Of a stretch of 64,000 nt of DNA, positions 1-64,000 are shown one piece after another. The notes under the pieces were generated by a model. The model worked only from the letters and a program-made list of their open reading frames with translations. It ran no database searches and was not told the origin of the DNA. Source of the DNA: Caulobacter flavus (GTDB lineage: Bacteria > Pseudomonadota > Alphaproteobacteria > Caulobacterales > Caulobacteraceae); the NCBI RefSeq assembly GCF_003722335.1, contig NZ_CP026100.1:2702001-2766000 (forward strand), written 5' to 3'. The number at the start of each line of letters is the position of its first letter. Within the stretch, counting starts at the first letter, position 1. A program made the translations under genes and the position numbers.

Positions 1-1035
1 TGGGTGTCGCTGGAGAACATCAACACCTCGTGGGCGGTGTTCGGCCAGGTCAGCTACGACGTCACTCCGAACCTGACGGTCACGGCCGGCGCACGCCAGA
101 CCGACGACACCAAGAAGACCCGCCTGCTGAAATCGGCCGACACGGCCACGGGCGCGGTCACCTACACCGGCCGCCGCTATGTGAAGCTGTCCGACAGCCA
201 GCCCAGCTGGGACCTGTCGGCGCTGTACAAGGTGACCGGCGACGTCAGCGTCTACGCCCGCGTCGCCCGCGGCTTCCGCGGTCCGACCATCCAGGGCCGC
301 TCGGCCGTGTTCAACGCCGACTTCACCACCGCCGACTCCGAGACGATCCTGTCGTGGGAAGCCGGCTTCAAGAGCCAGCTGTTCGACAACACCCTGCGCC
401 TGAACGCCTCGGCCTTCACCTACAAGGTCGAGGACATCCAGCTGAACGGCAACGACAGCAACGGCAACGGCGTGCTGTTCAATGCCGACAAGGCCGAGGC
501 CTACGGCATGGAGGCCGAGGCCCAATGGCGCCCGATCGCCAACCTGACCCTGACCGCCGGCCTGTCGCTGCTGCACAGCGAGATCAAGGACAAGCGCGTC
601 TACGCCCAGGTCTGCGCGCTCAATGGCGTGGTGGTCTGCACCGTGCAGAACCCGACGATCACGGTCGGCACGAACGTGTTCGCCCAGATCGACGGCCAGC
701 CGCTGCCGAACGCGCCGGAGTACAACGTCGACTTCACCGCCCGCTACGAGCACCCGCTCGGCAACGGCGGTGCGCTGTTCGCGGCCACCGACTGGAACGT
801 GCAGGGCTACACCAACTACGTCCTCTACAAGACCGAGGAGTTCTACTCCAAGGGCAACTTCGAGGGCGGGCTGAAGCTCGGCTACACCGCTCCCGGCGGC
901 GCCTACGAGGTGGCCCTGTTCGGCCGCAACATCACCAACGAGAAGAACCTCAAGGGCGTGATCGAGAACTACATGGCCTCGGTCTTCAACGAGCCGCGCA
1001 TCGTCGGCGTCTCGGTCAGCGCCAAGCTGCGTTGA
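1..1035 (+). CDS. TonB-dependent receptor, C-terminal part
   Basis: This is the last 344 codons of an outer-membrane TonB-dependent receptor whose plug and early barrel lie before the window. The sequence shows amphipathic beta-strand pairs such as NLTVTAGARQTDD and DVSVYARVARGFRGP, a typical barrel arginine-glycine motif, an FGRNITNEKN segment and a last strand ending VSVSAKLR. Receptors of this type import large substrates with energy from TonB-ExbBD. Glycoside hydrolase genes follow directly, so an oligosaccharide substrate is a reasonable inference, though nothing in the barrel proves it. The reading frame is open from base 1, and a strong terminator follows the stop. Confidence 0.9.
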   Translation, partial: WVSLENINTSWAVFGQVSYDVTPNLTVTAGARQTDDTKKTRLLKSADTATGAVTYTGRRYVKLSDSQPSWDLSALYKVTGDVSVYARVARGFRGPTIQGRSAVFNADFTTADSETILSWEAGFKSQLFDNTLRLNASAFTYKVEDIQLNGNDSNGNGVLFNADKAEAYGMEAEAQWRPIANLTLTAGLSLLHSEIKDKRVYAQVCALNGVVVCTVQNPTITVGTNVFAQIDGQPLPNAPEYNVDFTARYEHPLGNGGALFAATDWNVQGYTNYVLYKTEEFYSKGNFEGGLKLGYTAPGGAYEVALFGRNITNEKNLKGVIENYMASVFNEPRIVGVSVSAKLR

Positions 1036-1060
1036 TCTGATCCGTTACTGATCTGAAGAG

Positions 1061-1093
1061 CGCCCTCCGAGCTTCGGCTCGGAGGGCGTTTTT
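1061..1093 (+). terminator. Intrinsic terminator after TonB receptor
   Basis: A perfect 12-bp stem (CGCCCTCCGAGC with its complement) closed by a TTCG tetraloop is followed by five T. It lies 25 bp after the stop of the receptor gene. Confidence 0.9.
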
Positions 1094-1104
1094 CGTTGGG
1101 AAGG

Positions 1105-1320
1105 CCCCCTCAGTCGCTCCGCGACGGCTCCCCCAGAGGGGGAGCATCTGCGGCGTAGATCCTCCCCCTCTGGGGGATCGTTGCATAATGGGGTAAAACG
1201 AGAACGACTTTCCCCTTTTGATTCCGAACTGTTCTCGAACGGATTCTGGTCTGTTCTTCGACGTTCCGAATTTCGCAACAGTCCCCCTCTGGGGGAGGTG
1301 GCCCAGAGGGCCGGAGGGGG
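1105..1320. repeat. GC-rich palindromic repeat cluster, interrupted by a MITE
   Basis: The stretch starts with an arm of the form CCCCCTCAG-GTCGCTCCGCGAC-GGCTCCCCCAGAGGGGGAGC (1105-1145). It continues with the hairpin CCTCCCCCTCTGGGGG (1161-1176) and ends with CCCCCTCTGGGGGAGG followed by GGCCCAGAGGGCCGGAGGGGG (1283-1320). The same modules recur at 26021, 44698, 45362, 45449, 45520 and 52970. Here the central hairpin is split by the 116-bp element at 1172-1287. No gene is visible between the receptor terminator and the SDR stop. Confidence 0.75.
1172..1287. mobile_element. MITE-like element related to the IS5-family IS at 26.1 kb
   Basis: A 116-bp AT-richer insert has imperfect terminal inverted repeats: left GGGGGATCGTTGCATAAT, right (complement) GGGGGACTGTTGCGAAATT. 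The right end is identical over 19 bases to the right end of the IS at 26141-27271. It is flanked on both sides by TCT within the repeat CCCCC-TCT-GGGGG, as expected for insertion with a 3-bp duplication. It has no meaningful coding capacity. I infer a non-autonomous derivative mobilised by the IS5-type transposase. Confidence 0.65.
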
Positions 1321-1335
1321 CTCGCCGTCGGCGAG

Positions 1336-2091
1336 CTACAGCGACTGCCCGTCGTCCACCGTGAACACCGACCCCGTCACCGCCCGCGAGGCGTCCGACA
1401 CCAGGTAGAGCGCCGTGGCCTCCAGGTCGCTGGTGTCCATCAGCCGTTTCCTCGGGAAGCCGGCGACCAGCTTTTGTCCGCCCTCGCTGTCGAACCAGGC
1501 ATCGTTGAGCTCGGTGCGGATGTAGCCGGGGCACAGGACGTTGACGTTGATGCCGACCCGCGCCCACTCGCGCGCCAGGCTCTTGCCCATGTGGGCCGTG
1601 GCGGCCTTGGACGCGCAGTAGGCGGTGATGCCCGGCAGCACCTTGTGCGCGCCGATCGAGGCCACCAGCAGCACCCGGCCGCGCGCCTCGACGCCGGCCT
1701 TGATCATCCGCCGCGCGCCCTCGCGGGCGGTCAGGAACACGCCCCGGGTGTTGACCCCCAGGATCTTGTCGAAGTCCTCGATGGCGATGTCCAGCGCCGA
1801 GGCGCGGACATTGATGCCGGCGTTGGCGATCACCGCGTCGGGCGCGCCCCAGGCGGCCTCGACCGCGTCGTAGGCGGCGATCACCGAGGCCTCGTCCTCG
1901 ACGTCCATGGAGACGGCCAAGGCGGTCCCGCCGGCCGCCTCGATCTCGCCGACCAGGGCCGCCAGCTTGTCGGCGCGGCGGGCGGCGACCGCCACCCGGG
2001 CGCCGGCGCTGGCGGCGGCCAGGGCCAGGTTCGCGCCGATGCCCGACGAGGCGCCGGTGATCAGCACGGTGCGGCCGGAAAGGTCGGTCAT
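1336..2091 (-). CDS. SDR family NAD(P)-dependent oxidoreductase
   Basis: This 251-aa protein is a classical short-chain dehydrogenase with a Rossmann fold. The cofactor motif TGASSGIG is near residue 12, NAG near 90, the catalytic serine is in VASIG, and Tyr/Lys are in YCASKAA. The C-terminal TVDDGQSL resembles the substrate-loop end of 3-oxoacyl-reductase-like and sugar dehydrogenase SDRs. It is the last gene of a minus-strand run behind the GH97 and GH29 genes, so a sugar such as fucose or galactose is a plausible but unproven substrate. Its SD (GGGAG) lies in the 3' arm of a perfect hairpin that separates it from the GH29 gene. Confidence 0.88.
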   Translation of the reverse strand: MTDLSGRTVLITGASSGIGANLALAAASAGARVAVAARRADKLAALVGEIEAAGGTALAVSMDVEDEASVIAAYDAVEAAWGAPDAVIANAGINVRASALDIAIEDFDKILGVNTRGVFLTAREGARRMIKAGVEARGRVLLVASIGAHKVLPGITAYCASKAATAHMGKSLAREWARVGINVNVLCPGYIRTELNDAWFDSEGGQKLVAGFPRKRLMDTSDLEATALYLVSDASRAVTGSVFTVDDGQSL

Positions 2092-2095
2092 GGCG

Positions 2096-2127
2096 GTATG
2101 CTCCCTCGAGTTCTCGAGGGAGCATAC
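2096..2127 (-). promoter_or_regulatory. Perfect 15-bp hairpin that buries the SDR ribosome binding site
   Basis: GTATGCTCCCTCGAG and its exact complement are separated by two bases. On the minus strand the 3' arm contains GGGAG, nine bases before the SDR ATG at 2091. The hairpin lies between the GH29 stop and the SDR start. There is no T-run, so it is not a classical terminator. Translational control, RNA processing or a DNA operator are all possible. Confidence 0.6.
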
Positions 2128-2142
2128 GGTTGTTTGAAAGGC

Positions 2143-3768
2143 TTAGGCCAGCCCCGGCCCTTCGATCTTCACCACTGGGGTGAAGGCGGGGCGACGTTCG
2201 GGCAGGGTGATCTTCAGGCCCTTGCCGTCGCGGACGAAGGACAGGGGATCGCCGCCCAACAGCGAGACCTTCCGCACCTCGCCGGCGGCGTGTGGCGCGC
2301 CCACGGCCAAGCTCTCGATGACCATTTCGCGGCCCGGCTCGACCAGAGGTAGGGCGTAGAGCGCGCCGGCCTTGGTGGTGAAGCGGATGTCGCGGGCCTC
2401 GAACGGCTTGGCGTCGCCTTCGTTCTGCATGCCTTCCACCAGGCGCGTGGGACCCACGCCATAGATCCTCCACGGACGGGTCGAATAGATCGCCTCGCCG
2501 TTGACGCCGATCCAGCCGGCCATGTCGGCCAGGACCTGGGCCTCCTTGTCGTCGATCGAACCGTCGCCGCGCTGGGGGATCGACAGCATCAGCGTGCCGT
2601 TCTTGCTGACCACGTCGGTCAGGCGCTGGATCACGTCCTTGGCCGTCTTGTAGCCGTTCCGCTCGTAGAGGCCCCGGTCGTAGTGCCAGTTGCCGATGCA
2701 GGTGTCGGTCTGCCAGGGCTCGTCGCGCAGGCGGTCGGAAAAGCCGCGCTCGACGTCCTCGACGATCGCCTTGCGCTGGAAGGCGGTCAGCTTCTTGCCG
2801 GTCACCACCACGTCGGTGCGGCCGGTCTGGCGCACGGCGTTGTTGTAGAAGTGCGCTGTCGCCTCGAGCCCCGCCTGGCCCAGCGGCAGGGCGTAGTTGT
2901 CGAAATAGACCATGTCGGGCTTGTAGCGGTCGACGAGGTCGTTCTGGCGCAAGAGCCAGTTGCGCACGAAGGCGGGGTTGTTCGGCGGCGGGGTCTCCAG
3001 CCACTCGCCGTCGTTCTTGTCGTGCCAGGCGTTGGCCTGCGCGATCGAGTTCATCCCGTCGGGGATGACCATGTTGGGGCCGGTGTAGAGCTCTTGCGGA
3101 TCCAGGCCCTCCCACCATTTGCCCTTGCCGTCGGCCTTGCGCAGGCGGAAGGCGTCGTAGCGCTGGCCCTTCAGCGGCCCCTCGGCGTCGTAGCCATAGG
3201 CCGTCTGCCACCAGTGCCAGGCGTGGGCGGCGTGGTTGGAGACGGCGAACTTCAGGCCGTGGCGGCGGGCGACCTTCTCCCAGGTCCCGACGATGTCGCG
3301 CTTGGGACCCACGCGCGTCGAGTTCCAGGCGTGATGGCGGCTGTCGAACAGGTCGAGATTGTCGTGGTGATTGGCCATCGACATGAAGAACTTCGCGCCG
3401 GCGGCGACATAGGTCTTCATCAGGGCCTCGGGATCCCAGGCCTCGGCGTTCCAGCGCGGGATGAACTCCATGAACCCGAACTGCGTCGGGTGCCCGTAGG
3501 TCTTCACGTGGTGTTCGTAGAAGGGGTTGCCCTGCTGGTACATCTGCCGGCCGTACCAGTCGCCGTATTCGGGCACGCACTGCGGGCCCCAGTGCGACCA
3601 GATGCCGAGCTTGGCGTCGCGGAACCAGTCGGGCGTCTTGTAGCCCGCCGCCAGCGACTCCCAGCTGGCCTTGAACGGCCCGCGTGACGCGGCCAGGGCG
3701 GGCGAGGCGGCGAGGCCGGCGGTCGCGCCCAGAAGCGCGCGGCGGGTGAAGGGCATGGGCGAACTCAT
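2143..3768 (-). CDS. Alpha-L-fucosidase, glycoside hydrolase family 29
   Basis: This 541-aa exported enzyme should release alpha-L-fucose from glycans. The N-terminus RRALLGATAGLAASPALAAS is a signal peptide with a twin-arginine look. GH29 hallmarks are the HHDNLDLFDSRHHAWN block, the GPKRDIVG block and PDMVYFDNYALPLG, where Asp290 is the expected nucleophile. C-terminal beta-sandwich sequence follows. The ATG at 3768 starts just after the stop of the upstream GH97 gene, so the two are probably cotranscribed. An in-frame extension upstream to 3987 overlaps the GH97 gene and is not used. Confidence 0.93.
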   Translation of the reverse strand: MSSPMPFTRRALLGATAGLAASPALAASRGPFKASWESLAAGYKTPDWFRDAKLGIWSHWGPQCVPEYGDWYGRQMYQQGNPFYEHHVKTYGHPTQFGFMEFIPRWNAEAWDPEALMKTYVAAGAKFFMSMANHHDNLDLFDSRHHAWNSTRVGPKRDIVGTWEKVARRHGLKFAVSNHAAHAWHWWQTAYGYDAEGPLKGQRYDAFRLRKADGKGKWWEGLDPQELYTGPNMVIPDGMNSIAQANAWHDKNDGEWLETPPPNNPAFVRNWLLRQNDLVDRYKPDMVYFDNYALPLGQAGLEATAHFYNNAVRQTGRTDVVVTGKKLTAFQRKAIVEDVERGFSDRLRDEPWQTDTCIGNWHYDRGLYERNGYKTAKDVIQRLTDVVSKNGTLMLSIPQRGDGSIDDKEAQVLADMAGWIGVNGEAIYSTRPWRIYGVGPTRLVEGMQNEGDAKPFEARDIRFTTKAGALYALPLVEPGREMVIESLAVGAPHAAGEVRKVSLLGGDPLSFVRDGKGLKITLPERRPAFTPVVKIEGPGLA

Positions 3769-3770
3769 GG

Positions 3771-5738
3771 CTACTGGACCGGCGTCAGGCGCACGGCCGC
3801 GCCGCCGCTGGCGGCGAGTTTCAGGGTCAGGGTCGAGGCGGCGGAGACCTCGGGGTTCGAAGTCCTGAGGCTGGTCGGGGTCGCGCCGTCCTCGCGGACG
3901 TCGGCCTTCCACGAGCCCTTGCCCAGGAAGGCGAGGGGAACCTTCACCGTCCGGGCGGTCTCGTTGTTGAGCGCGCCGACCCACCACTCGGCGCCCTTGC
4001 GGCGAGCCACCACGATCGACTGTCCGATCTCGCCGGTCACGTAGCGCACCTCGTCCCAGGTGGTGGGCGTGGCGGTGGCGAAGTCCAGGCCCTGCGGGCT
4101 CTCGGCATAGGTGTCGGGGCTGTCGGCGACGATGGCGAACGGGCTGTCATAGACCACGAACATGCCCAGGGCCTGGCCGCGTGTAGTTTGCACGAAGGGC
4201 AGCTTGTCGCGCGGCTCGAACTTGTCGGGCGTCACGTTGCGGAAGCCGCCGGGGGTGTAGTCCATCGGGCCCAGCAGCAGGCGGGTATAGGCCAGCATGA
4301 CGTTGTGGGACGCGGTGATCCGCGCGCTCCACTTGTTGTACTCGGCCCCCAGCACGCCTTCCTGGGTCAGGTAGTGTGGATAGGTCCGGATCAGGCCCGT
4401 GGGGTGATAGGCGCCGTGCAGGTCGACCATCAGGTGGTGCTCGGCGGCCTTCTTCAGCAGGCGGTGGTAGAAGTCGACCATCGCTTGATCGTCGCGGTCC
4501 ATGAAGTCGACCTTGATCCCCTTGATCCCCCACTTCTCGTAGAGGGGCAGGGCCTCGTCCATCTGGGCGTCCAGCGCCTTCCAGTTCAGCCAGAGCCAGA
4601 TCCCGACCTTCCTGTCCTGGCCGTAGGAAATCAGGCCGGGCAGGTCGAGCTCGGGCTTGGGGCGGGTGACGTCGACGCCCGGCCGCACCACCGAGGCGCC
4701 GCCCGCCCCGACGTTCCAGCCCTCGTCGATCAGCATGTATTCCAGGCCGTTGGCCGAGGCGAAGTCGATATAGGCCTTGATGGTCTGCGGGTTCATGCCA
4801 GCCTCGGGCACGGCCTTCAGCGAGGGCCCGTTCCACCAGTCCCAGGCGGCCTTGCCGGGCTTGATCCAGCCGGTGTCGGCGACCACCGACGGCGCGCTCA
4901 GCGTGGTCAGCAGGGTGTTCTCGACCAGCTGGCCGGCCTTGGGCGCGATCATGATCACCCGCCAGGGCGAGACGACGTCGGCGCCCAGCCGGGTCTTGAC
5001 CGCCGTGCCCGAGCCGTCGAGGCGCGGCGACAGCTTGACCGACAGGCCCAGCCGCCCGTCGCCCCGTCCGGTCAGGTACATTCCCGCCCAGTCCTTGAGG
5101 TCGGCCTCGGCGATCGCGAAGGCGGCGTTATCGCCCTGGCAGACCAGCGGCGCGTCGAACAGGTTGTGCTCGCGGAACATCGAGGCCTGGACGGCGTCGA
5201 ACTCGCCCTCGTGGCTGGTGCCGAACTTGCCGAGGTTGAGGCCAAAGCAGCCGTAGTCCCTGGGGAACGAGAACCCCGTCACCTCGTCGTTGACGTTCGC
5301 AGCCGCCGTCGCCTCCTGCTGGGGCAGCACGTAGCGGAAGGCCACGCCCTGGTCGTATGCCCGGAACACGACCCGCAGCCTGCGGCCGCTTTCTTCTTGG
5401 AAGTCGACGGTCAGTTCGTTGCGCGCCTGGGCCACGTGGCTGACCTTGGCGGCGGGCAGGTCGTAGGCATCCTGGCCGCTGGTCGTCTCGGCGCCGACGA
5501 TCTTGACGCCGTAGGACAGGCGGCCGCCTTTCGACAGCTCCAGGCCCAGACCCGAGGGCGCGATCAGGGTCCTGCCCTTGTAGGCGACGGCGTAGCGGGC
5601 CTGTCCCGACTCGTCGGAGACTTGGATCGAGATCGCGCCGTCAGGGGAGGAAAGGGTGCGGGTTTCGGCCGAGGCTTTTGCGCCATACAGCGCTGTCAAT
5701 GTGGCTCCAGCCAGCAAAGCGCTTCGAACGACCCCCAT
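3771..5738 (-). CDS. Glycoside hydrolase family 97 protein (alpha-galactosidase or alpha-glucosidase)
   Basis: This 655-aa secreted hydrolase has a signal peptide (residues 1-24, ending AKASAE). An N-terminal beta-sandwich with SPDGAISIQV comes next, then a TIM barrel with IDEGWNVG, IKGIKVDFMDRDDQ and MVDLHGAYHPTG, and a C-terminal beta domain. The aspartate in KVDFM fits the retaining GH97 subgroup, which uses an Asp nucleophile and acts on alpha-galactosides; the inverting alpha-glucosidases use glutamates. I therefore favour alpha-galactosidase, with moderate certainty. The ATG has GGGAG eight bases upstream. The gene leads the minus-strand operon and diverges from the GH3 gene. Confidence 0.9.
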   Translation of the reverse strand: MGVVRSALLAGATLTALYGAKASAETRTLSSPDGAISIQVSDESGQARYAVAYKGRTLIAPSGLGLELSKGGRLSYGVKIVGAETTSGQDAYDLPAAKVSHVAQARNELTVDFQEESGRRLRVVFRAYDQGVAFRYVLPQQEATAAANVNDEVTGFSFPRDYGCFGLNLGKFGTSHEGEFDAVQASMFREHNLFDAPLVCQGDNAAFAIAEADLKDWAGMYLTGRGDGRLGLSVKLSPRLDGSGTAVKTRLGADVVSPWRVIMIAPKAGQLVENTLLTTLSAPSVVADTGWIKPGKAAWDWWNGPSLKAVPEAGMNPQTIKAYIDFASANGLEYMLIDEGWNVGAGGASVVRPGVDVTRPKPELDLPGLISYGQDRKVGIWLWLNWKALDAQMDEALPLYEKWGIKGIKVDFMDRDDQAMVDFYHRLLKKAAEHHLMVDLHGAYHPTGLIRTYPHYLTQEGVLGAEYNKWSARITASHNVMLAYTRLLLGPMDYTPGGFRNVTPDKFEPRDKLPFVQTTRGQALGMFVVYDSPFAIVADSPDTYAESPQGLDFATATPTTWDEVRYVTGEIGQSIVVARRKGAEWWVGALNNETARTVKVPLAFLGKGSWKADVREDGATPTSLRTSNPEVSAASTLTLKLAASGGAAVRLTPVQ

Positions 5739-5816
5739 TGCAACGTCTCCCTAAAATTCGTTGTCTCGGTGTTTGTCGTATTAATTAGACCGTGTATGCA
5801 TCGGCGTCGAGCTTTC

Positions 5817-5828
5817 GATACCGGTAAC
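5817..5828. promoter_or_regulatory. Candidate LacI-type operator between GH97 and GH3 genes
   Basis: GATACCGGTAAC is a near-palindrome around TACCGGTA and sits 49 bp before the GH3 start in the divergent intergenic region. CG-centred palindromes of this form are common for LacI-family regulators of sugar genes. No regulator gene is in the window, so assignment is by motif shape only. Confidence 0.35.
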
Positions 5829-5876
5829 ATCCAGGCGGCTTCCAGACCGCCGATAAGCAAGGAAGAGCGGGGGAGC

Positions 5877-8330
<2,454 letters not shown>

Positions 8331-8350
8331 ACCTACAAGACCAAGAGGTC

Positions 8351-8451
8351 GTCATCCCGGAAGCCTCGCAGAGGCTATCCGGGACCCAGGGGCCGGCGCA
8401 CTGCGGTCGCCCCTGGGTCCCGGCTCTTCGCTGTGCTCCGGCCGGGATGAC
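8351..8451. repeat. Palindromic repeat, copy A
   Basis: The 101-bp element has outer inverted ends GTCATCCCGG / CCGGGATGAC and inner arms GGGACCCAGGGG / CCCCTGGGTCCC. A second copy is at 38998-39137 with the same ends but a longer centre. Both lie directly after a plus-strand stop codon. Confidence 0.8.
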
Positions 8452-8486
8452 GACTTGAGTTGTTGTTAAAGCAGCGGAGACATCGC

Positions 8487-10424
8487 GTGCGCCTGACCCG
8501 TCACCTGCTCGCCGGGGCCGCCGCCCTGGCCTTCGCCGCTCCCGCCGCCGCCGCGCCGCTGCTGGCCTCGGTGTTCACCGACCACGCGGTGCTCCAGCGC
8601 GACAAGCCGATCGCCGTCTGGGGCGTCGCCGCGCCCAACGCCGTCGTCGCCCTCGATCTCTCCGGCGAGCAGGGCCTGGCGAATGCCGACGCCAAGGGGC
8701 GGTGGGTCGCCTTGCTGGACGCCCGCCCGGCGACCGGGACGCCGCTGACGCTGACGGTGAAGGCCGGCGCCGAGACCCAGACGATCTCCGACCTGCTGAT
8801 CGGCGACGTCTGGCTGTGCTCGGGCCAGTCGAACATGGAATATCCGCTGCGCCGCGCCCTCAACGGCGAGGCCGAGGCGGCCGCCGCGACCGATCCGCAC
8901 GTGCGCCTGCTGCAGACCGGCCGCACCAGCCTGCCTTATCCGACGGACAAGCTTCCGGTCCAGGCCGTCTGGAAGACGTCAAGCTACGAGACCGCCAACA
9001 ACTTCTCGGCCGCCTGCTTCTTCATGGGCCGCGACATCCGAAAGGCGGCTGGCGTGCCCGTCGGCCTGATCGACGCCACCTGGGGCGGCTCGATCATCCA
9101 GGACTGGATCAGCGGCCCGGGCCTGAAGGCGCTGGGCGGCTACGACGAGGGCCTGTCGGTTCTGGCCGATTACGCCAAGGATCCGGTCAAGGGCATGGCC
9201 CGCTGGGGCGCGATGCTCGATCGCTGGGCCGCCAGGGTCGAGCCGCACGCGGCCAACTGGGCCAAGCCCGATTTCGATGACCGCGCCTGGGCGACCATGC
9301 CGGCCGAGCAGTTCTGGGAGACCAATCCGGGCCTGGAAACCTTCGACGGCACGATCTGGCTGCGCGCCGAGGTCACCCTGACCAAGGCCCAGGCGGCGCA
9401 GGCCGCGACCCTGGTGCTGGGGCCGGTCGACGACATCGACACCAGCTTCGTCAACGGCCGCCAGGTCGGCTCGCAGGAGGGCTGGGACGTCAAGCGCGCC
9501 TACGCCGTGCCGGCCGGCACGCTGAAGGCTGGTCGCAACGTCGTCGCCGTGCGCGCCGTCGACGTGGGCGGCGGCGGCGGGGCCTGGGGTCCGGCCCAGG
9601 ACAAGGGCCTGAAGCTGGCCGACGGTTCGTTCGCGCCGCTGGGCGGAACCTGGCGCTACAAGGTCTCGACCAGGCTGTCTGACACCGGCCTGCCGCCCCA
9701 CGCCCCGTGGCTGGGGACCTCGGGCCTGTCGACCCTGCACAACGGCATGATCGCCCCGCTGGCGCCCTACGGCGTCAAGGGCTTCGCCTGGTATCAGGGA
9801 GAGGCCAACGTCACCGAGGCCAAGGAGTACGCGCGGCTGATGCCGGCCCTGATCGCCGACTGGCGCCGGGCCTTCGATGCACCGGACGCGCCGTTCCTGA
9901 TGGTGCAACTGGCCGCCTTCGGCCCGCAGGTCAACAAGCCGGGCGTCTCGCGCTGGGCCGAGCTGCGCGACGTCCAGCGCCGCACGGTCGCGGCCGATCC
10001 CAACACGGGTCTGGCCTCTGCCGTCGATCTCGGCTCGCCCTATGACATCCATCCGGCCGACAAGCTGCAGGTCGGCCTTCGCCTCGGCGGCCTGGCCAGG
10101 AAGCTGGCCTATGGCGAGACGGCCCTCAACGCCTCCGGACCCGCGCCGGTCTCGGCCGCCCGAGACGGCGCCGAGGTGGTGGTCACGCTGGACCAGCCGG
10201 CTGTCGCGTACGGATCGGGGCGCCCTGCAGGATTCGAACTCTGCGACTCCGCCGAGTCGTGCCGCTTCGTCGACGCCAGCCTGGACGGCGACAAGGTCCG
10301 CCTGACGGTTCCGGCCGGCTACGCCGCCGTGAAGGTCCGCTTCGCCTGGGCCGACAGCCCGGTGCTGAACCTGTTCGGCGCCAACCGCCTGCCGGCGACG
10401 CCATTCGAACTGCCGGTGAGGTAA
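8487..10424 (+). CDS. SASA-type carbohydrate acetylesterase (sialate O-acetylesterase-like)
   Basis: This 645-aa exported esterase removes O-acetyl groups from glycans. A signal peptide (LAFAAPAAAAP) is followed by a beta domain with VFTDHAVLQRDKP, then the SGNH nucleophile block WLCSGQSNMEYP. An inserted jelly-roll (about 270-390, with VNGRQVGSQEGWDV) resembles sugar-binding domains, and the conserved FAWYQGEANV block and a late Asp-x-x-His (SPYDIHPADK) complete the SGNH set. Such enzymes occur with fucosidases in xyloglucan and pectin loci, so plant glycan is more likely than sialic acid. The GTG start has GGAG eight bases upstream; a TTG at 8460 has none. Confidence 0.88.
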   Translation: MRLTRHLLAGAAALAFAAPAAAAPLLASVFTDHAVLQRDKPIAVWGVAAPNAVVALDLSGEQGLANADAKGRWVALLDARPATGTPLTLTVKAGAETQTISDLLIGDVWLCSGQSNMEYPLRRALNGEAEAAAATDPHVRLLQTGRTSLPYPTDKLPVQAVWKTSSYETANNFSAACFFMGRDIRKAAGVPVGLIDATWGGSIIQDWISGPGLKALGGYDEGLSVLADYAKDPVKGMARWGAMLDRWAARVEPHAANWAKPDFDDRAWATMPAEQFWETNPGLETFDGTIWLRAEVTLTKAQAAQAATLVLGPVDDIDTSFVNGRQVGSQEGWDVKRAYAVPAGTLKAGRNVVAVRAVDVGGGGGAWGPAQDKGLKLADGSFAPLGGTWRYKVSTRLSDTGLPPHAPWLGTSGLSTLHNGMIAPLAPYGVKGFAWYQGEANVTEAKEYARLMPALIADWRRAFDAPDAPFLMVQLAAFGPQVNKPGVSRWAELRDVQRRTVAADPNTGLASAVDLGSPYDIHPADKLQVGLRLGGLARKLAYGETALNASGPAPVSAARDGAEVVVTLDQPAVAYGSGRPAGFELCDSAESCRFVDASLDGDKVRLTVPAGYAAVKVRFAWADSPVLNLFGANRLPATPFELPVR

Positions 10425-10537
10425 GGGCATCCCAAACCCCTCTCTCGATGAGAGGGGGATTTTCTGCTCCAGTCCCGCTCGTTAACCAGCAACCCCTTGC
10501 GGCGTAAGGCTTTCCCTCTTCGGAAGGAGCCCGCCGC

Positions 10538-10717
10538 TTGACCGACCGCACCTGCGAAGAACTGATCGGACTTTGGCGAGCGGTGTTCGGCGAGGCGCCG
10601 CCGATCTCCACCGATCCGGGCCTCACCGCAGAGGTCTTGGTGCGCTGCCTGCCCGCCGCCGAACCCTATGCGCCACAAGCGCCCGCCATGGCTCAGCTCG
10701 AGCGAAAGGCGTCCTGA
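10538..10717 (+). CDS. Small protein of unknown function (59 aa)
   Basis: The TTG at 10538 is preceded by a strong AAGGAG at a spacing of eight bases. The product begins MTDRTCEELIGLWRAVFGEA and includes VLVRCLPAAEPY. It has no signal peptide or membrane segment, and its composition and codon use are normal for the window. The combination of SD and third-position GC supports a real gene. I do not recognise the family. It lies between the esterase and the ahpC promoter; its stop is seven bases before the OxyR-like site. Confidence 0.55.
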   Translation: MTDRTCEELIGLWRAVFGEAPPISTDPGLTAEVLVRCLPAAEPYAPQAPAMAQLERKAS

Positions 10718-10724
10718 AATGGAG

Positions 10725-10761
10725 ATAGGCTCGATCTATCTTCGGAACTGATTTTATCGAT
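10725..10761 (+). promoter_or_regulatory. OxyR-type binding site upstream of ahpC
   Basis: Four tetranucleotides fit ATAG-N7-CTAT-N7-ATAG-N7-CTAT exactly in spacing: ATAG (10725), CTAT (10736), ACTG (10747) and CGAT (10758). The first dyad is perfect and the second degenerate. A possible -35 TTGGAC (10761-10766) and -10 GATACC (10783-10788) with a 16-bp spacer overlap its end, the usual position for OxyR activation. Confidence 0.7.
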
Positions 10762-10819
10762 TGGACCTATTTGCTGCATCGCGATACCTACGACGCATCC
10801 TTTTCCAACGGAGCGTCCC

Positions 10820-11383
10820 ATGTCGCTGATCAACACCGAGATCAAACCCTTCACCGCCCAGGCCTACAAGGACGGCAAGTTCGTCACGGTCAGCGACGCC
10901 GACACCAAGGGCAAGTGGTCGGTCTTCTTCTTCTACCCGGCCGACTTCACCTTCGTCTGCCCGACCGAGCTGGAAGACCTGGCCGACAACTACGACGTCT
11001 TCACCCGCCTGGGCGTCGAGATCTACGCCGTGTCGACCGACACCCACTTCTCGCACAAGGCCTGGCACGACAGCTCGCCGGCCATCGGCAAGATCAAGTA
11101 CACCATGGTCGGCGACCCGTCGGGCGCGATCACCAACAACTTCGAAATCATGCGTCCGGGCATCGGCCTGGCCGATCGCGGCACCTTCCTGGTCGACCCG
11201 CAAGGCGTGATCCAGTTCATGGAAGTCACCGCCGAAGGCATCGGCCGCAACGCCATCGAACTGCTCCGCAAGATCAAGGCCGCCCAGTACGTGGCCTCGC
11301 ACCCGGGCGAAGTCTGCCCGGCCAAGTGGGAAGAGGGTGAAAGGACCCTGGCTCCCTCGCTCGACCTCGTCGGCAAGATCTAA
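10820..11383 (+). CDS. ahpC: Alkyl hydroperoxide reductase subunit C (2-Cys peroxiredoxin)
   Basis: This 187-aa cytosolic peroxiredoxin reduces H2O2, organic peroxides and peroxynitrite and is recycled by AhpF. The peroxidatic Cys47 is in [12 protein letters not shown] and the resolving Cys166 is in [11 protein letters not shown]; length and both motifs match the AhpC1/Prx1 type. The GGAG at 10810-10813 places the start at 10820. ahpF follows after 132 bp, and a complete OxyR-type site lies upstream, so peroxide induction of the pair is expected. Confidence 0.97.
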
Positions 11384-11515
11384 GACTGACTGCCGCGTCG
11401 CCGCCCGTCATCGGACGGGCGGCGCGCAACCTCTCGATCGTTCGCCGCGTTCGATCCTCCCCCGACAATCGAACGCCTTTTCCTCTCCCCCTTTAGCTTT
11501 TTGGGAGCGCGCCTC

Positions 11516-13111
11516 ATGCTGGACGCCGGTCTGAAGACCCAGTTGACCACCTACCTGCAGAACCTGCGCCAGCCGATCGAACTGGTCGCCTCCCTCGGCG
11601 ACGACAAGGGTTCGAAAGACATGCTGGCCCTGCTGGAAGACGTCGCCGCGACGTCGGACAAGGTCAGCCTGAACCTGTCGGGCGACGACGCCCGCAAGCC
11701 CTCTTTCGCCATCACCCGCGCCGCCCCAAACAGCAGAGAGGGCGACGCTGACGTCCGCTTCGCCGGTCTGCCGCTGGGCCACGAGTTCACCTCGCTGGTG
11801 CTGGCCCTGCTGCACGTCGGCGGCCACCCGCCGCGCCTCGACGCCGAGGTGATCGAGCGCATCAAGGCCCTGGACGGCGACTACAGCTTCGAGACCTATT
11901 TCTCGCAGTCCTGCCAGAACTGCCCCGACGTGGTGCAGGCGCTGAACACCATGAGCGCGCTGAACCCGCGCATCCGCCACGTCGCCATCGACGGCGCGCT
12001 GTTCCAGGCGGAAGTCGAGCAGCGCCAGGTCATGGCCGTGCCGACGATCCTGCTGAACGGCCAGCCGTTCGGCCAGGGCCGCATGGAGGTCGAGCAGATC
12101 CTGGCCAAGCTCGACACCGGCGCCGAGGCGCGCATGGCCGAGAAGATCAAGACCAAGGACGCCTTCGAGGTGCTGGTCATCGGCGGCGGTCCGGCTGGCG
12201 CGGCCGCGGCCGTCTACGCCGCCCGCAAGGGCATCCGCACGGGCGTCGCCGCCGAGCGCTTCGGCGGCCAGGTGCTCGACACCATGGCCATCGAGAACTT
12301 CATCTCGGTGCAGCACACCGAGGGCCCCAAGCTGGCCACGGCGCTGGAACAGCACGTCAAGCAATACGACGTCGACGTGATGAACCTGCAGAAGGCCGTC
12401 GGCCTGGTGGCCCCCAAGGCCCCGGGCGGCCTGATCGAGGTCAAGCTCGAGAACGGCGCCAGCCTGAAGTCGCGCACCGTGATCCTGTCCACCGGCGCCC
12501 GCTGGCGGAACGTCAACGTCCCCGGCGAGGCTGAATACAAGAACAAGGGCGTGGCCTACTGCCCGCACTGCGACGGCCCGCTGTTCAAGGGCAAGCGCGT
12601 GGCGGTGATCGGCGGCGGCAACAGCGGCGTCGAGGCGGCCATCGACCTGGCCGGCATCGTCGCCCACGTCACCCTGATCGAGTACGACAGCCAGCTGCGG
12701 GCCGACGCCGTGCTCCAGCGCAAGCTGGCCAGCCTGCCCAACGTCACCATCGTCACCTCGGCCATGACCACCGAGATCCATGGCGACGGCGCTAAGGTGA
12801 ACGGCCTGTCCTACAAGGACCGCAACCACGACACGGCCCACCGCGTCGACCTGGAGGGCGTGTTCGTGCAGATCGGCCTGGTGCCCAACACCGAGTGGCT
12901 GAAGGACTCGAACGTCGCGCTCAGCAACCGCGGCGAGATCGAGGTCGACTACCGCGGCGAGACCTCGATGCCGGGCGTCTTCGCGGCCGGCGACGCGACC
13001 ACCACGCCGTACAAGCAGATCATCATCGCCATGGGCGAGGGCGCCAAGGCCTCGCTGTCGGCCTTCGACTACCTGATCCGCCTGCCGGCCGAACAGGCCG
13101 AAGCGGCCTGA
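11516..13111 (+). CDS. ahpF: Alkyl hydroperoxide reductase subunit F
   Basis: This 531-aa flavoprotein passes electrons from NADH through FAD and two disulfides to AhpC. The N-terminal thioredoxin-like domain holds SCQNCPDVV (Cys133/Cys136). The FAD motif [17 protein letters not shown] follows, then [13 protein letters not shown] (Cys349/Cys352) and the NAD motif [12 protein letters not shown]. The ATG at 11516 has GGGAG eight bases upstream and gives the typical start [10 protein letters not shown]; an in-frame TTG at 11501 is less likely. The last codons (PAEQAEAA) and the stop are part of the first copy of a 52-bp tandem repeat. Confidence 0.97.
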
Positions 13112-13274
13112 TCGGCCGGGTTCCAGCAAAAAAGAGTCGGCCGAACAGGCCGAAGCGGCCTGATCGGCCGGGTTCCAGCAAAAAAGAGTCGGCCGAACAG
13201 GCCGAAGCGGCCTGATCGGCCGGGTTCCAGCAAAGAAGAGTCGGCGAAGCAGGCCGAAGCGGCCTGATCGGCCT
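13087..13274. repeat. 52-bp tandem repeat over the ahpF stop codon (3.6 copies)
   Basis: Units start at 13087, 13139, 13191 and 13243. Each holds GGCCGAACAGG, a small hairpin CAGGCC-GAAGC-GGCCTG, a TGA, and a spacer with GGGTTCCAGCAAAAAAG. The first three are nearly identical; the fourth differs (GGCGAAGCAGG) and is partial. The unit is not a multiple of three and the first copy contains the ahpF stop, so the array is outside the protein. Confidence 0.9.
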
Positions 13275-13291
13275 TACAAGCTGAAGAGGCG

Positions 13292-13323
13292 AAGGCCCGG
13301 ACGAGCAATCGTCCGGGCCTTTT
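13292..13323 (+). terminator. Intrinsic terminator of ahpCF
   Basis: A perfect 13-bp stem starting AAGGCCCGGACGA with a GCAA tetraloop is followed by T. It lies between the 52-bp array and the convergent kinase gene. Confidence 0.9.
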
Positions 13324-13330
13324 GCTTGGC

Positions 13331-14881
<1,551 letters not shown>

Positions 14882-15092
14882 AGATCGAAGTCCCCGAAGC
14901 GCCGACTAGACTTCAGAATAGCGCAACAAGGTTAAGCTCCGATACCCGCTGATCTACTCATCTTTAGTCGCGACTTGCGGGCGCGAAGAAAATTTCCCGC
15001 TTAGCGGGTGTTGCTCGCAAGCACTGATATTTGACTGCGGAGACTGGAAAGGAAATTGTGTTTCGTTGTTACAGGAGGCTAAGCGCGACGGC

Positions 15093-16733
15093 TCAGACTG
15101 CCTCCGCCCAGCCCTTCGCCACATAGGCCGCCGCCACCGCCTCGGCGATCTTGATGCCATCCACCCCCGCCGACAGGATGCCGCCCGCATAGCCCGCGCC
15201 TTCGCCGGCCGGGAACAGGCCGGCGGTGTTGAGGCTCTGCAGGTCCTTGCCGCGCGTGATGCGGATCGGCGAGGAGGTGCGGGTCTCCACCCCCGTCATC
15301 AGCACGTCGGGATGGTCGTAGCCGGCGATCTGGCGGCCGAAGACGGGCAGGGCCTCGCGCATGGCCTCCAGCACGAACGGCGGCAGGCATTCGGCCAGGT
15401 CGGTCATGTGGATGCCTGGCTTGTAGGAGGGCTGGACCTCGCCCAGGGCCTCGGACGGACGGCCGGCCAGGAAGTCGCCGACCTTCTGGGCCGGGGCCTT
15501 GTAGTCGCCGCCGCCGGCGGTGAAGGCCAGAGACTCCCACTTGCGCTGGAACTCGATGCCGGCCAGCGGGTGGCCCGGATAGTCGCGCTCGGGGTCGATG
15601 GCCACCACGAAGCCGGAGTTGGCGTTGCGTTCGTTGCGCGAATACTGGCTCATGCCGTTGGTCACGACGCGGTTCGGCTCCGAGGTCGCCGCCACCACCG
15701 TGCCGCCTGGGCACATGCAGAAGCTGTAGACCGTGCGGCCGTTGGAGCAGTGGTGCGACAGGCTGTAGTCGGCCGCGCCGAGGTCCGGATGGCCGGCGCA
15801 GGCGCCGAACCTCGCCTTGTCCATCCACGACTGCGGATGCTCGATGCGCACCCCGATCGAGAACGGCTTGGCCTCGATGTGGACGCCGCGGTCGTACAGG
15901 GTCTGGAAGGTGTCGCGCGAGGAGTGGCCGACGGCCAGCACCACGTGCTCGGTCTCCAGGAACTCGCCGGTCGACAGGTGCAGGCCCTTGAGCTTGCGGG
16001 CGCCGTCCGGACCGGTCTCGATCTCGAAGTCGGTCACCCGGTGCTGCCAGCGGTACTCGCCGCCCAGGCTCTCGATCAGCGCCCGCATCTGCTCGACCAT
16101 ATGCACCAGGCGGAAGGTGCCGATGTGCGGGTGGGCCTCGGTCAGGATTTCCTCGGGCGCGCCGGCGGCGACGAACTCCTCCAGCACCTTGCGGCCCAGG
16201 AAGCGCGGATCCTTGATCTGGCTGTAGAGCTTGCCGTCCGAGAAGGTGCCGGCGCCCCCTTCGCCGAACTGGACGTTCGACTCCGGGTTCAGCTCGCTCT
16301 TGCGCCACAGGGCCCAGGTGTCCTTGGTGCGCTCGCGCACCACCTTGCCGCGGTCGAGGATGATCGGCTTGAAGCCCATCTGGGCCAGGACGAGGCCCGC
16401 GAACAGGCCGCAGGGACCAGCGCCAATCACCACCGGACGCGGGCCGTCGAAGCCTTCCGGTGCGCGGGCGGTGAAGCGATAGTCGGTGTCGGGCGTCGGG
16501 CGCACCTGGTGGTCGCCCTTGAAGCGCTCCAGCACGGCGGCCTCGTCGCGCAGGGCGACATCCACCGTGTAGATCATCAGGATCGCGGACTTCTTGCGGG
16601 CGTCGTGGGCGCGCCGCCACAGCTTGACCTGGAGCAGGTCGGCCGGGGCGATCCCCAGGCGCGCGCAGATGGCCGGAGCCATGGCCTCCGGCGGATGGTC
16701 CAGGGGCAGCTTCAGTTCGGAAAGACGCAGCAT
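15093..16733 (-). CDS. FAD-dependent oxidoreductase (COG2509-like)
   Basis: This 546-aa protein resembles the uncharacterised FAD-dependent dehydrogenase group. An N-terminal region of about 90 residues (VKLWRRAHDARKKSAILMIY) precedes the FAD motif VVIGAGPCGLFAGLVLAQMG. Later landmarks are GEGGAGTFSDGKLYSQIKD, CSNGRTVYSFCMCPGGTVV and the C-terminal GLFPAGEGAGYAGGILSAG, which closes the FAD site. No signal peptide is present. The substrate is not known. The start at 16733 has no clear SD. Confidence 0.88.
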   Translation of the reverse strand: MLRLSELKLPLDHPPEAMAPAICARLGIAPADLLQVKLWRRAHDARKKSAILMIYTVDVALRDEAAVLERFKGDHQVRPTPDTDYRFTARAPEGFDGPRPVVIGAGPCGLFAGLVLAQMGFKPIILDRGKVVRERTKDTWALWRKSELNPESNVQFGEGGAGTFSDGKLYSQIKDPRFLGRKVLEEFVAAGAPEEILTEAHPHIGTFRLVHMVEQMRALIESLGGEYRWQHRVTDFEIETGPDGARKLKGLHLSTGEFLETEHVVLAVGHSSRDTFQTLYDRGVHIEAKPFSIGVRIEHPQSWMDKARFGACAGHPDLGAADYSLSHHCSNGRTVYSFCMCPGGTVVAATSEPNRVVTNGMSQYSRNERNANSGFVVAIDPERDYPGHPLAGIEFQRKWESLAFTAGGGDYKAPAQKVGDFLAGRPSEALGEVQPSYKPGIHMTDLAECLPPFVLEAMREALPVFGRQIAGYDHPDVLMTGVETRTSSPIRITRGKDLQSLNTAGLFPAGEGAGYAGGILSAGVDGIKIAEAVAAAYVAKGWAEAV

Positions 16734-16779
16734 GGCGCGGGTTTAGCCGGTCGCGGGCGTCCGCGCCATGGGGAGAGGT

Positions 16780-16814
16780 CATGGAGGAGGGGCCGCGCGC
16801 GCCTCTCCTCCATG
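16780..16814. repeat. Inverted repeat between yqeY-like and FAD oxidoreductase genes
   Basis: CATGGAGGAG and CTCCTCCATG form a 10-bp perfect stem around a GC-rich 15-base loop. There is no T-run. A second imperfect dyad (TCCCGCC / GGCGGGA) lies at about 16828-16854. Confidence 0.5.
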
Positions 16815-16871
16815 CTTGTTGCCTGGCTCCCGCCGTTCTCGCCGGATGGCGGGAAGGGGAGAGGGCTCCGC

Positions 16872-17345
16872 TTAGCCCTTGGCCAGGGCGCTCGCCGCCT
16901 TGCCGTCGTACTGGCCGCCGAAGTTGGTCTTCAGGTGGGCCATGATCATGCCGACATTGGCGCCGGGGTTCTTGGCCTTGAAGTCGTCGATGGCCTCGCG
17001 CAGCTCCGATTCCGTCATCTGCTTGGGGCCATACGAGGACAGGATCGCCAGTTCGGTTTCAGCCGCCTTGATCCGCTCGTCCACCTTCGACGCATCGCCG
17101 CCGGCCGCGACCAGGCGGGCGCGTTCGGTCGCGAGGTTCTCCAGAGTCAGCTTGGTGTTCTTCACGAACTTCGCGATGGTGGCGGCGACCTTCTCGTCGG
17201 TGACTTCCGTCACGCCGCGCTTGAATTCCTCGGTCGTGATCTGCGTGGCCTCGCCGATCAGGGTGGTGAGCACGTCGGCCTTCAGGCGGTCGCTCAGCTT
17301 GCGCGCCGCCAGCTGGTCAGCCTTGAGGTCATCGAGCAAAGCCAT
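16872..17345 (-). CDS. GatB/YqeY domain-containing protein
   Basis: This 157-aa soluble protein is of the YqeY family, related to the tail domain of the GatB amidotransferase subunit. Landmarks are the alpha-helical start LLDDLKADQLAARK, ILSSYGPKQMTESEL and the ending GANVGMIMAHLKTNFGGQYDGK. YqeY proteins are thought to bind tRNA, but their role is unsettled. The ATG has AAAGGA six bases upstream. The family often precedes dnaG-rpoD in Alphaproteobacteria; here it does not. Confidence 0.92.
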   Translation of the reverse strand: MALLDDLKADQLAARKLSDRLKADVLTTLIGEATQITTEEFKRGVTEVTDEKVAATIAKFVKNTKLTLENLATERARLVAAGGDASKVDERIKAAETELAILSSYGPKQMTESELREAIDDFKAKNPGANVGMIMAHLKTNFGGQYDGKAASALAKG

Positions 17346-17448
17346 GTCGTCGTCCTTTCAGTTCACTCTAACGGTCGTGCTGTAAGGGGTGTGGCCGCAC
17401 CTCTTCAAGCCGACCTCGGGTCCTTTCGCTTCAGCGCGGATCGTCCGT

Positions 17449-17467
17449 CGCGGCGGAGACCGCCGCG
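17449..17467 (-). terminator. Possible terminator-like hairpin after ohrR
   Basis: CGCGGCGG-AGA-CCGCCGCG is a perfect 8-bp stem just downstream of the ohrR stop on the minus strand. It lacks a U-tract, so function as a terminator is doubtful. Confidence 0.35.
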
Positions 17468-17471
17468 CGTT

Positions 17472-17921
17472 CTACACCGCCAGCCGCTTCAGCCGCTCGC
17501 GAAGGTCCACCAGTTCGGGCAGCGGCGTATCCAGCTTGCAGAAGAACCGCTCGGCCACCTCGAGGGCCTGCTCCCGCATCGCGTCGCCGGCGTCGGTCAG
17601 CGAGATGATCACCCGCCGCTCGTCGTCGGGGTCGCGGCTTCGGACGATCAGGCCAGCGCCCTCCAGCCGCTTCAGTAGCGGGGTCAGGGTGCTGGATTCG
17701 AGGTCCAGCGCCTGACCCATCTCGCCGACGGTGCGCGGGCTGTGCTCCCACAGCACCAGCATGGCCAGGTACTGCGGATAGGTCAGGCCCAACGCGTCCA
17801 GCAGCGGCCGGTACAGGCGCGTGACCCGGTTGGCCGCGCTGTAGAGGGCGAAGCAGAGCTGGCGGTCGAGGCGCAAGACCTCGACCGCTTTGTCCAGGGC
17901 TTTGTCGGCGTCCGAGGTCAT
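17472..17921 (-). CDS. ohrR: OhrR-type MarR family repressor
   Basis: This 149-aa winged-helix regulator represses ohr and is inactivated by organic hydroperoxides. The redox cysteine is Cys23 in LDRQLCFALYSA. The MarR core includes LTYPQYLAMLVLWE, the recognition region SSTLTPLLKRLE, and the wing DPDDERRVIISLT. Further cysteines (e.g. KLDTP preceded by FFC) lie near the C-terminus, so a two-Cys mechanism is possible. The start codon overlaps the ohr stop by four bases, giving translational coupling. Confidence 0.94.
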   Translation of the reverse strand: MTSDADKALDKAVEVLRLDRQLCFALYSAANRVTRLYRPLLDALGLTYPQYLAMLVLWEHSPRTVGEMGQALDLESSTLTPLLKRLEGAGLIVRSRDPDDERRVIISLTDAGDAMREQALEVAERFFCKLDTPLPELVDLRERLKRLAV

Positions 17922-18334
17922 GCAGCCTTTACGTTGAGGGCGACATCGATGTTGCCGCGGGTGGCGTTGGAATAGGGGCAGACCTGGTGCGCCGTGGCAA
18001 CCAGGGCTTCGGCCTGTTCCTGCGAAAGGCCCTGGGTTTCGACCTCCAGCGCCACCTCGAGCTTGAAGCCGACTTCCTGCGCGGCCAGGCCGACGACGCC
18101 GGTGACGGTCGAGCCGGTCAGCGGGATCTTCTGCTGGCGGGCCACGAAGGCCATGGCGCTCTGGAAGCAGGCGGCGTAGCCGGCCGCGAACAGTTGCTCG
18201 GGATTGGTGCCGTCTTCCTTGCCGCCGAGGGCCTTGGGCATGGCCAGGCGCACGTCCAGCAGGCCGTCATTGCTGCGGACGCCGCCTTCGCGGCCGCCGG
18301 TGGCCGTGGCGCGGGTTTGGTAGAGAGTGCTCAT
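17918..18334 (-). CDS. ohr: Organic hydroperoxide resistance protein Ohr
   Basis: This 138-aa OsmC/Ohr-family thiol peroxidase reduces organic hydroperoxides with lipoylated proteins as reductant. The reactive cysteines are Cys56 (AAGYAACFQSAM) and Cys119 (HQVCPYSNATRGN), both at family positions. It is the first gene of an ohr-ohrR operon with a 4-bp overlap. Two dyads upstream are candidate OhrR operators. Confidence 0.96.
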   Translation of the reverse strand: MSTLYQTRATATGGREGGVRSNDGLLDVRLAMPKALGGKEDGTNPEQLFAAGYAACFQSAMAFVARQQKIPLTGSTVTGVVGLAAQEVGFKLEVALEVETQGLSQEQAEALVATAHQVCPYSNATRGNIDVALNVKAA

Positions 18335-18348
18335 CGGGTTCGCTCCTG

Positions 18349-18378
18349 CGATTGAATTGGTGAGAACGATTTAATCGT
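18349..18378 (-). promoter_or_regulatory. Candidate OhrR operators upstream of ohr
   Basis: CGATTGAATTGG (18349-18360) and the near-perfect palindrome ACGATTTAATCGT (18366-18378) have centres 17 bp apart, just upstream of ohr. AT-centred dyads with AATT/TTAA cores are typical for OhrR. The region also serves the divergent protease gene. Confidence 0.5.
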
Positions 18379-18505
18379 GCGCGATATAACTTCAAGAGGC
18401 ACGACGTCGGATTTTTTCCGGCGTCTTTCGGGGCGGGCTTCGGTGCTTGATTTCGAGGCGCGGACGAGGCGAGGTTCGCGGCTCGAAAAAGAACGGGGAG
18501 GGCGT

Positions 18506-19420
18506 GTGCGAACCTGGATTCTGACGGCCGGTCTGGCGGCGACCATAGCTCTGGCGAGTCCCGGCTGGACGCAGGAGACGAAGGCCGCGCTCGACACCGC
18601 CGACGTCGATCTCTTCTACCGCCTCTACGACGAGACCGGCGGCCGGCCCAGCGCCGAGCAGCTGCAGGCCCGCTACATCGACGCCGGCTCGCCGGGCCAG
18701 CGCGTCTTCTTCGAGGCCCGTCGTACGACCGTCGCCCGTCTGGCCGAAGCCGTCGCGACCAGGCCCGAGATCTACCAGAAGGCCCGCGCCTGCGCCTCGA
18801 CCCTGCCCAAGGTGAAGGGGCGGGTCGATACGGCCCTGGCCCGGTTCAGGACGCTCTATCCGCAGGCGCGCGTGCCTTCGGTGACCGTCGCGGTGGGCCG
18901 CGGCAAGCCAATCGCCATCGGCAGTCCGGTCACCGGCGTCCAGGTCGGGCTGGAGGCGCTGTGCGCCGCCGACTTCATCGATCCCGACGCCGAAGGCCGC
19001 TTCGTCGGCGTGCTGCTCCACGAGTACGCCCACGCTCAGCAGAACCCGCTGCTGACCGAGAAGAAAAAGCCCACCGTGCTGGAGGCGGCCCTGGTGGAGG
19101 GCGGGGCCGAGTTCGTCACCGAACTGCTGATCGGCCGCCCGGCCTACGTCTATTTCGGACCGTTGACCAAGGGCCGCGAGCGCGAGATCGAGACCGCCTT
19201 CGCCGCCGACGTCGACAAGACCGACCTGTCGGCCTGGTTCTACAACTCCACGCCCGAAAAGCCCGCCGACCTCGGCTACTGGGCCGGCTACCGCATCGCC
19301 AAGGCCTACTACGCCAAGGCCAGCGACAAGCAGGCCGCCCTGCGCGACATCCTCGCCGTCTCCGACGCCCACGCCTTCCTCGCCGCCAGCGGCTGGACCC
19401 CGGGAATGACGCTGGAGTGA
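18506..19420 (+). CDS. Putative exported zinc metalloprotease-like protein
   Basis: This 304-aa protein begins with a signal peptide (VRTWILTAGLAATIALASPG). A central HEYAHAQQN matches the HExxH zinc signature, with the downstream glutamate in EGGAEFVTELL as likely third ligand. This arrangement resembles DUF2268-type predicted Zn-dependent proteases. The C-terminal half has GYWAGYRIAKAYYAKA. The GTG at 18506 has GGGGAGG upstream and makes the signal peptide start correctly; an in-frame ATG at 18377 would add 43 odd residues. Substrate unknown. It diverges from ohr. Confidence 0.8.
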   Translation: MRTWILTAGLAATIALASPGWTQETKAALDTADVDLFYRLYDETGGRPSAEQLQARYIDAGSPGQRVFFEARRTTVARLAEAVATRPEIYQKARACASTLPKVKGRVDTALARFRTLYPQARVPSVTVAVGRGKPIAIGSPVTGVQVGLEALCAADFIDPDAEGRFVGVLLHEYAHAQQNPLLTEKKKPTVLEAALVEGGAEFVTELLIGRPAYVYFGPLTKGREREIETAFAADVDKTDLSAWFYNSTPEKPADLGYWAGYRIAKAYYAKASDKQAALRDILAVSDAHAFLAASGWTPGMTLE

Positions 19421-19492
19421 CCGGCGGGGCGCTTGCTCCGCTCGCCGCTTCGTGTCCCACTCCTGCGGTCGGGGCCTTGAAGAGGTGAGACC

Positions 19493-19846
19493 ATGCTGAG
19501 GCTCATGCCGCTTTCGGCGGCCGCCGTCGTGCTCGTCGTTCCCGCCGCCGCCCTCGCCGACCAAGGATGGGGCGCCTACGACGCCGACGAGGTTATCCGG
19601 ATCACCGCGCCGGTCAGCGACGTCACCTGGGGCAATCCCGACGGCGCGGCCAAGGTGCGTCATGCCGGCAAGGTCTGGGACGTCGTCCTGGCGCCCGTCG
19701 CCCGCATGGAGGCGCGCGGCCTGACGCGCGAGATGCTGGCCTCGGGCAAGCCGGTCACCCTGGAAGGCTATCCACGCAAGGACGGCGTGACCGAGATGCG
19801 CATCGAGCGTGTCGTCGCCGAGGGCAAGACGGTCGAGCTGCGCTAG
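19493..19846 (+). CDS. DUF6152-like exported protein
   Basis: This 117-aa protein has a signal peptide (VVLVVPAAALAD) followed by a small beta domain: GWGAYDADEVIRITAPVSDV, WGNPDGAAKVRHAGKVWDVV, LAPVARMEARGLT and VTLEGYPRKDGVTEMRIERV. This pattern is that of DUF6152, small periplasmic proteins of unknown role. It precedes the TIGR02587/TIGR02588 membrane pair and is probably cotranscribed. After its stop lie about 125 bp containing only a 42-codon GTG frame that I do not call. Confidence 0.75.
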   Translation: MLRLMPLSAAAVVLVVPAAALADQGWGAYDADEVIRITAPVSDVTWGNPDGAAKVRHAGKVWDVVLAPVARMEARGLTREMLASGKPVTLEGYPRKDGVTEMRIERVVAEGKTVELR

Positions 19847-20004
19847 GTGAAGCTGACCGCGACGCTGCAGGACGCCGCGTTGGGGGCTTGGGCGAAGGGG
19901 CTGGCCACAGGACTGCCTGCTCGCCTGCAACTGACGGGAACCGCGCTCCAAGCCGAACCGTTGCACGGGCGATGAAGGCCGGCGCGATCACGGGAGGAGC
20001 CGTC

Positions 20005-20820
20005 TTGCACGCCAACGCCGCCTATGGTCGGGCCCTGGCCCGCGCGTTCGGCGGAGCCCTGCTGTTCTCGTTCCCGCTGCTGATGACCATGGAGATGTGG
20101 TCGCTGGGCATGGCGGTCGAGCGGATGCGACTGCTGGTCTTCCTTCTGCTGTCGCTGCCCATGCTGCTGGGCCTGTCCTACTACGCCGGCTTCGAGCCGA
20201 CCTTCCGCCTCAAGGACGAGGTGCTCGACGCCCTGGCCGCCTTCGGCGTGGGTTTCCTGCTGTCGGCGGCGCTGCTGGCGGTGTTCGGAGTCCTGGGCGC
20301 GCATGGCCTGTCTCTCCGGGCGGACCTGGGCAAGGTCGCCCTCTGCGCCGTGCCGGGCGCCATCGGCGCGCTCGTCGCCGGCAAGCAGCTCGGGGAAGGC
20401 GCGCCGAGCGCCCGCGAGAGGGAGCGGGCCGGAACCTTGGGCGAGATCTTCCTGATGGCCGTGGGCGCGCTGTTCCTGGCCTTCAACGTCGCGCCCACCG
20501 AGGAGATGATCCTGATCGCCTACCAGATGGCGCCGCCGCAGACGCTGCTGCTGATGGCGCTGTCGGTGTTGCTGCTGCACGTCTTCGTCTATCGCCTGGG
20601 CTTTCCGGGCGAGAGCCGGCGGCGCGAGGCGGGCGGCCCGCTGCGCACCTTCGTCGCCTTCACCGCGCCCGGCTACGGCGTGGCGCTGGTGGTCAGCCTC
20701 TATCTGCTCTGGACCTTCGGGCGCACCAACGGCGTCGCCCCGCACGAGATCGCCACCATGACCATCGTCCTGGCCTTTCCCGCCGCCCTGGGCGCGGCCA
20801 CCGCGCGGCTGGTGGTCTGA
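20005..20820 (+). CDS. TIGR02587 family integral membrane protein
   Basis: This roughly 271-aa inner-membrane protein has about seven hydrophobic segments. The signature opening is ARAFGGALLFSFPLLMTMEMW. Other segments include LLVFLLLSLPMLLGLSYY, FLLSAALLAVFGVLGA, FLAFNVAPTEEMILIAYQM and GVALVVSLYLLWTFG. Function is unknown. The TTG at 20005 follows GGGAGGAG closely and is preferred; an in-frame ATG at 19972 would add 11 residues without a good SD. Its stop overlaps the next start as TGATG. Confidence 0.85.
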   Translation: MHANAAYGRALARAFGGALLFSFPLLMTMEMWSLGMAVERMRLLVFLLLSLPMLLGLSYYAGFEPTFRLKDEVLDALAAFGVGFLLSAALLAVFGVLGAHGLSLRADLGKVALCAVPGAIGALVAGKQLGEGAPSARERERAGTLGEIFLMAVGALFLAFNVAPTEEMILIAYQMAPPQTLLLMALSVLLLHVFVYRLGFPGESRRREAGGPLRTFVAFTAPGYGVALVVSLYLLWTFGRTNGVAPHEIATMTIVLAFPAALGAATARLVV

Positions 20821-21275
20821 TGGCGACGACGACCAAGACACGCGCGGCCGCCAAGCCCGCCGCCAGGCGCAAGGCGTCCAGTCCCGCGCCGCCGCCCAGG
20901 GACGAGGTTCCGCTGCTGGAGTGGATCTCGGCGGCCGTCGGCCTGGTCTGCGCGCTGGTCGCCATCGGCTTCGTCGGCTGGGACGCCGTCTTCGGCGTGC
21001 GATCGCCGCCGGCGGTCGAGGTGCGGCTGGTGGAGGTGACGCCCACGCCGCACGGTTTCGTCGCGCAGATCGAGGCGATCAACCACGGCGGCTCTCCCGC
21101 CGCCCAGGTCGCCATCGAGGGCGTGCTGAGCGGGCAGGGCGAGCCCGAGACGGCGGAGGCGACGCTGGACTACATCCCCGAGCAGTCGCGGGCCGATGGC
21201 GGACTGGTGTTCGAGCACGATCCCCGGGCGGGAAAGCTTACGCTGCGCGCCAAGGGCTTCGCCGACCCGTCCTGA
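20820..21275 (+). CDS. TIGR02588 family protein
   Basis: This 151-aa protein has a basic, Ala/Pro-rich cytoplasmic N-terminus (about 1-35), one transmembrane segment (WISAAVGLVCALVAIGFVGW) and a periplasmic beta domain with VEVTPTPHGFVAQIEAINHG. It is the usual partner of TIGR02587 proteins, and the start overlaps the upstream stop. The pair may form a membrane complex; the role is unknown. Confidence 0.85.
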   Translation: MATTTKTRAAAKPAARRKASSPAPPPRDEVPLLEWISAAVGLVCALVAIGFVGWDAVFGVRSPPAVEVRLVEVTPTPHGFVAQIEAINHGGSPAAQVAIEGVLSGQGEPETAEATLDYIPEQSRADGGLVFEHDPRAGKLTLRAKGFADPS

Positions 21276-21279
21276 GGTA

Positions 21280-21987
21280 TCAGGCCGCCCAGGCGGCCGC
21301 GAAGCGCTTCAGCTGCGAGCGGGCGGCGCTTTCGTGCACGGCGCCGGTGCGTTCCAGGCGCAGGAATAGGTCGCCGGCCGAGTGCGCGGCGCGGGCCGGC
21401 AGGCCCTGGCCGTTCAGACGCACGAGGCCCCGCTCGGCGGCCTTGGTCGAGATCCACACGGTGCGCGGACCGATGACGGTGTCCAGCTCGACCCGGCCGC
21501 CTTCGGCCAGAACCTTGGCGTCCAGGCGTACGGTCAGCCACAGGTCGTGGCCGCGCACCATGGCGATCGAGTCGGCCTTGATGCGGACGATCAAAAGGGT
21601 TTCGCCGACCCGGACGGTGTCGCCGTGGCGCAGGCCGGCGGGCAGGGTCAGGCGCAGGCGACGACCGGCGACCTCGGCTTCCAGCGCGCCGCCCAGGAAG
21701 GCGAAGGCCGGCTCGATGTCCAGCACGGCCTGGCTCGGCATGGCCGGGGTCTGGACGGTGGCCGGGGGGAAGCCCAGGCCGGCGGGCGCGTCGACGCCCT
21801 GCAGCATGCGATAGGCGGTCAGCACGTCGCGGAACAGGGCCGCGTCGCCGCCGGGACGGTCGGGGTGGGCGCGCTTGGCGGCCTCGCGATAGGCCGCGCG
21901 CAACTCGCGCTCGTCAGCGCCGGGCGCGACGCCCAGGATCGCGCGGGCGGCGGAAAGGGACAGGGAGGGGGCCGAGGCGGCGGTCAT
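21280..21987 (-). CDS. J-domain (DnaJ-like) protein
   Basis: This 235-aa protein has an N-terminal J-domain (about 10-65) with the HPD motif in KRAHPDRPGGD, which stimulates Hsp70 ATPase. A DnaJ C-terminal-type substrate-binding region follows (VAGRRLRLTLPAGLRHGDTV, then GPRTVWISTK). It lacks the Gly/Phe and zinc-finger regions of DnaJ, so it is a specialised class III or CbpA-like co-chaperone. The ATG at 21987 is chosen over a TTG at 22014. It converges on the TIGR02588 gene. Confidence 0.88.
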   Translation of the reverse strand: MTAASAPSLSLSAARAILGVAPGADERELRAAYREAAKRAHPDRPGGDAALFRDVLTAYRMLQGVDAPAGLGFPPATVQTPAMPSQAVLDIEPAFAFLGGALEAEVAGRRLRLTLPAGLRHGDTVRVGETLLIVRIKADSIAMVRGHDLWLTVRLDAKVLAEGGRVELDTVIGPRTVWISTKAAERGLVRLNGQGLPARAAHSAGDLFLRLERTGAVHESAARSQLKRFAAAWAA

Positions 21988-22035
21988 GCCGCGACCCTGC
22001 GCCGACTTGGTCAACGGGGCGTTAAGTTAACTTCT

Positions 22036-22377
22036 TCAGCGGATCAGTGCGGCGATCAGCGCGAAGATGCCGAACATCAACGCCATGCCGCCGAAGATGG
22101 CGATCACCGCCCATGTGCCGCTGCGCCTGTGCCAGGTCATGGGCACGTCGGTGTCGGGGCCCTCCGTCCGCGCGCGCCGGGCCCACCCCAGGGCGTGGCG
22201 CGCGGCGCCGATGCAGCCGACGATGAACAATGCTCCGTAGATCACGCCGCTGATCGCCCATTCGAAGGGACCCTCAGGCGCATGGGCGCGCAGCTTGTCG
22301 ATTGTCCAGTAGGCGCAGGCGCCCACCCACAACAGCAGCGGAAGCCAGGCGAAGCGGGCGCGGGTCGCGAGAGTCAT
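22036..22377 (-). CDS. Small integral membrane protein of unknown function
   Basis: This 113-aa protein has three hydrophobic segments: FAWLPLLLWVGACAYWTID, ISGVIYGALFIVGCIGAA and WAVIAIFGGMALMFGIFALI. A basic loop lies between the second and third. No family recognised. The start could be ATG 22377 or TTG 22413; neither has a strong SD. It diverges from pdxH. Confidence 0.7.
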   Translation of the reverse strand: MTLATRARFAWLPLLLWVGACAYWTIDKLRAHAPEGPFEWAISGVIYGALFIVGCIGAARHALGWARRARTEGPDTDVPMTWHRRSGTWAVIAIFGGMALMFGIFALIAALIR

Positions 22378-22451
22378 ACGCTGATATCTGAAGGGCGCGT
22401 AAGTGACGGTCAAGCATGGCCCCCGGCCGCGCGCGGGCCTATATCCAGCCC

Positions 22452-23120
22452 ATGACCGACGCCCCGCTGATCCCCGCCTCGCCGAGCGAAGACGACTACG
22501 TCGCCCAGGTGGCTTCCGCCACGCCGCCGCCGCTGCTGCCCGAGGGCGACCCGATCCACCTGTTCGGCGAGTGGCTGGCCGAGGCTGGTAAGTCCGAACC
22601 CAACGATCCCAACGCCATGACGGTCTCGACGGTCGACGAAAGCGGCATGCCGGATTCGCGGATGGTGCTGCTCAAGGACGTCGATAGCCGCGGCTTCGTC
22701 TTCTACACCAACCTCGAAAGCGCCAAGGGCCGGGAGCTGGCCGCCAATCCCAAGGCGGCCCTGCTGTTCCACTGGAAGTCGCTGCGCCGCCAGGTGCGGG
22801 TGCGCGGCGTGGTCGAGCCGGTCAGCGCGGCCGAGGCCGACGCCTATTTCGCCAGCCGCGCGCGCCACAGCCAGCTGGGCGCCTGGGCCAGCGACCAGTC
22901 GCGGCCGCTGCCCGACCGCCTGGCGCTGGAGCGCCGCGTGGCCGAGGCGGGCCTGAAGTACGGCCTGATCGGCAAGGTGCCGCGCCCGCCGCACTGGTCG
23001 GGCTTCCGCATCGTCCCGCAGGTCATCGAGTTCTGGCGCGATCGCCCGTTCCGCCTGCACGAACGCCTGGTCTATGAACGCGTCGACGGGGCCTGGACGA
23101 CGAAGCGGCTGTTCCCGTAG
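22452..23120 (+). CDS. pdxH: Pyridoxamine 5'-phosphate oxidase
   Basis: This 222-aa FMN enzyme makes pyridoxal 5'-phosphate from PNP or PMP, the last step of vitamin B6 synthesis and salvage. Family motifs are [70 protein letters not shown] and the C-terminal [13 protein letters not shown]. Length is typical. The ATG at 22452 begins [10 protein letters not shown]; an upstream ATG at 22416 is not needed. Confidence 0.96.
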
Positions 23121-23136
23121 GTCTGGGGCCGCCAGC

Positions 23137-23634
23137 CTACCGCAGTCCCGCCTCCACGGCCGCCAGCTTGCGGCGGTAGAGGTCGTCGGGCCGGGGCTCG
23201 CCGAAGGCGTTGCAGTAGCGGGCGGTCGCCGTCTCGCGGAGCTTGGCGTCGAAGCCCTTGGCCTCCAGTCCGTGATCGCCGCAGCGCGCCGCGCCGGCTT
23301 CAAGCGCCACGGCCAGGCGGGCCAGCCTCACGGTCTCGCCCGCGCCCTTGGCGTCGCCGGTCCGCGCCTGCAGCCAGGCGATCTGCGGCAGCAGGGCGTA
23401 GTTGGCGGCCTCGTGCAGCGGCAGGCCGTCGGCGGCGCGCAGAGCCTTCAGCGCCTCGCGCTCGCGCCCGGCCGAAAGCTGGTCGTAGGCCTGGTCGATG
23501 GCGGCCGTGTAGCGGACGTCGGGACGGCCCGTCTCGCGCTGGGCGAAGAGGCCGGCGTCCGGGCCGGCGAAGGCCGTTACGGTCGAGGCGCTCGCGGCGA
23601 CGGCGAGCAGAGCGGTCATGACTGGGCGGCGCAT
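23137..23634 (-). CDS. Exported hypothetical protein
   Basis: This 165-aa protein has a signal peptide (MTALLAVAASASTVTAFAG) and an alpha-helical mature part resembling a short TPR-like array: AIDQAYDQLSAGREREALKA, IAWLQARTGDAKGAGETV and LAVALEAGAARCGDH. The two mature cysteines (near 126 and 143) could form a disulfide. AGGAC before ATG 23634 sets the start. No family recognised. It converges on pdxH. Confidence 0.7.
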   Translation of the reverse strand: MRRPVMTALLAVAASASTVTAFAGPDAGLFAQRETGRPDVRYTAAIDQAYDQLSAGREREALKALRAADGLPLHEAANYALLPQIAWLQARTGDAKGAGETVRLARLAVALEAGAARCGDHGLEAKGFDAKLRETATARYCNAFGEPRPDDLYRRKLAAVEAGLR

Positions 23635-23740
23635 GGGCGTCCTGCGGGGAAGAGCCAGGATTGGCGCTGGTAGATTATCACCTTCCGATTCGTGCATAAG
23701 TTGCGTGGTGGCAACGCTCGCCCTTAATTTTCGAGCGTTC

Positions 23741-24361
23741 TCAGCGCGTTCCGTAGCGGGCCAGGAACGTCTCGACGGCGTCCTCGGCGATCTGGTTCAC
23801 CGGCCGGTCGGGCTGCACGTCGTCGCCGGCCGACAGGCCCAGCACCAGGGTGGCGTGGTCCAGCATGCCCATCAGCTGGCCGGCCGCCCACGAGGGTTTG
23901 TCGACCTTCAGTTCCCCCGAGGCGTTCAGGTCCTTGACCACCTGGATCGCCGCCCCGCCCAGGGACTCGCGCGCCGCTCCCAGGAAGTGGTCGGCCACCC
24001 CCTCGAACCGCCGGCGCTCGGCAGTGACCATCCGGAACATCGCCCGGGTGGCCGGCGTGGCGAAGAACTCGGCATAGGCCCGGGACAGCGCGGTGAGGCG
24101 CGCGCGGGCGTCGCCGATCGCCTTGGTGCTTTCGCGCACGGGCTCGGCCATCGTCCGTACGCTGTCGACGACCACGGTGCGGAACAGCTCGGCCTTGCTG
24201 GGGAAGTAGGCGTAGAGGGTGGCGGTCGAGACGCCCGCCGCGCGAGCCACCGCCTCCATTCCGGCGTCCGCGTAGCCTTCCTTGAGGAAGATGTCGCGAG
24301 CCGCGGCCAGGATCTCCGCCTTCTTGTGCTCGGACCGCTTCAGTCCGGCGCCGATCAGCAT
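23741..24361 (-). CDS. TetR/AcrR family transcriptional regulator
   Basis: This 206-aa repressor has an N-terminal TetR helix-turn-helix: AEILAAARDIFLKEGYADAG, then VARAAGVSTATLYAYFPSKA. The C-terminal domain resembles the TetR_C AefR-like type (TRAMFRMVTAERRRFEGVAD). The ATG at 24361 has GAGGAA five bases upstream. No efflux or metabolic target gene lies next to it, so the ligand is unknown. Confidence 0.92.
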   Translation of the reverse strand: MLIGAGLKRSEHKKAEILAAARDIFLKEGYADAGMEAVARAAGVSTATLYAYFPSKAELFRTVVVDSVRTMAEPVRESTKAIGDARARLTALSRAYAEFFATPATRAMFRMVTAERRRFEGVADHFLGAARESLGGAAIQVVKDLNASGELKVDKPSWAAGQLMGMLDHATLVLGLSAGDDVQPDRPVNQIAEDAVETFLARYGTR

Positions 24362-24509
24362 GGGATTCCTCAACATCAGACTGTGATGACCAAACGCTAC
24401 TATCGCGTAAGTAGATCGCGCAAGCGTCCGCGAGGACTTGTGCCGAACTTTGCGCTATGGGACGCCCCGGCGCCGCCGATAGGGCGGCCGAAGACGAAGG
24501 TTGGACGGC

Positions 24510-26009
24510 GTGATCAAGGACGCGGAAGCGGCGCGCGAGCAGGAAGTGGCGGCCTGGCTGGGAGCCAAGGCCGACCAGACGATCGAGACCTCATGCGCGC
24601 GGGTGTTCCTGGTGGGCGAGTCCGCCTTCAAGGTGAAGCGCCCGGTCGACTTCGGTTTCCTCGACTATTCGACGCTGGAGCTGCGCCGCTGGTCGCTGCA
24701 GCGCGAGCTGTCGTTCAACCGCGCCGCCGCGCCCGACATCTATCGCGCCGTGCGCCAGCTGACCCGGACCGCCGACGGCGGGATCGAGATCGACGGGGCC
24801 GGCGAGGTTGTCGAGTACCTGCTGGAGATGCGCCGGTTCGACGGCGAATCCGTGCTGGCCTCGCAGCCCTGGGCCATCGACGACGCGCTGGAGGAGTCGC
24901 TGGGCCGCACCATCGCCCAGTTCCACGCCGGCGCCGCGCTGCGCCCGCAGGGCGGCGGCGTGTCGGCCCTGGGCTACACCATCGCCTCCAACGCCAACCT
25001 GCTGCGGGGCCTCGCCCCGCGCCTGGGCGCCCAGGCCGTCGAGCGGCTGATCGAGGAGACGGACCTGGCCCTCAAGCGCCTGGGGCCCCAGCTCGACGCC
25101 CGCGCCGGCCAGGGCTTCGCCCGCCACTGCCACGGCGACCTGCACCTGGGGAACATCCTGATCGAGGAGGGCAAGCCGATCCTCTTCGACTGCATCGAGT
25201 TCAACGACGCCCTGTCGGACATCGACGTCCAGTACGACCTGGCGTTCCTGCTGATGGACCTGGACTTCCGCCGCCGCCGCGACGCCGCCGGGCGGGTGCT
25301 GAACGCCTATCTCGACGAGGCGGCTCGCACCTTCGGCGAGGGGCTGTGGACAGGCCTGGCCGCCCTGCCGCTGATGCTCAGCGTCCGCGCCGCCGTGCGC
25401 ACCCACGTCTGGGCCTATACCGGCGACGACGAGGCCGCGCGCGCCTATCTGGCCACGGCCATCGAGCACCTGGCTCCCAAGCCGGTCAGTCTGGTGGCCA
25501 CGGGCGGCCTGTCGGGCTCGGGCAAGTCGACCTTCGCCCGCGTCTGCGCGCCGGGCCTGGGCGCCGCGCCCGGCGCGGTGGTGCTGCGCACCGACGAGAT
25601 CCGCAAGCGCCTGTGGAACGTGCCATCGCTGCAGCGGCTGCCCAAGGAGGCCTATACCTCCGAAGTCAGCGACAAGGTCTATGACGAGCTGTTCCGCGAC
25701 GCCGAACTGGTGCTCAAGGCCGGTCGTTCGGTCGTGGTCGACGCCGTGTTCATCAAGCCCGAGCAGCGCGCCCGCGCCGAAGCGCTCGCCAAGAAGCTCG
25801 ACGTCGCGTTCCAGGGCGTCTGGCTTGAAGCGCCCGCCGACGTCCTGCGCGCCCGGGTCGCCGCCCGCGTCAACGACGCCTCCGACGCCGACGTCGCCGT
25901 GCTGGAAAGCCAGCTGGTCCGCGAGACGGGCGACATCGACTGGCGCCGTGTCGACACCGTCAGCGCCTTCGAGGACGAGGCCAGGGCCCTGGCTGAGCAG
26001 ATGGGGTGA
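24510..26009 (+). CDS. Phosphotransferase/P-loop kinase fusion protein
   Basis: This 499-aa protein joins two kinase folds. Residues 1-325 look like an aminoglycoside phosphotransferase-type domain (COG2187), with KVKRPVDFGFLDY, the catalytic HCHGDLHLGNIL and the metal-binding region FDCIEFNDALSDIDVQYDLA. Residues 326-499 are an AAA/zeta-toxin-like P-loop kinase (COG0645) with GGLSGSGKSTFAR and VVDAVFIKPEQRARAE. The substrate of such two-domain proteins is unknown. A GTG at 24510 with GAAGG nine bases upstream is preferred to a TTG at 24501. Confidence 0.85.
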   Translation: MIKDAEAAREQEVAAWLGAKADQTIETSCARVFLVGESAFKVKRPVDFGFLDYSTLELRRWSLQRELSFNRAAAPDIYRAVRQLTRTADGGIEIDGAGEVVEYLLEMRRFDGESVLASQPWAIDDALEESLGRTIAQFHAGAALRPQGGGVSALGYTIASNANLLRGLAPRLGAQAVERLIEETDLALKRLGPQLDARAGQGFARHCHGDLHLGNILIEEGKPILFDCIEFNDALSDIDVQYDLAFLLMDLDFRRRRDAAGRVLNAYLDEAARTFGEGLWTGLAALPLMLSVRAAVRTHVWAYTGDDEAARAYLATAIEHLAPKPVSLVATGGLSGSGKSTFARVCAPGLGAAPGAVVLRTDEIRKRLWNVPSLQRLPKEAYTSEVSDKVYDELFRDAELVLKAGRSVVVDAVFIKPEQRARAEALAKKLDVAFQGVWLEAPADVLRARVAARVNDASDADVAVLESQLVRETGDIDWRRVDTVSAFEDEARALAEQMG

Positions 26010-26020
26010 CGGATTAGGAA

Positions 26021-26060
26021 CCTCCCCCTGTGGGGGAGGCGGCCGTAGGCCGGTGGGGGG
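26021..26060. repeat. GC-rich palindromic repeat module
   Basis: CCTCCCCCTGTGGGGGAGG is followed by GGCCGTAGGCC and GGTGGGGGG. It is a variant of the modules at 1283, 44698, 45362, 45520 and 52970. A complementary copy of its first hairpin (CCCCCACAGGGGGAGGTTCC) stands right of the IS. Confidence 0.75.
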
Positions 26061-26140
26061 AAGTTTTCAGCTTCCGAACCACTGGCCAGCTTCGCAATTC
26101 CTCCCCCCCACCGATCGCTGCGCGATCACCTCCCCCCTCT

Positions 26141-27271
26141 GGGGGACCGCTGCAATACGCCTCTGTAGGAGTGCTGGGGACGCGGAGTGGTCGTTCTGAG
26201 GCCTCCTTTTGGAGGTCTCAGGTCGATCGGGACGGACGGGTGGCGTGATCAGGCCGTCAGGATGGCGGCGCGGCGCAGGTTGAAGGCCATGGCGGTGAGC
26301 AGCACTTGGCCGGCGGCCTTGGCCATCCCCAGATAGCGAACCCGCGTCAGACCCATGCGGCGCTTCCAGGTGGCGAAAGTGGTTTCCACGGCGGCGCGAC
26401 GACGGGCGATCAGGTCGTTAAGGCGCTTCTGGCGATCGCTCAGGGGATGATAGCGGTTGGGGCGGCGCATCAGTCTGGGCTTCACGCCGGCCTGCTTGAG
26501 CCGATCGCGGCGAGCGTGGGTGTCATAGGCCTTGTCGGCGTAGACGGCCGCCTCGTCGCCCCGGATCAGGGCGTCGGCCGGGACGGTGTCGTTGACGTTT
26601 GCGGGGGTGGTGATCACCGCCCGCACCAAGCCCGAGCCCTGATCGACATTCACGTGGGCCTTGTAGCCGTAGGTCGAGCCAGACTTGCCCTTGTGCTTGG
26701 CGAAGGCCGCGTCGGGGTCCCTGGCCTTCGCCAGGGCATCGGGACCGCCCCGGGGACGTGGCGTGGCCGCCTCGATCAAGGTGGCGTCCAGCATCGCGCC
26801 CTGCTTGAGCACCAGGCCCGCGCCTTCCAACTGGCGATCCAGCTCGTCGAACAGCCGCTCGAGCAATCGCTGGCTCACCAACCGGTTACGAAACCGGCAC
26901 AGCGTCGTGTGATCGGGAACCGCGTCCTCCAGGCTCAGCCCCACAAACCGGCTGAACGAAAGGCTGTCGCCCAGCCGGAACTCCAGCTCAGCGTCCGATA
27001 ACCCGTACCAGGCCTGCAGCAGGAGCGCCTTGAACAGCAGCAGCGGCCGGTAGCCCGGACGTCCCGGGCCATCCTCGCGAAGACCCGCCAGGGCCTTCTC
27101 GAAGCCCGACCAGTCCACCAGCGCCGACACTCGATCCAACGCCGCGCTGCCCGCCCGGCGACCAGCGCCGATCTCTCCAAATCCAAGCTGGCCCGTCGCC
27201 TTCACCGACATCGCAATCCTCCCGCTTCAACGCCAAGGAATCACAGCCAGCCAATTTCGCAACAGTCCCCC
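26141..27271 (-). mobile_element. IS5-family insertion sequence (1131 bp)
   Basis: The imperfect terminal inverted repeats are GGGGGACCGCTGCAATA at the left and GGGGGACTGTTGCGAAATT (complement) at the right. It encodes one full-length transposase. It sits in the stem-loop of GC-rich repeats. The 3-bp flanks differ (TCT left, ACA right), so a target duplication is not conserved and a rearrangement between repeat copies is possible. Because G5/C5 also belong to the repeats, the outer ends are uncertain by about five bases. Confidence 0.85.
26249..27211 (-). CDS. IS5 family transposase
   Basis: This 320-aa DDE transposase appears intact. The DUF772-type N-terminal domain has RPLLLFKALLLQAWYGLSD and DHTTLCRFRNRL. 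The DDE core has MLDATLIEA (first Asp), AVYADKAYDT (second Asp) and RRRAAVETTFATWKRRMGL (Glu), and YGYKAHV lies between. GGGAGGA precedes the ATG at good spacing. No frameshift is seen, so the element could be active and could also act on the MITE at 1172. Confidence 0.95.
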   Translation of the reverse strand: MSVKATGQLGFGEIGAGRRAGSAALDRVSALVDWSGFEKALAGLREDGPGRPGYRPLLLFKALLLQAWYGLSDAELEFRLGDSLSFSRFVGLSLEDAVPDHTTLCRFRNRLVSQRLLERLFDELDRQLEGAGLVLKQGAMLDATLIEAATPRPRGGPDALAKARDPDAAFAKHKGKSGSTYGYKAHVNVDQGSGLVRAVITTPANVNDTVPADALIRGDEAAVYADKAYDTHARRDRLKQAGVKPRLMRRPNRYHPLSDRQKRLNDLIARRRAAVETTFATWKRRMGLTRVRYLGMAKAAGQVLLTAMAFNLRRAAILTA

Positions 27272-27295
27272 ACAGGGGGAGGTTCCTACCGCGTC

Positions 27296-29050
27296 CTACC
27301 CCACCGCCGCCGCCGGCGGGGGCGTACGGTCCACGGCCATGGCGATGGCCGAGATCAGGTCCAGCGGCTTGACCGGCTTGCCCAGGTGCTCGTCGAAGCC
27401 CAGCTTCAGGAAGCGCTCGCGGTCGCCGGCCATGGCCGAGGCGGTCAGGGCGATCACCGGGGTGTTGGCCGCGCCGGCCGCGCCCGAGCGGATCTCGGAA
27501 AGGGCCGTCACGCCGTCCATCACCGGCATGTTGATGTCCATCAGCACGCAGTCGAAATGCGAGGCCTTCAGCGCGTCCAGCGCCTGTCGGCCGTCCTCCA
27601 CCACCGTCAGGTCGACGCCGGCGGCTTCCAGCATCAGCCGCACGACCATCTGGTTCATCGGGTTGTCCTCGGCCATCAGCACGCGCGGAACCGCGCCTTC
27701 GTCCTCGACGGCTTCGGGCGCGGGGGCGGGCAGGGGCGGGGCTTCGGGCCGGCGCGCGCGGATCAGGAACAGGAAGCGCGCCCCGCGCTGGGCGGGCTCC
27801 AGGCTGAGGTCGCCGCCCATGCGCCGAGCCAGGGCGCGGGCGATGGTCAGGCCAAGGCCCATGCCGCCATAGGCCCGCGACACGCTCTCGTCGGCCTGGG
27901 TGAAGCTCTCGAAGATCCGCTCGGCGTAGGCCGGGTCGATTCCCGGGCCGGTGTCGGCGATGCGCACGGCCACGGTCTCCAGGCCGTCGGGCGCGGCGCC
28001 CTGGCCCGAGACCTCGATGGTCACCCCGCCCACGCGGGTGAACTTCAGCGCGTTCGACAGCAGGCCGCCCAGCACCTGCCGGATCCGCGCGGGGTCGGCG
28101 TGCAGCCGCTCGGGCGCGGACGGGTCGATGCGCACGTCCACCGACAGGCCGCGCACCATGGCCATGTCGCGCCAGGTGTCGGCCACGGCGTGCACCAGGT
28201 CGTGCAGGTCGAAGTCGCACGGCGTCAGCTCGGCGTCGCCGGCGTCGAGGCGGGCGATGTCGAGCACGTCGTTGAGCAACTGCATCAGGCTGTCGCCCGA
28301 ATGGATCATCAGCTCCACGTAGTCGCGCTGGCGCTCGTCGAGATCGGTGCCCTTCAGGGCGTGGGCCAAGCCCAGCAGGCCGTTCATCGGCGTGCGCATC
28401 TCGTGGCTCATGGTCGCCACGAACACCGACTTCACGCGCGAGGCGGCCAGGGCCCGCTCCTTCTCCTGCCGCAGGCCGCGCGTCAGCTCGTCCATCTTGC
28501 GGGCGGCGGCGCGGTTGAGCAGCATGGCGTTGATGGTGGTCGCCACCAGCATCAGGATCGCCCAGCGGTTGGTCAGGTGGCCGGGGCCGTGCGGATCGTT
28601 CGGCAGGAACGGGAAGGCGACCAGGCACAGCAGCGGCGGGGCGGTGGTGATCGCCAGAAGGCTGATCGGCTGGTGGCGGAAGTTCTGGGTGAAGATGATC
28701 TGGCCCGCGCATACCCCGAGGGCCGCCAGGCGCAGGTCCTGGTGCGGGAACATCCAAAGCGCCACCGCCAGCCACGACCACACCACGTTGATCGGAATCG
28801 AGGCCAGCACGAACAGCGCCCGCAGGCGGTCGGTCGTGGACCCCGTGAAGCGGCGGATGACCAGCGAGGCCAGGGCCTCGCCCGTCGCCAGGGCGGCGAA
28901 CCAGCCGGCGGCCATGGCTGGACCCAGAGCGATCCCGACGACCATGGCCACCAGAGCGGCGGAGACCAGGCGCGCGACCGTCAGGCGACGCGTGTCGTTC
29001 GCCACCTCGTCCAGCCGTTCGTCGGCGCCTAGAGCATCGAGCCAGTTCAA
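27296..29050 (-). CDS. Membrane-bound hybrid histidine kinase
   Basis: This 584-aa kinase has a membrane domain of about five or six helices in residues 25-180. Landmarks are VSAALVAMVVGIALGPAMAA, LFVLASIPINVVWSWLAVAL and WAILMLVATTINAMLLN; the short loops suggest a MASE-like sensor. HisKA follows with MSHEMRTPMNG (His216), then HATPase_c (LLSNALKFT, DTGPGID, GGMGLGL), and a receiver with VLMAEDNPMNQ and VLMDINMPVMDG. No phosphotransferase partner is nearby. The gene ends 24 bp from the IS right end, so the IS nearly hit it. Confidence 0.92.
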   Translation of the reverse strand: MNWLDALGADERLDEVANDTRRLTVARLVSAALVAMVVGIALGPAMAAGWFAALATGEALASLVIRRFTGSTTDRLRALFVLASIPINVVWSWLAVALWMFPHQDLRLAALGVCAGQIIFTQNFRHQPISLLAITTAPPLLCLVAFPFLPNDPHGPGHLTNRWAILMLVATTINAMLLNRAAARKMDELTRGLRQEKERALAASRVKSVFVATMSHEMRTPMNGLLGLAHALKGTDLDERQRDYVELMIHSGDSLMQLLNDVLDIARLDAGDAELTPCDFDLHDLVHAVADTWRDMAMVRGLSVDVRIDPSAPERLHADPARIRQVLGGLLSNALKFTRVGGVTIEVSGQGAAPDGLETVAVRIADTGPGIDPAYAERIFESFTQADESVSRAYGGMGLGLTIARALARRMGGDLSLEPAQRGARFLFLIRARRPEAPPLPAPAPEAVEDEGAVPRVLMAEDNPMNQMVVRLMLEAAGVDLTVVEDGRQALDALKASHFDCVLMDINMPVMDGVTALSEIRSGAAGAANTPVIALTASAMAGDRERFLKLGFDEHLGKPVKPLDLISAIAMAVDRTPPPAAAVG

Positions 29051-29312
29051 GGCCGTGCACCCCGTCCCGCACCTGGTGCGAACCAGGCAGCGCTGAAGCT
29101 AACCGCAAAACGACGTTCTGGGAGTGAACGGGGCATGCGGCCGATCAGCGCGGCCGTGTAGAAGGTCCAGTACTCTACGCCTCCGTGCAGATGCGCGCAA
29201 AGTCGGCCGCCAAACCTTCGCTCGCCTCGGGCGCGCCATGCGTTGCGCCGCCGGTCGGGCGCCGCTAGCCTCTCCTGAACAACGATAAGCAGGACGCGGG
29301 AGAGCGGTTTCG

Positions 29313-32201
<2,889 letters not shown>

Positions 32202-32292
32202 AAACCCGATCCACCCATCCGGGTGTGTGATTTGATACAACCTTCGGGCGTCTAGTGGCGCAATCTGCATGAGAGCGATTGGGGAGGCTCTC

Positions 32293-33771
32293 ATGATCAG
32301 GAACGGCAAGGACATCGCCGACGGCGCGGTGATCGAGACGCAGGTCTGCATCGTCGGGTCCGGCCCGGCCGGCATCACCGCGGCCTGGGAGCTGCAGAAG
32401 GCGGGGGTGAAGGTCACGCTGATCGAAGGCGGGCCCGACAGCCCCGGCAGCGCGCTCGATCCCACCTGGCCGGCCAAGAGCCTGCTCTACGACGGCGTGG
32501 CCGACGGCCAGTTCGCCGAGGCCGAACCCGACTTCCTGATCCGGCCCTACAACAGGGCCGGCGGTCCGTGGGAGCGCGAGCGGATGTTCGGCGGCACCTC
32601 TGCCCACTGGGGCGGGCAGTCGCGGCCGCTGGACCCGATCGACTTCGAGAAGCGTCCCGGTTTCCCCGGCTGGCCGATCACGCGCGAGGAGCTGGATCCC
32701 TACTACGCCCAGGCCGCCGAGCTGTGCGTGCTGCACGGCGACGACTTCCGCCCCGAGACCTGGGCCGAGATCCTGGGCGCCGAGGTGCCCGAGCTTACGG
32801 GCTTCGACACCACGATCTACCAGTACCTGGGCCCCAACTACCTGAAGTTCGCCCAGCGCACCTTCGACGGCGTGACGATCGCCGACAGCGCCGCCGACGT
32901 CATCGTCAACGCCACCCTGCTGCAGATCGACCACGAGCAGGGGCGCGTGTGCGGCCTGCGTGTCGCCAGCATGGACGGGGCCAGCCCGCCGAAGAAGGCG
33001 ACGGAGTTCACCATCAAGGCCGACTACGTCGTCCTGGCCTGCGGCGCGGTCGAGAACGCCCGCCAGTTGCTGCTGTCGGACGTGGGCAACGACCACGACC
33101 AGGTCGGCCGCTATTTCATGTGCCACCCGCTGTCGACCGGCCAGGTCATCAGCGTCGGCGGCGCCTACCTCACCGACGCCCAGACCCGGCTGATGGGCGG
33201 CAAGACCCTGGTGGGCAACCGGCCGGTCACCTGGCAGGACGAGAACGGCGTGCGGGTCTCGGGCCGTTTCTCGCCCTCCGCCGAGGAGCAGAAGCGCCTG
33301 GGCATCGGCAGCTGCTGGTTCTGGTCCAACTACGGCCAGTACTATTTCGAGATGGCGCCCAATCCCGACAGCCGGATCACCCTGGCCGACACGGTCGATC
33401 CGGTGTTCGGCCAGCGCCAGACCCACATCACCTGGCTGCTCAGCGACCGCGACGAGGCCACCTACACCCAGACCACCCAGCTGTTCAAAGCCGCGGTCGA
33501 GGCGCTGGGCGGCGACGTCTACTGCCAGTCCTGGCCCAGCGTGAAGCAGGGGCTGACCGTCAACGGCCATCACATCGGCACCACCCGCATGTCGGCCGAC
33601 CCGCAGGAGGGCGTGGTCGACGCCGACCTCAAGGTGCACGGCCTCGACAACCTCTATATCGCCGGCTCGTCGGTGTTCGCCTCGACCGGGATCTCCAACC
33701 CGACCTTCACGATCGTCACCCTGTCGATCCGCCTGGCCGAACACCTGCGGGGCAAGGTGGGGGCGCCGTAG
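32293..33771 (+). CDS. GMC-type FAD-dependent oxidoreductase
   Basis: This 492-aa flavoprotein is of the glucose-methanol-choline oxidoreductase family. The N-terminal FAD motif is VCIVGSGPAGITAAWELQKA. A conserved GGTSAHWGGQSRPLDPIDFE block and ACGAVENARQLLLS follow. The C-terminal domain has HHIGTTRMSADPQEGVVDAD and SSVFASTGISNPTFTIV, with the His of the catalytic pair. No signal peptide is seen. GGGGAGG five bases before ATG 32293 sets the start. The alcohol substrate is unknown; related proteins oxidise sugars and polyols. Confidence 0.9.
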   Translation: MIRNGKDIADGAVIETQVCIVGSGPAGITAAWELQKAGVKVTLIEGGPDSPGSALDPTWPAKSLLYDGVADGQFAEAEPDFLIRPYNRAGGPWERERMFGGTSAHWGGQSRPLDPIDFEKRPGFPGWPITREELDPYYAQAAELCVLHGDDFRPETWAEILGAEVPELTGFDTTIYQYLGPNYLKFAQRTFDGVTIADSAADVIVNATLLQIDHEQGRVCGLRVASMDGASPPKKATEFTIKADYVVLACGAVENARQLLLSDVGNDHDQVGRYFMCHPLSTGQVISVGGAYLTDAQTRLMGGKTLVGNRPVTWQDENGVRVSGRFSPSAEEQKRLGIGSCWFWSNYGQYYFEMAPNPDSRITLADTVDPVFGQRQTHITWLLSDRDEATYTQTTQLFKAAVEALGGDVYCQSWPSVKQGLTVNGHHIGTTRMSADPQEGVVDADLKVHGLDNLYIAGSSVFASTGISNPTFTIVTLSIRLAEHLRGKVGAP

Positions 33772-33823
33772 CGATCCTTCCTGCGCAGCGAACAGGTTCC
33801 AGGCCCTGGGATGAGGCGATCTC

Positions 33824-34360
33824 CTAGGCGACCGGCGCCTCATGGTGCGCCGACCAAGAGCCGATGTTGAGCATGTAGTCAGCGACGATGACGCCTTGCG
33901 CGACGATCAGGTGTCCCTCTGGATCCGAAGTCGGCCTGATCGAGGTTGCGACGGCGTGTTCTCCCCGAGTGGACGTCCCCATGGCCAAGGCGACGATCTG
34001 GACGGTCTGGCCGTCGGCCTGGATAAGCCTGTCGCCGGGCAAGATATTTTCCGTGCTCAGCAGCCCCCTCGTGGTGAGAAGCTTCTGACGTCGAACGCAG
34101 ATCAGTTCGCGGCCGCCGTCGATTATGCACTGCACGGCCTGGAACGCCGAGTCGGGTCCCGTCCCGTTGGAAAACTGGACGGTGGCGGTTTTCCAGTCCC
34201 GGCCAAGTCCCGCCGCCCAGATCGTGTCACCGACTCGCAAGTCTTCGATGGACTTCGTTTCCGTTGCGCTGATCGCGATCTGGGTTCCGTTCGCCAGCAC
34301 GGCCGCTCTCCCTGGACAATCGAGCAGCCGGCCATCGCCAGTGCCCCCCCTCAGGAGCAT
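33824..34360 (-). CDS. Hint domain-like protein with a degenerate active site
   Basis: This 178-aa protein resembles a Hint (hedgehog/intein) module: LANGTQIAI, then SIEDLRVGDTIWAAG, CIIDGGRELICVRRQ, and KLLTTRGLLSTENILPGDRL. In canonical Hint domains a cysteine stands four residues before the GT of the first motif; here it is valine (AAVLANGTQ). Self-splicing chemistry is therefore unlikely, unless Cys14 (LLDCPG) substitutes. No signal peptide is visible. Related alphaproteobacterial proteins carry lone Hint domains of unknown role. The SD is not clear. Confidence 0.7.
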   Translation of the reverse strand: MLLRGGTGDGRLLDCPGRAAVLANGTQIAISATETKSIEDLRVGDTIWAAGLGRDWKTATVQFSNGTGPDSAFQAVQCIIDGGRELICVRRQKLLTTRGLLSTENILPGDRLIQADGQTVQIVALAMGTSTRGEHAVATSIRPTSDPEGHLIVAQGVIVADYMLNIGSWSAHHEAPVA

Positions 34361-34404
34361 GGAGCAGGTTTTCGTTCTATGTAAAGTTGTGCTGACCGCT
34401 TGGG

Positions 34405-35601
34405 TCAGGTTCCGGGCAGGGTCACGGTAAACACCGAGCCTTCGCCGACCTGGCTCCTTACGGTGATCTCGCCACCCATCTGCCGGGCCAGCCGGCGGGA
34501 GATCGCCAGGCCAAGGCCAGTACCGCCGAAGCGGCTGGCCGCGCCGGGCGCCTGCTCGAAGCGCTCGAAGATCCGCTCCAGCTGGTCGGCGGGAATGCCG
34601 ACGCCGGTGTCGGTGACCGTCATCACCAGCGCGCCGTCGCGCGCGACGATGCGCAGCGACACCTGGCCCAGTTCGGTGAACTTGAGCGCGTTGCCCAGCA
34701 GGTTGACCAGGATCTGGCGCAGACGCGAGGCGTCGCCGCGCACCGTCGGCAGGGCGCCGGCGATCTCGGCCGAGAGGGCGACGTCCTTGGCCAGGGCCCG
34801 CTCGGCGAACAGTTCGACGGCCGAGCGCGCCGCCTCGGGCACGTCGATCGGTTCGTCGTCCAGATCGACGACGCCGGCCTCCAGCCGCGCCAGGTCCAGC
34901 ACGTCGTTGACGATGGTCAGCAGCTTCTCGCCGGCCGACTTGGCCTTGGTGGCCAGCATCCGTTCGCGGTCGGGCAGGTTGGGCGAGGCGGCCAGCAGGC
35001 CGTTGAAGCCGATCACGCTGGTCAGCGGCGTACGCAGCTCGTGGGTCATGTTGGCCAGGAACTCGCTCTTGGCCTCGGTGGCGGCCTGGGCCCGGCGGGT
35101 CAGCAGCTCGTTGCGGGCGTTCAGCAGCCGCAGGTCCATCTCGGTGACGACGATCTGGGCCAGGGCCTTCAGCCGGCGCTTCTCCTCGGCGGTCAGCGGC
35201 GGGCGCGGCCGCTGGTCGATGACGCACAACGCCCCAAGCCGATGGCCGCTTTGCAGCCGCAGCGGCGCGCCGGCGTAGAAGCGGATGTTGGGATCGTCGG
35301 TGACGAAGGGGTTGTCGCGAAAGCGGTCGTCGCCCTCCGGATCCAGCACCTCCATCACCTCGTCGGACTCGATGGTGTAGTGGCAGAAGGCGTCCTCGCG
35401 GGGCGTGCCGCCTGGTTCCAGCCCGACGACCGACTTGATCCACTGACGGTCGGCGTCGATCAGGGTGACGGCTGCGATCGGCGTGTCGAACAGCTCGGCG
35501 GCCAGGGCCGTGATCCGGTCGAAAGCCGCCTCGGGCGGGGTGTCGACCAGGCCGTACTCGTGCAGGGCCGCCAGCCGGGCCGTCTCGTCGCTGGTGAACA
35601 T
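34405..35601 (-). CDS. GAF domain sensor histidine kinase
   Basis: This 398-aa soluble kinase has an N-terminal GAF domain (about 20-160) with AAVTLIDADRQWIKSVVG, FCHYTIESDEVMEV and LGALCVIDQRPR. HisKA follows with ANMTHELRTPLTSVIG, then HATPase_c (NLLGNALKF, DTGVGIP, GGTGLGLAI). There is no receiver and no transmembrane helix. The GAF type (NPF near an early-late CHY block) is common in light or redox sensors, but a bilin-binding cysteine cannot be claimed. AGGAC lies four bases before ATG 35601. No response regulator gene is adjacent. Confidence 0.9.
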   Translation of the reverse strand: MFTSDETARLAALHEYGLVDTPPEAAFDRITALAAELFDTPIAAVTLIDADRQWIKSVVGLEPGGTPREDAFCHYTIESDEVMEVLDPEGDDRFRDNPFVTDDPNIRFYAGAPLRLQSGHRLGALCVIDQRPRPPLTAEEKRRLKALAQIVVTEMDLRLLNARNELLTRRAQAATEAKSEFLANMTHELRTPLTSVIGFNGLLAASPNLPDRERMLATKAKSAGEKLLTIVNDVLDLARLEAGVVDLDDEPIDVPEAARSAVELFAERALAKDVALSAEIAGALPTVRGDASRLRQILVNLLGNALKFTELGQVSLRIVARDGALVMTVTDTGVGIPADQLERIFERFEQAPGAASRFGGTGLGLAISRRLARQMGGEITVRSQVGEGSVFTVTLPGT

Positions 35602-35688
35602 CGGGTCCTGTGATGCTGCCGGCGCGGGGGAGACGCCGAACACCCATTTCACCCGGGGCGGCGCGCTCTGTCGAGTATCGGACCGACC

Positions 35689-36873
35689 TCAGAGATACTT
35701 CATCCACGGCTGGCGGCTGGCCCGCTTGACCGGGCCGAACCAGCGGCAGGCGAACCAGCAGGGAACCGCGACCAGCGCCGCCAGCAGCCAGATCCAGGCC
35801 ACGCCCGGCACGCTCCAGACCTCGCCCTGGTTCGGTCCCAGCGCCACGACGGCCAGAAGCTGCAGCAGGTGCAGGCCGTAGAGGTGGATCAGGTAGAAGA
35901 ACAGCGGCGCGGCGCCCAGCACCGCCAGGGTCGAGACGAGCCGCGCCGGCGCCTTCTCCAGCGCCGCCAGGAGCAGCGCGCCGAGGCCGAGCGTCAGCAG
36001 CAGGAAGTCGGCCGACGGCGGATACTTGGTGACGTTCAGCCAGCTCATGCCGGTGCGGATCGGGCTGGAGCCGGCGACCCACGGCGTGTCGCCATAGCCT
36101 TTCAGGCTACGCAGCAGTACGAGCAGGACCAGGGCCACGGCGCCCGTCAGCAGCAGGCGGTCGCGGCGATCGCGCCAGGCGGCGACGAACCAGGGACCGA
36201 CGCCGTAGCCCAGGGCCGCGACGCCGATCCAGGGCAGCAGCGGGTAGGACGTGCGGACCCGCGCGCCCCAGGGCAGGTCGATGAAGCCCCGGTCATGCAG
36301 GATCGCCCAGATCGCATGGCCCGGCTGGCCCTGGGCTATGCCGATCGGGTCCAGCAGGTTGTGGCCCAGCACGATCACGAGGCCGACCGCGATCAGCGCC
36401 GCGCGCGGCAGGTGGACGAGGGCCGAAAGCGCGATCATCGACAGGCCGATCGCCCAGATCACCTGCAGGTAATAGGTCTTCGGAGTCAGGTCGAAGCTCC
36501 AGGCGAAGCTGACGAAGGTCAGTTCCAGGAACACCAGGAACAGGCCCCGCTTGAACAGGAAGCCTGACGCCGCCTTGGCGATGGCGCGGGGATCGTTCCC
36601 GCCAGCCTTGCGGCCGTAGAGCCAGGCGGCCAGGCCCGTCAGGGCCACGAACACCGGCGCGCACAGGTGCGCCGCCAGGCGGGTGAAGAACAGGGCGGGC
36701 GTCGTCGCCTCCACGTCCATCGGGTCCGAGACCTGGGTATGGATGAAGAAGAACTCCCGCACGTGGTCGACCATCATCAACAGCATCACCAGGCCCCGCA
36801 GGGCGTCGATGGCGGCGATACGGCCGGCGGCGGGCGGGGGCGGGGCGACGGAAACGGCGTTGGTTGACAGCAT
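35689..36873 (-). CDS. DUF1624/heparan-alpha-glucosaminide N-acetyltransferase-like membrane protein
   Basis: This 394-aa protein has about ten transmembrane helices. The signature opening IAAIDALRGLVMLLMMVDHV is typical of the DUF1624/acyltransferase-3-related group. Others are HLCAPVFVALTGLAAWLY, FLFKRGLFLVFLELTFVSFA, YLQVIWAIGLSMIALSAL and YPLLPWIGVAALGYGVG. Members transfer acyl groups across membranes to sugars, but the substrate here is unknown. Start ATG 36873 is likely; another ATG at 36906 would add 11 residues. It diverges from the siderophore-type receptor. Confidence 0.86.
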   Translation of the reverse strand: MLSTNAVSVAPPPPAAGRIAAIDALRGLVMLLMMVDHVREFFFIHTQVSDPMDVEATTPALFFTRLAAHLCAPVFVALTGLAAWLYGRKAGGNDPRAIAKAASGFLFKRGLFLVFLELTFVSFAWSFDLTPKTYYLQVIWAIGLSMIALSALVHLPRAALIAVGLVIVLGHNLLDPIGIAQGQPGHAIWAILHDRGFIDLPWGARVRTSYPLLPWIGVAALGYGVGPWFVAAWRDRRDRLLLTGAVALVLLVLLRSLKGYGDTPWVAGSSPIRTGMSWLNVTKYPPSADFLLLTLGLGALLLAALEKAPARLVSTLAVLGAAPLFFYLIHLYGLHLLQLLAVVALGPNQGEVWSVPGVAWIWLLAALVAVPCWFACRWFGPVKRASRQPWMKYL

Positions 36874-36890
36874 CACCGGGGCGGCATAGC

Positions 36891-36905
36891 TGATATGAAA
36901 TAACA
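36891..36905. promoter_or_regulatory. Possible Fur-like site before TonB siderophore-type receptor
   Basis: TGATATGAAATAACA matches 10 of 14 defined positions of a 7-1-7 Fur box and lies 21 bp before the receptor start. The match is imperfect and the region is the only AT-rich part, so this is tentative. Confidence 0.3.
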
Positions 36906-36925
36906 TTACAAACGGAGTTGCTCTC

Positions 36926-38977
36926 TTGCCCCTGTCGTGGAGCTGCGTCAGCGCATGCCTGCTGGCCCTGTCCGCCGCCGAGCCGCCGGAAGCCGTTCCG
37001 GCCGCCGAGACGGAGCCCCACGCCGTGGGCGAGATCGTCATCCTGGGGCGGCGCGGGGCGGCCCGCGACGTCACCCTGGGCGCTGGCGAGATCACGCAAG
37101 CCACCTCGCCGTCCAGCCGCTCGGTCGAGCGCGACCTGCTCGACGCGGTCGGCGCCGGGCGCCTGGCCGACGCGCTGGAGCTGACCAGCGGCGTCTCCCA
37201 GCAGAACAACCGCGGCGGCTTTCTCGACAACTTCGCCATCCGCGGCTTTCTCGGCACGCCCGACGGCGGGGCCGAGTATTATGTCGACGGCTTCCTGGCC
37301 AACCGGGGTCTCGCGCCGCCCCGCGACCCGGCCACGGCCGAGCGCGTCGAGATCCTGAAAGGCCCGGCCGGCGCCTTGTTCGGCGACATCGACCCGGCCG
37401 GCCGCGTCAACATCGTCTCCAAGACCCCGCAGTTCGTGCGCGGCGGCCACGTGGCCGCCACCGTCGGCTCGTTCGGCCTGCGCCGGGGCGAGCTCGATTT
37501 CACCGGTCCGCTGTCCGACACCCTGGCCGCCCGCCTGGTGGTCGCCGACGAGCGCAGCGACGGCTGGCGCGACCATGTCGACCTGCACCGCCGCGCCGTC
37601 GCCCCGTCCCTGACCTGGCGGGCGACCGAGGCCCTGCGCCTGACCTATGTGGGCGAGTTCACCGTCTTCGACGCGCCCTTCGACCGTGGCGTGCCGGCCG
37701 TGAATGGCGACGCGCTTGCCATCCCGCGCTCGCGCTTCTTCGGCGAGCCGGGCGACGGGACCACGCGCTTCCGCAACGAGCGCCACCAGTTGACCGGCGA
37801 GTACGAGCTTTCGCCCGACTGGCGGCTGACCGCCGGCTTCGCCCGCCGCACCGGCGACATGCACGGTTTCTCCAGCGACCAGTCGCGCCTGGTCGGCCGC
37901 CAGCTGTGGCGCCAGCGCCGCGAGCGCGACTACGCCGTCGAAGACGTCTCGGGCCGCCTCGAGCTCGACGGCCGCGTCGGCGCCCATCACCTGAACGTCG
38001 GCGTGAAGGGCTACACCCTGGAGTACAGCGAGTTCCTGCTGCGCCGGAACCCTACCGCCGACGCACCCCACGCCATTTCGATCGACGCGCCGGCCTATGG
38101 CGGCCAGGCCCTGCCGCTGCTGCCGTTCACCGACAACCGCGAGACCCGCCGTGTCACCACGTTCTACGCCCAGGATCTCTGGCAGGCGACGCAGCGCCTG
38201 AGCCTGCTGGCCGGCGTCCGCGTCGACGACTATCGCCAGACCGTGCGCAACAATCGCACCGGCGCGGTCGGGCGCGGCGAGGGCTCGCCGGTCGACTACC
38301 GCCTGGGCGCCCGCTACCAGCTCACCGACGCCCTGGTCGCTCACGCCAGCTGGGGCCGCTCGTTCCTGCTCAATTCCGGCACCGGCCGCACCGGCCAGGG
38401 CTTCGCGCCGGAGAGGGGCAAGGGCTGGGAGCTGGGCCTCTCCGGCCGCTGGCCGGGTGTCGACCTGGGGATCGCCCTGTTCGACATCGAAAAGCGCAAC
38501 ATCCTGGCCAACGATCCCGTCGACGCCAGCTTCCTGGCGCCGGTCGGCCAACTGACCAGCCGGGGCGTCGAGTTCGACGCCTCGTTCGAGGTCAGCGCCG
38601 TATGGCGCGTGGTGGTCAACTACGCCTGGACCGACGCCAAGGCCGACGACACCGCCTTCGCCTCCGACGCGGTGCTGAACGTGCCCGAGCATTCGGGCGG
38701 CGCCTTCGCGGTCGGAACCTTCGAGCGGTGGAAACTGACCGCCGGCGCCGCGTATGTCGGCGACCGGGCCGGGGCGCTGGACGGTTCGGGCCTGATCCTG
38801 CCGTCCTACTGGAAGGCCAAGGCCGCCGTGGAGTGCGCGCTAACCCCGAAGATCGACCTGCGCCTGGAGGTCGATAACCTCTTCGACGAGCACTACGCCC
38901 AGAGCTCGTACAGCCCCGTCTGGATCTTCCCCGGCGCGCCCCGCACGGTGCGGGCCAGCGTGAAGGCGCGGCTTTAG
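36926..38977 (+). CDS. TonB-dependent siderophore-type receptor
   Basis: This 683-aa outer-membrane receptor has a short signal peptide (CVSACLLALSAAEPPEA) and a TonB-box-like GEIVILG near residue 36. The plug domain has FLDNFAIRGFLGTPDGGAEY, ERVEILKGPAGALFGDIDPA and GRVNIVSKTPQ. A 22-strand barrel follows and ends RTVRASVKARL. The plug motif and length match the ferrichrome/siderophore group. TTG 36926 has GGAG eight bases upstream. It is divergent from the DUF1624 gene and has a palindromic repeat right after its stop. Confidence 0.92.
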   Translation: MPLSWSCVSACLLALSAAEPPEAVPAAETEPHAVGEIVILGRRGAARDVTLGAGEITQATSPSSRSVERDLLDAVGAGRLADALELTSGVSQQNNRGGFLDNFAIRGFLGTPDGGAEYYVDGFLANRGLAPPRDPATAERVEILKGPAGALFGDIDPAGRVNIVSKTPQFVRGGHVAATVGSFGLRRGELDFTGPLSDTLAARLVVADERSDGWRDHVDLHRRAVAPSLTWRATEALRLTYVGEFTVFDAPFDRGVPAVNGDALAIPRSRFFGEPGDGTTRFRNERHQLTGEYELSPDWRLTAGFARRTGDMHGFSSDQSRLVGRQLWRQRRERDYAVEDVSGRLELDGRVGAHHLNVGVKGYTLEYSEFLLRRNPTADAPHAISIDAPAYGGQALPLLPFTDNRETRRVTTFYAQDLWQATQRLSLLAGVRVDDYRQTVRNNRTGAVGRGEGSPVDYRLGARYQLTDALVAHASWGRSFLLNSGTGRTGQGFAPERGKGWELGLSGRWPGVDLGIALFDIEKRNILANDPVDASFLAPVGQLTSRGVEFDASFEVSAVWRVVVNYAWTDAKADDTAFASDAVLNVPEHSGGAFAVGTFERWKLTAGAAYVGDRAGALDGSGLILPSYWKAKAAVECALTPKIDLRLEVDNLFDEHYAQSSYSPVWIFPGAPRTVRASVKARL

Positions 38978-38997
38978 CAGGGCCTATCCAACAGTTC

Positions 38998-39137
38998 GTC
39001 ATCCCGGAAAGCGTGCAGCGCTTATCCGGGACCCAGGGGAACCGGGCGCCGCGGCCGGGGTCGCGCGTTGGAGTGGCCGCCAGTGCGTTGCGACGGCCCT
39101 GGGTCCCGGCTCTCCGCTACGCTGCGGCCGGGATGAC
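38998..39137. repeat. Palindromic repeat, copy B
   Basis: The 140-bp element has the same ends as copy A (GTCATCCCGG / CCGGGATGAC), the same inner arms (GGGACCCAGGGG / CCCTGGGTCCC) and conserved GGCTCTNCGCT. The centre is longer and unrelated. It starts 21 bp after the receptor stop. Confidence 0.8.
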
Positions 39138-39164
39138 GACGAGGGGAGGGCGTGTAGCTGATCC

Positions 39165-40061
39165 TCAGGCCAGCCGATACTCGCTGTCCAGCCCCGGCGC
39201 GCCGTCGCAAGCCACGCGCCCCTCGCGCACCAGCAGCACCAGGTGGGCCAGCATCGACAGGGCCGCGGCCGGGTGCAGGCGCGGATCCACCGCCGCGTAC
39301 AGCACCGGGACCATGGTCTTGATCCGCGCCGGGCCGCCCGCCAGCGCGCCGAGGACCTGCGCCTCTCTCGCGCGGCGGTGGTCGACATAGGCCTGAAGGA
39401 ACGGCGCGACCTCCCGCACCGGCGAGCCGTGGGTCGGCCACAGAGTGTCGAAATCCCGCGCCTGGACCTTGGCCAGGCTGGCGAAGTAGTCGCCCATGTC
39501 GCCGTCCGGCGGGGTGATCACCGTCGTCGACCAGCCCATGACGTGGTCGCCGCTGAACAGGGCGTTCTCTTCCTTCAGCGAAAAGCAGACGTGGTTGGAG
39601 GTGTGGCCCGGCGTGGTGATCGCCTCCAGCGTCCAGCCGGGGCCTTCGAACAGGTCGCCGTCGGCGATCTCGACGTCGGGCCGGAAATGGCCGTCGTCCT
39701 CGGCGTCGAGCTGCACGCCGGTTTCCTCGGAGACCAGCGCCGCCGGCGCCGGCCGGCCCCAGATCCGCGCGCCCGTGCGCTGAGCCAGCGGAGCGGCGAG
39801 GGGAGAGTGGTCGGCATGGTGGTGGGTCACCAGGATGTGGCTGACGGTCTCGCCTTCGATCGCCGCCAGCAGCGCATCGAGATGGGCGGGGATGTCGGGG
39901 CCAGGATCGATCACCGCCACGGTCCCGCGGCCGACGATGTAGGTCCCCGTGCCGGTATAGGTGAACGGCCCCGGATTGTCGGCGATCACCCGCCGGATCA
40001 GCGGCGAGACCTGGTCGCAGCGGCCGTACTCGAACTCGATCTCGCGGACGAAGGGGATCAT
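39165..40061 (-). CDS. Metallo-beta-lactamase fold hydrolase
   Basis: This 298-aa MBL-fold protein has the metal motif THHHADHSPL and further ligands in TPGHTSNHVCF and FSGDHVMGW. Residues YTGTGTYIVGRGTVAVIDPG start the fold. A C-terminal helical region (DHRRAREAQVLGAL) matches the LACTB2/glyoxalase II-like group with a winged-helix tail, which can act on RNA or thioesters. No signal peptide is seen, so a cytosolic place is expected. AGGATGG precedes the ATG. Confidence 0.9.
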   Translation of the reverse strand: MIPFVREIEFEYGRCDQVSPLIRRVIADNPGPFTYTGTGTYIVGRGTVAVIDPGPDIPAHLDALLAAIEGETVSHILVTHHHADHSPLAAPLAQRTGARIWGRPAPAALVSEETGVQLDAEDDGHFRPDVEIADGDLFEGPGWTLEAITTPGHTSNHVCFSLKEENALFSGDHVMGWSTTVITPPDGDMGDYFASLAKVQARDFDTLWPTHGSPVREVAPFLQAYVDHRRAREAQVLGALAGGPARIKTMVPVLYAAVDPRLHPAAALSMLAHLVLLVREGRVACDGAPGLDSEYRLA

Positions 40062-40094
40062 CGAGACCCATCCTGAGCGGCGCCGGTCTTGCGC

Positions 40095-40109
40095 TTAACG
40101 AACCGTAAA
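40095..40109. promoter_or_regulatory. Near-match to a CtrA box
   Basis: TTAA-CGAACCG-TAAA differs by one base from TTAA-N7-TTAA. It lies 18 bp before the small ORF at 40128 and 33 bp from the divergent MBL start. Weak candidate. Confidence 0.3.
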
Positions 40110-40127
40110 CCCTGCGGAGTACGGATC

Positions 40128-40280
40128 ATGGCGGCCGACACGGCGATTTTTGTCTCAAAACGGCTCCAGCGCGCGGCCTTCGCCATCCTGTGTCTCATAG
40201 CGGCGCAGTTCGTGCTGGCCTCGTGCGAACCCGAACCTAGCCCGATGGCCGCCCGCGTGGGCACGCTGGGCGGCTACTAG
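40128..40280 (+). CDS. Small single-span membrane protein (50 aa)
   Basis: The product begins MAADTAIFVSKRLQR, then has one hydrophobic segment (FAILCLIAAQFVLASC) and a short periplasmic tail. LASC resembles a lipobox, so a lipoprotein is possible. GGAG lies nine bases before the ATG. I recognise no family. An in-frame TTG/ATG at 40089 would add 13 residues. Confidence 0.55.
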   Translation: MAADTAIFVSKRLQRAAFAILCLIAAQFVLASCEPEPSPMAARVGTLGGY

Positions 40281-40286
40281 TCGGGA

Positions 40287-40697
40287 CTAGTGCGGCAGGA
40301 CGCCGGAGAGGTCGTAGCCGGCCTCGTAGCCCTGCTTCACCAGCGTCTCGCGATCGGCCGCGCCCGACAGGGCCTGGCCGATCGACCAGGTGACGATCGA
40401 GCGGGTGCCCGAGCGGCAGAAGGCCAGGACCGGACCGCCGGCGGTCTCCACCGCCTCGCGCACCGCGTCCACCTGCTCCTGGGTCGGCCCGCCGCGCACC
40501 GGCACGTGCACGTAGTCGAGGCCCGCGGCCTTGGCCGCCGCCTCGATCTCGGCGCTGGCCGGCTGGCTGGGATCCTCGCCGTCGGGGCGGTTGTTGACGA
40601 TCAGCGCAAAGCCCTCGGCCTTGGCCCGGGCCACGTCCTCGGCGGTGATCTGGGGGCTGACCGACAGGCTGTCGGTCACGCGGCGGAAATCGGTCAT
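40287..40697 (-). CDS. TIGR01244/DUF442 family phosphatase-like protein
   Basis: This 136-aa protein has the fold of dual-specificity phosphatases. DFRRVTDSLSVSPQITAEDV starts the family, FALIVNNRPDGEDPSQP follows, and the P-loop is FCRSGTRS with the catalytic Cys and Arg. In other bacteria the domain accompanies sulfide-oxidising enzymes (Blh), so sulfur transfer or phosphatase activity is possible. No Blh MBL domain is attached here, although an MBL gene is 103 bp away on the same strand side. Confidence 0.88.
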   Translation of the reverse strand: MTDFRRVTDSLSVSPQITAEDVARAKAEGFALIVNNRPDGEDPSQPASAEIEAAAKAAGLDYVHVPVRGGPTQEQVDAVREAVETAGGPVLAFCRSGTRSIVTWSIGQALSGAADRETLVKQGYEAGYDLSGVLPH

Positions 40698-40771
40698 GGG
40701 CGTCGGGCCTCGAAGAACCTCTGTATTGAGGTCCCTCAGATGCGCGGCGCGCGCGGCCAGGGCAAGTCCTA

Positions 40772-41302
40772 CTAGTCCAGGCGACGCGCGCGAATGGCCG
40801 TCTGGCCGTCGATATTGAGGAAGAAGCTGCCCATCGAGGCCTTGCGGATGGCGATCTTCGAGCCCGGCTTGGGCGCGCGGCGCACCGGGTCGCGGCCGAC
40901 CTGATCCCACTTGGCGCCGTCTTCCAGCACGATGGTCCAGCCGCCGGTTCCGTTCTGCCAGGCCTGCTTGGCCACGCCCTCGACGCGGTCGAGCGCGGCG
41001 GGCTTCTCGCCCTTGCCGCCGAACAGGTCGAGCTTGGGCAGGTTGAAGCCGAAGGCCTCGCGCTTGGCGCTCTCCACGCCCTGGCGATCCAGGACCACGA
41101 TGTCGCCGGCCGCGTCGGCCGCCACCAGCTCGCCCGCGGCCTTGTCGTAGCAGGCCAGGCGGGCGGTCGCGTCGGTGATCGCGCGGCAGGCCGTCACCGC
41201 GTCGAGCGCGGTCGGGCTGGCGGCCGACGCGGCCGCGGGCAGGGCGGCGGACGAGAGCGCGGCGGCGGCGAGCAGGGCAAGCAGAGGTTGTGGCGAGCGC
41301 AT
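40772..41302 (-). CDS. Exported hypothetical protein
   Basis: This 176-aa protein has a clear signal peptide (LLALLAAAALSSAALPAAAS). A CRAITDATARLACYDKAAGE motif follows, which is a recurring two-cysteine segment near the start of small alphaproteobacterial periplasmic proteins. The C-terminal half is predicted beta (GGWTIVLEDGAKWDQVG, then IRKASMGSFFLNIDGQTAIR). Function is unknown. Confidence 0.78.
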   Translation of the reverse strand: MRSPQPLLALLAAAALSSAALPAAASAASPTALDAVTACRAITDATARLACYDKAAGELVAADAAGDIVVLDRQGVESAKREAFGFNLPKLDLFGGKGEKPAALDRVEGVAKQAWQNGTGGWTIVLEDGAKWDQVGRDPVRRAPKPGSKIAIRKASMGSFFLNIDGQTAIRARRLD

Positions 41303-41755
41303 GGCGAATCCGGTTGGCGATGCGGTCCCGGGGCGGACCGATATGTGTCGCGGACGACACGCGGTCAGATTGTGGCGCCACTATGGCCGCCGACGAGCGC
41401 CGAATGGGAGGGTCGTGCGAGAATCGGGTTTCAGAAAGTGAACATCTTTCGATAGCCTTGTTATTTCAAAGCGGAGAAAATTGCCACTAAGCCGCCTTAT
41501 TTGGACAATCGTGCGCTAGCTTGGCTGTATAACGCAGTTCTGGCGGTCGCAATCTGCCGCATAGGCGACAGCGGTGTGTTCAATTTGCGACAGGCACGAT
41601 GCTTCACGTTACATAATCGTAATCGGAAATTGACCGCCGAGAGCGGGCGCTCCTAACGTCCCGGCCAACCGGGCTGTGAGCAGCCTGGGATTGCAAGACG
41701 TGGGCTTAACGGCGGGCGACATCGTCCCCACCGGTCCATTCTCGGAGGGATTCCA
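41303..41755. other. Intergenic region upstream of the large TonB receptor
   Basis: The 453-bp region is richer in AT than its surroundings, especially 41440-41640. I see no supported gene, RNA or clear operator. Its length suggests the receptor has an extended regulatory region or 5' leader. The SD of the receptor, GGAGGGA, is at 41744-41750. Confidence 0.6.
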
Positions 41756-44590
41756 TTGAAGATTCAGATGACGCGTAAGCGCCTGCTGACGACGACCATC
41801 ATCAGCGGCCTCGCGATCGCCGCGGCCAGCGCCGGTGTGGCGTCGGCCCAGACGGCTCCCGAAGGCGAGGCGACGGAAATCGAAGCCGTCGTCGTCACCG
41901 GCTCGCGTATCGCGCGCCAGGACTACGTCGCCAACAGCCCGATCTCGACGGTCACCTCGGAGGCCATCCAGGCCGCCGGCTCGACCACCACCGAAGACGT
42001 GCTGAACCGCCTGCCGCAGGTGATGCCCGGCCTGACCGCCGCTTCGAACAACCCGTCTGACGGCACGGCCACCGTCGACCTGCGTGGCGTGGGGGCGTCG
42101 CGTACTCTGGTGCTGGTCAACGGCCACCGCATGAACCCGTCGACGCGCGCCAACACCGTCGACCTGAACAACATCCCGACCGCCCTGATCGACAAGGTCG
42201 AGATCGTCACCGGCGGCGCCTCGGCCGTGTACGGCTCGGACGCCCTGTCGGGCGTCGTGAACTTCCAGCTGAAGAAGAACTTCGAAGGCGTGGAAGTCGG
42301 CACCCAGTGGACCGGCACCGAAATCGGCGACGGCAAGACCACCAACACCTACGTGCTGATCGGCGCCAACTCGCCGGACGGCAAGGGCAACGTCACCGCC
42401 TACGCCAACTACTACAGCCGCGACAAGATCCTGCCGAACGCCGACCGTCCGTGGTCGCTGGTGTCCAACGCCGGCGGTTCGGGCACGGGCGTGACGGGCG
42501 CGGCCAGCGCCATCGGCACCAACCCCTTCGGCGGTTCGACCTCGAGCCCGCTGAACGTCCGCTACGGCTTCAACGCTGACGGCACCCCGCGTCCGTTCGT
42601 CAACACCCTGGCTGGCGACCGCTACAACTTCTCGCCGGTCAACAACCTGCTGTCGCCGGGCGAGCGCTTCAACATCACCGCTCTGGGCAACTACGAGATC
42701 ACCGACCGCCTGACAGCGACGGCTGAACTGTTCTATTCGGACAGCCGCAACTCGGCTCAGCTGGCCCCGACCCCGGCCACCGCGATCCAGATCCCGTACA
42801 ACAACGCCTTCGTCTCGCCGGCCCTGGCCGCCCTGCTGGCCACCCGTCCGAACCCGACCGCGCCGATCTTCTTCGATCGTCGTATGGCCGAAGTCGGTCC
42901 GCGCGTCGAAACCCGCGACTCCGACCTGTACCAGATCAACCTCGGCCTGAAGGCCGATCTGGGTCACGGCTGGACCGGTGAAGCCTTCTACAGCTTCGGC
43001 CGCACCGAGTTCCGCGTCGGCGTGCAGAACGACGTCTCGCGTTCGAAGGTCGCCGCGGCGATCGCTTCGGGCCCCGGCGCCAGCACCACCAGCTGCTCGA
43101 CCGCCTCGCTGGCCCTGTTCCCGACCTGCGCCCCGCTGAACATGTTCGGCGCCGGCACGATCTCGCCCGCCGCGGCCAGCTTCATCCGCCTGAACTTCTC
43201 GGACCTGACCGTGTTCGAACGCAACGTCGGTTCGGTCTACGCCACCGGCCCGCTGTTCAAGCTGCCGGCCGGCGACCTGTCGGTGGCCGTCGGCGCCGAA
43301 TGGCGTGAAGACAGCCTGGCCTTCACCCCCGACGCGGCCAAGAACTCCGGCGACATCTTCGGCTTCAACGCCGAACGCGCCGTCGGCGGCGCCTCGAGCG
43401 TCGGCGAACTCTACGCCGAAGCCGTGGTTCCGCTGGTCGCCGACGTGACCGGCGTGCAGTACCTGGGCCTGGAACTGGGCGGCCGCTACTCCGACTACTC
43501 GTCGGTCGGCAGCGTCTACAGCTACAAGGTCGGCCTGGAATACAAGCCGATCTCGGACATCAAGCTGCGCGCCATGTTCCAGAAGGCCAGCCGCGCTCCG
43601 TCGGTGTTCGAACTGTACCAGTCGGGCGACCAAGGCTTCCCGGCCGTGCTCGACCCCTGCACCACCGTCAACCCGGGCACGGGCGCTGCCCGCACCCTGT
43701 CGGCCGCGGTTCGCACCTTCTGTACCGCTCAGCTGGGCTATGATCCGGTCGCCGGCAACTTCGTCGCCCAGAACACCCAGACGGAGTCGTTCTTCTACGG
43801 CAACCCGAGCCTGAACGAAGAGAAGTCGGAAACGGTCACCTTCGGCGTGGTCTGGCAACCGAGCTTCATCTCGGGCCTGAGCGCCACGGTCGACTACTAC
43901 GACATCAAGATCGACGACTACATCGGCACGATCAAGGGCGGCGTCTCGGGCATCGTCAACGACTGCTTCGCCTCGGGCAACCTGACCTCGTCGGCCTGCT
44001 TCGACTCGGGCATCAACCTGCCGCTGATCTACCGCGACGCGGCCGGCAACCTGAAGGCCCGCGCGCCGCTCGGCAACGTGTCGTCGCTGCAGACCAAGGG
44101 CATCGACGTGGCTGTCTCGTACGGCTGGGCCGTGCCGTGGGCCGGCGGCGTCTGGGGCGACAAGCTGCAGTTCGACCTGTCGACCACCTATCTCGACAGC
44201 TATGAGCTGGACGGCATCGAGTACAAGGGCACCATCGGCGCCTACAACATCTCGGCCTCGCTGCCGGAATGGAAGGCCAGCCTGCGCGTCGGTTACGACG
44301 TCGGTCCGGTCCGCCTGGCCTACACCGGCACCTACGTCGGCAAGATGGACAACCAGGGCAACATCCCCGACTTCGAGGATGGCGGCTACAACACCGTCAA
44401 GGCCTTCATGTACCACGACGTCAGCGCCCGCTGGGCCGTCAACGACAACGTCGAAGTCTTCGGCGGCGTCCGCAACCTCGGCGACAAGAAGCCGCCGGTG
44501 TTCGACAACTCGCCGGACGGCAACACCGACCCGAACACCTACGACATCCTGGGTCGTTCGTACTTCCTCGGCGCCAAGCTGCGCTTCTAA
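41756..44590 (+). CDS. TonB-dependent receptor (large, carbohydrate-type)
   Basis: This 944-aa outer-membrane receptor has a signal peptide (LAIAAASAGVASAQ) and a TonB-box-like EAVVVTGSRI. The plug domain has TEDVLNRLPQV, VDLRGVGASRTLVLVNGHR and ASAVYGSDALSGVVNF. A long barrel ends RSYFLGAKLRF. The plug style is that of the broad Caulobacter/Xanthomonas receptor group for oligosaccharides. Codon use is strongly biased to C-ending codons, which suggests high expression. TTG 41756 has GGAGGGA five bases upstream; an ATG at 41768 is the alternative. A strong terminator follows. Confidence 0.95.
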   Translation: MKIQMTRKRLLTTTIISGLAIAAASAGVASAQTAPEGEATEIEAVVVTGSRIARQDYVANSPISTVTSEAIQAAGSTTTEDVLNRLPQVMPGLTAASNNPSDGTATVDLRGVGASRTLVLVNGHRMNPSTRANTVDLNNIPTALIDKVEIVTGGASAVYGSDALSGVVNFQLKKNFEGVEVGTQWTGTEIGDGKTTNTYVLIGANSPDGKGNVTAYANYYSRDKILPNADRPWSLVSNAGGSGTGVTGAASAIGTNPFGGSTSSPLNVRYGFNADGTPRPFVNTLAGDRYNFSPVNNLLSPGERFNITALGNYEITDRLTATAELFYSDSRNSAQLAPTPATAIQIPYNNAFVSPALAALLATRPNPTAPIFFDRRMAEVGPRVETRDSDLYQINLGLKADLGHGWTGEAFYSFGRTEFRVGVQNDVSRSKVAAAIASGPGASTTSCSTASLALFPTCAPLNMFGAGTISPAAASFIRLNFSDLTVFERNVGSVYATGPLFKLPAGDLSVAVGAEWREDSLAFTPDAAKNSGDIFGFNAERAVGGASSVGELYAEAVVPLVADVTGVQYLGLELGGRYSDYSSVGSVYSYKVGLEYKPISDIKLRAMFQKASRAPSVFELYQSGDQGFPAVLDPCTTVNPGTGAARTLSAAVRTFCTAQLGYDPVAGNFVAQNTQTESFFYGNPSLNEEKSETVTFGVVWQPSFISGLSATVDYYDIKIDDYIGTIKGGVSGIVNDCFASGNLTSSACFDSGINLPLIYRDAAGNLKARAPLGNVSSLQTKGIDVAVSYGWAVPWAGGVWGDKLQFDLSTTYLDSYELDGIEYKGTIGAYNISASLPEWKASLRVGYDVGPVRLAYTGTYVGKMDNQGNIPDFEDGGYNTVKAFMYHDVSARWAVNDNVEVFGGVRNLGDKKPPVFDNSPDGNTDPNTYDILGRSYFLGAKLRF

Positions 44591-44643
44591 GCAGCCTGGC
44601 GTTCATCCCGGCGGTTCTCGAACCGCCGGGAGCGACGGCATCG

Positions 44644-44673
44644 ACGGCGGGTCCGAAAGGACCCGCCGTTTTT
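44644..44673 (+). terminator. Intrinsic terminator after TonB receptor
   Basis: A perfect 11-bp stem ACGGCGGGTCC with a GAAA tetraloop is followed by TTTTT, 54 bp after the receptor stop. Confidence 0.92.
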
Positions 44674-44697
44674 GTTTGTGGGCGGGGCGAACAAATC

Positions 44698-44739
44698 CTC
44701 CCCCTCTGGGGGAGGTGTCGCCAAAGGCGACGAAGGGGG
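44698..44739. repeat. GC-rich palindromic repeat module
   Basis: CCTCCCCCTCTGGGGGAGG is followed by TGTCGCCAAAGGCGACGAAGG. It has the same two-hairpin layout as the other copies in the window. Confidence 0.75.
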
Positions 44740-44939
44740 CAGCGCCGGCGCCAGTAGCCTTCCCGGAGCGGGAACACACCCCACCCGTAAAATCCCCGCG
44801 TGAGCGGGGGTTCTTACGGATTTGGGAGCGGCTGACGGGGACCCAGCTCCGTGGATCCTCTGCGTTCAGCGAAAAGTCCTGAACACGATCAGCAACTTGC
44901 AACTTTCTCACGGTGCTGGATCAGACGGATCCAACCCGC

Positions 44940-45300
44940 CCGCATAATCACTGCATCCCGTCGCAGGGAGAGGGCGCAAGGATCCGGCCCGAAGCGGCGA
45001 TGCGGATGCGATCGAGCGGGGCTGAAGGAGCGGCGTGAGCCGGGCCTGAAGGCTTAAATGAGGATGGGGGACGTAAACCCATCCATCGGTTGGTTCGTCG
45101 GTTGAACCGCCGCCCGCCCAAGGGTCCGCGCCTAGCACGCACTCCTGGCCGTCAAGAAACGGGGAGCTCTGCGTGGGGAAGGGGCACAAGGCGGAAGAGG
45201 CCTGCGCGCCCCGGCCTGAGGACAAACGATCGCGCGGGGCGTCTATGCTTCGTCGAAACGGTAATTGAAACAAACACATCCGGGCGAAGCCCGGACGCCC
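44940..45300. ncRNA. Candidate structured non-coding block (unassigned)
   Basis: This stretch lies between a receptor terminator and sppA and has no supported protein gene. It can fold into several hairpins, including GGATGGG / CCCATCC (about 45063-45084) and TCCGGGC-GAA-GCCCGGA (45279-45295). Short frames on both strands look like shadows. I could not match it to tmRNA, 6S, RNase P or SRP RNA by eye. It could be a structured RNA, a dispersed repeat or decayed DNA; strand is undetermined. Confidence 0.3.
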
Positions 45301-45361
45301 CGCGCCCTCTCCATCAGCTCAGCGGCTAGCCGCGTGAGGCGGGAAAGCCGTGCCCAAAGAT

Positions 45362-45403
45362 CCTCCCCCTGAAGGGGGAGGTGGCCCGGAGGGCCGGAGG
45401 GGG
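45362..45403. repeat. GC-rich palindromic repeat module
   Basis: CCTCCCCCTGAAGGGGGAGG is followed by TGGCCCGGAGGGCCGGAGGG. It is almost identical to the copy at 45520-45561. Confidence 0.8.
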
Positions 45404-45448
45404 AAGTATCTGATGCGCTCAGCACATCCCCAACGCCGGCGATCACTT

Positions 45449-45490
45449 CCCCCTCAGTCGCTCCGCGACAGCTCCCCCTTCAGGGGGAGC
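45449..45490. repeat. GC-rich palindromic repeat, second module type
   Basis: CCCCCTCAGTCGCTCCGCGA is followed by CAGCTCCCCCTTCAGGGGGAGC. This is the same module as at 1105-1145. Confidence 0.75.
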
Positions 45491-45519
45491 GTCTTTCAAG
45501 AGCGCCGTCGCCAATAAAT

Positions 45520-45561
45520 CCTCCCCCTGAAGGGGGAGGTGGCCCGGAGGGCCGGAGGGGG
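45520..45561. repeat. GC-rich palindromic repeat module
   Basis: CCTCCCCCTGAAGGGGGAGG is followed by TGGCCCGGAGGGCCGGAGGG. It matches 45362-45403 essentially base for base, so the two could recombine. Confidence 0.8.
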
Positions 45562-45582
45562 TCAGCCCAGCCGCCATCCAAC

Positions 45583-45613
45583 AAAAAAGGCCGCCCCTTG
45601 CGGAGCGGCCTTT
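45583..45613 (-). terminator. Intrinsic terminator of sppA
   Basis: On the minus strand, AAAGGCCGCTCC-GCAA-GGGGCGGCC (one mismatch) is followed by six T, 22 bp after the sppA stop. Confidence 0.85.
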
Positions 45614-45634
45614 CTCGTAAGTCTCGCCGAAGCC

Positions 45635-47413
45635 TCAGTAGGTCGGCGTGTCGGCCAGGACGCTGGCGCCTTGCGAGCGCAGGCGGGTCTTGGCCATCTC
45701 GTCGAGGATCGCCTCCGAGCGCGGGTCGCCCAGGATCCAGGCGGCGGCGGCCACCGTGCGCATCGAGGTCGAGCTGACGCCCAGGGCCTTCTCCAGGGCG
45801 TCGAACGGCGACTTGGGTCCGCCGATCTTCTTGAGGCGAACGTCGCCTTTCAGGTTGGCCAGGGCCTTGGCCTTGTCGACGGCGTCGTAGAAGCCGCCCA
45901 GCTGGTCGACCAGGCCCAGGTCCTTGGCCTGGGCGCCGGTCCAGACGCGGCCCTTGGCGATCTCGCGCACGCGCTCGACCGGCAGCTTGCGGCCCTCGGC
46001 TACGCGCGTGATGAAGCCGGCGTAGATGTGGTCCATCCAGGCGGAGAAGCGGGCGCGCTGGTCGGCGGTGAACTCCTGACCGGTTCCGAAGGCGCCGGCA
46101 TAGTCGCCGCCCACGGTCACCTGGCGGGTGTCGACGCCGAAGCGCGACAGGGCCTCGCCAAGGGCGAACTTGCCGCCGAACACGCCGATCGAGCCGGTCA
46201 GGGTCGAGGGCTGGGCCACGATCGCCGAGGCCTGGCTGCTGATCCAGTAGCCGCCCGAAGCGGCGTAGGTGCCCATGCTGACCACGACGGGCTTTCCGGC
46301 CGCCTTGGCGGCCCGCACGGCGGCCAGGATCTGCTCCGAGGCCGTGTCGGAGCCGCCGGGCGAGGAGACGCGCAGGACGATCGCCTTGACGTCCTTGTCC
46401 TCGATGGCGTCGTAGATCGCCTTGGCGGTCTCGTCCGAGTGGATGGTGCTGTCGTTGGCGAACGGCGAGGCCTGGCCCGCCGTGCCGGTGACGATCGGAC
46501 CCTCGGCGCCGATCACCGCGATGGCCGCGCCGGTCTTGGGCAGGTCCTTCTTCGAGCGCGAGGCGTAGTCGCTGAACTCGATCAGCTTGGCGCCCTTGCC
46601 GGCCCGGGCCAGCATGGCGTCCTGCGCCTCCTTCACCTGGCCGACCTTGTCGATCAGGCCCAGGCCCCGCGCCTGCTGGGCGCTGTAGGGGCCGGCCTCG
46701 ATCGCCTTGATCAGGCGCGCCGGATCCAGGTTGCGGTCCTTGGCGGCCGCGGTGAGGGCGCTGGTGTAGACCGAGCCCATCCACGACAGCGTGGCCTCGC
46801 GGTGGGCCGGGGTGAAGTCGCTGTTCAGGTAAGGATTGACCGCGTTCTTGTATTCGTAGCGCTGCTCGAAGTCGGCCTTGACGCCGTACTTGTCGAACAG
46901 GCGCTTGTAGAACATCGTCTCGCTGGCCACGCCCACGGCCTGCAGCGAACTGTCGGGCTGCATCCAGAACTCGCTGGCGGCCATGCCCAGGCGGTAGGTC
47001 GAGGTCGACATGCCCGAGGGATACAGGCCCTGGCTATGGGCGAAGATCGGCTTCTTGCCGACGCTGCGGAAGTGCTTGAAGGCCTGGCTCAGCTCGTCGG
47101 CCGAGGCCGGGGCGATGCCGCCCTCGGGCAGGCGCACGAACACCGCCTTGACCTTGTCGTCGGTCTCGGCGCGGCGCAGCACCTCGATGACGCCCATCAC
47201 CGACTGGCCGCCGCCGCCAAAGGCCGCGAACGGGCTCTGCGAATCCTGGTCCGAAAGCCCGCCGCGCAGGTCCAGCTGCACGACCGAGTTGGCCGCGACC
47301 GGGGCGGGGCGGGCGGCGCCGGCCGCCAGCACGATCAGTATGAAGGGAACCCCGACCAGAAAGAGCACCAGTCCGACGAACACGCCGGCCACGGTCATTA
47401 GAAACTGCTTCAT
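45635..47413 (-). CDS. sppA: Signal peptide peptidase SppA, 67-kDa type
   Basis: This 592-aa inner-membrane serine protease degrades cleaved signal peptides. One N-terminal membrane anchor (VFVGLVLFLVGVPFILIVLA) is followed by two tandem SppA repeats. The first (about 45-300) supplies the general-base lysine. The second (about 300-520) has VLRVSSPGGSDTASEQI and the nucleophile serine in GTYAASGGYWISS. Length and duplication match the E. coli type. It is followed by a good terminator. Confidence 0.95.
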   Translation of the reverse strand: MKQFLMTVAGVFVGLVLFLVGVPFILIVLAAGAARPAPVAANSVVQLDLRGGLSDQDSQSPFAAFGGGGQSVMGVIEVLRRAETDDKVKAVFVRLPEGGIAPASADELSQAFKHFRSVGKKPIFAHSQGLYPSGMSTSTYRLGMAASEFWMQPDSSLQAVGVASETMFYKRLFDKYGVKADFEQRYEYKNAVNPYLNSDFTPAHREATLSWMGSVYTSALTAAAKDRNLDPARLIKAIEAGPYSAQQARGLGLIDKVGQVKEAQDAMLARAGKGAKLIEFSDYASRSKKDLPKTGAAIAVIGAEGPIVTGTAGQASPFANDSTIHSDETAKAIYDAIEDKDVKAIVLRVSSPGGSDTASEQILAAVRAAKAAGKPVVVSMGTYAASGGYWISSQASAIVAQPSTLTGSIGVFGGKFALGEALSRFGVDTRQVTVGGDYAGAFGTGQEFTADQRARFSAWMDHIYAGFITRVAEGRKLPVERVREIAKGRVWTGAQAKDLGLVDQLGGFYDAVDKAKALANLKGDVRLKKIGGPKSPFDALEKALGVSSTSMRTVAAAAWILGDPRSEAILDEMAKTRLRSQGASVLADTPTY

Positions 47414-47594
47414 CGGGGTCCCGTTGCGATAGCCAAGACGTGATGGGGTGAAAGCACTGGTGATCGTGCGTCCGTCGCGCCTGAATGTGGTCGCAAGCTA
47501 ACGGCTGTCGCGTTGCGGTCAAATGAACAGCACGCAACCTGCCGAACTTAACGTCCAGACTATGCAAATAAGGAAATTTTCTCGGGAGAGAAGA

Positions 47595-47671
47595 TGGTCG
47601 GAGTGGCAGGATTTGAACCTGCGACCCCTGCGTCCCGAACGCAGTGCTCTACCAGACTGAGCCACACTCCG
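47595..47671 (-). tRNA. tRNA-Pro(CGG)
   Basis: A complete 77-base cloverleaf with encoded CCA: acceptor CGGAGTG/CACTCCG, D-arm with TGGCTCAGTCTGGTAGAGCA, anticodon stem CTGCG/CGCAG with loop TTCGGGA (anticodon CGG), and T-arm GCAGGTTCAAATCCTGC. Confidence 0.97.
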
Positions 47672-47857
47672 ACTTTCCGAAGCCGCGCCGCCGGTTGGCT
47701 GTGCTCGACTTGGGAGGCGGCTTATAGGAGGCTGGCTGGAGAGTCGCAAGCGCGAAAATGGACCCAAAAAAAGAATTTGGAGGGCGTTGCCACCGTCCGA
47801 ATCCTGAGCTATCTCCACCGCCTCGCCGCGGCCCACTGGGTCGGCAGCCGTTCCTGC

Positions 47858-47931
47858 TGGGGAATGGTGTAATGGTAACACTGCGGTTTTTGGTACCGTC
47901 ATTCTAGGTTCGAGTCCTAGTTCCCCAGCCA
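47858..47931 (+). tRNA. tRNA-Gln(UUG)
   Basis: A complete 74-base cloverleaf with encoded CCA: acceptor TGGGGAA/TTCCCCA, D-arm with GTGTAATGGTAACAC, anticodon stem GCGGT/ACCGT with loop TTTTGGT (anticodon TTG), and T-arm CTAGGTTCGAGTCCTAG. Confidence 0.97.
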
Positions 47932-48378
47932 CTCTCTTCAAACTTTTCGCTGATCAGCGGCCTGTCCTGAGGTCCGCGTTTACATCGCGCTCCTTTCCCT
48001 TCGTTCAAGCTGTGTTCTGCCGATCGTCGTAGGCGCGAGCGCGTTCGCTTGCCGCGGTTCGAACGTCGTCTGACTGTGCCCCGTGCGGAACCTGCGCGCG
48101 CCGACGATGTTCATCCAACGCAATTGTGCGATGCAAAGTGCGATTGCACGCGAACCTTTTGGGTCTTCGCGGGCGCGAAACCACCGACCCGCTCAAACTG
48201 CACTTGAGCGGCGTCGCAATCGGTTACGGCCAAGGCTTTGGAAAACCGCCATCGACATTGTTGCCGCGAAATAAAGCCTGTTTTCGCGGAGCGTTGCTCG
48301 CTCGATTGCGTATTTGTGTACTTGTAATTCCTCCGGGCGGGTGTATTTCCGAATTTAAAGTCATTGTGGAGTGACGCC
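47932..48378. other. Intergenic region upstream of the first mucR-like gene
   Basis: The 447-bp region has no supported gene. It is AT-rich near 48290-48370, as expected of a promoter and of MucR/Ros autoregulatory sites, which are AT-rich. I cannot point to a specific operator. Confidence 0.5.
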
Positions 48379-48816
48379 GTGGAAGACAAATCGACCCTGA
48401 TCGAGCTGACCGCCGAGATCGTGGCCAACTATGTGGCCAACAACACGACCTCGGTCTCTGACCTGCCGGCTCTGATTCGGGCCACGCACGACGCCCTCGC
48501 CGGTCTTGGTTCGCCGGAAGCGCCGGTTACCGAGACCGTTACCAAGGCTACTCCGGCCCAGATCCGCAAGAGCATCACGCCGGACGCCCTGATCAGCTTC
48601 GAAGATGGCAAGCCCTACAAGACGCTGAAGCGTCACCTGACCACCCACGGCATGACCGTCGCCGAATACAAGTCGAAGTGGGGCCTGCCCGCCGACTACC
48701 CGACCACGGCTCCGTCGTACAGCGAAGCCCGCTCGGCCATGGCCAAGGCGCTCGGTCTGGGTCAAGGCGGCCGCAAGGCCAAGGCTCCGGGCAAGGCTCG
48801 CGCCCGCAAGGCCTAG
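48379..48816 (+). CDS. MucR/Ros family transcriptional regulator (first copy)
   Basis: This 145-aa regulator starts MEDKSTLIELTAEIVANYV, the MucR helical oligomerisation region. The Ros-type zinc-finger region follows at about 75-110 (ALISFEDGKPYKTLKRHLTT), then WGLPADYPTTAPSYSEARS and a basic tail (RKAKAPGKARARKA). Both Ros cysteines are replaced (Ser and Asp), so zinc binding is doubtful. In Caulobacter, MucR proteins repress G1-phase genes together with CtrA and SciP control; a similar role is inferred. The GTG at 48379 has GGAG seven bases upstream. A second homologue is at 59561. Confidence 0.92.
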   Translation: MEDKSTLIELTAEIVANYVANNTTSVSDLPALIRATHDALAGLGSPEAPVTETVTKATPAQIRKSITPDALISFEDGKPYKTLKRHLTTHGMTVAEYKSKWGLPADYPTTAPSYSEARSAMAKALGLGQGGRKAKAPGKARARKA

Positions 48817-48849
48817 CCTCCAGTTCTTTTCAGAACCCCGAAAACACGA

Positions 48850-48879
48850 AAGCCCCGCCGGTTCGCCGGCGGGGCTTTT
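48850..48879 (+). terminator. Intrinsic terminator after mucR-like gene
   Basis: A perfect 12-bp stem AAGCCCCGCCGG with TTCG loop followed by TTTT, 33 bp after the stop. Confidence 0.92.
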
Positions 48880-48902
48880 GCTTTGAGCGTCTTCGAGACG
48901 AC

Positions 48903-49448
48903 CTAGACGCCGCTCAGCGACATGCCGGGCGCGTCCGGAGGGGTGTCGCCGCCGCCGTTGAGCGGCCGCTGCATCCAGACGAGATCGACCCAGCGGTCGA
49001 ACTTGTAGCCCATGGCCGGGAAGACGCCTTTGTGCGTAAAGCCCAGGGCCGCGTGCACGCCGATCGAGGCGGCGTTGCCGCTGTCGCCGATCACCGCGCA
49101 CATCTGGCGAAGGCCCAGGGCCTCGCAGGCCTCGATCAGGGCCTTCAGCAGCGCCTTGCCGACGCCCTTTCCGGCCGCGTCGGGCGCGACGTAGATGCTG
49201 TCCTCGACGGTGTAGCGATAGGCCGCCCGCAGCCGGAACGGGCCGGCATAGGCGTAGCCCAGCACCTTTCCGTCCAGCTCGGCGACCAGATAGGGCAGGC
49301 CCCGGTCGAGAAAGGCCGCCCGCCGCCGGGCCATCTCGGCCTCGTCGGGCGGAACCTCCTCGAAGGTGCCCAGGCCGTTGAGCACGTTCCAGCCGTAGAT
49401 CGCCGTGATCGCGGGCACGTCGGCGTCGGTGGAGGGGCGGATGATCAT
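48903..49448 (-). CDS. GNAT family N-acetyltransferase
   Basis: This 181-aa acetyltransferase has the GNAT acetyl-CoA loop VAPDAAGKGVGKALL. YGWNVLNGLGTFEE near the start and YRYTVEDSIYV and GDSGNAASIGVHAALGFTHK are hallmarks of the phosphinothricin-acetyltransferase-like group, which acetylates amino-acid analogues such as methionine sulfone. The true substrate is unknown. ATG 49448 is used; a TTG at 49451 precedes it. The SD lies within a perfect hairpin. The gene follows the S9 peptidase gene by about 50 bp on the same strand. Confidence 0.9.
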   Translation of the reverse strand: MIIRPSTDADVPAITAIYGWNVLNGLGTFEEVPPDEAEMARRRAAFLDRGLPYLVAELDGKVLGYAYAGPFRLRAAYRYTVEDSIYVAPDAAGKGVGKALLKALIEACEALGLRQMCAVIGDSGNAASIGVHAALGFTHKGVFPAMGYKFDRWVDLVWMQRPLNGGGDTPPDAPGMSLSGV

Positions 49449-49482
49449 CAAGACCCTCCCCCCGTCAGGGGGAGGGTCTTGA
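49448..49482 (-). promoter_or_regulatory. Perfect 15-bp hairpin that buries the GNAT ribosome binding site
   Basis: TCAAGACCCTCCCCC and its exact complement are separated by five bases. On the minus strand the 3' arm carries GGGGGAGGG five bases before the GNAT ATG, and its last base is the A of the ATG. The hairpin resembles the GC-rich repeats in the window. Compare 2096-2127, where the SDR gene has the same design. Confidence 0.6.
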
Positions 49483-49497
49483 AACGCGACATCGGCA

Positions 49498-51678
49498 TCA
49501 TGCCTTCGTCCAGCCCTTGTCGACCGCCCACACGGCGAAGGCGTAGTCGAGCGCGATCTCCTTGAGGAAGTCGAAGCGGCCCGAGGCGCCGCCGTGACCG
49601 GCCTCCATGTTGATCTTCAGCAGGATCGGATTGCCGCTGGTGGTGTTGGCCCGCAGCTTGGCGGCCCACTTCTCCGGCTCCCAGTAGGTGACGCGCGGGT
49701 CCGACAGGCCGCCGGTGGCCAGCACGGCGGGGTAGGGCTTGGCCGTGACGTTGTCGTACGGGCTGTAGCTGGCGATGTAGTCGTAGGCTTCCTTGTCCTC
49801 CAGCGGATTGCCCCATTCGGGCCATTCCGGCGGGGTCAGGGGCAGGGAGGTGTCGCTCATGGTGTTGAGCACGTCGACGAACGGCACCGCCCCGATGATG
49901 CCCGACCACAGGTCCGGCCGCAGGTTGGTGATCGCGCCCATCAGCATGCCGCCGGCCGAGCCGCCGTAGGCCACCGTGCGGCCCTTGGCTCCGTAGCCGC
50001 CCGCGTGCAGGTGCTCGGCGCAGGCGATGAAGTCGGTGAAGGTGTTCTTCTTCTTGAACTTCTTGCCGTCCAGGAACCAGCCGTAGCCCTTTTCCGAACC
50101 GCCTCGGATGTGGGCCGTGGCCCAGATCCAGCCGCGGTCGACCAGGCTGAAGTTGCGGATCGAGAACGACGGGTCCATCGACATGCCGTAGCTGCCGTAG
50201 CCGTACAGCAGCAGCGGCGCCTTGCCGTCCAGCTTGACGTCCTTCTTCATCAGCACGGTCACCGGCACCTCGGCGCCGTCGGGCGCCTTGGCGTAGAGGC
50301 GCTTGGTCACGTACTTGGAAGGATCGTGGCCCGAGGGGATTTCCTGGGTCTTGCGCAGCACCTTGTCGCCGCTGCGCATGTCGTAGTCGAACCACTGCCG
50401 GGGCGTGGTCGGCGACTGGTAGACGTAACGCAGGGTCGGGGTGTCGAACTCGTAGCCGCCCTCGACGCTCAGCACGTAGGCCTGCTCGTCGACGACGATC
50501 GGCTTCTCGGCCTTGGTGGCGCGGTCGGTGATGACGATGCGCGTGTTGGCGTTTACGCGCTCGACGCGGACCAGGTGGTCCTTGTAGGCGGCGTGGCCGG
50601 TGATGAAGGTCCCCGGCTTGTGGGCCACGAAGTCCTTCCAGTTGGCGCGACCCGGATTGTCGACCGGGGCCTCGACCAGCTTGAAGTCGATGGCGTCGTC
50701 GGCGTTGGTCAGGATGACGAACTTGCCGTCCCAGTGCTCGACCGAATAGCGCAGGCCCGGCGTGCGGGGCTCGACGGCCTTGGGTTTGGCCGAAACGTCG
50801 CTCGCCGGAAGCAGCAGGGTTTCGGACGTCTCGTGGTCACCGGCGCTGATGACGATGAAGGCGTCCGAGCCGGTGACGCTGACGCTGACGAAAAAGCCGT
50901 CGTCGGGCTCTTCATAGACCAGAACGTCGTCCTTCAGGCCGCCGCGCGCGGGGCGGCGATAGATCTTGTCGGAGCGGCCGTTGTCGTCGCGGTGGGTCCA
51001 GAACAGCCATTTGGAATCGGGCGACCAGGTGAAGTCGCCGGTGCTGCTGTCGACCGGCTCGGCCAGGATCTCGCCGGTGGCCAGGTCCTTGACGTAGATC
51101 TTGTGGACTTCCGAGCCCTGCGCGTCCTCGGCATAGGCGAACAGCTTGTGGTCGGGACTGTGCTCGGCGGCGCTGACCTGGCTGTAGGCCTTGCCCTTGG
51201 CCAGGGCGTCGCTGTCGAGCAGCACTTCCTCGCCGTCAGATTTCCCACGCGGGCGGCGGGCATAGATCGGGTGCTGGCCGCCCAGGGCGAAGCGCGAATA
51301 GTAGTCGTAGGGGCCGTCGGGGGAGGGAACCGACGAGTCGTCCTCCTTGATGCGGCCCTTCATCTCCTCGAACATCGCCTTCTGCAGGTCCTGCGTCGGG
51401 GCCAGCATCGCCTTCACATAGGCGTTCTCGGCGGTCAGGTGCTCCTTGACCTCGGCCTTGATCAGGCTGGGGTCGCGCAGGACCTTCTGCCAGTTGTCGT
51501 CCTTCATCCAGGCGTAGTCGTCGACCCGCACCCGACCCAGCTGCTCGATGCGCTTGGGAACCTTCTTGGCGACCGGAGGAACGGGCTTGGCGGTGGCGGA
51601 CATGGAACTCCCGGGGATGAGGGCGGAGGACGTGGCGGCGACGGCGGCTACGCTCGTCATCATTTCGCGCCGGTTCAT
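49498..51678 (-). CDS. S9 family oligopeptidase (oligopeptidase B-like)
   Basis: This 726-aa serine peptidase has an N-terminal export signal with basic start (MNRREMMTSVAAVAATSSAL). Then come the prolyl-oligopeptidase propeller (about 50-430), with WSPDSKWLFWTHRDDNGR, and the alpha/beta hydrolase domain. The nucleophile Ser574 is in YGGSAGGMLMG, and the catalytic His is in MEAGHGGASGRF. RIEQLGRVRVDDYAWMKDDN is typical of PtrB. It cleaves small peptides after basic residues if it is a true oligopeptidase B. GAGGGGGA precedes the ATG. Confidence 0.93.
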   Translation of the reverse strand: MNRREMMTSVAAVAATSSALIPGSSMSATAKPVPPVAKKVPKRIEQLGRVRVDDYAWMKDDNWQKVLRDPSLIKAEVKEHLTAENAYVKAMLAPTQDLQKAMFEEMKGRIKEDDSSVPSPDGPYDYYSRFALGGQHPIYARRPRGKSDGEEVLLDSDALAKGKAYSQVSAAEHSPDHKLFAYAEDAQGSEVHKIYVKDLATGEILAEPVDSSTGDFTWSPDSKWLFWTHRDDNGRSDKIYRRPARGGLKDDVLVYEEPDDGFFVSVSVTGSDAFIVISAGDHETSETLLLPASDVSAKPKAVEPRTPGLRYSVEHWDGKFVILTNADDAIDFKLVEAPVDNPGRANWKDFVAHKPGTFITGHAAYKDHLVRVERVNANTRIVITDRATKAEKPIVVDEQAYVLSVEGGYEFDTPTLRYVYQSPTTPRQWFDYDMRSGDKVLRKTQEIPSGHDPSKYVTKRLYAKAPDGAEVPVTVLMKKDVKLDGKAPLLLYGYGSYGMSMDPSFSIRNFSLVDRGWIWATAHIRGGSEKGYGWFLDGKKFKKKNTFTDFIACAEHLHAGGYGAKGRTVAYGGSAGGMLMGAITNLRPDLWSGIIGAVPFVDVLNTMSDTSLPLTPPEWPEWGNPLEDKEAYDYIASYSPYDNVTAKPYPAVLATGGLSDPRVTYWEPEKWAAKLRANTTSGNPILLKINMEAGHGGASGRFDFLKEIALDYAFAVWAVDKGWTKA

Positions 51679-51782
51679 GGACAGATTCCCCCTCGGATGC
51701 GTCAGAACGCCAACTTGTTGCGGCAGGGGCGTCTGGTCAAACTCATACGACGTCTAAGGTTAAATCGGAGACGAGGGCGTAC

Positions 51783-52631
51783 ATGGCTTGGGACCTGTCG
51801 GTCGATCTGATCCAGGCGACGGTGCAGCTGGAGCAGCCGCTCGCCGACGGCTCGCGGACGGTCGGCACCGGATTCCTCATCGAGGATCCCACGCCGGACG
51901 GCCGCCCGCGCACCATTCTGGTCACCGCCGCCCACGTCTTCGACCGCATGCCTTCGGTGTCGGCCAAGATCGGCTATCGCGTGCAGAGCAAGGAAGGGGT
52001 CTGGCGCTACGATCCGCGCACCCTGAAGATCCGCGACGGCGACCATCCGCTGTGGATCAAGCATCCCAGCCGCGATGTCGCCGCCATCGTCGTCGAGGCC
52101 CCGCCCGAGTTCGCCAAGGCCGCCATCCCGCTGGCCTGGCTGGCGCAGGACGACACCTTCAACAAGTACAGCCTGGGCCCCGGCGACGAGATGATGGCCC
52201 TGGGCTTTCCGCGCGGCCTGTCGGCCAACACCGCGGGCTTCCCGATTCTGCGCTCGGGCCGCGTGGCCTCCTATCCGCTTGCCCCCGCCAGCGTGTTCCC
52301 GACCTTCCTGATGGACTTCTCGGTGTTCCCCGGCAATTCGGGCGGGCCGGTGTTCATGGCCGAGGGCGCGCGTCGCCGGCCGGGCTCGACCGAAAGCCAG
52401 GAGGTGCAATTCGTTGCCGGCATGCTGACCCAGCAGGTCGAGCTGTCGGGCGAGCGCCTCGAGATCGGCATCGTCACCCACGCCAAGTATATCCGCGAGG
52501 CCGTGGCCCTGCTCGACAAGCCGTCGGGACCGCCGCTGATCCAGGCCGCGCCGGCCAAGCTTCCCAGCACGGCGGCCGCGCAGGACGTGGTCGCCGTCCA
52601 GGCCGTCGCCGCGCCCGGCTTCAACCGCTGA
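51783..52631 (+). CDS. Trypsin-like serine protease without a visible signal peptide
   Basis: This 282-aa protein has a full chymotrypsin-type triad: His51 in TAAHVFD, Asp98 in PSRDVAAIV, and Ser186 in FPGNSGGPV. The N-terminus MAWDLSVDLIQATVQLEQPL enters the protease fold directly and lacks a hydrophobic leader. The last 35 residues are Ala/Pro-rich and disordered. An intracellular protease or one exported by another route is possible. GAGGG lies five bases before the ATG. It diverges from the S9 peptidase by 104 bp. Confidence 0.88.
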   Translation: MAWDLSVDLIQATVQLEQPLADGSRTVGTGFLIEDPTPDGRPRTILVTAAHVFDRMPSVSAKIGYRVQSKEGVWRYDPRTLKIRDGDHPLWIKHPSRDVAAIVVEAPPEFAKAAIPLAWLAQDDTFNKYSLGPGDEMMALGFPRGLSANTAGFPILRSGRVASYPLAPASVFPTFLMDFSVFPGNSGGPVFMAEGARRRPGSTESQEVQFVAGMLTQQVELSGERLEIGIVTHAKYIREAVALLDKPSGPPLIQAAPAKLPSTAAAQDVVAVQAVAAPGFNR

Positions 52632-52722
52632 ACCGCGCGAAATCGCTTCCAGCCAAGCTAGGAACCATTGCCCGCGGGGCTCCGTTCGAAAGGGGAGTTC
52701 AAACTCGAACAGGAGCAAGCCA

Positions 52723-52905
52723 ATGAGCACCAATCGTGTGGAAGGCGCCATCGACAAGGGCGTGGGCGCCGTGAAGGAAGCCGTCGGCAAGGCCACAGAC
52801 AACGAACGCCTCGAAGCCGAGGGCAAGGCCCAGAAGGTCAAGGGCGACGTCCAGAACAAGGTCGGCCAGGCCCAGGACAAGATCGGCGACGCGATCAAGC
52901 ACTAG
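52723..52905 (+). CDS. CsbD family stress protein
   Basis: This 60-aa highly charged helical protein begins MSTNRVEGAIDKGVGAVKEA and contains DNERLEAEGKAQKVKGD and VQNKVGQAQDKIGDAIK. The Gly-x-Ala/Lys heptads define CsbD-like proteins, small general-stress proteins of unclear role. CAGGAG precedes the ATG at seven bases. A terminator follows. Confidence 0.95.
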   Translation: MSTNRVEGAIDKGVGAVKEAVGKATDNERLEAEGKAQKVKGDVQNKVGQAQDKIGDAIKH

Positions 52906-52928
52906 GCTTGATCGACGCTTGACGAACG

Positions 52929-52960
52929 AAGGCCCCGGGACCGCTCCCGGGGCCTTTGCT
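52929..52960 (+). terminator. Intrinsic terminator after csbD-like gene
   Basis: A perfect 12-bp stem AAGGCCCCGGGA with a CCGC loop is followed by TTTGCTTTT. Confidence 0.88.
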
Positions 52961-52969
52961 TTTCCAGAT

Positions 52970-53010
52970 CCTCCCCCTCTGGGGGAGGTGGCGCGAAGCG
53001 CCGGAGGGGG
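52970..53010. repeat. GC-rich palindromic repeat module
   Basis: CCTCCCCCTCTGGGGGAGG is followed by TGGCGCGAAGCGCCGGAGGG. It keeps the same layout as the copy at 1161/1283 without the MITE, and so shows the likely empty site. Confidence 0.8.
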
Positions 53011-53061
53011 GACGTCGTCAGCTTCCAAAAAGCCGACCGTCCATCCCCCTTTGCCTTGCTT

Positions 53062-53511
53062 CTAGCCCCCGTAGATGATCGAGATCGTCTCGGCCACGCA
53101 GGCCGGGCGCTCTTCGCCCTCGATCTCGATGGTGCATTCGTTCTTCATCTGCAGGCCGCCGGCCTTGGGCTCGACGCTCACCAGCTTCTGGCGCATCCGC
53201 ACCCGCTTGCCCACGCGCACCATGCTGGTGAACCGCACCTTGTCGCAGCCGTAGTTGATGCCGCGCGTGACGCCGGTCACGTGCAGTATGCCCGCGCCCA
53301 GCATCGGGATCAGCGACAGCGTCAGGTAGCCGTGGGCGATCGGCCCGCCGATCTCGCGCGTCGCCCGCTCGACGTCGACGTGGATCCACTGATGGTCGCC
53401 GGTGGCCTGCGCGAACTGGTTGACCCGCTCCTGGCTGATCTCGACCCAGTCGGACACCCCGACCTCCTGCCCGACCAGGCTGGCGATGTCGGCGAAGGCG
53501 ATCTCTTTCAT
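53062..53511 (-). CDS. MaoC-like (R)-hydratase
   Basis: This 149-aa hot-dog fold protein has the MaoC signature: catalytic Asp and His in QATGDHQWIHVD, then GPIAHGYLTLSLIPML. Related enzymes hydrate enoyl-CoA to (R)-3-hydroxyacyl-CoA. It is in a block with an acyl-CoA synthetase, P450 and crotonase, so it likely serves beta-oxidation of an unusual lipid. ATG 53511 has GGAGAG six bases upstream. A PsrA-like dyad stands 12 bp before the start. Confidence 0.93.
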   Translation of the reverse strand: MKEIAFADIASLVGQEVGVSDWVEISQERVNQFAQATGDHQWIHVDVERATREIGGPIAHGYLTLSLIPMLGAGILHVTGVTRGINYGCDKVRFTSMVRVGKRVRMRQKLVSVEPKAGGLQMKNECTIEIEGEERPACVAETISIIYGG

Positions 53512-53522
53512 GCGGCGCTCTC

Positions 53523-53538
53523 CCAAACGTTTGTTTGG
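53523..53538 (-). promoter_or_regulatory. Candidate TetR/PsrA-type operator before the MaoC gene
   Basis: CCAAAC-GTTT-GTTTGG is an inverted repeat with the CAAAC-N4-GTTTG pattern used by PsrA-like fatty-acid regulators. It sits directly before the start of the MaoC gene. No PsrA gene is in the window. Confidence 0.4.
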
Positions 53539-53561
53539 AAGAGATCATGGGCGGGCCGTGG

Positions 53562-53717
53562 TCACAAGCCCTCCAGCGTCTTCCGCGCGTCTTCGGGCAG
53601 CAGGCCGACCGCTTCGTCGAGCAGCTTGCGCCACGCCTCGCCCCGACCGCGCGCCTCGGTATAGGCGCACGGAGAAAGATCCTTGCCACCACCTTCGCCA
53701 AGTTGGTGGCAAAACAT
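53562..53717 (-). CDS. Small protein of unknown function (51 aa)
   Basis: The frame begins MFCHQLGEGGGKDLSPCAYT and ends in a helix, WRKLLDEAVGLLPEDARKTL. The final two thirds have typical coding composition with GC-rich third positions and no rare stops, unlike the competing frames. It lies between the acyl-CoA synthetase stop and the MaoC start, on the same strand. The SD is weak. It could be a small gene or the preserved end of a decayed longer gene. Confidence 0.45.
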   Translation of the reverse strand: MFCHQLGEGGGKDLSPCAYTEARGRGEAWRKLLDEAVGLLPEDARKTLEGL

Positions 53718-53746
53718 CGGAAGATCAACTTTCTAGTGATGCCGCG

Positions 53747-55285
53747 TCAAACGATCCGCCCCTCGCCCTTACCCCAGTAGGCGTCCCGCACCAGCCGCTT
53801 GTAGAGCTTGCCCGTCGGGTGCCGGGGCAACTCGCGCACGAAGTCGACCTGCCGCGGGGCCTTCACGTGGCTGAGGTTGTCGCGGGCGAAGGCCAGGAGT
53901 TCGGCGGCCAGGGCCGGCGTGGCGTCGGACCAGTCCAGCGGCTGGATCACCGCCACGACCTTTTCGCCCATCTCCTCGTCGGGCGCGCCCACCACGGCGG
54001 CGTCGGCCACGCGGGGATGGGTGATCAGCAGGTTCTCGATCTCCTGCGGATAGATGTTCACCCCGCCGGAGATGATCATGAAGCTCTTGCGGTCGGTCAG
54101 GTACAGATAGCCGTCCTCGTCGGCCCATCCCACGTCGCCCAGCGTCGTCCAGCCGTGCTTGTTGTAGCTCTCGGCGGTCTTCTCCGGGGCGTTGTGATAG
54201 GTCACGGCCGGGCCGTTGGCGAAGTAGACCACGCCCTCGCTGCGGGCGGGCAGGGGATCGCCGGCCTCGTCGCAGATACGCAGTTCGCCCAGCGCAGCCT
54301 GGCCCACCGAGCCGCGCCTCTCCAGCCAGTTCGTGCTGTCGATCCAGCAGAAGCCGTTGCCCTCGGTGCCGGCGTAGTACTCGTAGATCACCGGCCCCCA
54401 CCAGCCGATCATCTGCTCCTTCACCGGCACGGGGCAGGGGGCGGCGGCGTGGATCGCCGAGCGCATGGTCGAGACGTCGTACTTCGCCCGCGTCGCCTCC
54501 GGCAGCTTCAGCATCCGCACGAAGTGGGTGGGCACGAACTGGCCGCAGGTGGCCTTGTGCGCCTCGATCAGGGCCAAGGCGGTCTCGGGATCGAACTTTT
54601 CCATCACCACGACCGTGCCGCCCAGCTTGTGCACGCTCATGCACCAACGCAGCGGGGCGGCGTGATAGAGCGGCGCGGGCGAGAGATAGACGCTGTCGCC
54701 GTCCAGCTTGAACAGGTGCTGGGCCATCATCTGCAGGGCGTGGGGCGCGTCGATCGGCGCGCCGTTCAGCGGCGGCTTCACGCCCTTGGGTCGTCCCGTC
54801 GTGCCCGAGGAATAGAGCATGTCCGAGCCGGAGGTCTCGTCGGCGACGGGCGTGGCGGGCATGGCCGCGCGGGCGGCGTCGAAGTCGGCGTAGGGTTCCG
54901 CGGCGCCATCGACGCGCAGCAGCGCGACGCCCGGGATCAGCGGCGCCAGGCCTTGCGCCACCGCGTCCAGCGCGGGGCCGGTTATCAGGAGCTTGGCCCC
55001 ACAGTCGCCGACGATGTACTCGACCTCGGGCGCGGTCAGCTTGGTCGAGATGCAGGTGTAGTAGAGCCCCGCCCGCTGGGCCGCCCAGGCGATTTCCAGA
55101 TAGCGCGGATGGTTGTCCAGCAGGATGGCCACCACGTCGCCGACCGCGAGGCCCATCGACCGGAACAGCTGCGCCCCCTGGTTGGAGCGGTCGTCCAGCT
55201 GCTTGTAGGTGACGGTCTCGCCCGTGCCGGCCATCACGAAGGCGGGCTTGTCGGGCTGGATGCGGGCGTGGACGCTCGGATGCAT
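53747..55285 (-). CDS. AMP-dependent acyl-CoA synthetase
   Basis: This 512-aa adenylate-forming enzyme activates a carboxylic acid to its CoA thioester. Motifs are YSSGTTGRPKGVKPP, EYYAGTEGNGFCWIDS, LGDVGWADEDGYLYLTDRKS and the catalytic lysine in RHPTGKLYKR. The start MHPSVHARIQPDKPAFVMAG has AGGAGG five bases before; a frame up to 55381 is not used. It leads the run toward the MaoC gene and diverges from the P450. The substrate may be a fatty, steroid or terpenoid acid. Confidence 0.93.
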   Translation of the reverse strand: MHPSVHARIQPDKPAFVMAGTGETVTYKQLDDRSNQGAQLFRSMGLAVGDVVAILLDNHPRYLEIAWAAQRAGLYYTCISTKLTAPEVEYIVGDCGAKLLITGPALDAVAQGLAPLIPGVALLRVDGAAEPYADFDAARAAMPATPVADETSGSDMLYSSGTTGRPKGVKPPLNGAPIDAPHALQMMAQHLFKLDGDSVYLSPAPLYHAAPLRWCMSVHKLGGTVVVMEKFDPETALALIEAHKATCGQFVPTHFVRMLKLPEATRAKYDVSTMRSAIHAAAPCPVPVKEQMIGWWGPVIYEYYAGTEGNGFCWIDSTNWLERRGSVGQAALGELRICDEAGDPLPARSEGVVYFANGPAVTYHNAPEKTAESYNKHGWTTLGDVGWADEDGYLYLTDRKSFMIISGGVNIYPQEIENLLITHPRVADAAVVGAPDEEMGEKVVAVIQPLDWSDATPALAAELLAFARDNLSHVKAPRQVDFVRELPRHPTGKLYKRLVRDAYWGKGEGRIV

Positions 55286-55488
55286 GCGACCTCCTGGGCC
55301 GCTCGCCATGAGGGCGCGGCCGTTTCTCTCCCTGGCGCCGTCCGCGTGTAGCCCGCGTGATCGGCGTTCAGTCAGCAGCATGACTCAAGGCTCGACGCTC
55401 GCGCAAGTTGCCGTAGGGGCGCCGTTGGCGGCCGCGCGATCCTGGGTGATCGTGCGCCCCACAACGATGTTCGACGGGAGGCGAGCGC

Positions 55489-56826
55489 ATGGAGCTGATC
55501 AGCAAGACGGTGGTCGACGGCCGGCCAGGGCCCGGCGCGGCCAAGGCCTATCCCACCCTGGACGGGGTCGACCTGGCCGACATCTTCCGCTTCACCCAGG
55601 GCCAGCCCTTCGCCGACTTCGCCCGGATGCGGCAGGAGGCGCCGGTGATGTGGCACGGCGAGCGGTTCGGCGGGCCTGGCTTCTGGGCGGTCACCCGCTA
55701 CGAGGACGTCATGCGCGTCAATGGCGATCCGGAGACCTTCTCCTCGCAGAAGGGCGGGATCCTGATGTCGATGGGGCCGCCCGACAAGCGCCACGCCCTG
55801 CTGTTCCGGGCGACCATGGACACCATGATCAATCTCGACGCGCCGCATCACCTGCAGCTGCGCCGCGAGCACATGCCCTATTTCACCGCGTCCTACCTGC
55901 GCGGCCTGACCGACAAGGTGAAGGGCGAGGTCACCCGCCTGCTCGACGAGATGGAGCCGCTGCTGGCCGGCGGCGCCGAGATCGACATGGTCGAGCATTT
56001 CTCCTCGATCCTGCCGCTGTTCACCCTATGCGAGATCCTCGGCGTGCCGCCCGAGGACCGGAGCAAGTTCCTGCGCTGGATGCACTATCTGGAGCGGGCC
56101 CAGGACCTGGCCGTGCAGCAGGCCATGGCGCCGATCACGCCGACGCTGGAGCTCATGCAGTTCGTCGCCGACTTCAACGAGAACGTCGAGGAGATGTTCG
56201 ACTACGGCCGCACCATGCTGCTCAAGCGCCGGGAAGACCCCAGGCAGGACCTGATGACCGCCATCGCCCGGGCCCAGGTCGACGGCGATCTGCTGGCCGA
56301 CGAGTATCTCGACGGCTCGTGGCTGCTGATCGTCTTCGCGGGCAACGACACGACGCGGAACACTCTGTCGGGCGCCATGCGGCTGCTGACCGAGTTTCCC
56401 GAGCAGAAGCAGCGGCTGATCGACGATCCCTCGCTGCTGCCCGGCGCGGTCGACGAGTTCATCCGCATGGTCAGCCCGGTGATCTACATGCGCCGCACCG
56501 CGACCCGCGACGTCGAGGTCGCCGGCCAGAAGATCGCCGAGGGCGAGAAGGTGGTCATGTACTACGGCGCGGCCAACCGCGATCCGGCGATGTTCGAAAA
56601 CCCGGATCGCCTGGACGTCACCCGGCCCAACGCCGGCAAGCACGTGGCCTTCGGCTATGGCCCGCACACGTGCCTGGGCAAGCGCGTCGCCCAGATCCAG
56701 CTTGAGGAGGCCTATCGCCAGATCCTGGCGCGGTTCCCCGACCTGGAATGGACCGGGAGCACCGAGATCGCCGCCAACAACTTCGTTCACGCCATCAGCA
56801 AGCTGGGGGTGAGGCGGGCGGTGTAA
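55489..56826 (+). CDS. Cytochrome P450
   Basis: This 445-aa soluble P450 has the I-helix oxygen motif AGNDTTRN, the K-helix ExxR in DEFIRMVSP, and the haem loop FGYGPHTCLGKRVA, with Cys395 as iron ligand. NLDAPHHLQLRR is typical of bacterial CYPs. The redox partners (ferredoxin, reductase) are not in the window. Neighbouring acyl-CoA genes suggest hydroxylation of a lipid, steroid or terpenoid. GGGAGG lies seven bases before the ATG. It diverges from the synthetase by about 200 bp. Confidence 0.95.
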   Translation: MELISKTVVDGRPGPGAAKAYPTLDGVDLADIFRFTQGQPFADFARMRQEAPVMWHGERFGGPGFWAVTRYEDVMRVNGDPETFSSQKGGILMSMGPPDKRHALLFRATMDTMINLDAPHHLQLRREHMPYFTASYLRGLTDKVKGEVTRLLDEMEPLLAGGAEIDMVEHFSSILPLFTLCEILGVPPEDRSKFLRWMHYLERAQDLAVQQAMAPITPTLELMQFVADFNENVEEMFDYGRTMLLKRREDPRQDLMTAIARAQVDGDLLADEYLDGSWLLIVFAGNDTTRNTLSGAMRLLTEFPEQKQRLIDDPSLLPGAVDEFIRMVSPVIYMRRTATRDVEVAGQKIAEGEKVVMYYGAANRDPAMFENPDRLDVTRPNAGKHVAFGYGPHTCLGKRVAQIQLEEAYRQILARFPDLEWTGSTEIAANNFVHAISKLGVRRAV

Positions 56827-56880
56827 GCCGAATGGCCAGGCCGTGAGCGGGGCGTGCTTGACGCGGCGCTTCTCACAAAG

Positions 56881-56992
56881 CCTGTCTTCCTGGGCCTTGT
56901 GCCCAGGACCCATGCCTCAGCCTGCTCAAATCCTTCGCGCATGGCGCTGTCTGAGCAGCCGCCGCCATGGACCCTCGCCACAAGGGCGAGGG
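56881..56992. repeat. Intergenic two-hairpin element
   Basis: CCTGGGC-CTTGT-GCCCAGG (56889-56907) and CCCTCGCC-ACAAG-GGCGAGGG (56972-56992) lie in the P450-crotonase gap. Only one copy is in this window, so its repeat nature is not shown here. Confidence 0.4.
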
Positions 56993-57090
56993 AGGCGAGA
57001 AACCAGGCTAACCGCCAAGGCCAGGGAAGGGTTGTGCTCCCATGCCCACCGATCATACGATCGTTTAAAATCGCCCAGGGAGCCCCTAGC

Positions 57091-57975
57091 ATGTCGCAGC
57101 CGACCTTCGAGACCCTGCTCTACGCCGTCGAGGACGGGATCGCGACGATCACCCTGAACCGGCCGGAGAAGCTCAACGCCTTCACCGCCCGGATGATGAA
57201 AGAGCTGATCGAGGTGTTCGACGTCACCGACGCCGACGACGCGGTAAAGGTGGTGATCGTCACCGGCGCGGGCCGGGCGTTCTGCGCTGGGGCGGATCTT
57301 TCGAGCGGCGGGGCTACTTTCGACCGAACCTCGCCCCAGGCGCTGGAACGCGAGGAGGGCAAGGTCGGCGACGTCTATCGCGACGGCGGCGGCCGGGTGA
57401 CCCTGCGCATCTATGATAGCCTGAAGCCGGTGATCGCCGCCGTGAATGGCCCGGCCGTCGGCGTCGGGGCGACCATGCAACTGGCCATGGACATCCGCCT
57501 GGCGTCGGAAGACGCCAAGTTCGGCTTCGTCTTCGCTCGCCGGGGCATCACGCCCGAGGCCTGCTCGTCCTGGTTCCTGCCGCGCCTGGTCGGTCTGCAG
57601 ACGGCGCTGGAGTGGTGCTACACGGGGCGCGTCTTCCCCGCGACCGAAGCCAAGGAGCGCGGTTTCGTCCGCTCGCTGCATGCACCAGGCGACCTGCTGC
57701 CGGCCGCCCGCGCCCTGGCCCGCGAGATCGCCGACAACACCGCGCCCGTCTCGGTCGCCCTGACCCGCCAGCTGCTGTGGCGCATGGCCGGCGCGGATCA
57801 TCCGATGGAGGCCCACAAGGCCGACAGCCGGGCCATCCAGTCGCGCGGCGCCTCGGGCGACGCCAAGGAGGGGGTGACCTCGTTCCTGGAGAAGCGCGCC
57901 CCGGCCTATCCCAACCGCGTCTCGACCGACCTGCCGGACATCTGGCCCGAATGGGAGCCGCGACAATTTCGCTGA
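57091..57975 (+). CDS. Enoyl-CoA hydratase/isomerase family protein
   Basis: This 294-aa crotonase-fold enzyme starts MSQPTFETLLYAVEDGIATI. NRPEKLNAFTARM and the oxyanion segment GAGRAFCAGADL follow, then AAVNGPAVGVGATMQLAMDI and GFVFARRGITPEACSSWFLP, which carries a conserved glutamate. It should hydrate or isomerise enoyl-CoA thioesters. It is on the same strand as the P450, after a 264-bp gap with hairpins, so it may have its own promoter. GGGAG lies nine bases before ATG 57091. Confidence 0.93.
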   Translation: MSQPTFETLLYAVEDGIATITLNRPEKLNAFTARMMKELIEVFDVTDADDAVKVVIVTGAGRAFCAGADLSSGGATFDRTSPQALEREEGKVGDVYRDGGGRVTLRIYDSLKPVIAAVNGPAVGVGATMQLAMDIRLASEDAKFGFVFARRGITPEACSSWFLPRLVGLQTALEWCYTGRVFPATEAKERGFVRSLHAPGDLLPAARALAREIADNTAPVSVALTRQLLWRMAGADHPMEAHKADSRAIQSRGASGDAKEGVTSFLEKRAPAYPNRVSTDLPDIWPEWEPRQFR

Positions 57976-58105
57976 GCGACTAGCGAAGCGCGGCCGCAGG
58001 CCGCAAATTCCCCCGGCGGGAGAATCCCTGGCGCTAATTCGAACTTAAGGGCGTTACCGTCTAGGTTCGAAACTCGGCGACCGGGGCCGCGCCGCCAGGA
58101 AGATC

Positions 58106-59317
58106 ATGACCGACCCGATTTCGCCCTTCGCCAAGCCGATCGCCGTTCCGCCCAAGTCGCGCGCCGCGCTCCTCAAGCGCCTCGCCGACGTGGTCTGCCT
58201 GCCGGCCAGCCGCATCAACGCCTTCGAGCGGGCCATGTGCGCCGATCTGCTGGTCGAGATGCTGCGCGAGGCGGTGGTCGAAGAGCGCGAGAAGGTCGCC
58301 CGTCGCCTGGCTAACCTGTCGGACATGCCCGGTTCGCTGGTGCGCCTGTTGCTGCGCGACGAGGTGATGGTGGCCCGGGCCCTGCTCGAGAACTCGCCCA
58401 ACCTGTCGGACGCCGACCTGATCGACTGCCTCTACCACGCCAGCCAGGAGCACCGCCGGCTGATCGCCATCCGCCGCGGCGTCGGCGAGGTGGTGGCCGA
58501 CGCCCTGGTCGACATGGGCGAGACCTCGGTGGTCGAGGCCCTGCTGCGCAACGAACTGGCGCGCTTCAGCCACCAGGGCGTCGAGAACGTCGTGGCCATG
58601 ACGCGCGACAATCCCGGCCTGATCCCGCTGCTGCTCAAGCGCGCCGAACTGCGCCCCAGCCATGCCTACGTGATGTTCTGGTGGGCCGACGCCGACGCCC
58701 GCCGCACGATCCTCCAGCGCTTCGCCGTCTCGCGCGAGATCCTGCAGGAGGCCGTCGGCGACGTCTTCGCCGTGGCCTCGGAGGAGGGCTGGCAGGACCC
58801 GCTGTCGCGCAAGGCGCTGCAGTTCATCGAGCGCCGCCAGCGCAACCGCGCCGCCATCGCCAAGAGCCCCTTCGACAGCCTGGAGGATGCCGTCGCCGCC
58901 GCACAGAGCGGCCTGACCCGCGAGACGGCCGAGGAGATTTCGTATCTCGCCGGCCTCAAGCCTATGACCGGGGCCAAGATCTTCACCGACCAGGGCGGCG
59001 AGCCGATCGCCATTCTCTGCAAGGCCACCGGCCTGCCGCGCGCGGCGGTGCGGGCCCTCTGGCGCGGCCTGCGCCGGCCCGAGACCGACGCCGAGGGCGC
59101 GCTGTCGCCGGGCCTGGAACGGGTGCTCGGCGTGTTCGACGCCATCGCCGTCGACCGCGCCCAGACCGTGCTGCGCTACTGGAACTGGTCGCTGTCCTCG
59201 GCCCTGACGCCGGCCCTGCTGAAGGCGATCCGCGACGGCGACACCGACGCCATCGACGAGTACTCGGTGCCGCAGCGCGCGGCGATGCTGGCCCTGTCGC
59301 GCGATTTCGGCCGCTAG
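58106..59317 (+). CDS. DUF2336 domain-containing protein
   Basis: This 403-aa protein is predicted to be almost wholly helical, with HEAT-like pairs: LLKRLADVVCLPASRINAFE, ALLENSPNLSDADLIDCLYH, SQEHRRLIAIRRGVGEVV and VVEALLRNELARFSHQGVEN. This is the pattern of alphaproteobacterial DUF2336 proteins. Their function is unknown. No signal or membrane segment is seen. AGGAAG lies four bases before the ATG. Confidence 0.88.
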   Translation: MTDPISPFAKPIAVPPKSRAALLKRLADVVCLPASRINAFERAMCADLLVEMLREAVVEEREKVARRLANLSDMPGSLVRLLLRDEVMVARALLENSPNLSDADLIDCLYHASQEHRRLIAIRRGVGEVVADALVDMGETSVVEALLRNELARFSHQGVENVVAMTRDNPGLIPLLLKRAELRPSHAYVMFWWADADARRTILQRFAVSREILQEAVGDVFAVASEEGWQDPLSRKALQFIERRQRNRAAIAKSPFDSLEDAVAAAQSGLTRETAEEISYLAGLKPMTGAKIFTDQGGEPIAILCKATGLPRAAVRALWRGLRRPETDAEGALSPGLERVLGVFDAIAVDRAQTVLRYWNWSLSSALTPALLKAIRDGDTDAIDEYSVPQRAAMLALSRDFGR

Positions 59318-59560
59318 GCGGAACGACGTACGGGGATCCGTGCGGTCAAATTCGGCGAACGCGTTCAGTCAAAATCCAGAAAATCTGAATTTTTATCTCG
59401 CGACCTTAAGTTGCCAATGCGAATGATCGCCTGGATCGGCAGTCAATATTCCGTCACGGCATCTATTGCCCGGTTTTATTGACGCGTTTATCCATGATGC
59501 AACTTCGCACGCCAGAGCTTGGCGCGCGTCGAGAAAGATAAAGGGAACGGGAGAGGCGTC

Positions 59561-59980
59561 ATGGAAGAAGAGATCCCATTCGTCGAACTTACCGCGGGCA
59601 TCGTCGCGGCCTTCGTCGGCGGTAACGCCGTGCCGGCTTCGGAGATGCCGGCCCTGATCCGCAGCGTCCACGACGCGCTCAGGGCCGTCGGTTCTCCCGA
59701 GACCGCCGCGCCCGAGCCCAAGGAGCCTGCCGTGCCGGTTCGCCGCTCGGTGACGCCCGACTACATCATCTGCCTGGAGGACGGCCGGCGCTTCAAATCG
59801 CTGAAGCGTCACCTGCGCACGCAGTACGACATGAGCCCCGAGGACTACCGCGAGAAGTGGGGGCTGCCTTCGGACTACCCCATGGTTGCGCCGAACTACG
59901 CCAAGGCGCGCTCGGAGCTTGCTCGCCAGATGGGCCTTGGTCAGACGGGGCGAGGCGCCGGGAAGGGCCGTAAGGGCTGA
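59561..59980 (+). CDS. MucR/Ros family transcriptional regulator (second copy)
   Basis: This 139-aa regulator begins MEEEIPFVELTAGIVAAFVG and has the Ros-type DNA-binding region DYIICLEDGRRFKSLKRHLR, followed by EDYREKWGLPSDYPMVAPNY and a basic tail (GRGAGKGRKG). The first Ros cysteine is present, the second is Asp, and the second histidine (RTQ) is Gln. Together with the copy at 48379 it forms a pair similar to MucR1/MucR2 of Caulobacter, which bind AT-rich promoters. The AT-rich 243 bp upstream fits autoregulation. GGGAGAGG precedes the ATG. Confidence 0.93.
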   Translation: MEEEIPFVELTAGIVAAFVGGNAVPASEMPALIRSVHDALRAVGSPETAAPEPKEPAVPVRRSVTPDYIICLEDGRRFKSLKRHLRTQYDMSPEDYREKWGLPSDYPMVAPNYAKARSELARQMGLGQTGRGAGKGRKG

Positions 59981-60043
59981 GTCTGAGCGTTCATTTACCC
60001 TAATTCAATCAATCGCTTGTGGTTAAGCTAAGCGAGAAAATCG

Positions 60044-60074
60044 ACGCCCGGCCGCCCTTCCAGCGGCCGGGCGT
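60044..60074 (+). terminator. Hairpin terminator after second mucR-like gene
   Basis: A perfect 12-bp stem ACGCCCGGCCGC with a seven-base loop is followed by TGTGCTT. The T-run is poor. Confidence 0.65.
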
Positions 60075-60210
60075 TGTGCTTCCAGATTGACTCTCCAGCG
60101 GAATCTTTGTTGGCGGCGGCGATTTTTCGCTTCCGCCGATTCGGTGCTTAAGACATAGTGAACGAGCGGTGAATCACCGTGATTCCAAAGGCTTGTTAAG
60201 GACTCTGAAG

Positions 60211-60702
60211 ATGTCCGCGCAACTGAGCGCATCCGCGACCGCGGCCCGCGCTCATCAGGAAATGTTCGCATACTGGGCGTCCCTGCGCCGCGGGGCGAAC
60301 CTGCCTGCGCGTGCTGACCTTCATCCTTCGGGCATCAAGCGGCTGCTGCCGACGGTCAGCCTGATCGACGTCGTGCGCGAGCCGCGCGACTATCGGCTGC
60401 GCCTGGCCGGCACCGGCCTCTACGGCGTCTATGGCCGCGAGATCACCGGCAAGGCGCTGAGCGAGGTCTACAACACCGCCGCCGGCGACTACTGGCGCAA
60501 GGAGCTGGACAAGGTCGTCGACGAGCGCCGTCCCGGCGTGGGCGTGCACAGCCTGGCCTGGCGCGGCGCGCCGCACGTCTCGATCCTGTGGCTGCGCCTG
60601 CCGCTGGCGACCAACGGCAAGGACGTCGACATGATCCTCGGCTACGACGCCATCGTCGGCGCCCAGGCCGAAGGCGGCTTCAGCGGCATCCGCGCGGCCT
60701 GA
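60211..60702 (+). CDS. Single PAS_5 domain protein
   Basis: This 163-aa protein consists mainly of one PAS domain of the alphaproteobacterial PAS_5 type: WASLRRGANLPARADLHPSG, IKRLLPTVSLIDVVREP, YRLRLAGTGLYGVYGREITG and VSILWLRLPLATNG. No output domain follows. Stand-alone PAS proteins such as MopJ act as polar regulators in Caulobacter; homology to it is possible but not shown. AAGGA lies nine bases before ATG 60211. An in-frame upstream ATG at 60169 is less likely. Confidence 0.85.
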   Translation: MSAQLSASATAARAHQEMFAYWASLRRGANLPARADLHPSGIKRLLPTVSLIDVVREPRDYRLRLAGTGLYGVYGREITGKALSEVYNTAAGDYWRKELDKVVDERRPGVGVHSLAWRGAPHVSILWLRLPLATNGKDVDMILGYDAIVGAQAEGGFSGIRAA

Positions 60703-60828
60703 TCGGCCGACGCACGTGGGGCGGCTCATCTTCGAGGTTATCTGGTGCGCAGGCTTCGGCGTCCCAGAGGGTCTCCAGCTCGAGGTTCAGCCCATCTGAG
60801 GGCTCGCCGCTTGGCTTGGCAAGCCTGG

Positions 60829-61047
60829 CTACTTGAGCGTCGGCCACCGGCAGATGGCGAGCAGGACGAGCCCGCCCACCAGCAGCACGACCGCCAGCGT
60901 GAACCAGGTCTCGGGATCGACCCCGGCTTGGCTCGCCCACTGGCCTGGCGTCTGGCGTCGGCCGGAGCCGACGATCAGCATGCCCAGGCCCGTGGCGCCG
61001 AAGATCATGGCCGCCCAGAAGCCTAGCTTTTGAGTGAAGTCGCTCAT
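60829..61047 (-). CDS. Small two-span membrane protein (72 aa)
   Basis: Segments LGFWAAMIFGATGLGMLIVG and WFTLAVVLLVGGLVLLAIC flank a polar loop with RRQTPGQWASQAGVDPE. No known family recognised. The start is 29 bp downstream of the ribokinase stop, on the same strand, so the two may be cotranscribed. Confidence 0.75.
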   Translation of the reverse strand: MSDFTQKLGFWAAMIFGATGLGMLIVGSGRRQTPGQWASQAGVDPETWFTLAVVLLVGGLVLLAICRWPTLK

Positions 61048-61075
61048 CGGCTCTGAAGATCTATCGGGGCGCGTC

Positions 61076-61987
61076 TCACCCTTCCAGGAAGACCTCGACC
61101 TCGCGCTTGCTGGGCATCGACGGGGCGGCGCCCGGCTTCTGCACCGACAGGGCGGCGGCGGCGTTGGCCTGCTCGACGGCCTCGCGCAGGTCCAGGTTGG
61201 CGGCCAGGCCGGCGGCCAGGGCGCCGCAGAAGCAGTCGCCGGCGCCGACGGTGTCGACCGCCTTGACCTTGCGGCCCTCGACCAGGAAGGCCTCGTCGCG
61301 ACGAACGGCGGCGACGCCCGTCTTGCCCAGGGTGACGATGATCGTCTGGTCGGGGCGGCTCATCAGCTTGCGGGCGGCCTTGGAGACCTCCTCCAGCTTG
61401 GCCGGCTCGTGGTCGAGGCGGGCGTAGGTCGCCAGCTCGGTCTGGTTCAGGATCAGGATGTCGGTGAGTGGGAAAAGCGCCGCGCCCTGGGGCAGGGCGG
61501 GGGCGGCGTTCAGCACCCGCAGGCCGCCCTTGGCCGCGCCGGCCTTGAACAGCGCCTCGATGGCGCCGGCCGGGGTCTCCAGCTGAGCCAGCAGCACGCG
61601 CTGGCCTTCCAGCGCCGTGGCCGCCACCTGCTGGGGCGTGATCATCATGTTGGCGCCGCCGGTGACGACGATCATGTTCTCGCCGCCGTTCGACACCCAG
61701 ACGTGGGCCTGGCCCGTGGGGGCGCCCGACAGCTCGGCCACGTCGGCCACCTGCACGCCGTAGCCGGCCAGCTTGCCCTTCAGGCTGGCGCCGCTGTCGT
61801 CCTTGCCGACCGCGCCCATCAGGCGGGTCGGCGCGCCCATGCGGGCGGCGGCGACGGCCTGGTTGGCCCCCTTGCCGCCGAGGAACAGCTCCAGCGACAG
61901 GCCGGCCACCGTCTCGCCCGGCCGCGGCAGGTCGTCGACCCGCGCCACGGCGTCCAGATTGATCGAGCCCAGTACGAAAACGCCCAT
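61076..61987 (-). CDS. rbsK: Ribokinase (PfkB family)
   Basis: This 303-aa sugar kinase phosphorylates ribose to ribose 5-phosphate if it is a true ribokinase. PfkB motifs are LFLGGKGANQAVAAARMGAP near the start and DTVGAGDCFCGALAAGL with the catalytic Asp near the end. NLDAVARVDDLPRPGETVAG is typical of RbsK. No ribose transporter or regulator is adjacent. The SD is weak. Confidence 0.9.
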   Translation of the reverse strand: MGVFVLGSINLDAVARVDDLPRPGETVAGLSLELFLGGKGANQAVAAARMGAPTRLMGAVGKDDSGASLKGKLAGYGVQVADVAELSGAPTGQAHVWVSNGGENMIVVTGGANMMITPQQVAATALEGQRVLLAQLETPAGAIEALFKAGAAKGGLRVLNAAPALPQGAALFPLTDILILNQTELATYARLDHEPAKLEEVSKAARKLMSRPDQTIIVTLGKTGVAAVRRDEAFLVEGRKVKAVDTVGAGDCFCGALAAGLAANLDLREAVEQANAAAALSVQKPGAAPSMPSKREVEVFLEG

Positions 61988-62037
61988 CGGTCTTGGTCTT
62001 CTGTTCTAATTCTATTTGGTCTTGGTCGGGTCGGAGC

Positions 62038-62835
62038 TTACCCGCCGCCGGCGCCGCGCTGGAAGCTTTCCACCAGGCTGCCGCAGACGAGTCGCCATCC
62101 ATCCACTAGCACGAAGAAGATCAGCTTGAACGGCAGGCTCACCGTCGCTGGCGGCAGCATCATCATGCCCATGCTCATCAGCACGCTGGCGACGACCAGG
62201 TCGATGACCAGGAACGGGATGAACAGCAGGAAGCCGATCTCGAAGGCCCGCTTAAGTTCCGAGATCATGAAGGCCGGGGTGACCACCTTCAGCGGGGTCT
62301 CCTGGGCGGTCTTGGGCTTCTCGATCTTCGAGAGGCGGATGAACAGCGCCAGGTCGTCCTCGTCCACCTGGCGCAGCATGAAGGTCTTCACCGGCTGGCC
62401 GGCGGCCTCGAAGGCCTGGGGCAGCTCCATCTGCTTGTCGAGCAGGGGTTTGACGCCGGCGTCGTAGGACTGCTCGAACGTCGGGCCCATGACGATGGCG
62501 GTCAGGAACAAGGCCAGACTGATGATCACCGGGTTGGGCGGGCTCTGCTGCACGCCGATCGCCGTGCGCAGCAGGCCCAGCACCACGACGATGCGCACGA
62601 ACGAGGTGGTCATGATCACGATCGACGGCGCCAGCGACAGCACCGTCAGCAGGCCGACAAGCTGGACGACCCGTTCGGTCAGGCCTGCGCCCGTGCCCAG
62701 ATCGACGTTGATGGCCGACTGGGCCATGGCCAGGGACGGTCCCAGCGTGGTGGCCAGGCCCGCCAGCATGGCGATGACGGCGGCGCGGCGCAGTTCCTGC
62801 GGCGTGGCGCCGGTGAGGGTCTTGAGCGGACGCAT
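62038..62835 (-). CDS. fliP: Flagellar export apparatus protein FliP
   Basis: This 265-aa inner-membrane protein is the main core of the type III flagellar export gate. It has a cleavable N-terminal signal-like segment (AVIAMLAGLATTLGPSLAMA). The FliP signatures are TTSFVRIVVVLGLLRTAIGV and FEIGFLLFIPFLVIDLVVAS, with MGMMMLPPATVSLPFKL near the end. Its ATG overlaps the fliO stop as TGATG, so translation is coupled. Confidence 0.97.
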   Translation of the reverse strand: MRPLKTLTGATPQELRRAAVIAMLAGLATTLGPSLAMAQSAINVDLGTGAGLTERVVQLVGLLTVLSLAPSIVIMTTSFVRIVVVLGLLRTAIGVQQSPPNPVIISLALFLTAIVMGPTFEQSYDAGVKPLLDKQMELPQAFEAAGQPVKTFMLRQVDEDDLALFIRLSKIEKPKTAQETPLKVVTPAFMISELKRAFEIGFLLFIPFLVIDLVVASVLMSMGMMMLPPATVSLPFKLIFFVLVDGWRLVCGSLVESFQRGAGGG

Positions 62836-63170
62836 CAGGCCACGGGCTCCGGCTGGGTCTCGGCGACGGGGGCGGGGGAGGGCGAAGAAGAGGGCGCGGC
62901 CTGGCGCGGCCCTGCGGGCGTCCAGTCCAGCAGGCGGCCGTCGCCCAGCAGCACCAGGCGCTCCTCGCCGTCCAGCCGGCACAGCACCAGGCGGCGGGCC
63001 GGGTCCAGCACCAGGGTCTCGACCACCTGCAGCCGCCGCTCGCGGCGCTGGGAGACGATGCGGTTGAGGGCCTCGGGGCCGAACTTGCGCAGCACGACGG
63101 CGGCCAGGCCGATCAGGCCCAGGGTGACCGCCAGCGCCGCCACGGCGCGGATCAGGAGAAAGACGTCCAT
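62835..63170 (-). CDS. fliO: Flagellar biosynthetic protein FliO
   Basis: This 111-aa protein has one N-terminal transmembrane helix (RAVAALAVTLGLIGLAAVV) and a cytoplasmic FliO domain with RRLQVVETLVLDPARRLVLC and GEERLVLLG. The C-terminus is Pro/Ser-rich. FliO helps to assemble FliP. ATG 63170 is used; a GTG at 63188 is an alternative. The gene diverges from flgB with a CtrA box between. Confidence 0.9.
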   Translation of the reverse strand: MDVFLLIRAVAALAVTLGLIGLAAVVLRKFGPEALNRIVSQRRERRLQVVETLVLDPARRLVLCRLDGEERLVLLGDGRLLDWTPAGPRQAAPSSSPSPAPVAETQPEPVA

Positions 63171-63237
63171 GCGCGGACTGGATTCCACAGGAAAGAGGCG
63201 CGGCGAGGCGCCGCATCCCAGGTGTGCCTCACGGTTC

Positions 63238-63252
63238 TTAAAGCCTGATTAA
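63238..63252. promoter_or_regulatory. CtrA box between fliO and flgB
   Basis: TTAA-AGCCTGA-TTAA matches the CtrA consensus TTAA-N7-TTAA exactly. It lies 24 bp before flgB and 68 bp before fliO, so it could activate early (class II) flagellar transcription in one or both directions. Confidence 0.8.
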
Positions 63253-63275
63253 CCCTGTTTCTTCACCATGCTCGC

Positions 63276-63716
63276 ATGGGTCCGGACGACATCCCTCTTT
63301 TCTCGATGCTCAAGAACCGGCTCGGTTATCTGACCGAGCGGCAGAAGGTCGTCGCCCAGAACGTCGCCAACGGCGACACCCCCGGCTACCAGCCGCGGGA
63401 CCTCAAGCCCTTCACCTTCCAGGCCTCGCTCGACGCCCAGGCGACCGGCGGCTCCGGCAGCGGCCTGGCCGCGCCCGGGCGTCCGCTGCAGATGCTGACC
63501 TCGAGCGCCGGCCACATCGCGCCGTCCAAGCCCGCGAGCCTGTGGCGCTCGCCCCAGGGGCCCGACAGCGAGACCACCCTCGACGGCAACTCCGTGACGC
63601 TCGAGGACCAGATGCTCAAGATGACCGATGCGCGCATGAACTACGACGCGGCGGTCTCCTTCTATCAACGCTCCATGTCGATGCTGCGCACCGCCGCGCG
63701 TCGCCCGAACGGCTAA
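63276..63716 (+). CDS. flgB: Flagellar basal-body rod protein FlgB
   Basis: This 146-aa proximal rod protein has the N-terminal rod signature LTERQKVVAQNVANGDTPGY and the C-terminal YDAAVSFYQRSMSMLRTA helix. It is exported by the flagellar type III system and lacks a signal peptide. ATG 63276 gives MGPDDIPLFSMLKNR. The SD is weak. It is followed by flgC after 12 bp. Confidence 0.95.
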   Translation: MGPDDIPLFSMLKNRLGYLTERQKVVAQNVANGDTPGYQPRDLKPFTFQASLDAQATGGSGSGLAAPGRPLQMLTSSAGHIAPSKPASLWRSPQGPDSETTLDGNSVTLEDQMLKMTDARMNYDAAVSFYQRSMSMLRTAARRPNG

Positions 63717-63728
63717 GGGACCTCCTAG

Positions 63729-64000
63729 ATGGCAGAGATCCGTTCCCAATCGGCGGCGGCGATGGCCGTGGCGGCCAGCGCGCTCAAGGCCCAGCAGGGC
63801 CGCATGCGCATCATCGCCGAGAACATCGCCAACGCCAATTCGACCGCCCGCACGGCCGGCGGCGACCCCTATCGCCGCCAGGTGCCGGTGTTCCGCCCGG
63901 CCAAGGTCGAGGGCGCGGAAGGCGTGGCCATGGCCCGCGTCGAGGGCGACCAGAAGGACTTCAAGACCGAGTACGACCCCGGCAACCCGGCCGCCGACGC
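63729..64000 (+). CDS. flgC: Flagellar basal-body rod protein FlgC, N-terminal part
   Basis: The first 90 codons of FlgC are present before the window ends. MAVAASALKAQQGRMRIIAE and NIANANSTARTAGGDPYRRQ are the rod protein signature and its FlgC-specific extension. It is the second gene of the flgBC operon; fliE would be expected next. Confidence 0.95.
   Translation, partial: MAEIRSQSAAAMAVAASALKAQQGRMRIIAENIANANSTARTAGGDPYRRQVPVFRPAKVEGAEGVAMARVEGDQKDFKTEYDPGNPAAD

Follow-up and report, generated by a model that had tools for sequence, protein, structure and literature searches.

A MITE of Caulobacter flavus, present in many near-identical copies, has very probably been mobilised in trans by the DDE transposase of a resident IS5-family IS, which would direct both elements to the axis of a dispersed hairpin. 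Both lie in the window, that is, the whole 64-kb stretch of DNA that was analysed, within a genome of 5.66 Mb on a single contig. The near-identity of the copies, the ends and the target that MITE and IS have in common, and the empty sites are directly observed; the movement itself, and the mode in which the transposase would recognise a palindrome, we infer from these sequence comparisons.

The MITE, the resident IS and their borders

With its ends read as GGG...CCC, the MITE occupies positions 1174-1285 of the forward strand (112 bp), a placement based on the table of junctions of its 31 copies, in all of which the inner 106 bp have the same length; with ends GGGG...CCCC it would span 1173-1286 (114 bp). 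Its inverted ends are imperfect (GGGGATCGTTGC / GGGGACTGTTGC) and TCT stands on both sides, as the original prediction had read from the window, and it is flanked by two copies of the 13-bp block CCCCCTCTGGGGG (1164-1176 and 1283-1295), composed of target sequence and terminal Gs. The element is short, too small for a transposase gene and without one, multi-copy, and endowed with terminal inverted repeats common to an autonomous resident IS, which are the features of a MITE. A stable hairpin formed by the MITE itself was considered and found unsupported (fold z-score of -1.31 with DNA parameters, with 20 of 200 shuffled sequences folding equally well).

The full IS lies on the reverse strand at 26143-27269 (1127 bp with GGG...CCC ends) and is one of five copies that are identical across their inner 1121 bp, each with an open frame for a 320-amino acid transposase (26249-27211, reverse strand, in the window). 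The protein scores 288.9 bits against the NCBIfam IS5 model NF033581 (cut-off 140) and contains the domains DDE_Tnp_1 (PF01609) and DUF772 (PF05598); residues D142, D226 and E276 are invariant among seven aligned homologues. The right ends of the MITE and the IS have 17-18 element bases in common. The right 19 bases, AATTTCGCAACAGTCCCCC, had been proposed to coincide base for base with the right end of the IS (about 26141-27271), and they do, although the nineteenth, a fifth C, belongs to the target. The left end of the MITE, GATCGTTGCATAAT, differs from both IS ends, and since the MITE interior gave no match to the IS interior, the MITE is not a simple deletion derivative of the IS.

A search with the 94-bp core of the MITE recovered 31 copies in the genome at 99-100% identity, far above chance, which fall into four haplotypes (17, 8, 5 and 1 copies) varying at three sites. 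The terminal motif GGGGAYYGYTGC has 72 matches in the genome, compared with six for a control pattern, and 71 of them are MITE or IS ends; apart from the single stray match, at position 5092199, no other element family in the genome carries such ends. One end of copy L025 is short of one G and hence escapes the motif. Relative to the tail of the hairpin repeat, as classified by regular expressions, 13 copies point right, 16 left and two neither way, with no clear bias. Among 75 Caulobacter genomes the MITE is present in this one and was not found in the other 74, and exact-pattern scans returned no record from genome_contigs, a collection that possibly does not include the genome itself, and no copy of the core from viral contigs. 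Such a restriction to one genome fits a recent burst.

The border between element and target is hidden by the runs of G at the left end of the element and of C at its right end, which recur in the target. The borders proposed initially, 1172-1287 (116 bp, five-G ends) with a 3-bp TCT duplication, could not be retained, since 12 of the 36 MITE and IS copies lack the required fifth G or C and have only three or four Gs or four Cs; 1174-1285 or 1173-1286 fits better. Four-G ends accommodate 35 of the 36 junction pairs (L025 fails) and imply duplications of 4-5 bp, perfect in 33 of 36, while three-G ends fit all 36 with duplications of 6-7 bp, perfect in 34 (the exceptions being L020 and L041), and two-G ends likewise fit all 36 with 8-9 bp, perfect in 34; single-G ends fail in L036. 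The duplication length differs by 1 bp between copies. GGG ends are favoured because the 11 bases up to TGC then equal those of relatives with an unambiguous duplication (L088, 9 bp; L177 with L192 and L195, and L182, 4 bp), and because copies L144 and L150 of genome G217 have a common third base unlike that of the target. The true duplication is 4-9 bp long, with 6-7 bp the likeliest length, and masked by the palindrome. The IS5 subgroup is characterised by a YTAR 4-bp target duplication, which is absent here under every reading of the ends. Two of the 36 copies have unequal hairpin loops, namely MITE copy L020 and the window IS copy L041 (26129-26145 / 27267-27282; CTCT-like on the left, ACA on the right), and recombination between copies would explain their unequal flanks.

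A palindromic target and its empty sites

Thirty of the 31 MITEs and all five ISs split a palindrome of the form CCTCCCCC-NNN-GGGGGAGG, or a near variant of it, at its axis. Exact intact copies number 127 in the genome and make up about 0.04% of its length; one of them, at 52970-52988, is the intact hairpin that had been pointed out near position 52970. At the window MITE the left arm (CCTCCCCC) lies at 1161-1168, and the right arm (GGGGGAGG), together with the leftover tail of the dispersed hairpin repeat, at 1291-1321, both placed with the help of the congener G033. The orthologous site in G033 holds an uninterrupted hairpin with matching flanks, and thus an empty site, which is what the original prediction had suggested looking for and which, with the 30 of 31 copies at the axis, bears out the claim that the element splits a GC-rich hairpin. 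REP elements proper are tagged REPs with an associated RAYT transposase; we call the target hairpin REP-like for its dispersal and symmetry only.

G033 was the only one of six congeners compared that has the same hairpin at the window site, the other five having other sequence between the same genes. In these five (L100-L104, orthologous to window positions 1050-1345), two loci carry a palindrome of the CCCGCGAAAGCGGGGACCCAG type and the remainder different hairpins, including other target-type copies; the site thus holds other repeats in all five, and the hairpins themselves are subject to turnover. The one MITE copy outside a hairpin (L036, L128; near 2168427-2168538 of its genome) has an empty site, with both flanks joined, in six of ten other genomes (G001, G002, G005, G008, G033 and G074), and its flanks found no match in the remaining four. 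In G033 this site falls in a gene for an MHYT-domain hybrid sensor histidine kinase. The empty sites thus cover two MITE copies, this one and the copy in the window.

On the mechanism that we consider the best explanation, the transposase would bind the common GGGGAYYGYTGC ends, and the IS or the MITE would be inserted at the axis of CCTCCCCC-NNN-GGGGGAGG, with a short target duplication, most likely of 6-7 bp. Given the terminal Gs on its left and Cs on its right, each inserted element leaves a complete C-loop-G hairpin at either junction, and the target repeat is therefore doubled rather than destroyed.

The presence of 30 of the 31 copies inside the hairpin repeat might equally be expected if the 116 bp were a longer variant of that repeat and no insertion had taken place. 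The empty hairpin in G033 refutes this reading, to which we give practically no credence: the copy in a non-hairpin site has six empty orthologues, and the hairpin occurs in 66 of the 75 genomes of the genus (in 1 to 282 copies where present) as opposed to one of 75 for the MITE, so that the outcome named beforehand as fatal to an insertion, ends that form part of the dispersed repeat in many genomes, did not materialise. It is very unlikely, too, that the hairpin bias arose by selection, with insertions elsewhere lost and those in intergenic repeats persisting. One MITE copy does lie in what is a coding stretch in G033, which indicates that other sites can be hit, but the insertions strike the axis of the palindrome, a location more specific than intergenic DNA, and many of the homologues from other genera are likewise centred on unrelated palindromes.

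The agent of transposition might also have been a different one, if the MITE had been spread by an IS5-family relative of the transposase that has since been lost or resides in other strains, and the resident IS merely had the same ends and target. The left end and the unrelated interior of the MITE would be accommodated by such a history, and related ISs with somewhat different ends are known from other genera; we nevertheless regard it as unlikely, given that, one stray match aside, nothing else in the genome carries GGGGAYYGYTGC ends, that the right ends of MITE and IS agree and the same target is chosen, and that both elements look recent. The original view of a non-autonomous element with the ends of the resident IS is thus upheld by the common ends and target, the 31 MITEs, the five intact and identical ISs and the empty sites, and mobilisation by the resident transposase remains the reading that we prefer.

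Relatives of the IS: palindromes and a conserved GANTC

Homologues of the transposase are sparse: at an E-value threshold of 1e-60 they were detected in 11 of the 390 family genomes and in 5 of 385 sampled across the class (the own genome counted in both), with a further 25 loci in genome_contigs and plasmid records among the matches listed. A plasmid search with L086 returned only two Rhizobium records, both already in the sample. Viral contigs contributed one locus at 32% identity (single protein) and five at 33-36% (alignment), which were left out of the analyses, and a search of viral contigs with the end pattern gave none. The congeners G005 and G002 contain damaged ISs whose ends equal those of the Caulobacter hibisci and C. 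endophyticus elements.

The sites of 26 homologous insertions with both ends resolved were examined by joining the flanks and recording, close to the axis, the 8-bp stem with the best pairing. The 11-mers at the ends were chosen by eye, loci lacking one end and repeated sightings of the same element were excluded, and in the seven of 26 insertions without a detected duplication the flanks were joined whole. Perfect 8-bp stems were obtained for 15 of the 26 insertions, compared with 0.4% of control windows taken from these flanks, and at least seven paired stem bases for 17 of 26, compared with 5.1% of controls; the Rhizobium sites among them, which belong to a single repeat family, do not count as independent. 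Nine insertions have six or fewer of eight bases paired, a level met by 28% of controls: L076, L155, L162 and L166 (60-76% identity; four of the 18 at 60% or more) and L085, L087, L088, L167 and L168 (five of the eight below 50%). The palindromes differ between hosts, with CTCCCCC/GGGGGAG in Phenylobacterium, CTTCTCCCC/GGGGAGAAG in Rhizobium and Brevundimonas, and TCACCCGC/GCGGGTGA in Bradyrhizobium. IS relatives in other alphaproteobacteria thus show a tendency toward palindromes as well, of different sequence; recognition of shape and of sequence cannot be separated here, because the palindromes have in common a core that is rich in C on the left and in G on the right. Of 23 more distant relatives from the same phylum that were scored (31-35% identity; four further loci gave no row), eight have TTAG or CTAG duplications. 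In Brevundimonas L089 the loops are TTGA and TCAA, reverse complements of each other. In L081 of C. endophyticus, two IS ends abut across a short spacer in a tandem-like arrangement, which fits reinsertion into the rebuilt junction hairpin.

Of 29 closer relatives, the resident IS included, 27 carry the sequence TGATTC, which contains the CcrM site GANTC, at 27-28 bp inward from the transposase-proximal end. In the resident IS, GANTC lies at 27238-27242 (reverse strand, offset 27), and in the relatives (L073-L094, L144-L166 and L203) TGATTC is likewise located upstream of the transposase start. In the first set of elements with at least 47% identity, a limit chosen after the data had been seen and in a sample containing several near-copies, 24 of 25, the resident IS among them, have the G of TGATTC at a distance of 27 or 28 bases from where the 11-base end begins, the exception, L088 (49%, Nitrospinaceae), having none. 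Of four elements added, L094, L147 and L203 (damaged, 46%) have TGATTC at 27, and L092, with a truncated transposase, has GATTG in place of GANTC. Across 14 representatives the whole of TGATTC is invariant and the spacer on either side variable, the invariance being partly by choice because a site at 27 was a condition for selecting these rows. The conserved GANTC is absent from the homologues of SAR324, Nitrospinaceae and Marinomonas, and none of the 23 distant same-phylum relatives has GANTC at 27-28. Among seven distant elements that are, or are labelled, alphaproteobacterial, four have GANTC at other distances (L148 at 31 and 54, L158 at 45, L159 at 41, L167 at 36), and L087, L160 and L091 have none beyond the end itself. 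The background frequency is 66 GANTC in the window, or about one per 970 bp; the 112-bp MITE contains two, against about 0.1 expected at this rate.

No GANTC lies 27 bases from either end of the MITE. If the IS moves the MITE, the motif is therefore not needed in cis, and a role in transposase expression is accordingly favoured over one in end binding. In C. crescentus, GcrA is a proposed activator of methylated promoters with YGAKTCG, an extended motif that was not recovered in Brevundimonas in the same paper (PMC7987155). TGATTC matches YGAKTC, and the last base of the extended motif is not conserved. A precedent is IS10, which is controlled by Dam (PMC10073500), and in Sinorhizobium meliloti methylated motifs other than GANTC are reported upstream of an IS5-family transposase gene (PMC11711589). 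In the literature consulted on CcrM or GANTC together with transposase or transposition, a body of text that mostly leaves aside subscription journals, we found no IS under CcrM control.

On these grounds the CcrM site is a possible candidate for a cell-cycle switch on the transposase gene of the parent IS. More tentatively, and with rather more doubt than confidence, the IS might be seen as a member of an alphaproteobacterial IS5 branch that combines homing to palindromic shape with a CcrM-gated transposase promoter, the MITE riding along. Such an IS would recognise the shape of a palindrome over its sequence and home to any dispersed palindrome of its host; CcrM, perhaps with GcrA, would confine transposase synthesis to a set window after passage of the replication fork, as Dam does for IS10; and the MITE, which has no site at that position, would ride on the cell-cycle-gated transposase. 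Should the conserved GANTC indeed control transposase expression, IS10 under Dam would have its counterpart in this IS under CcrM.

Comparison with known systems

The IS and its MITE provide a clean case of two elements that keep to a single strict palindromic target, complete with empty sites, in a genus with easily handled laboratory strains. If every one of the unrelated palindromes is tolerated, one can ask whether a DDE transposase senses the shape of DNA, in the form of a cruciform or a lagging-strand hairpin, or only a CCC/GGG core. Titles and abstract openings of the literature on Caulobacter MITEs, IS5 elements and palindrome-targeting ISs contained no description of this element. Like the bacterial MITEs described in PMC10969869, the MITE is short, has inverted ends and many copies and is mostly intergenic; unlike them, as far as that account goes, it strictly targets one palindromic repeat at its axis. 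The Caulobacter CIR repeats are similarly about 110 bp long, intergenic and GANTC-containing; they are set apart, by their published description, in being marked as without terminal inverted repeats and as conserved across alphaproteobacterial species, whereas the MITE is found in one genome of 75 (PMC2229807).

The IS resembles the IS5 family (NF033581) in its single-ORF DDE transposase, its ends starting with GG and its length of about 1.1 kb, and differs in having a palindromic target instead of the YTAR 4-bp target. Its closest parallel in targeting is with the type 1 REP-targeting ISs of Tobes and Pareja (2006; PMC1525189), in which every full IS copy is reported to lie in an extragenic palindrome, in ISRm22 at the axis, with three of the nine copies showing imperfect direct repeats; here five of five ISs and 30 of 31 MITEs lie in the palindrome. 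The strict type 1 cases reported there belong to the IS3, IS110 and IS4 families, and the IS5-family ISNm1106 is only a partial one (4 of 7 and 7 of 14). Because REP-targeting ISs are already known, with ISNm1106 as a partial case from the IS5 family, the IS and its MITE are ordinary in kind; the strictness of their target is unexpected for an otherwise recognisable type of element.
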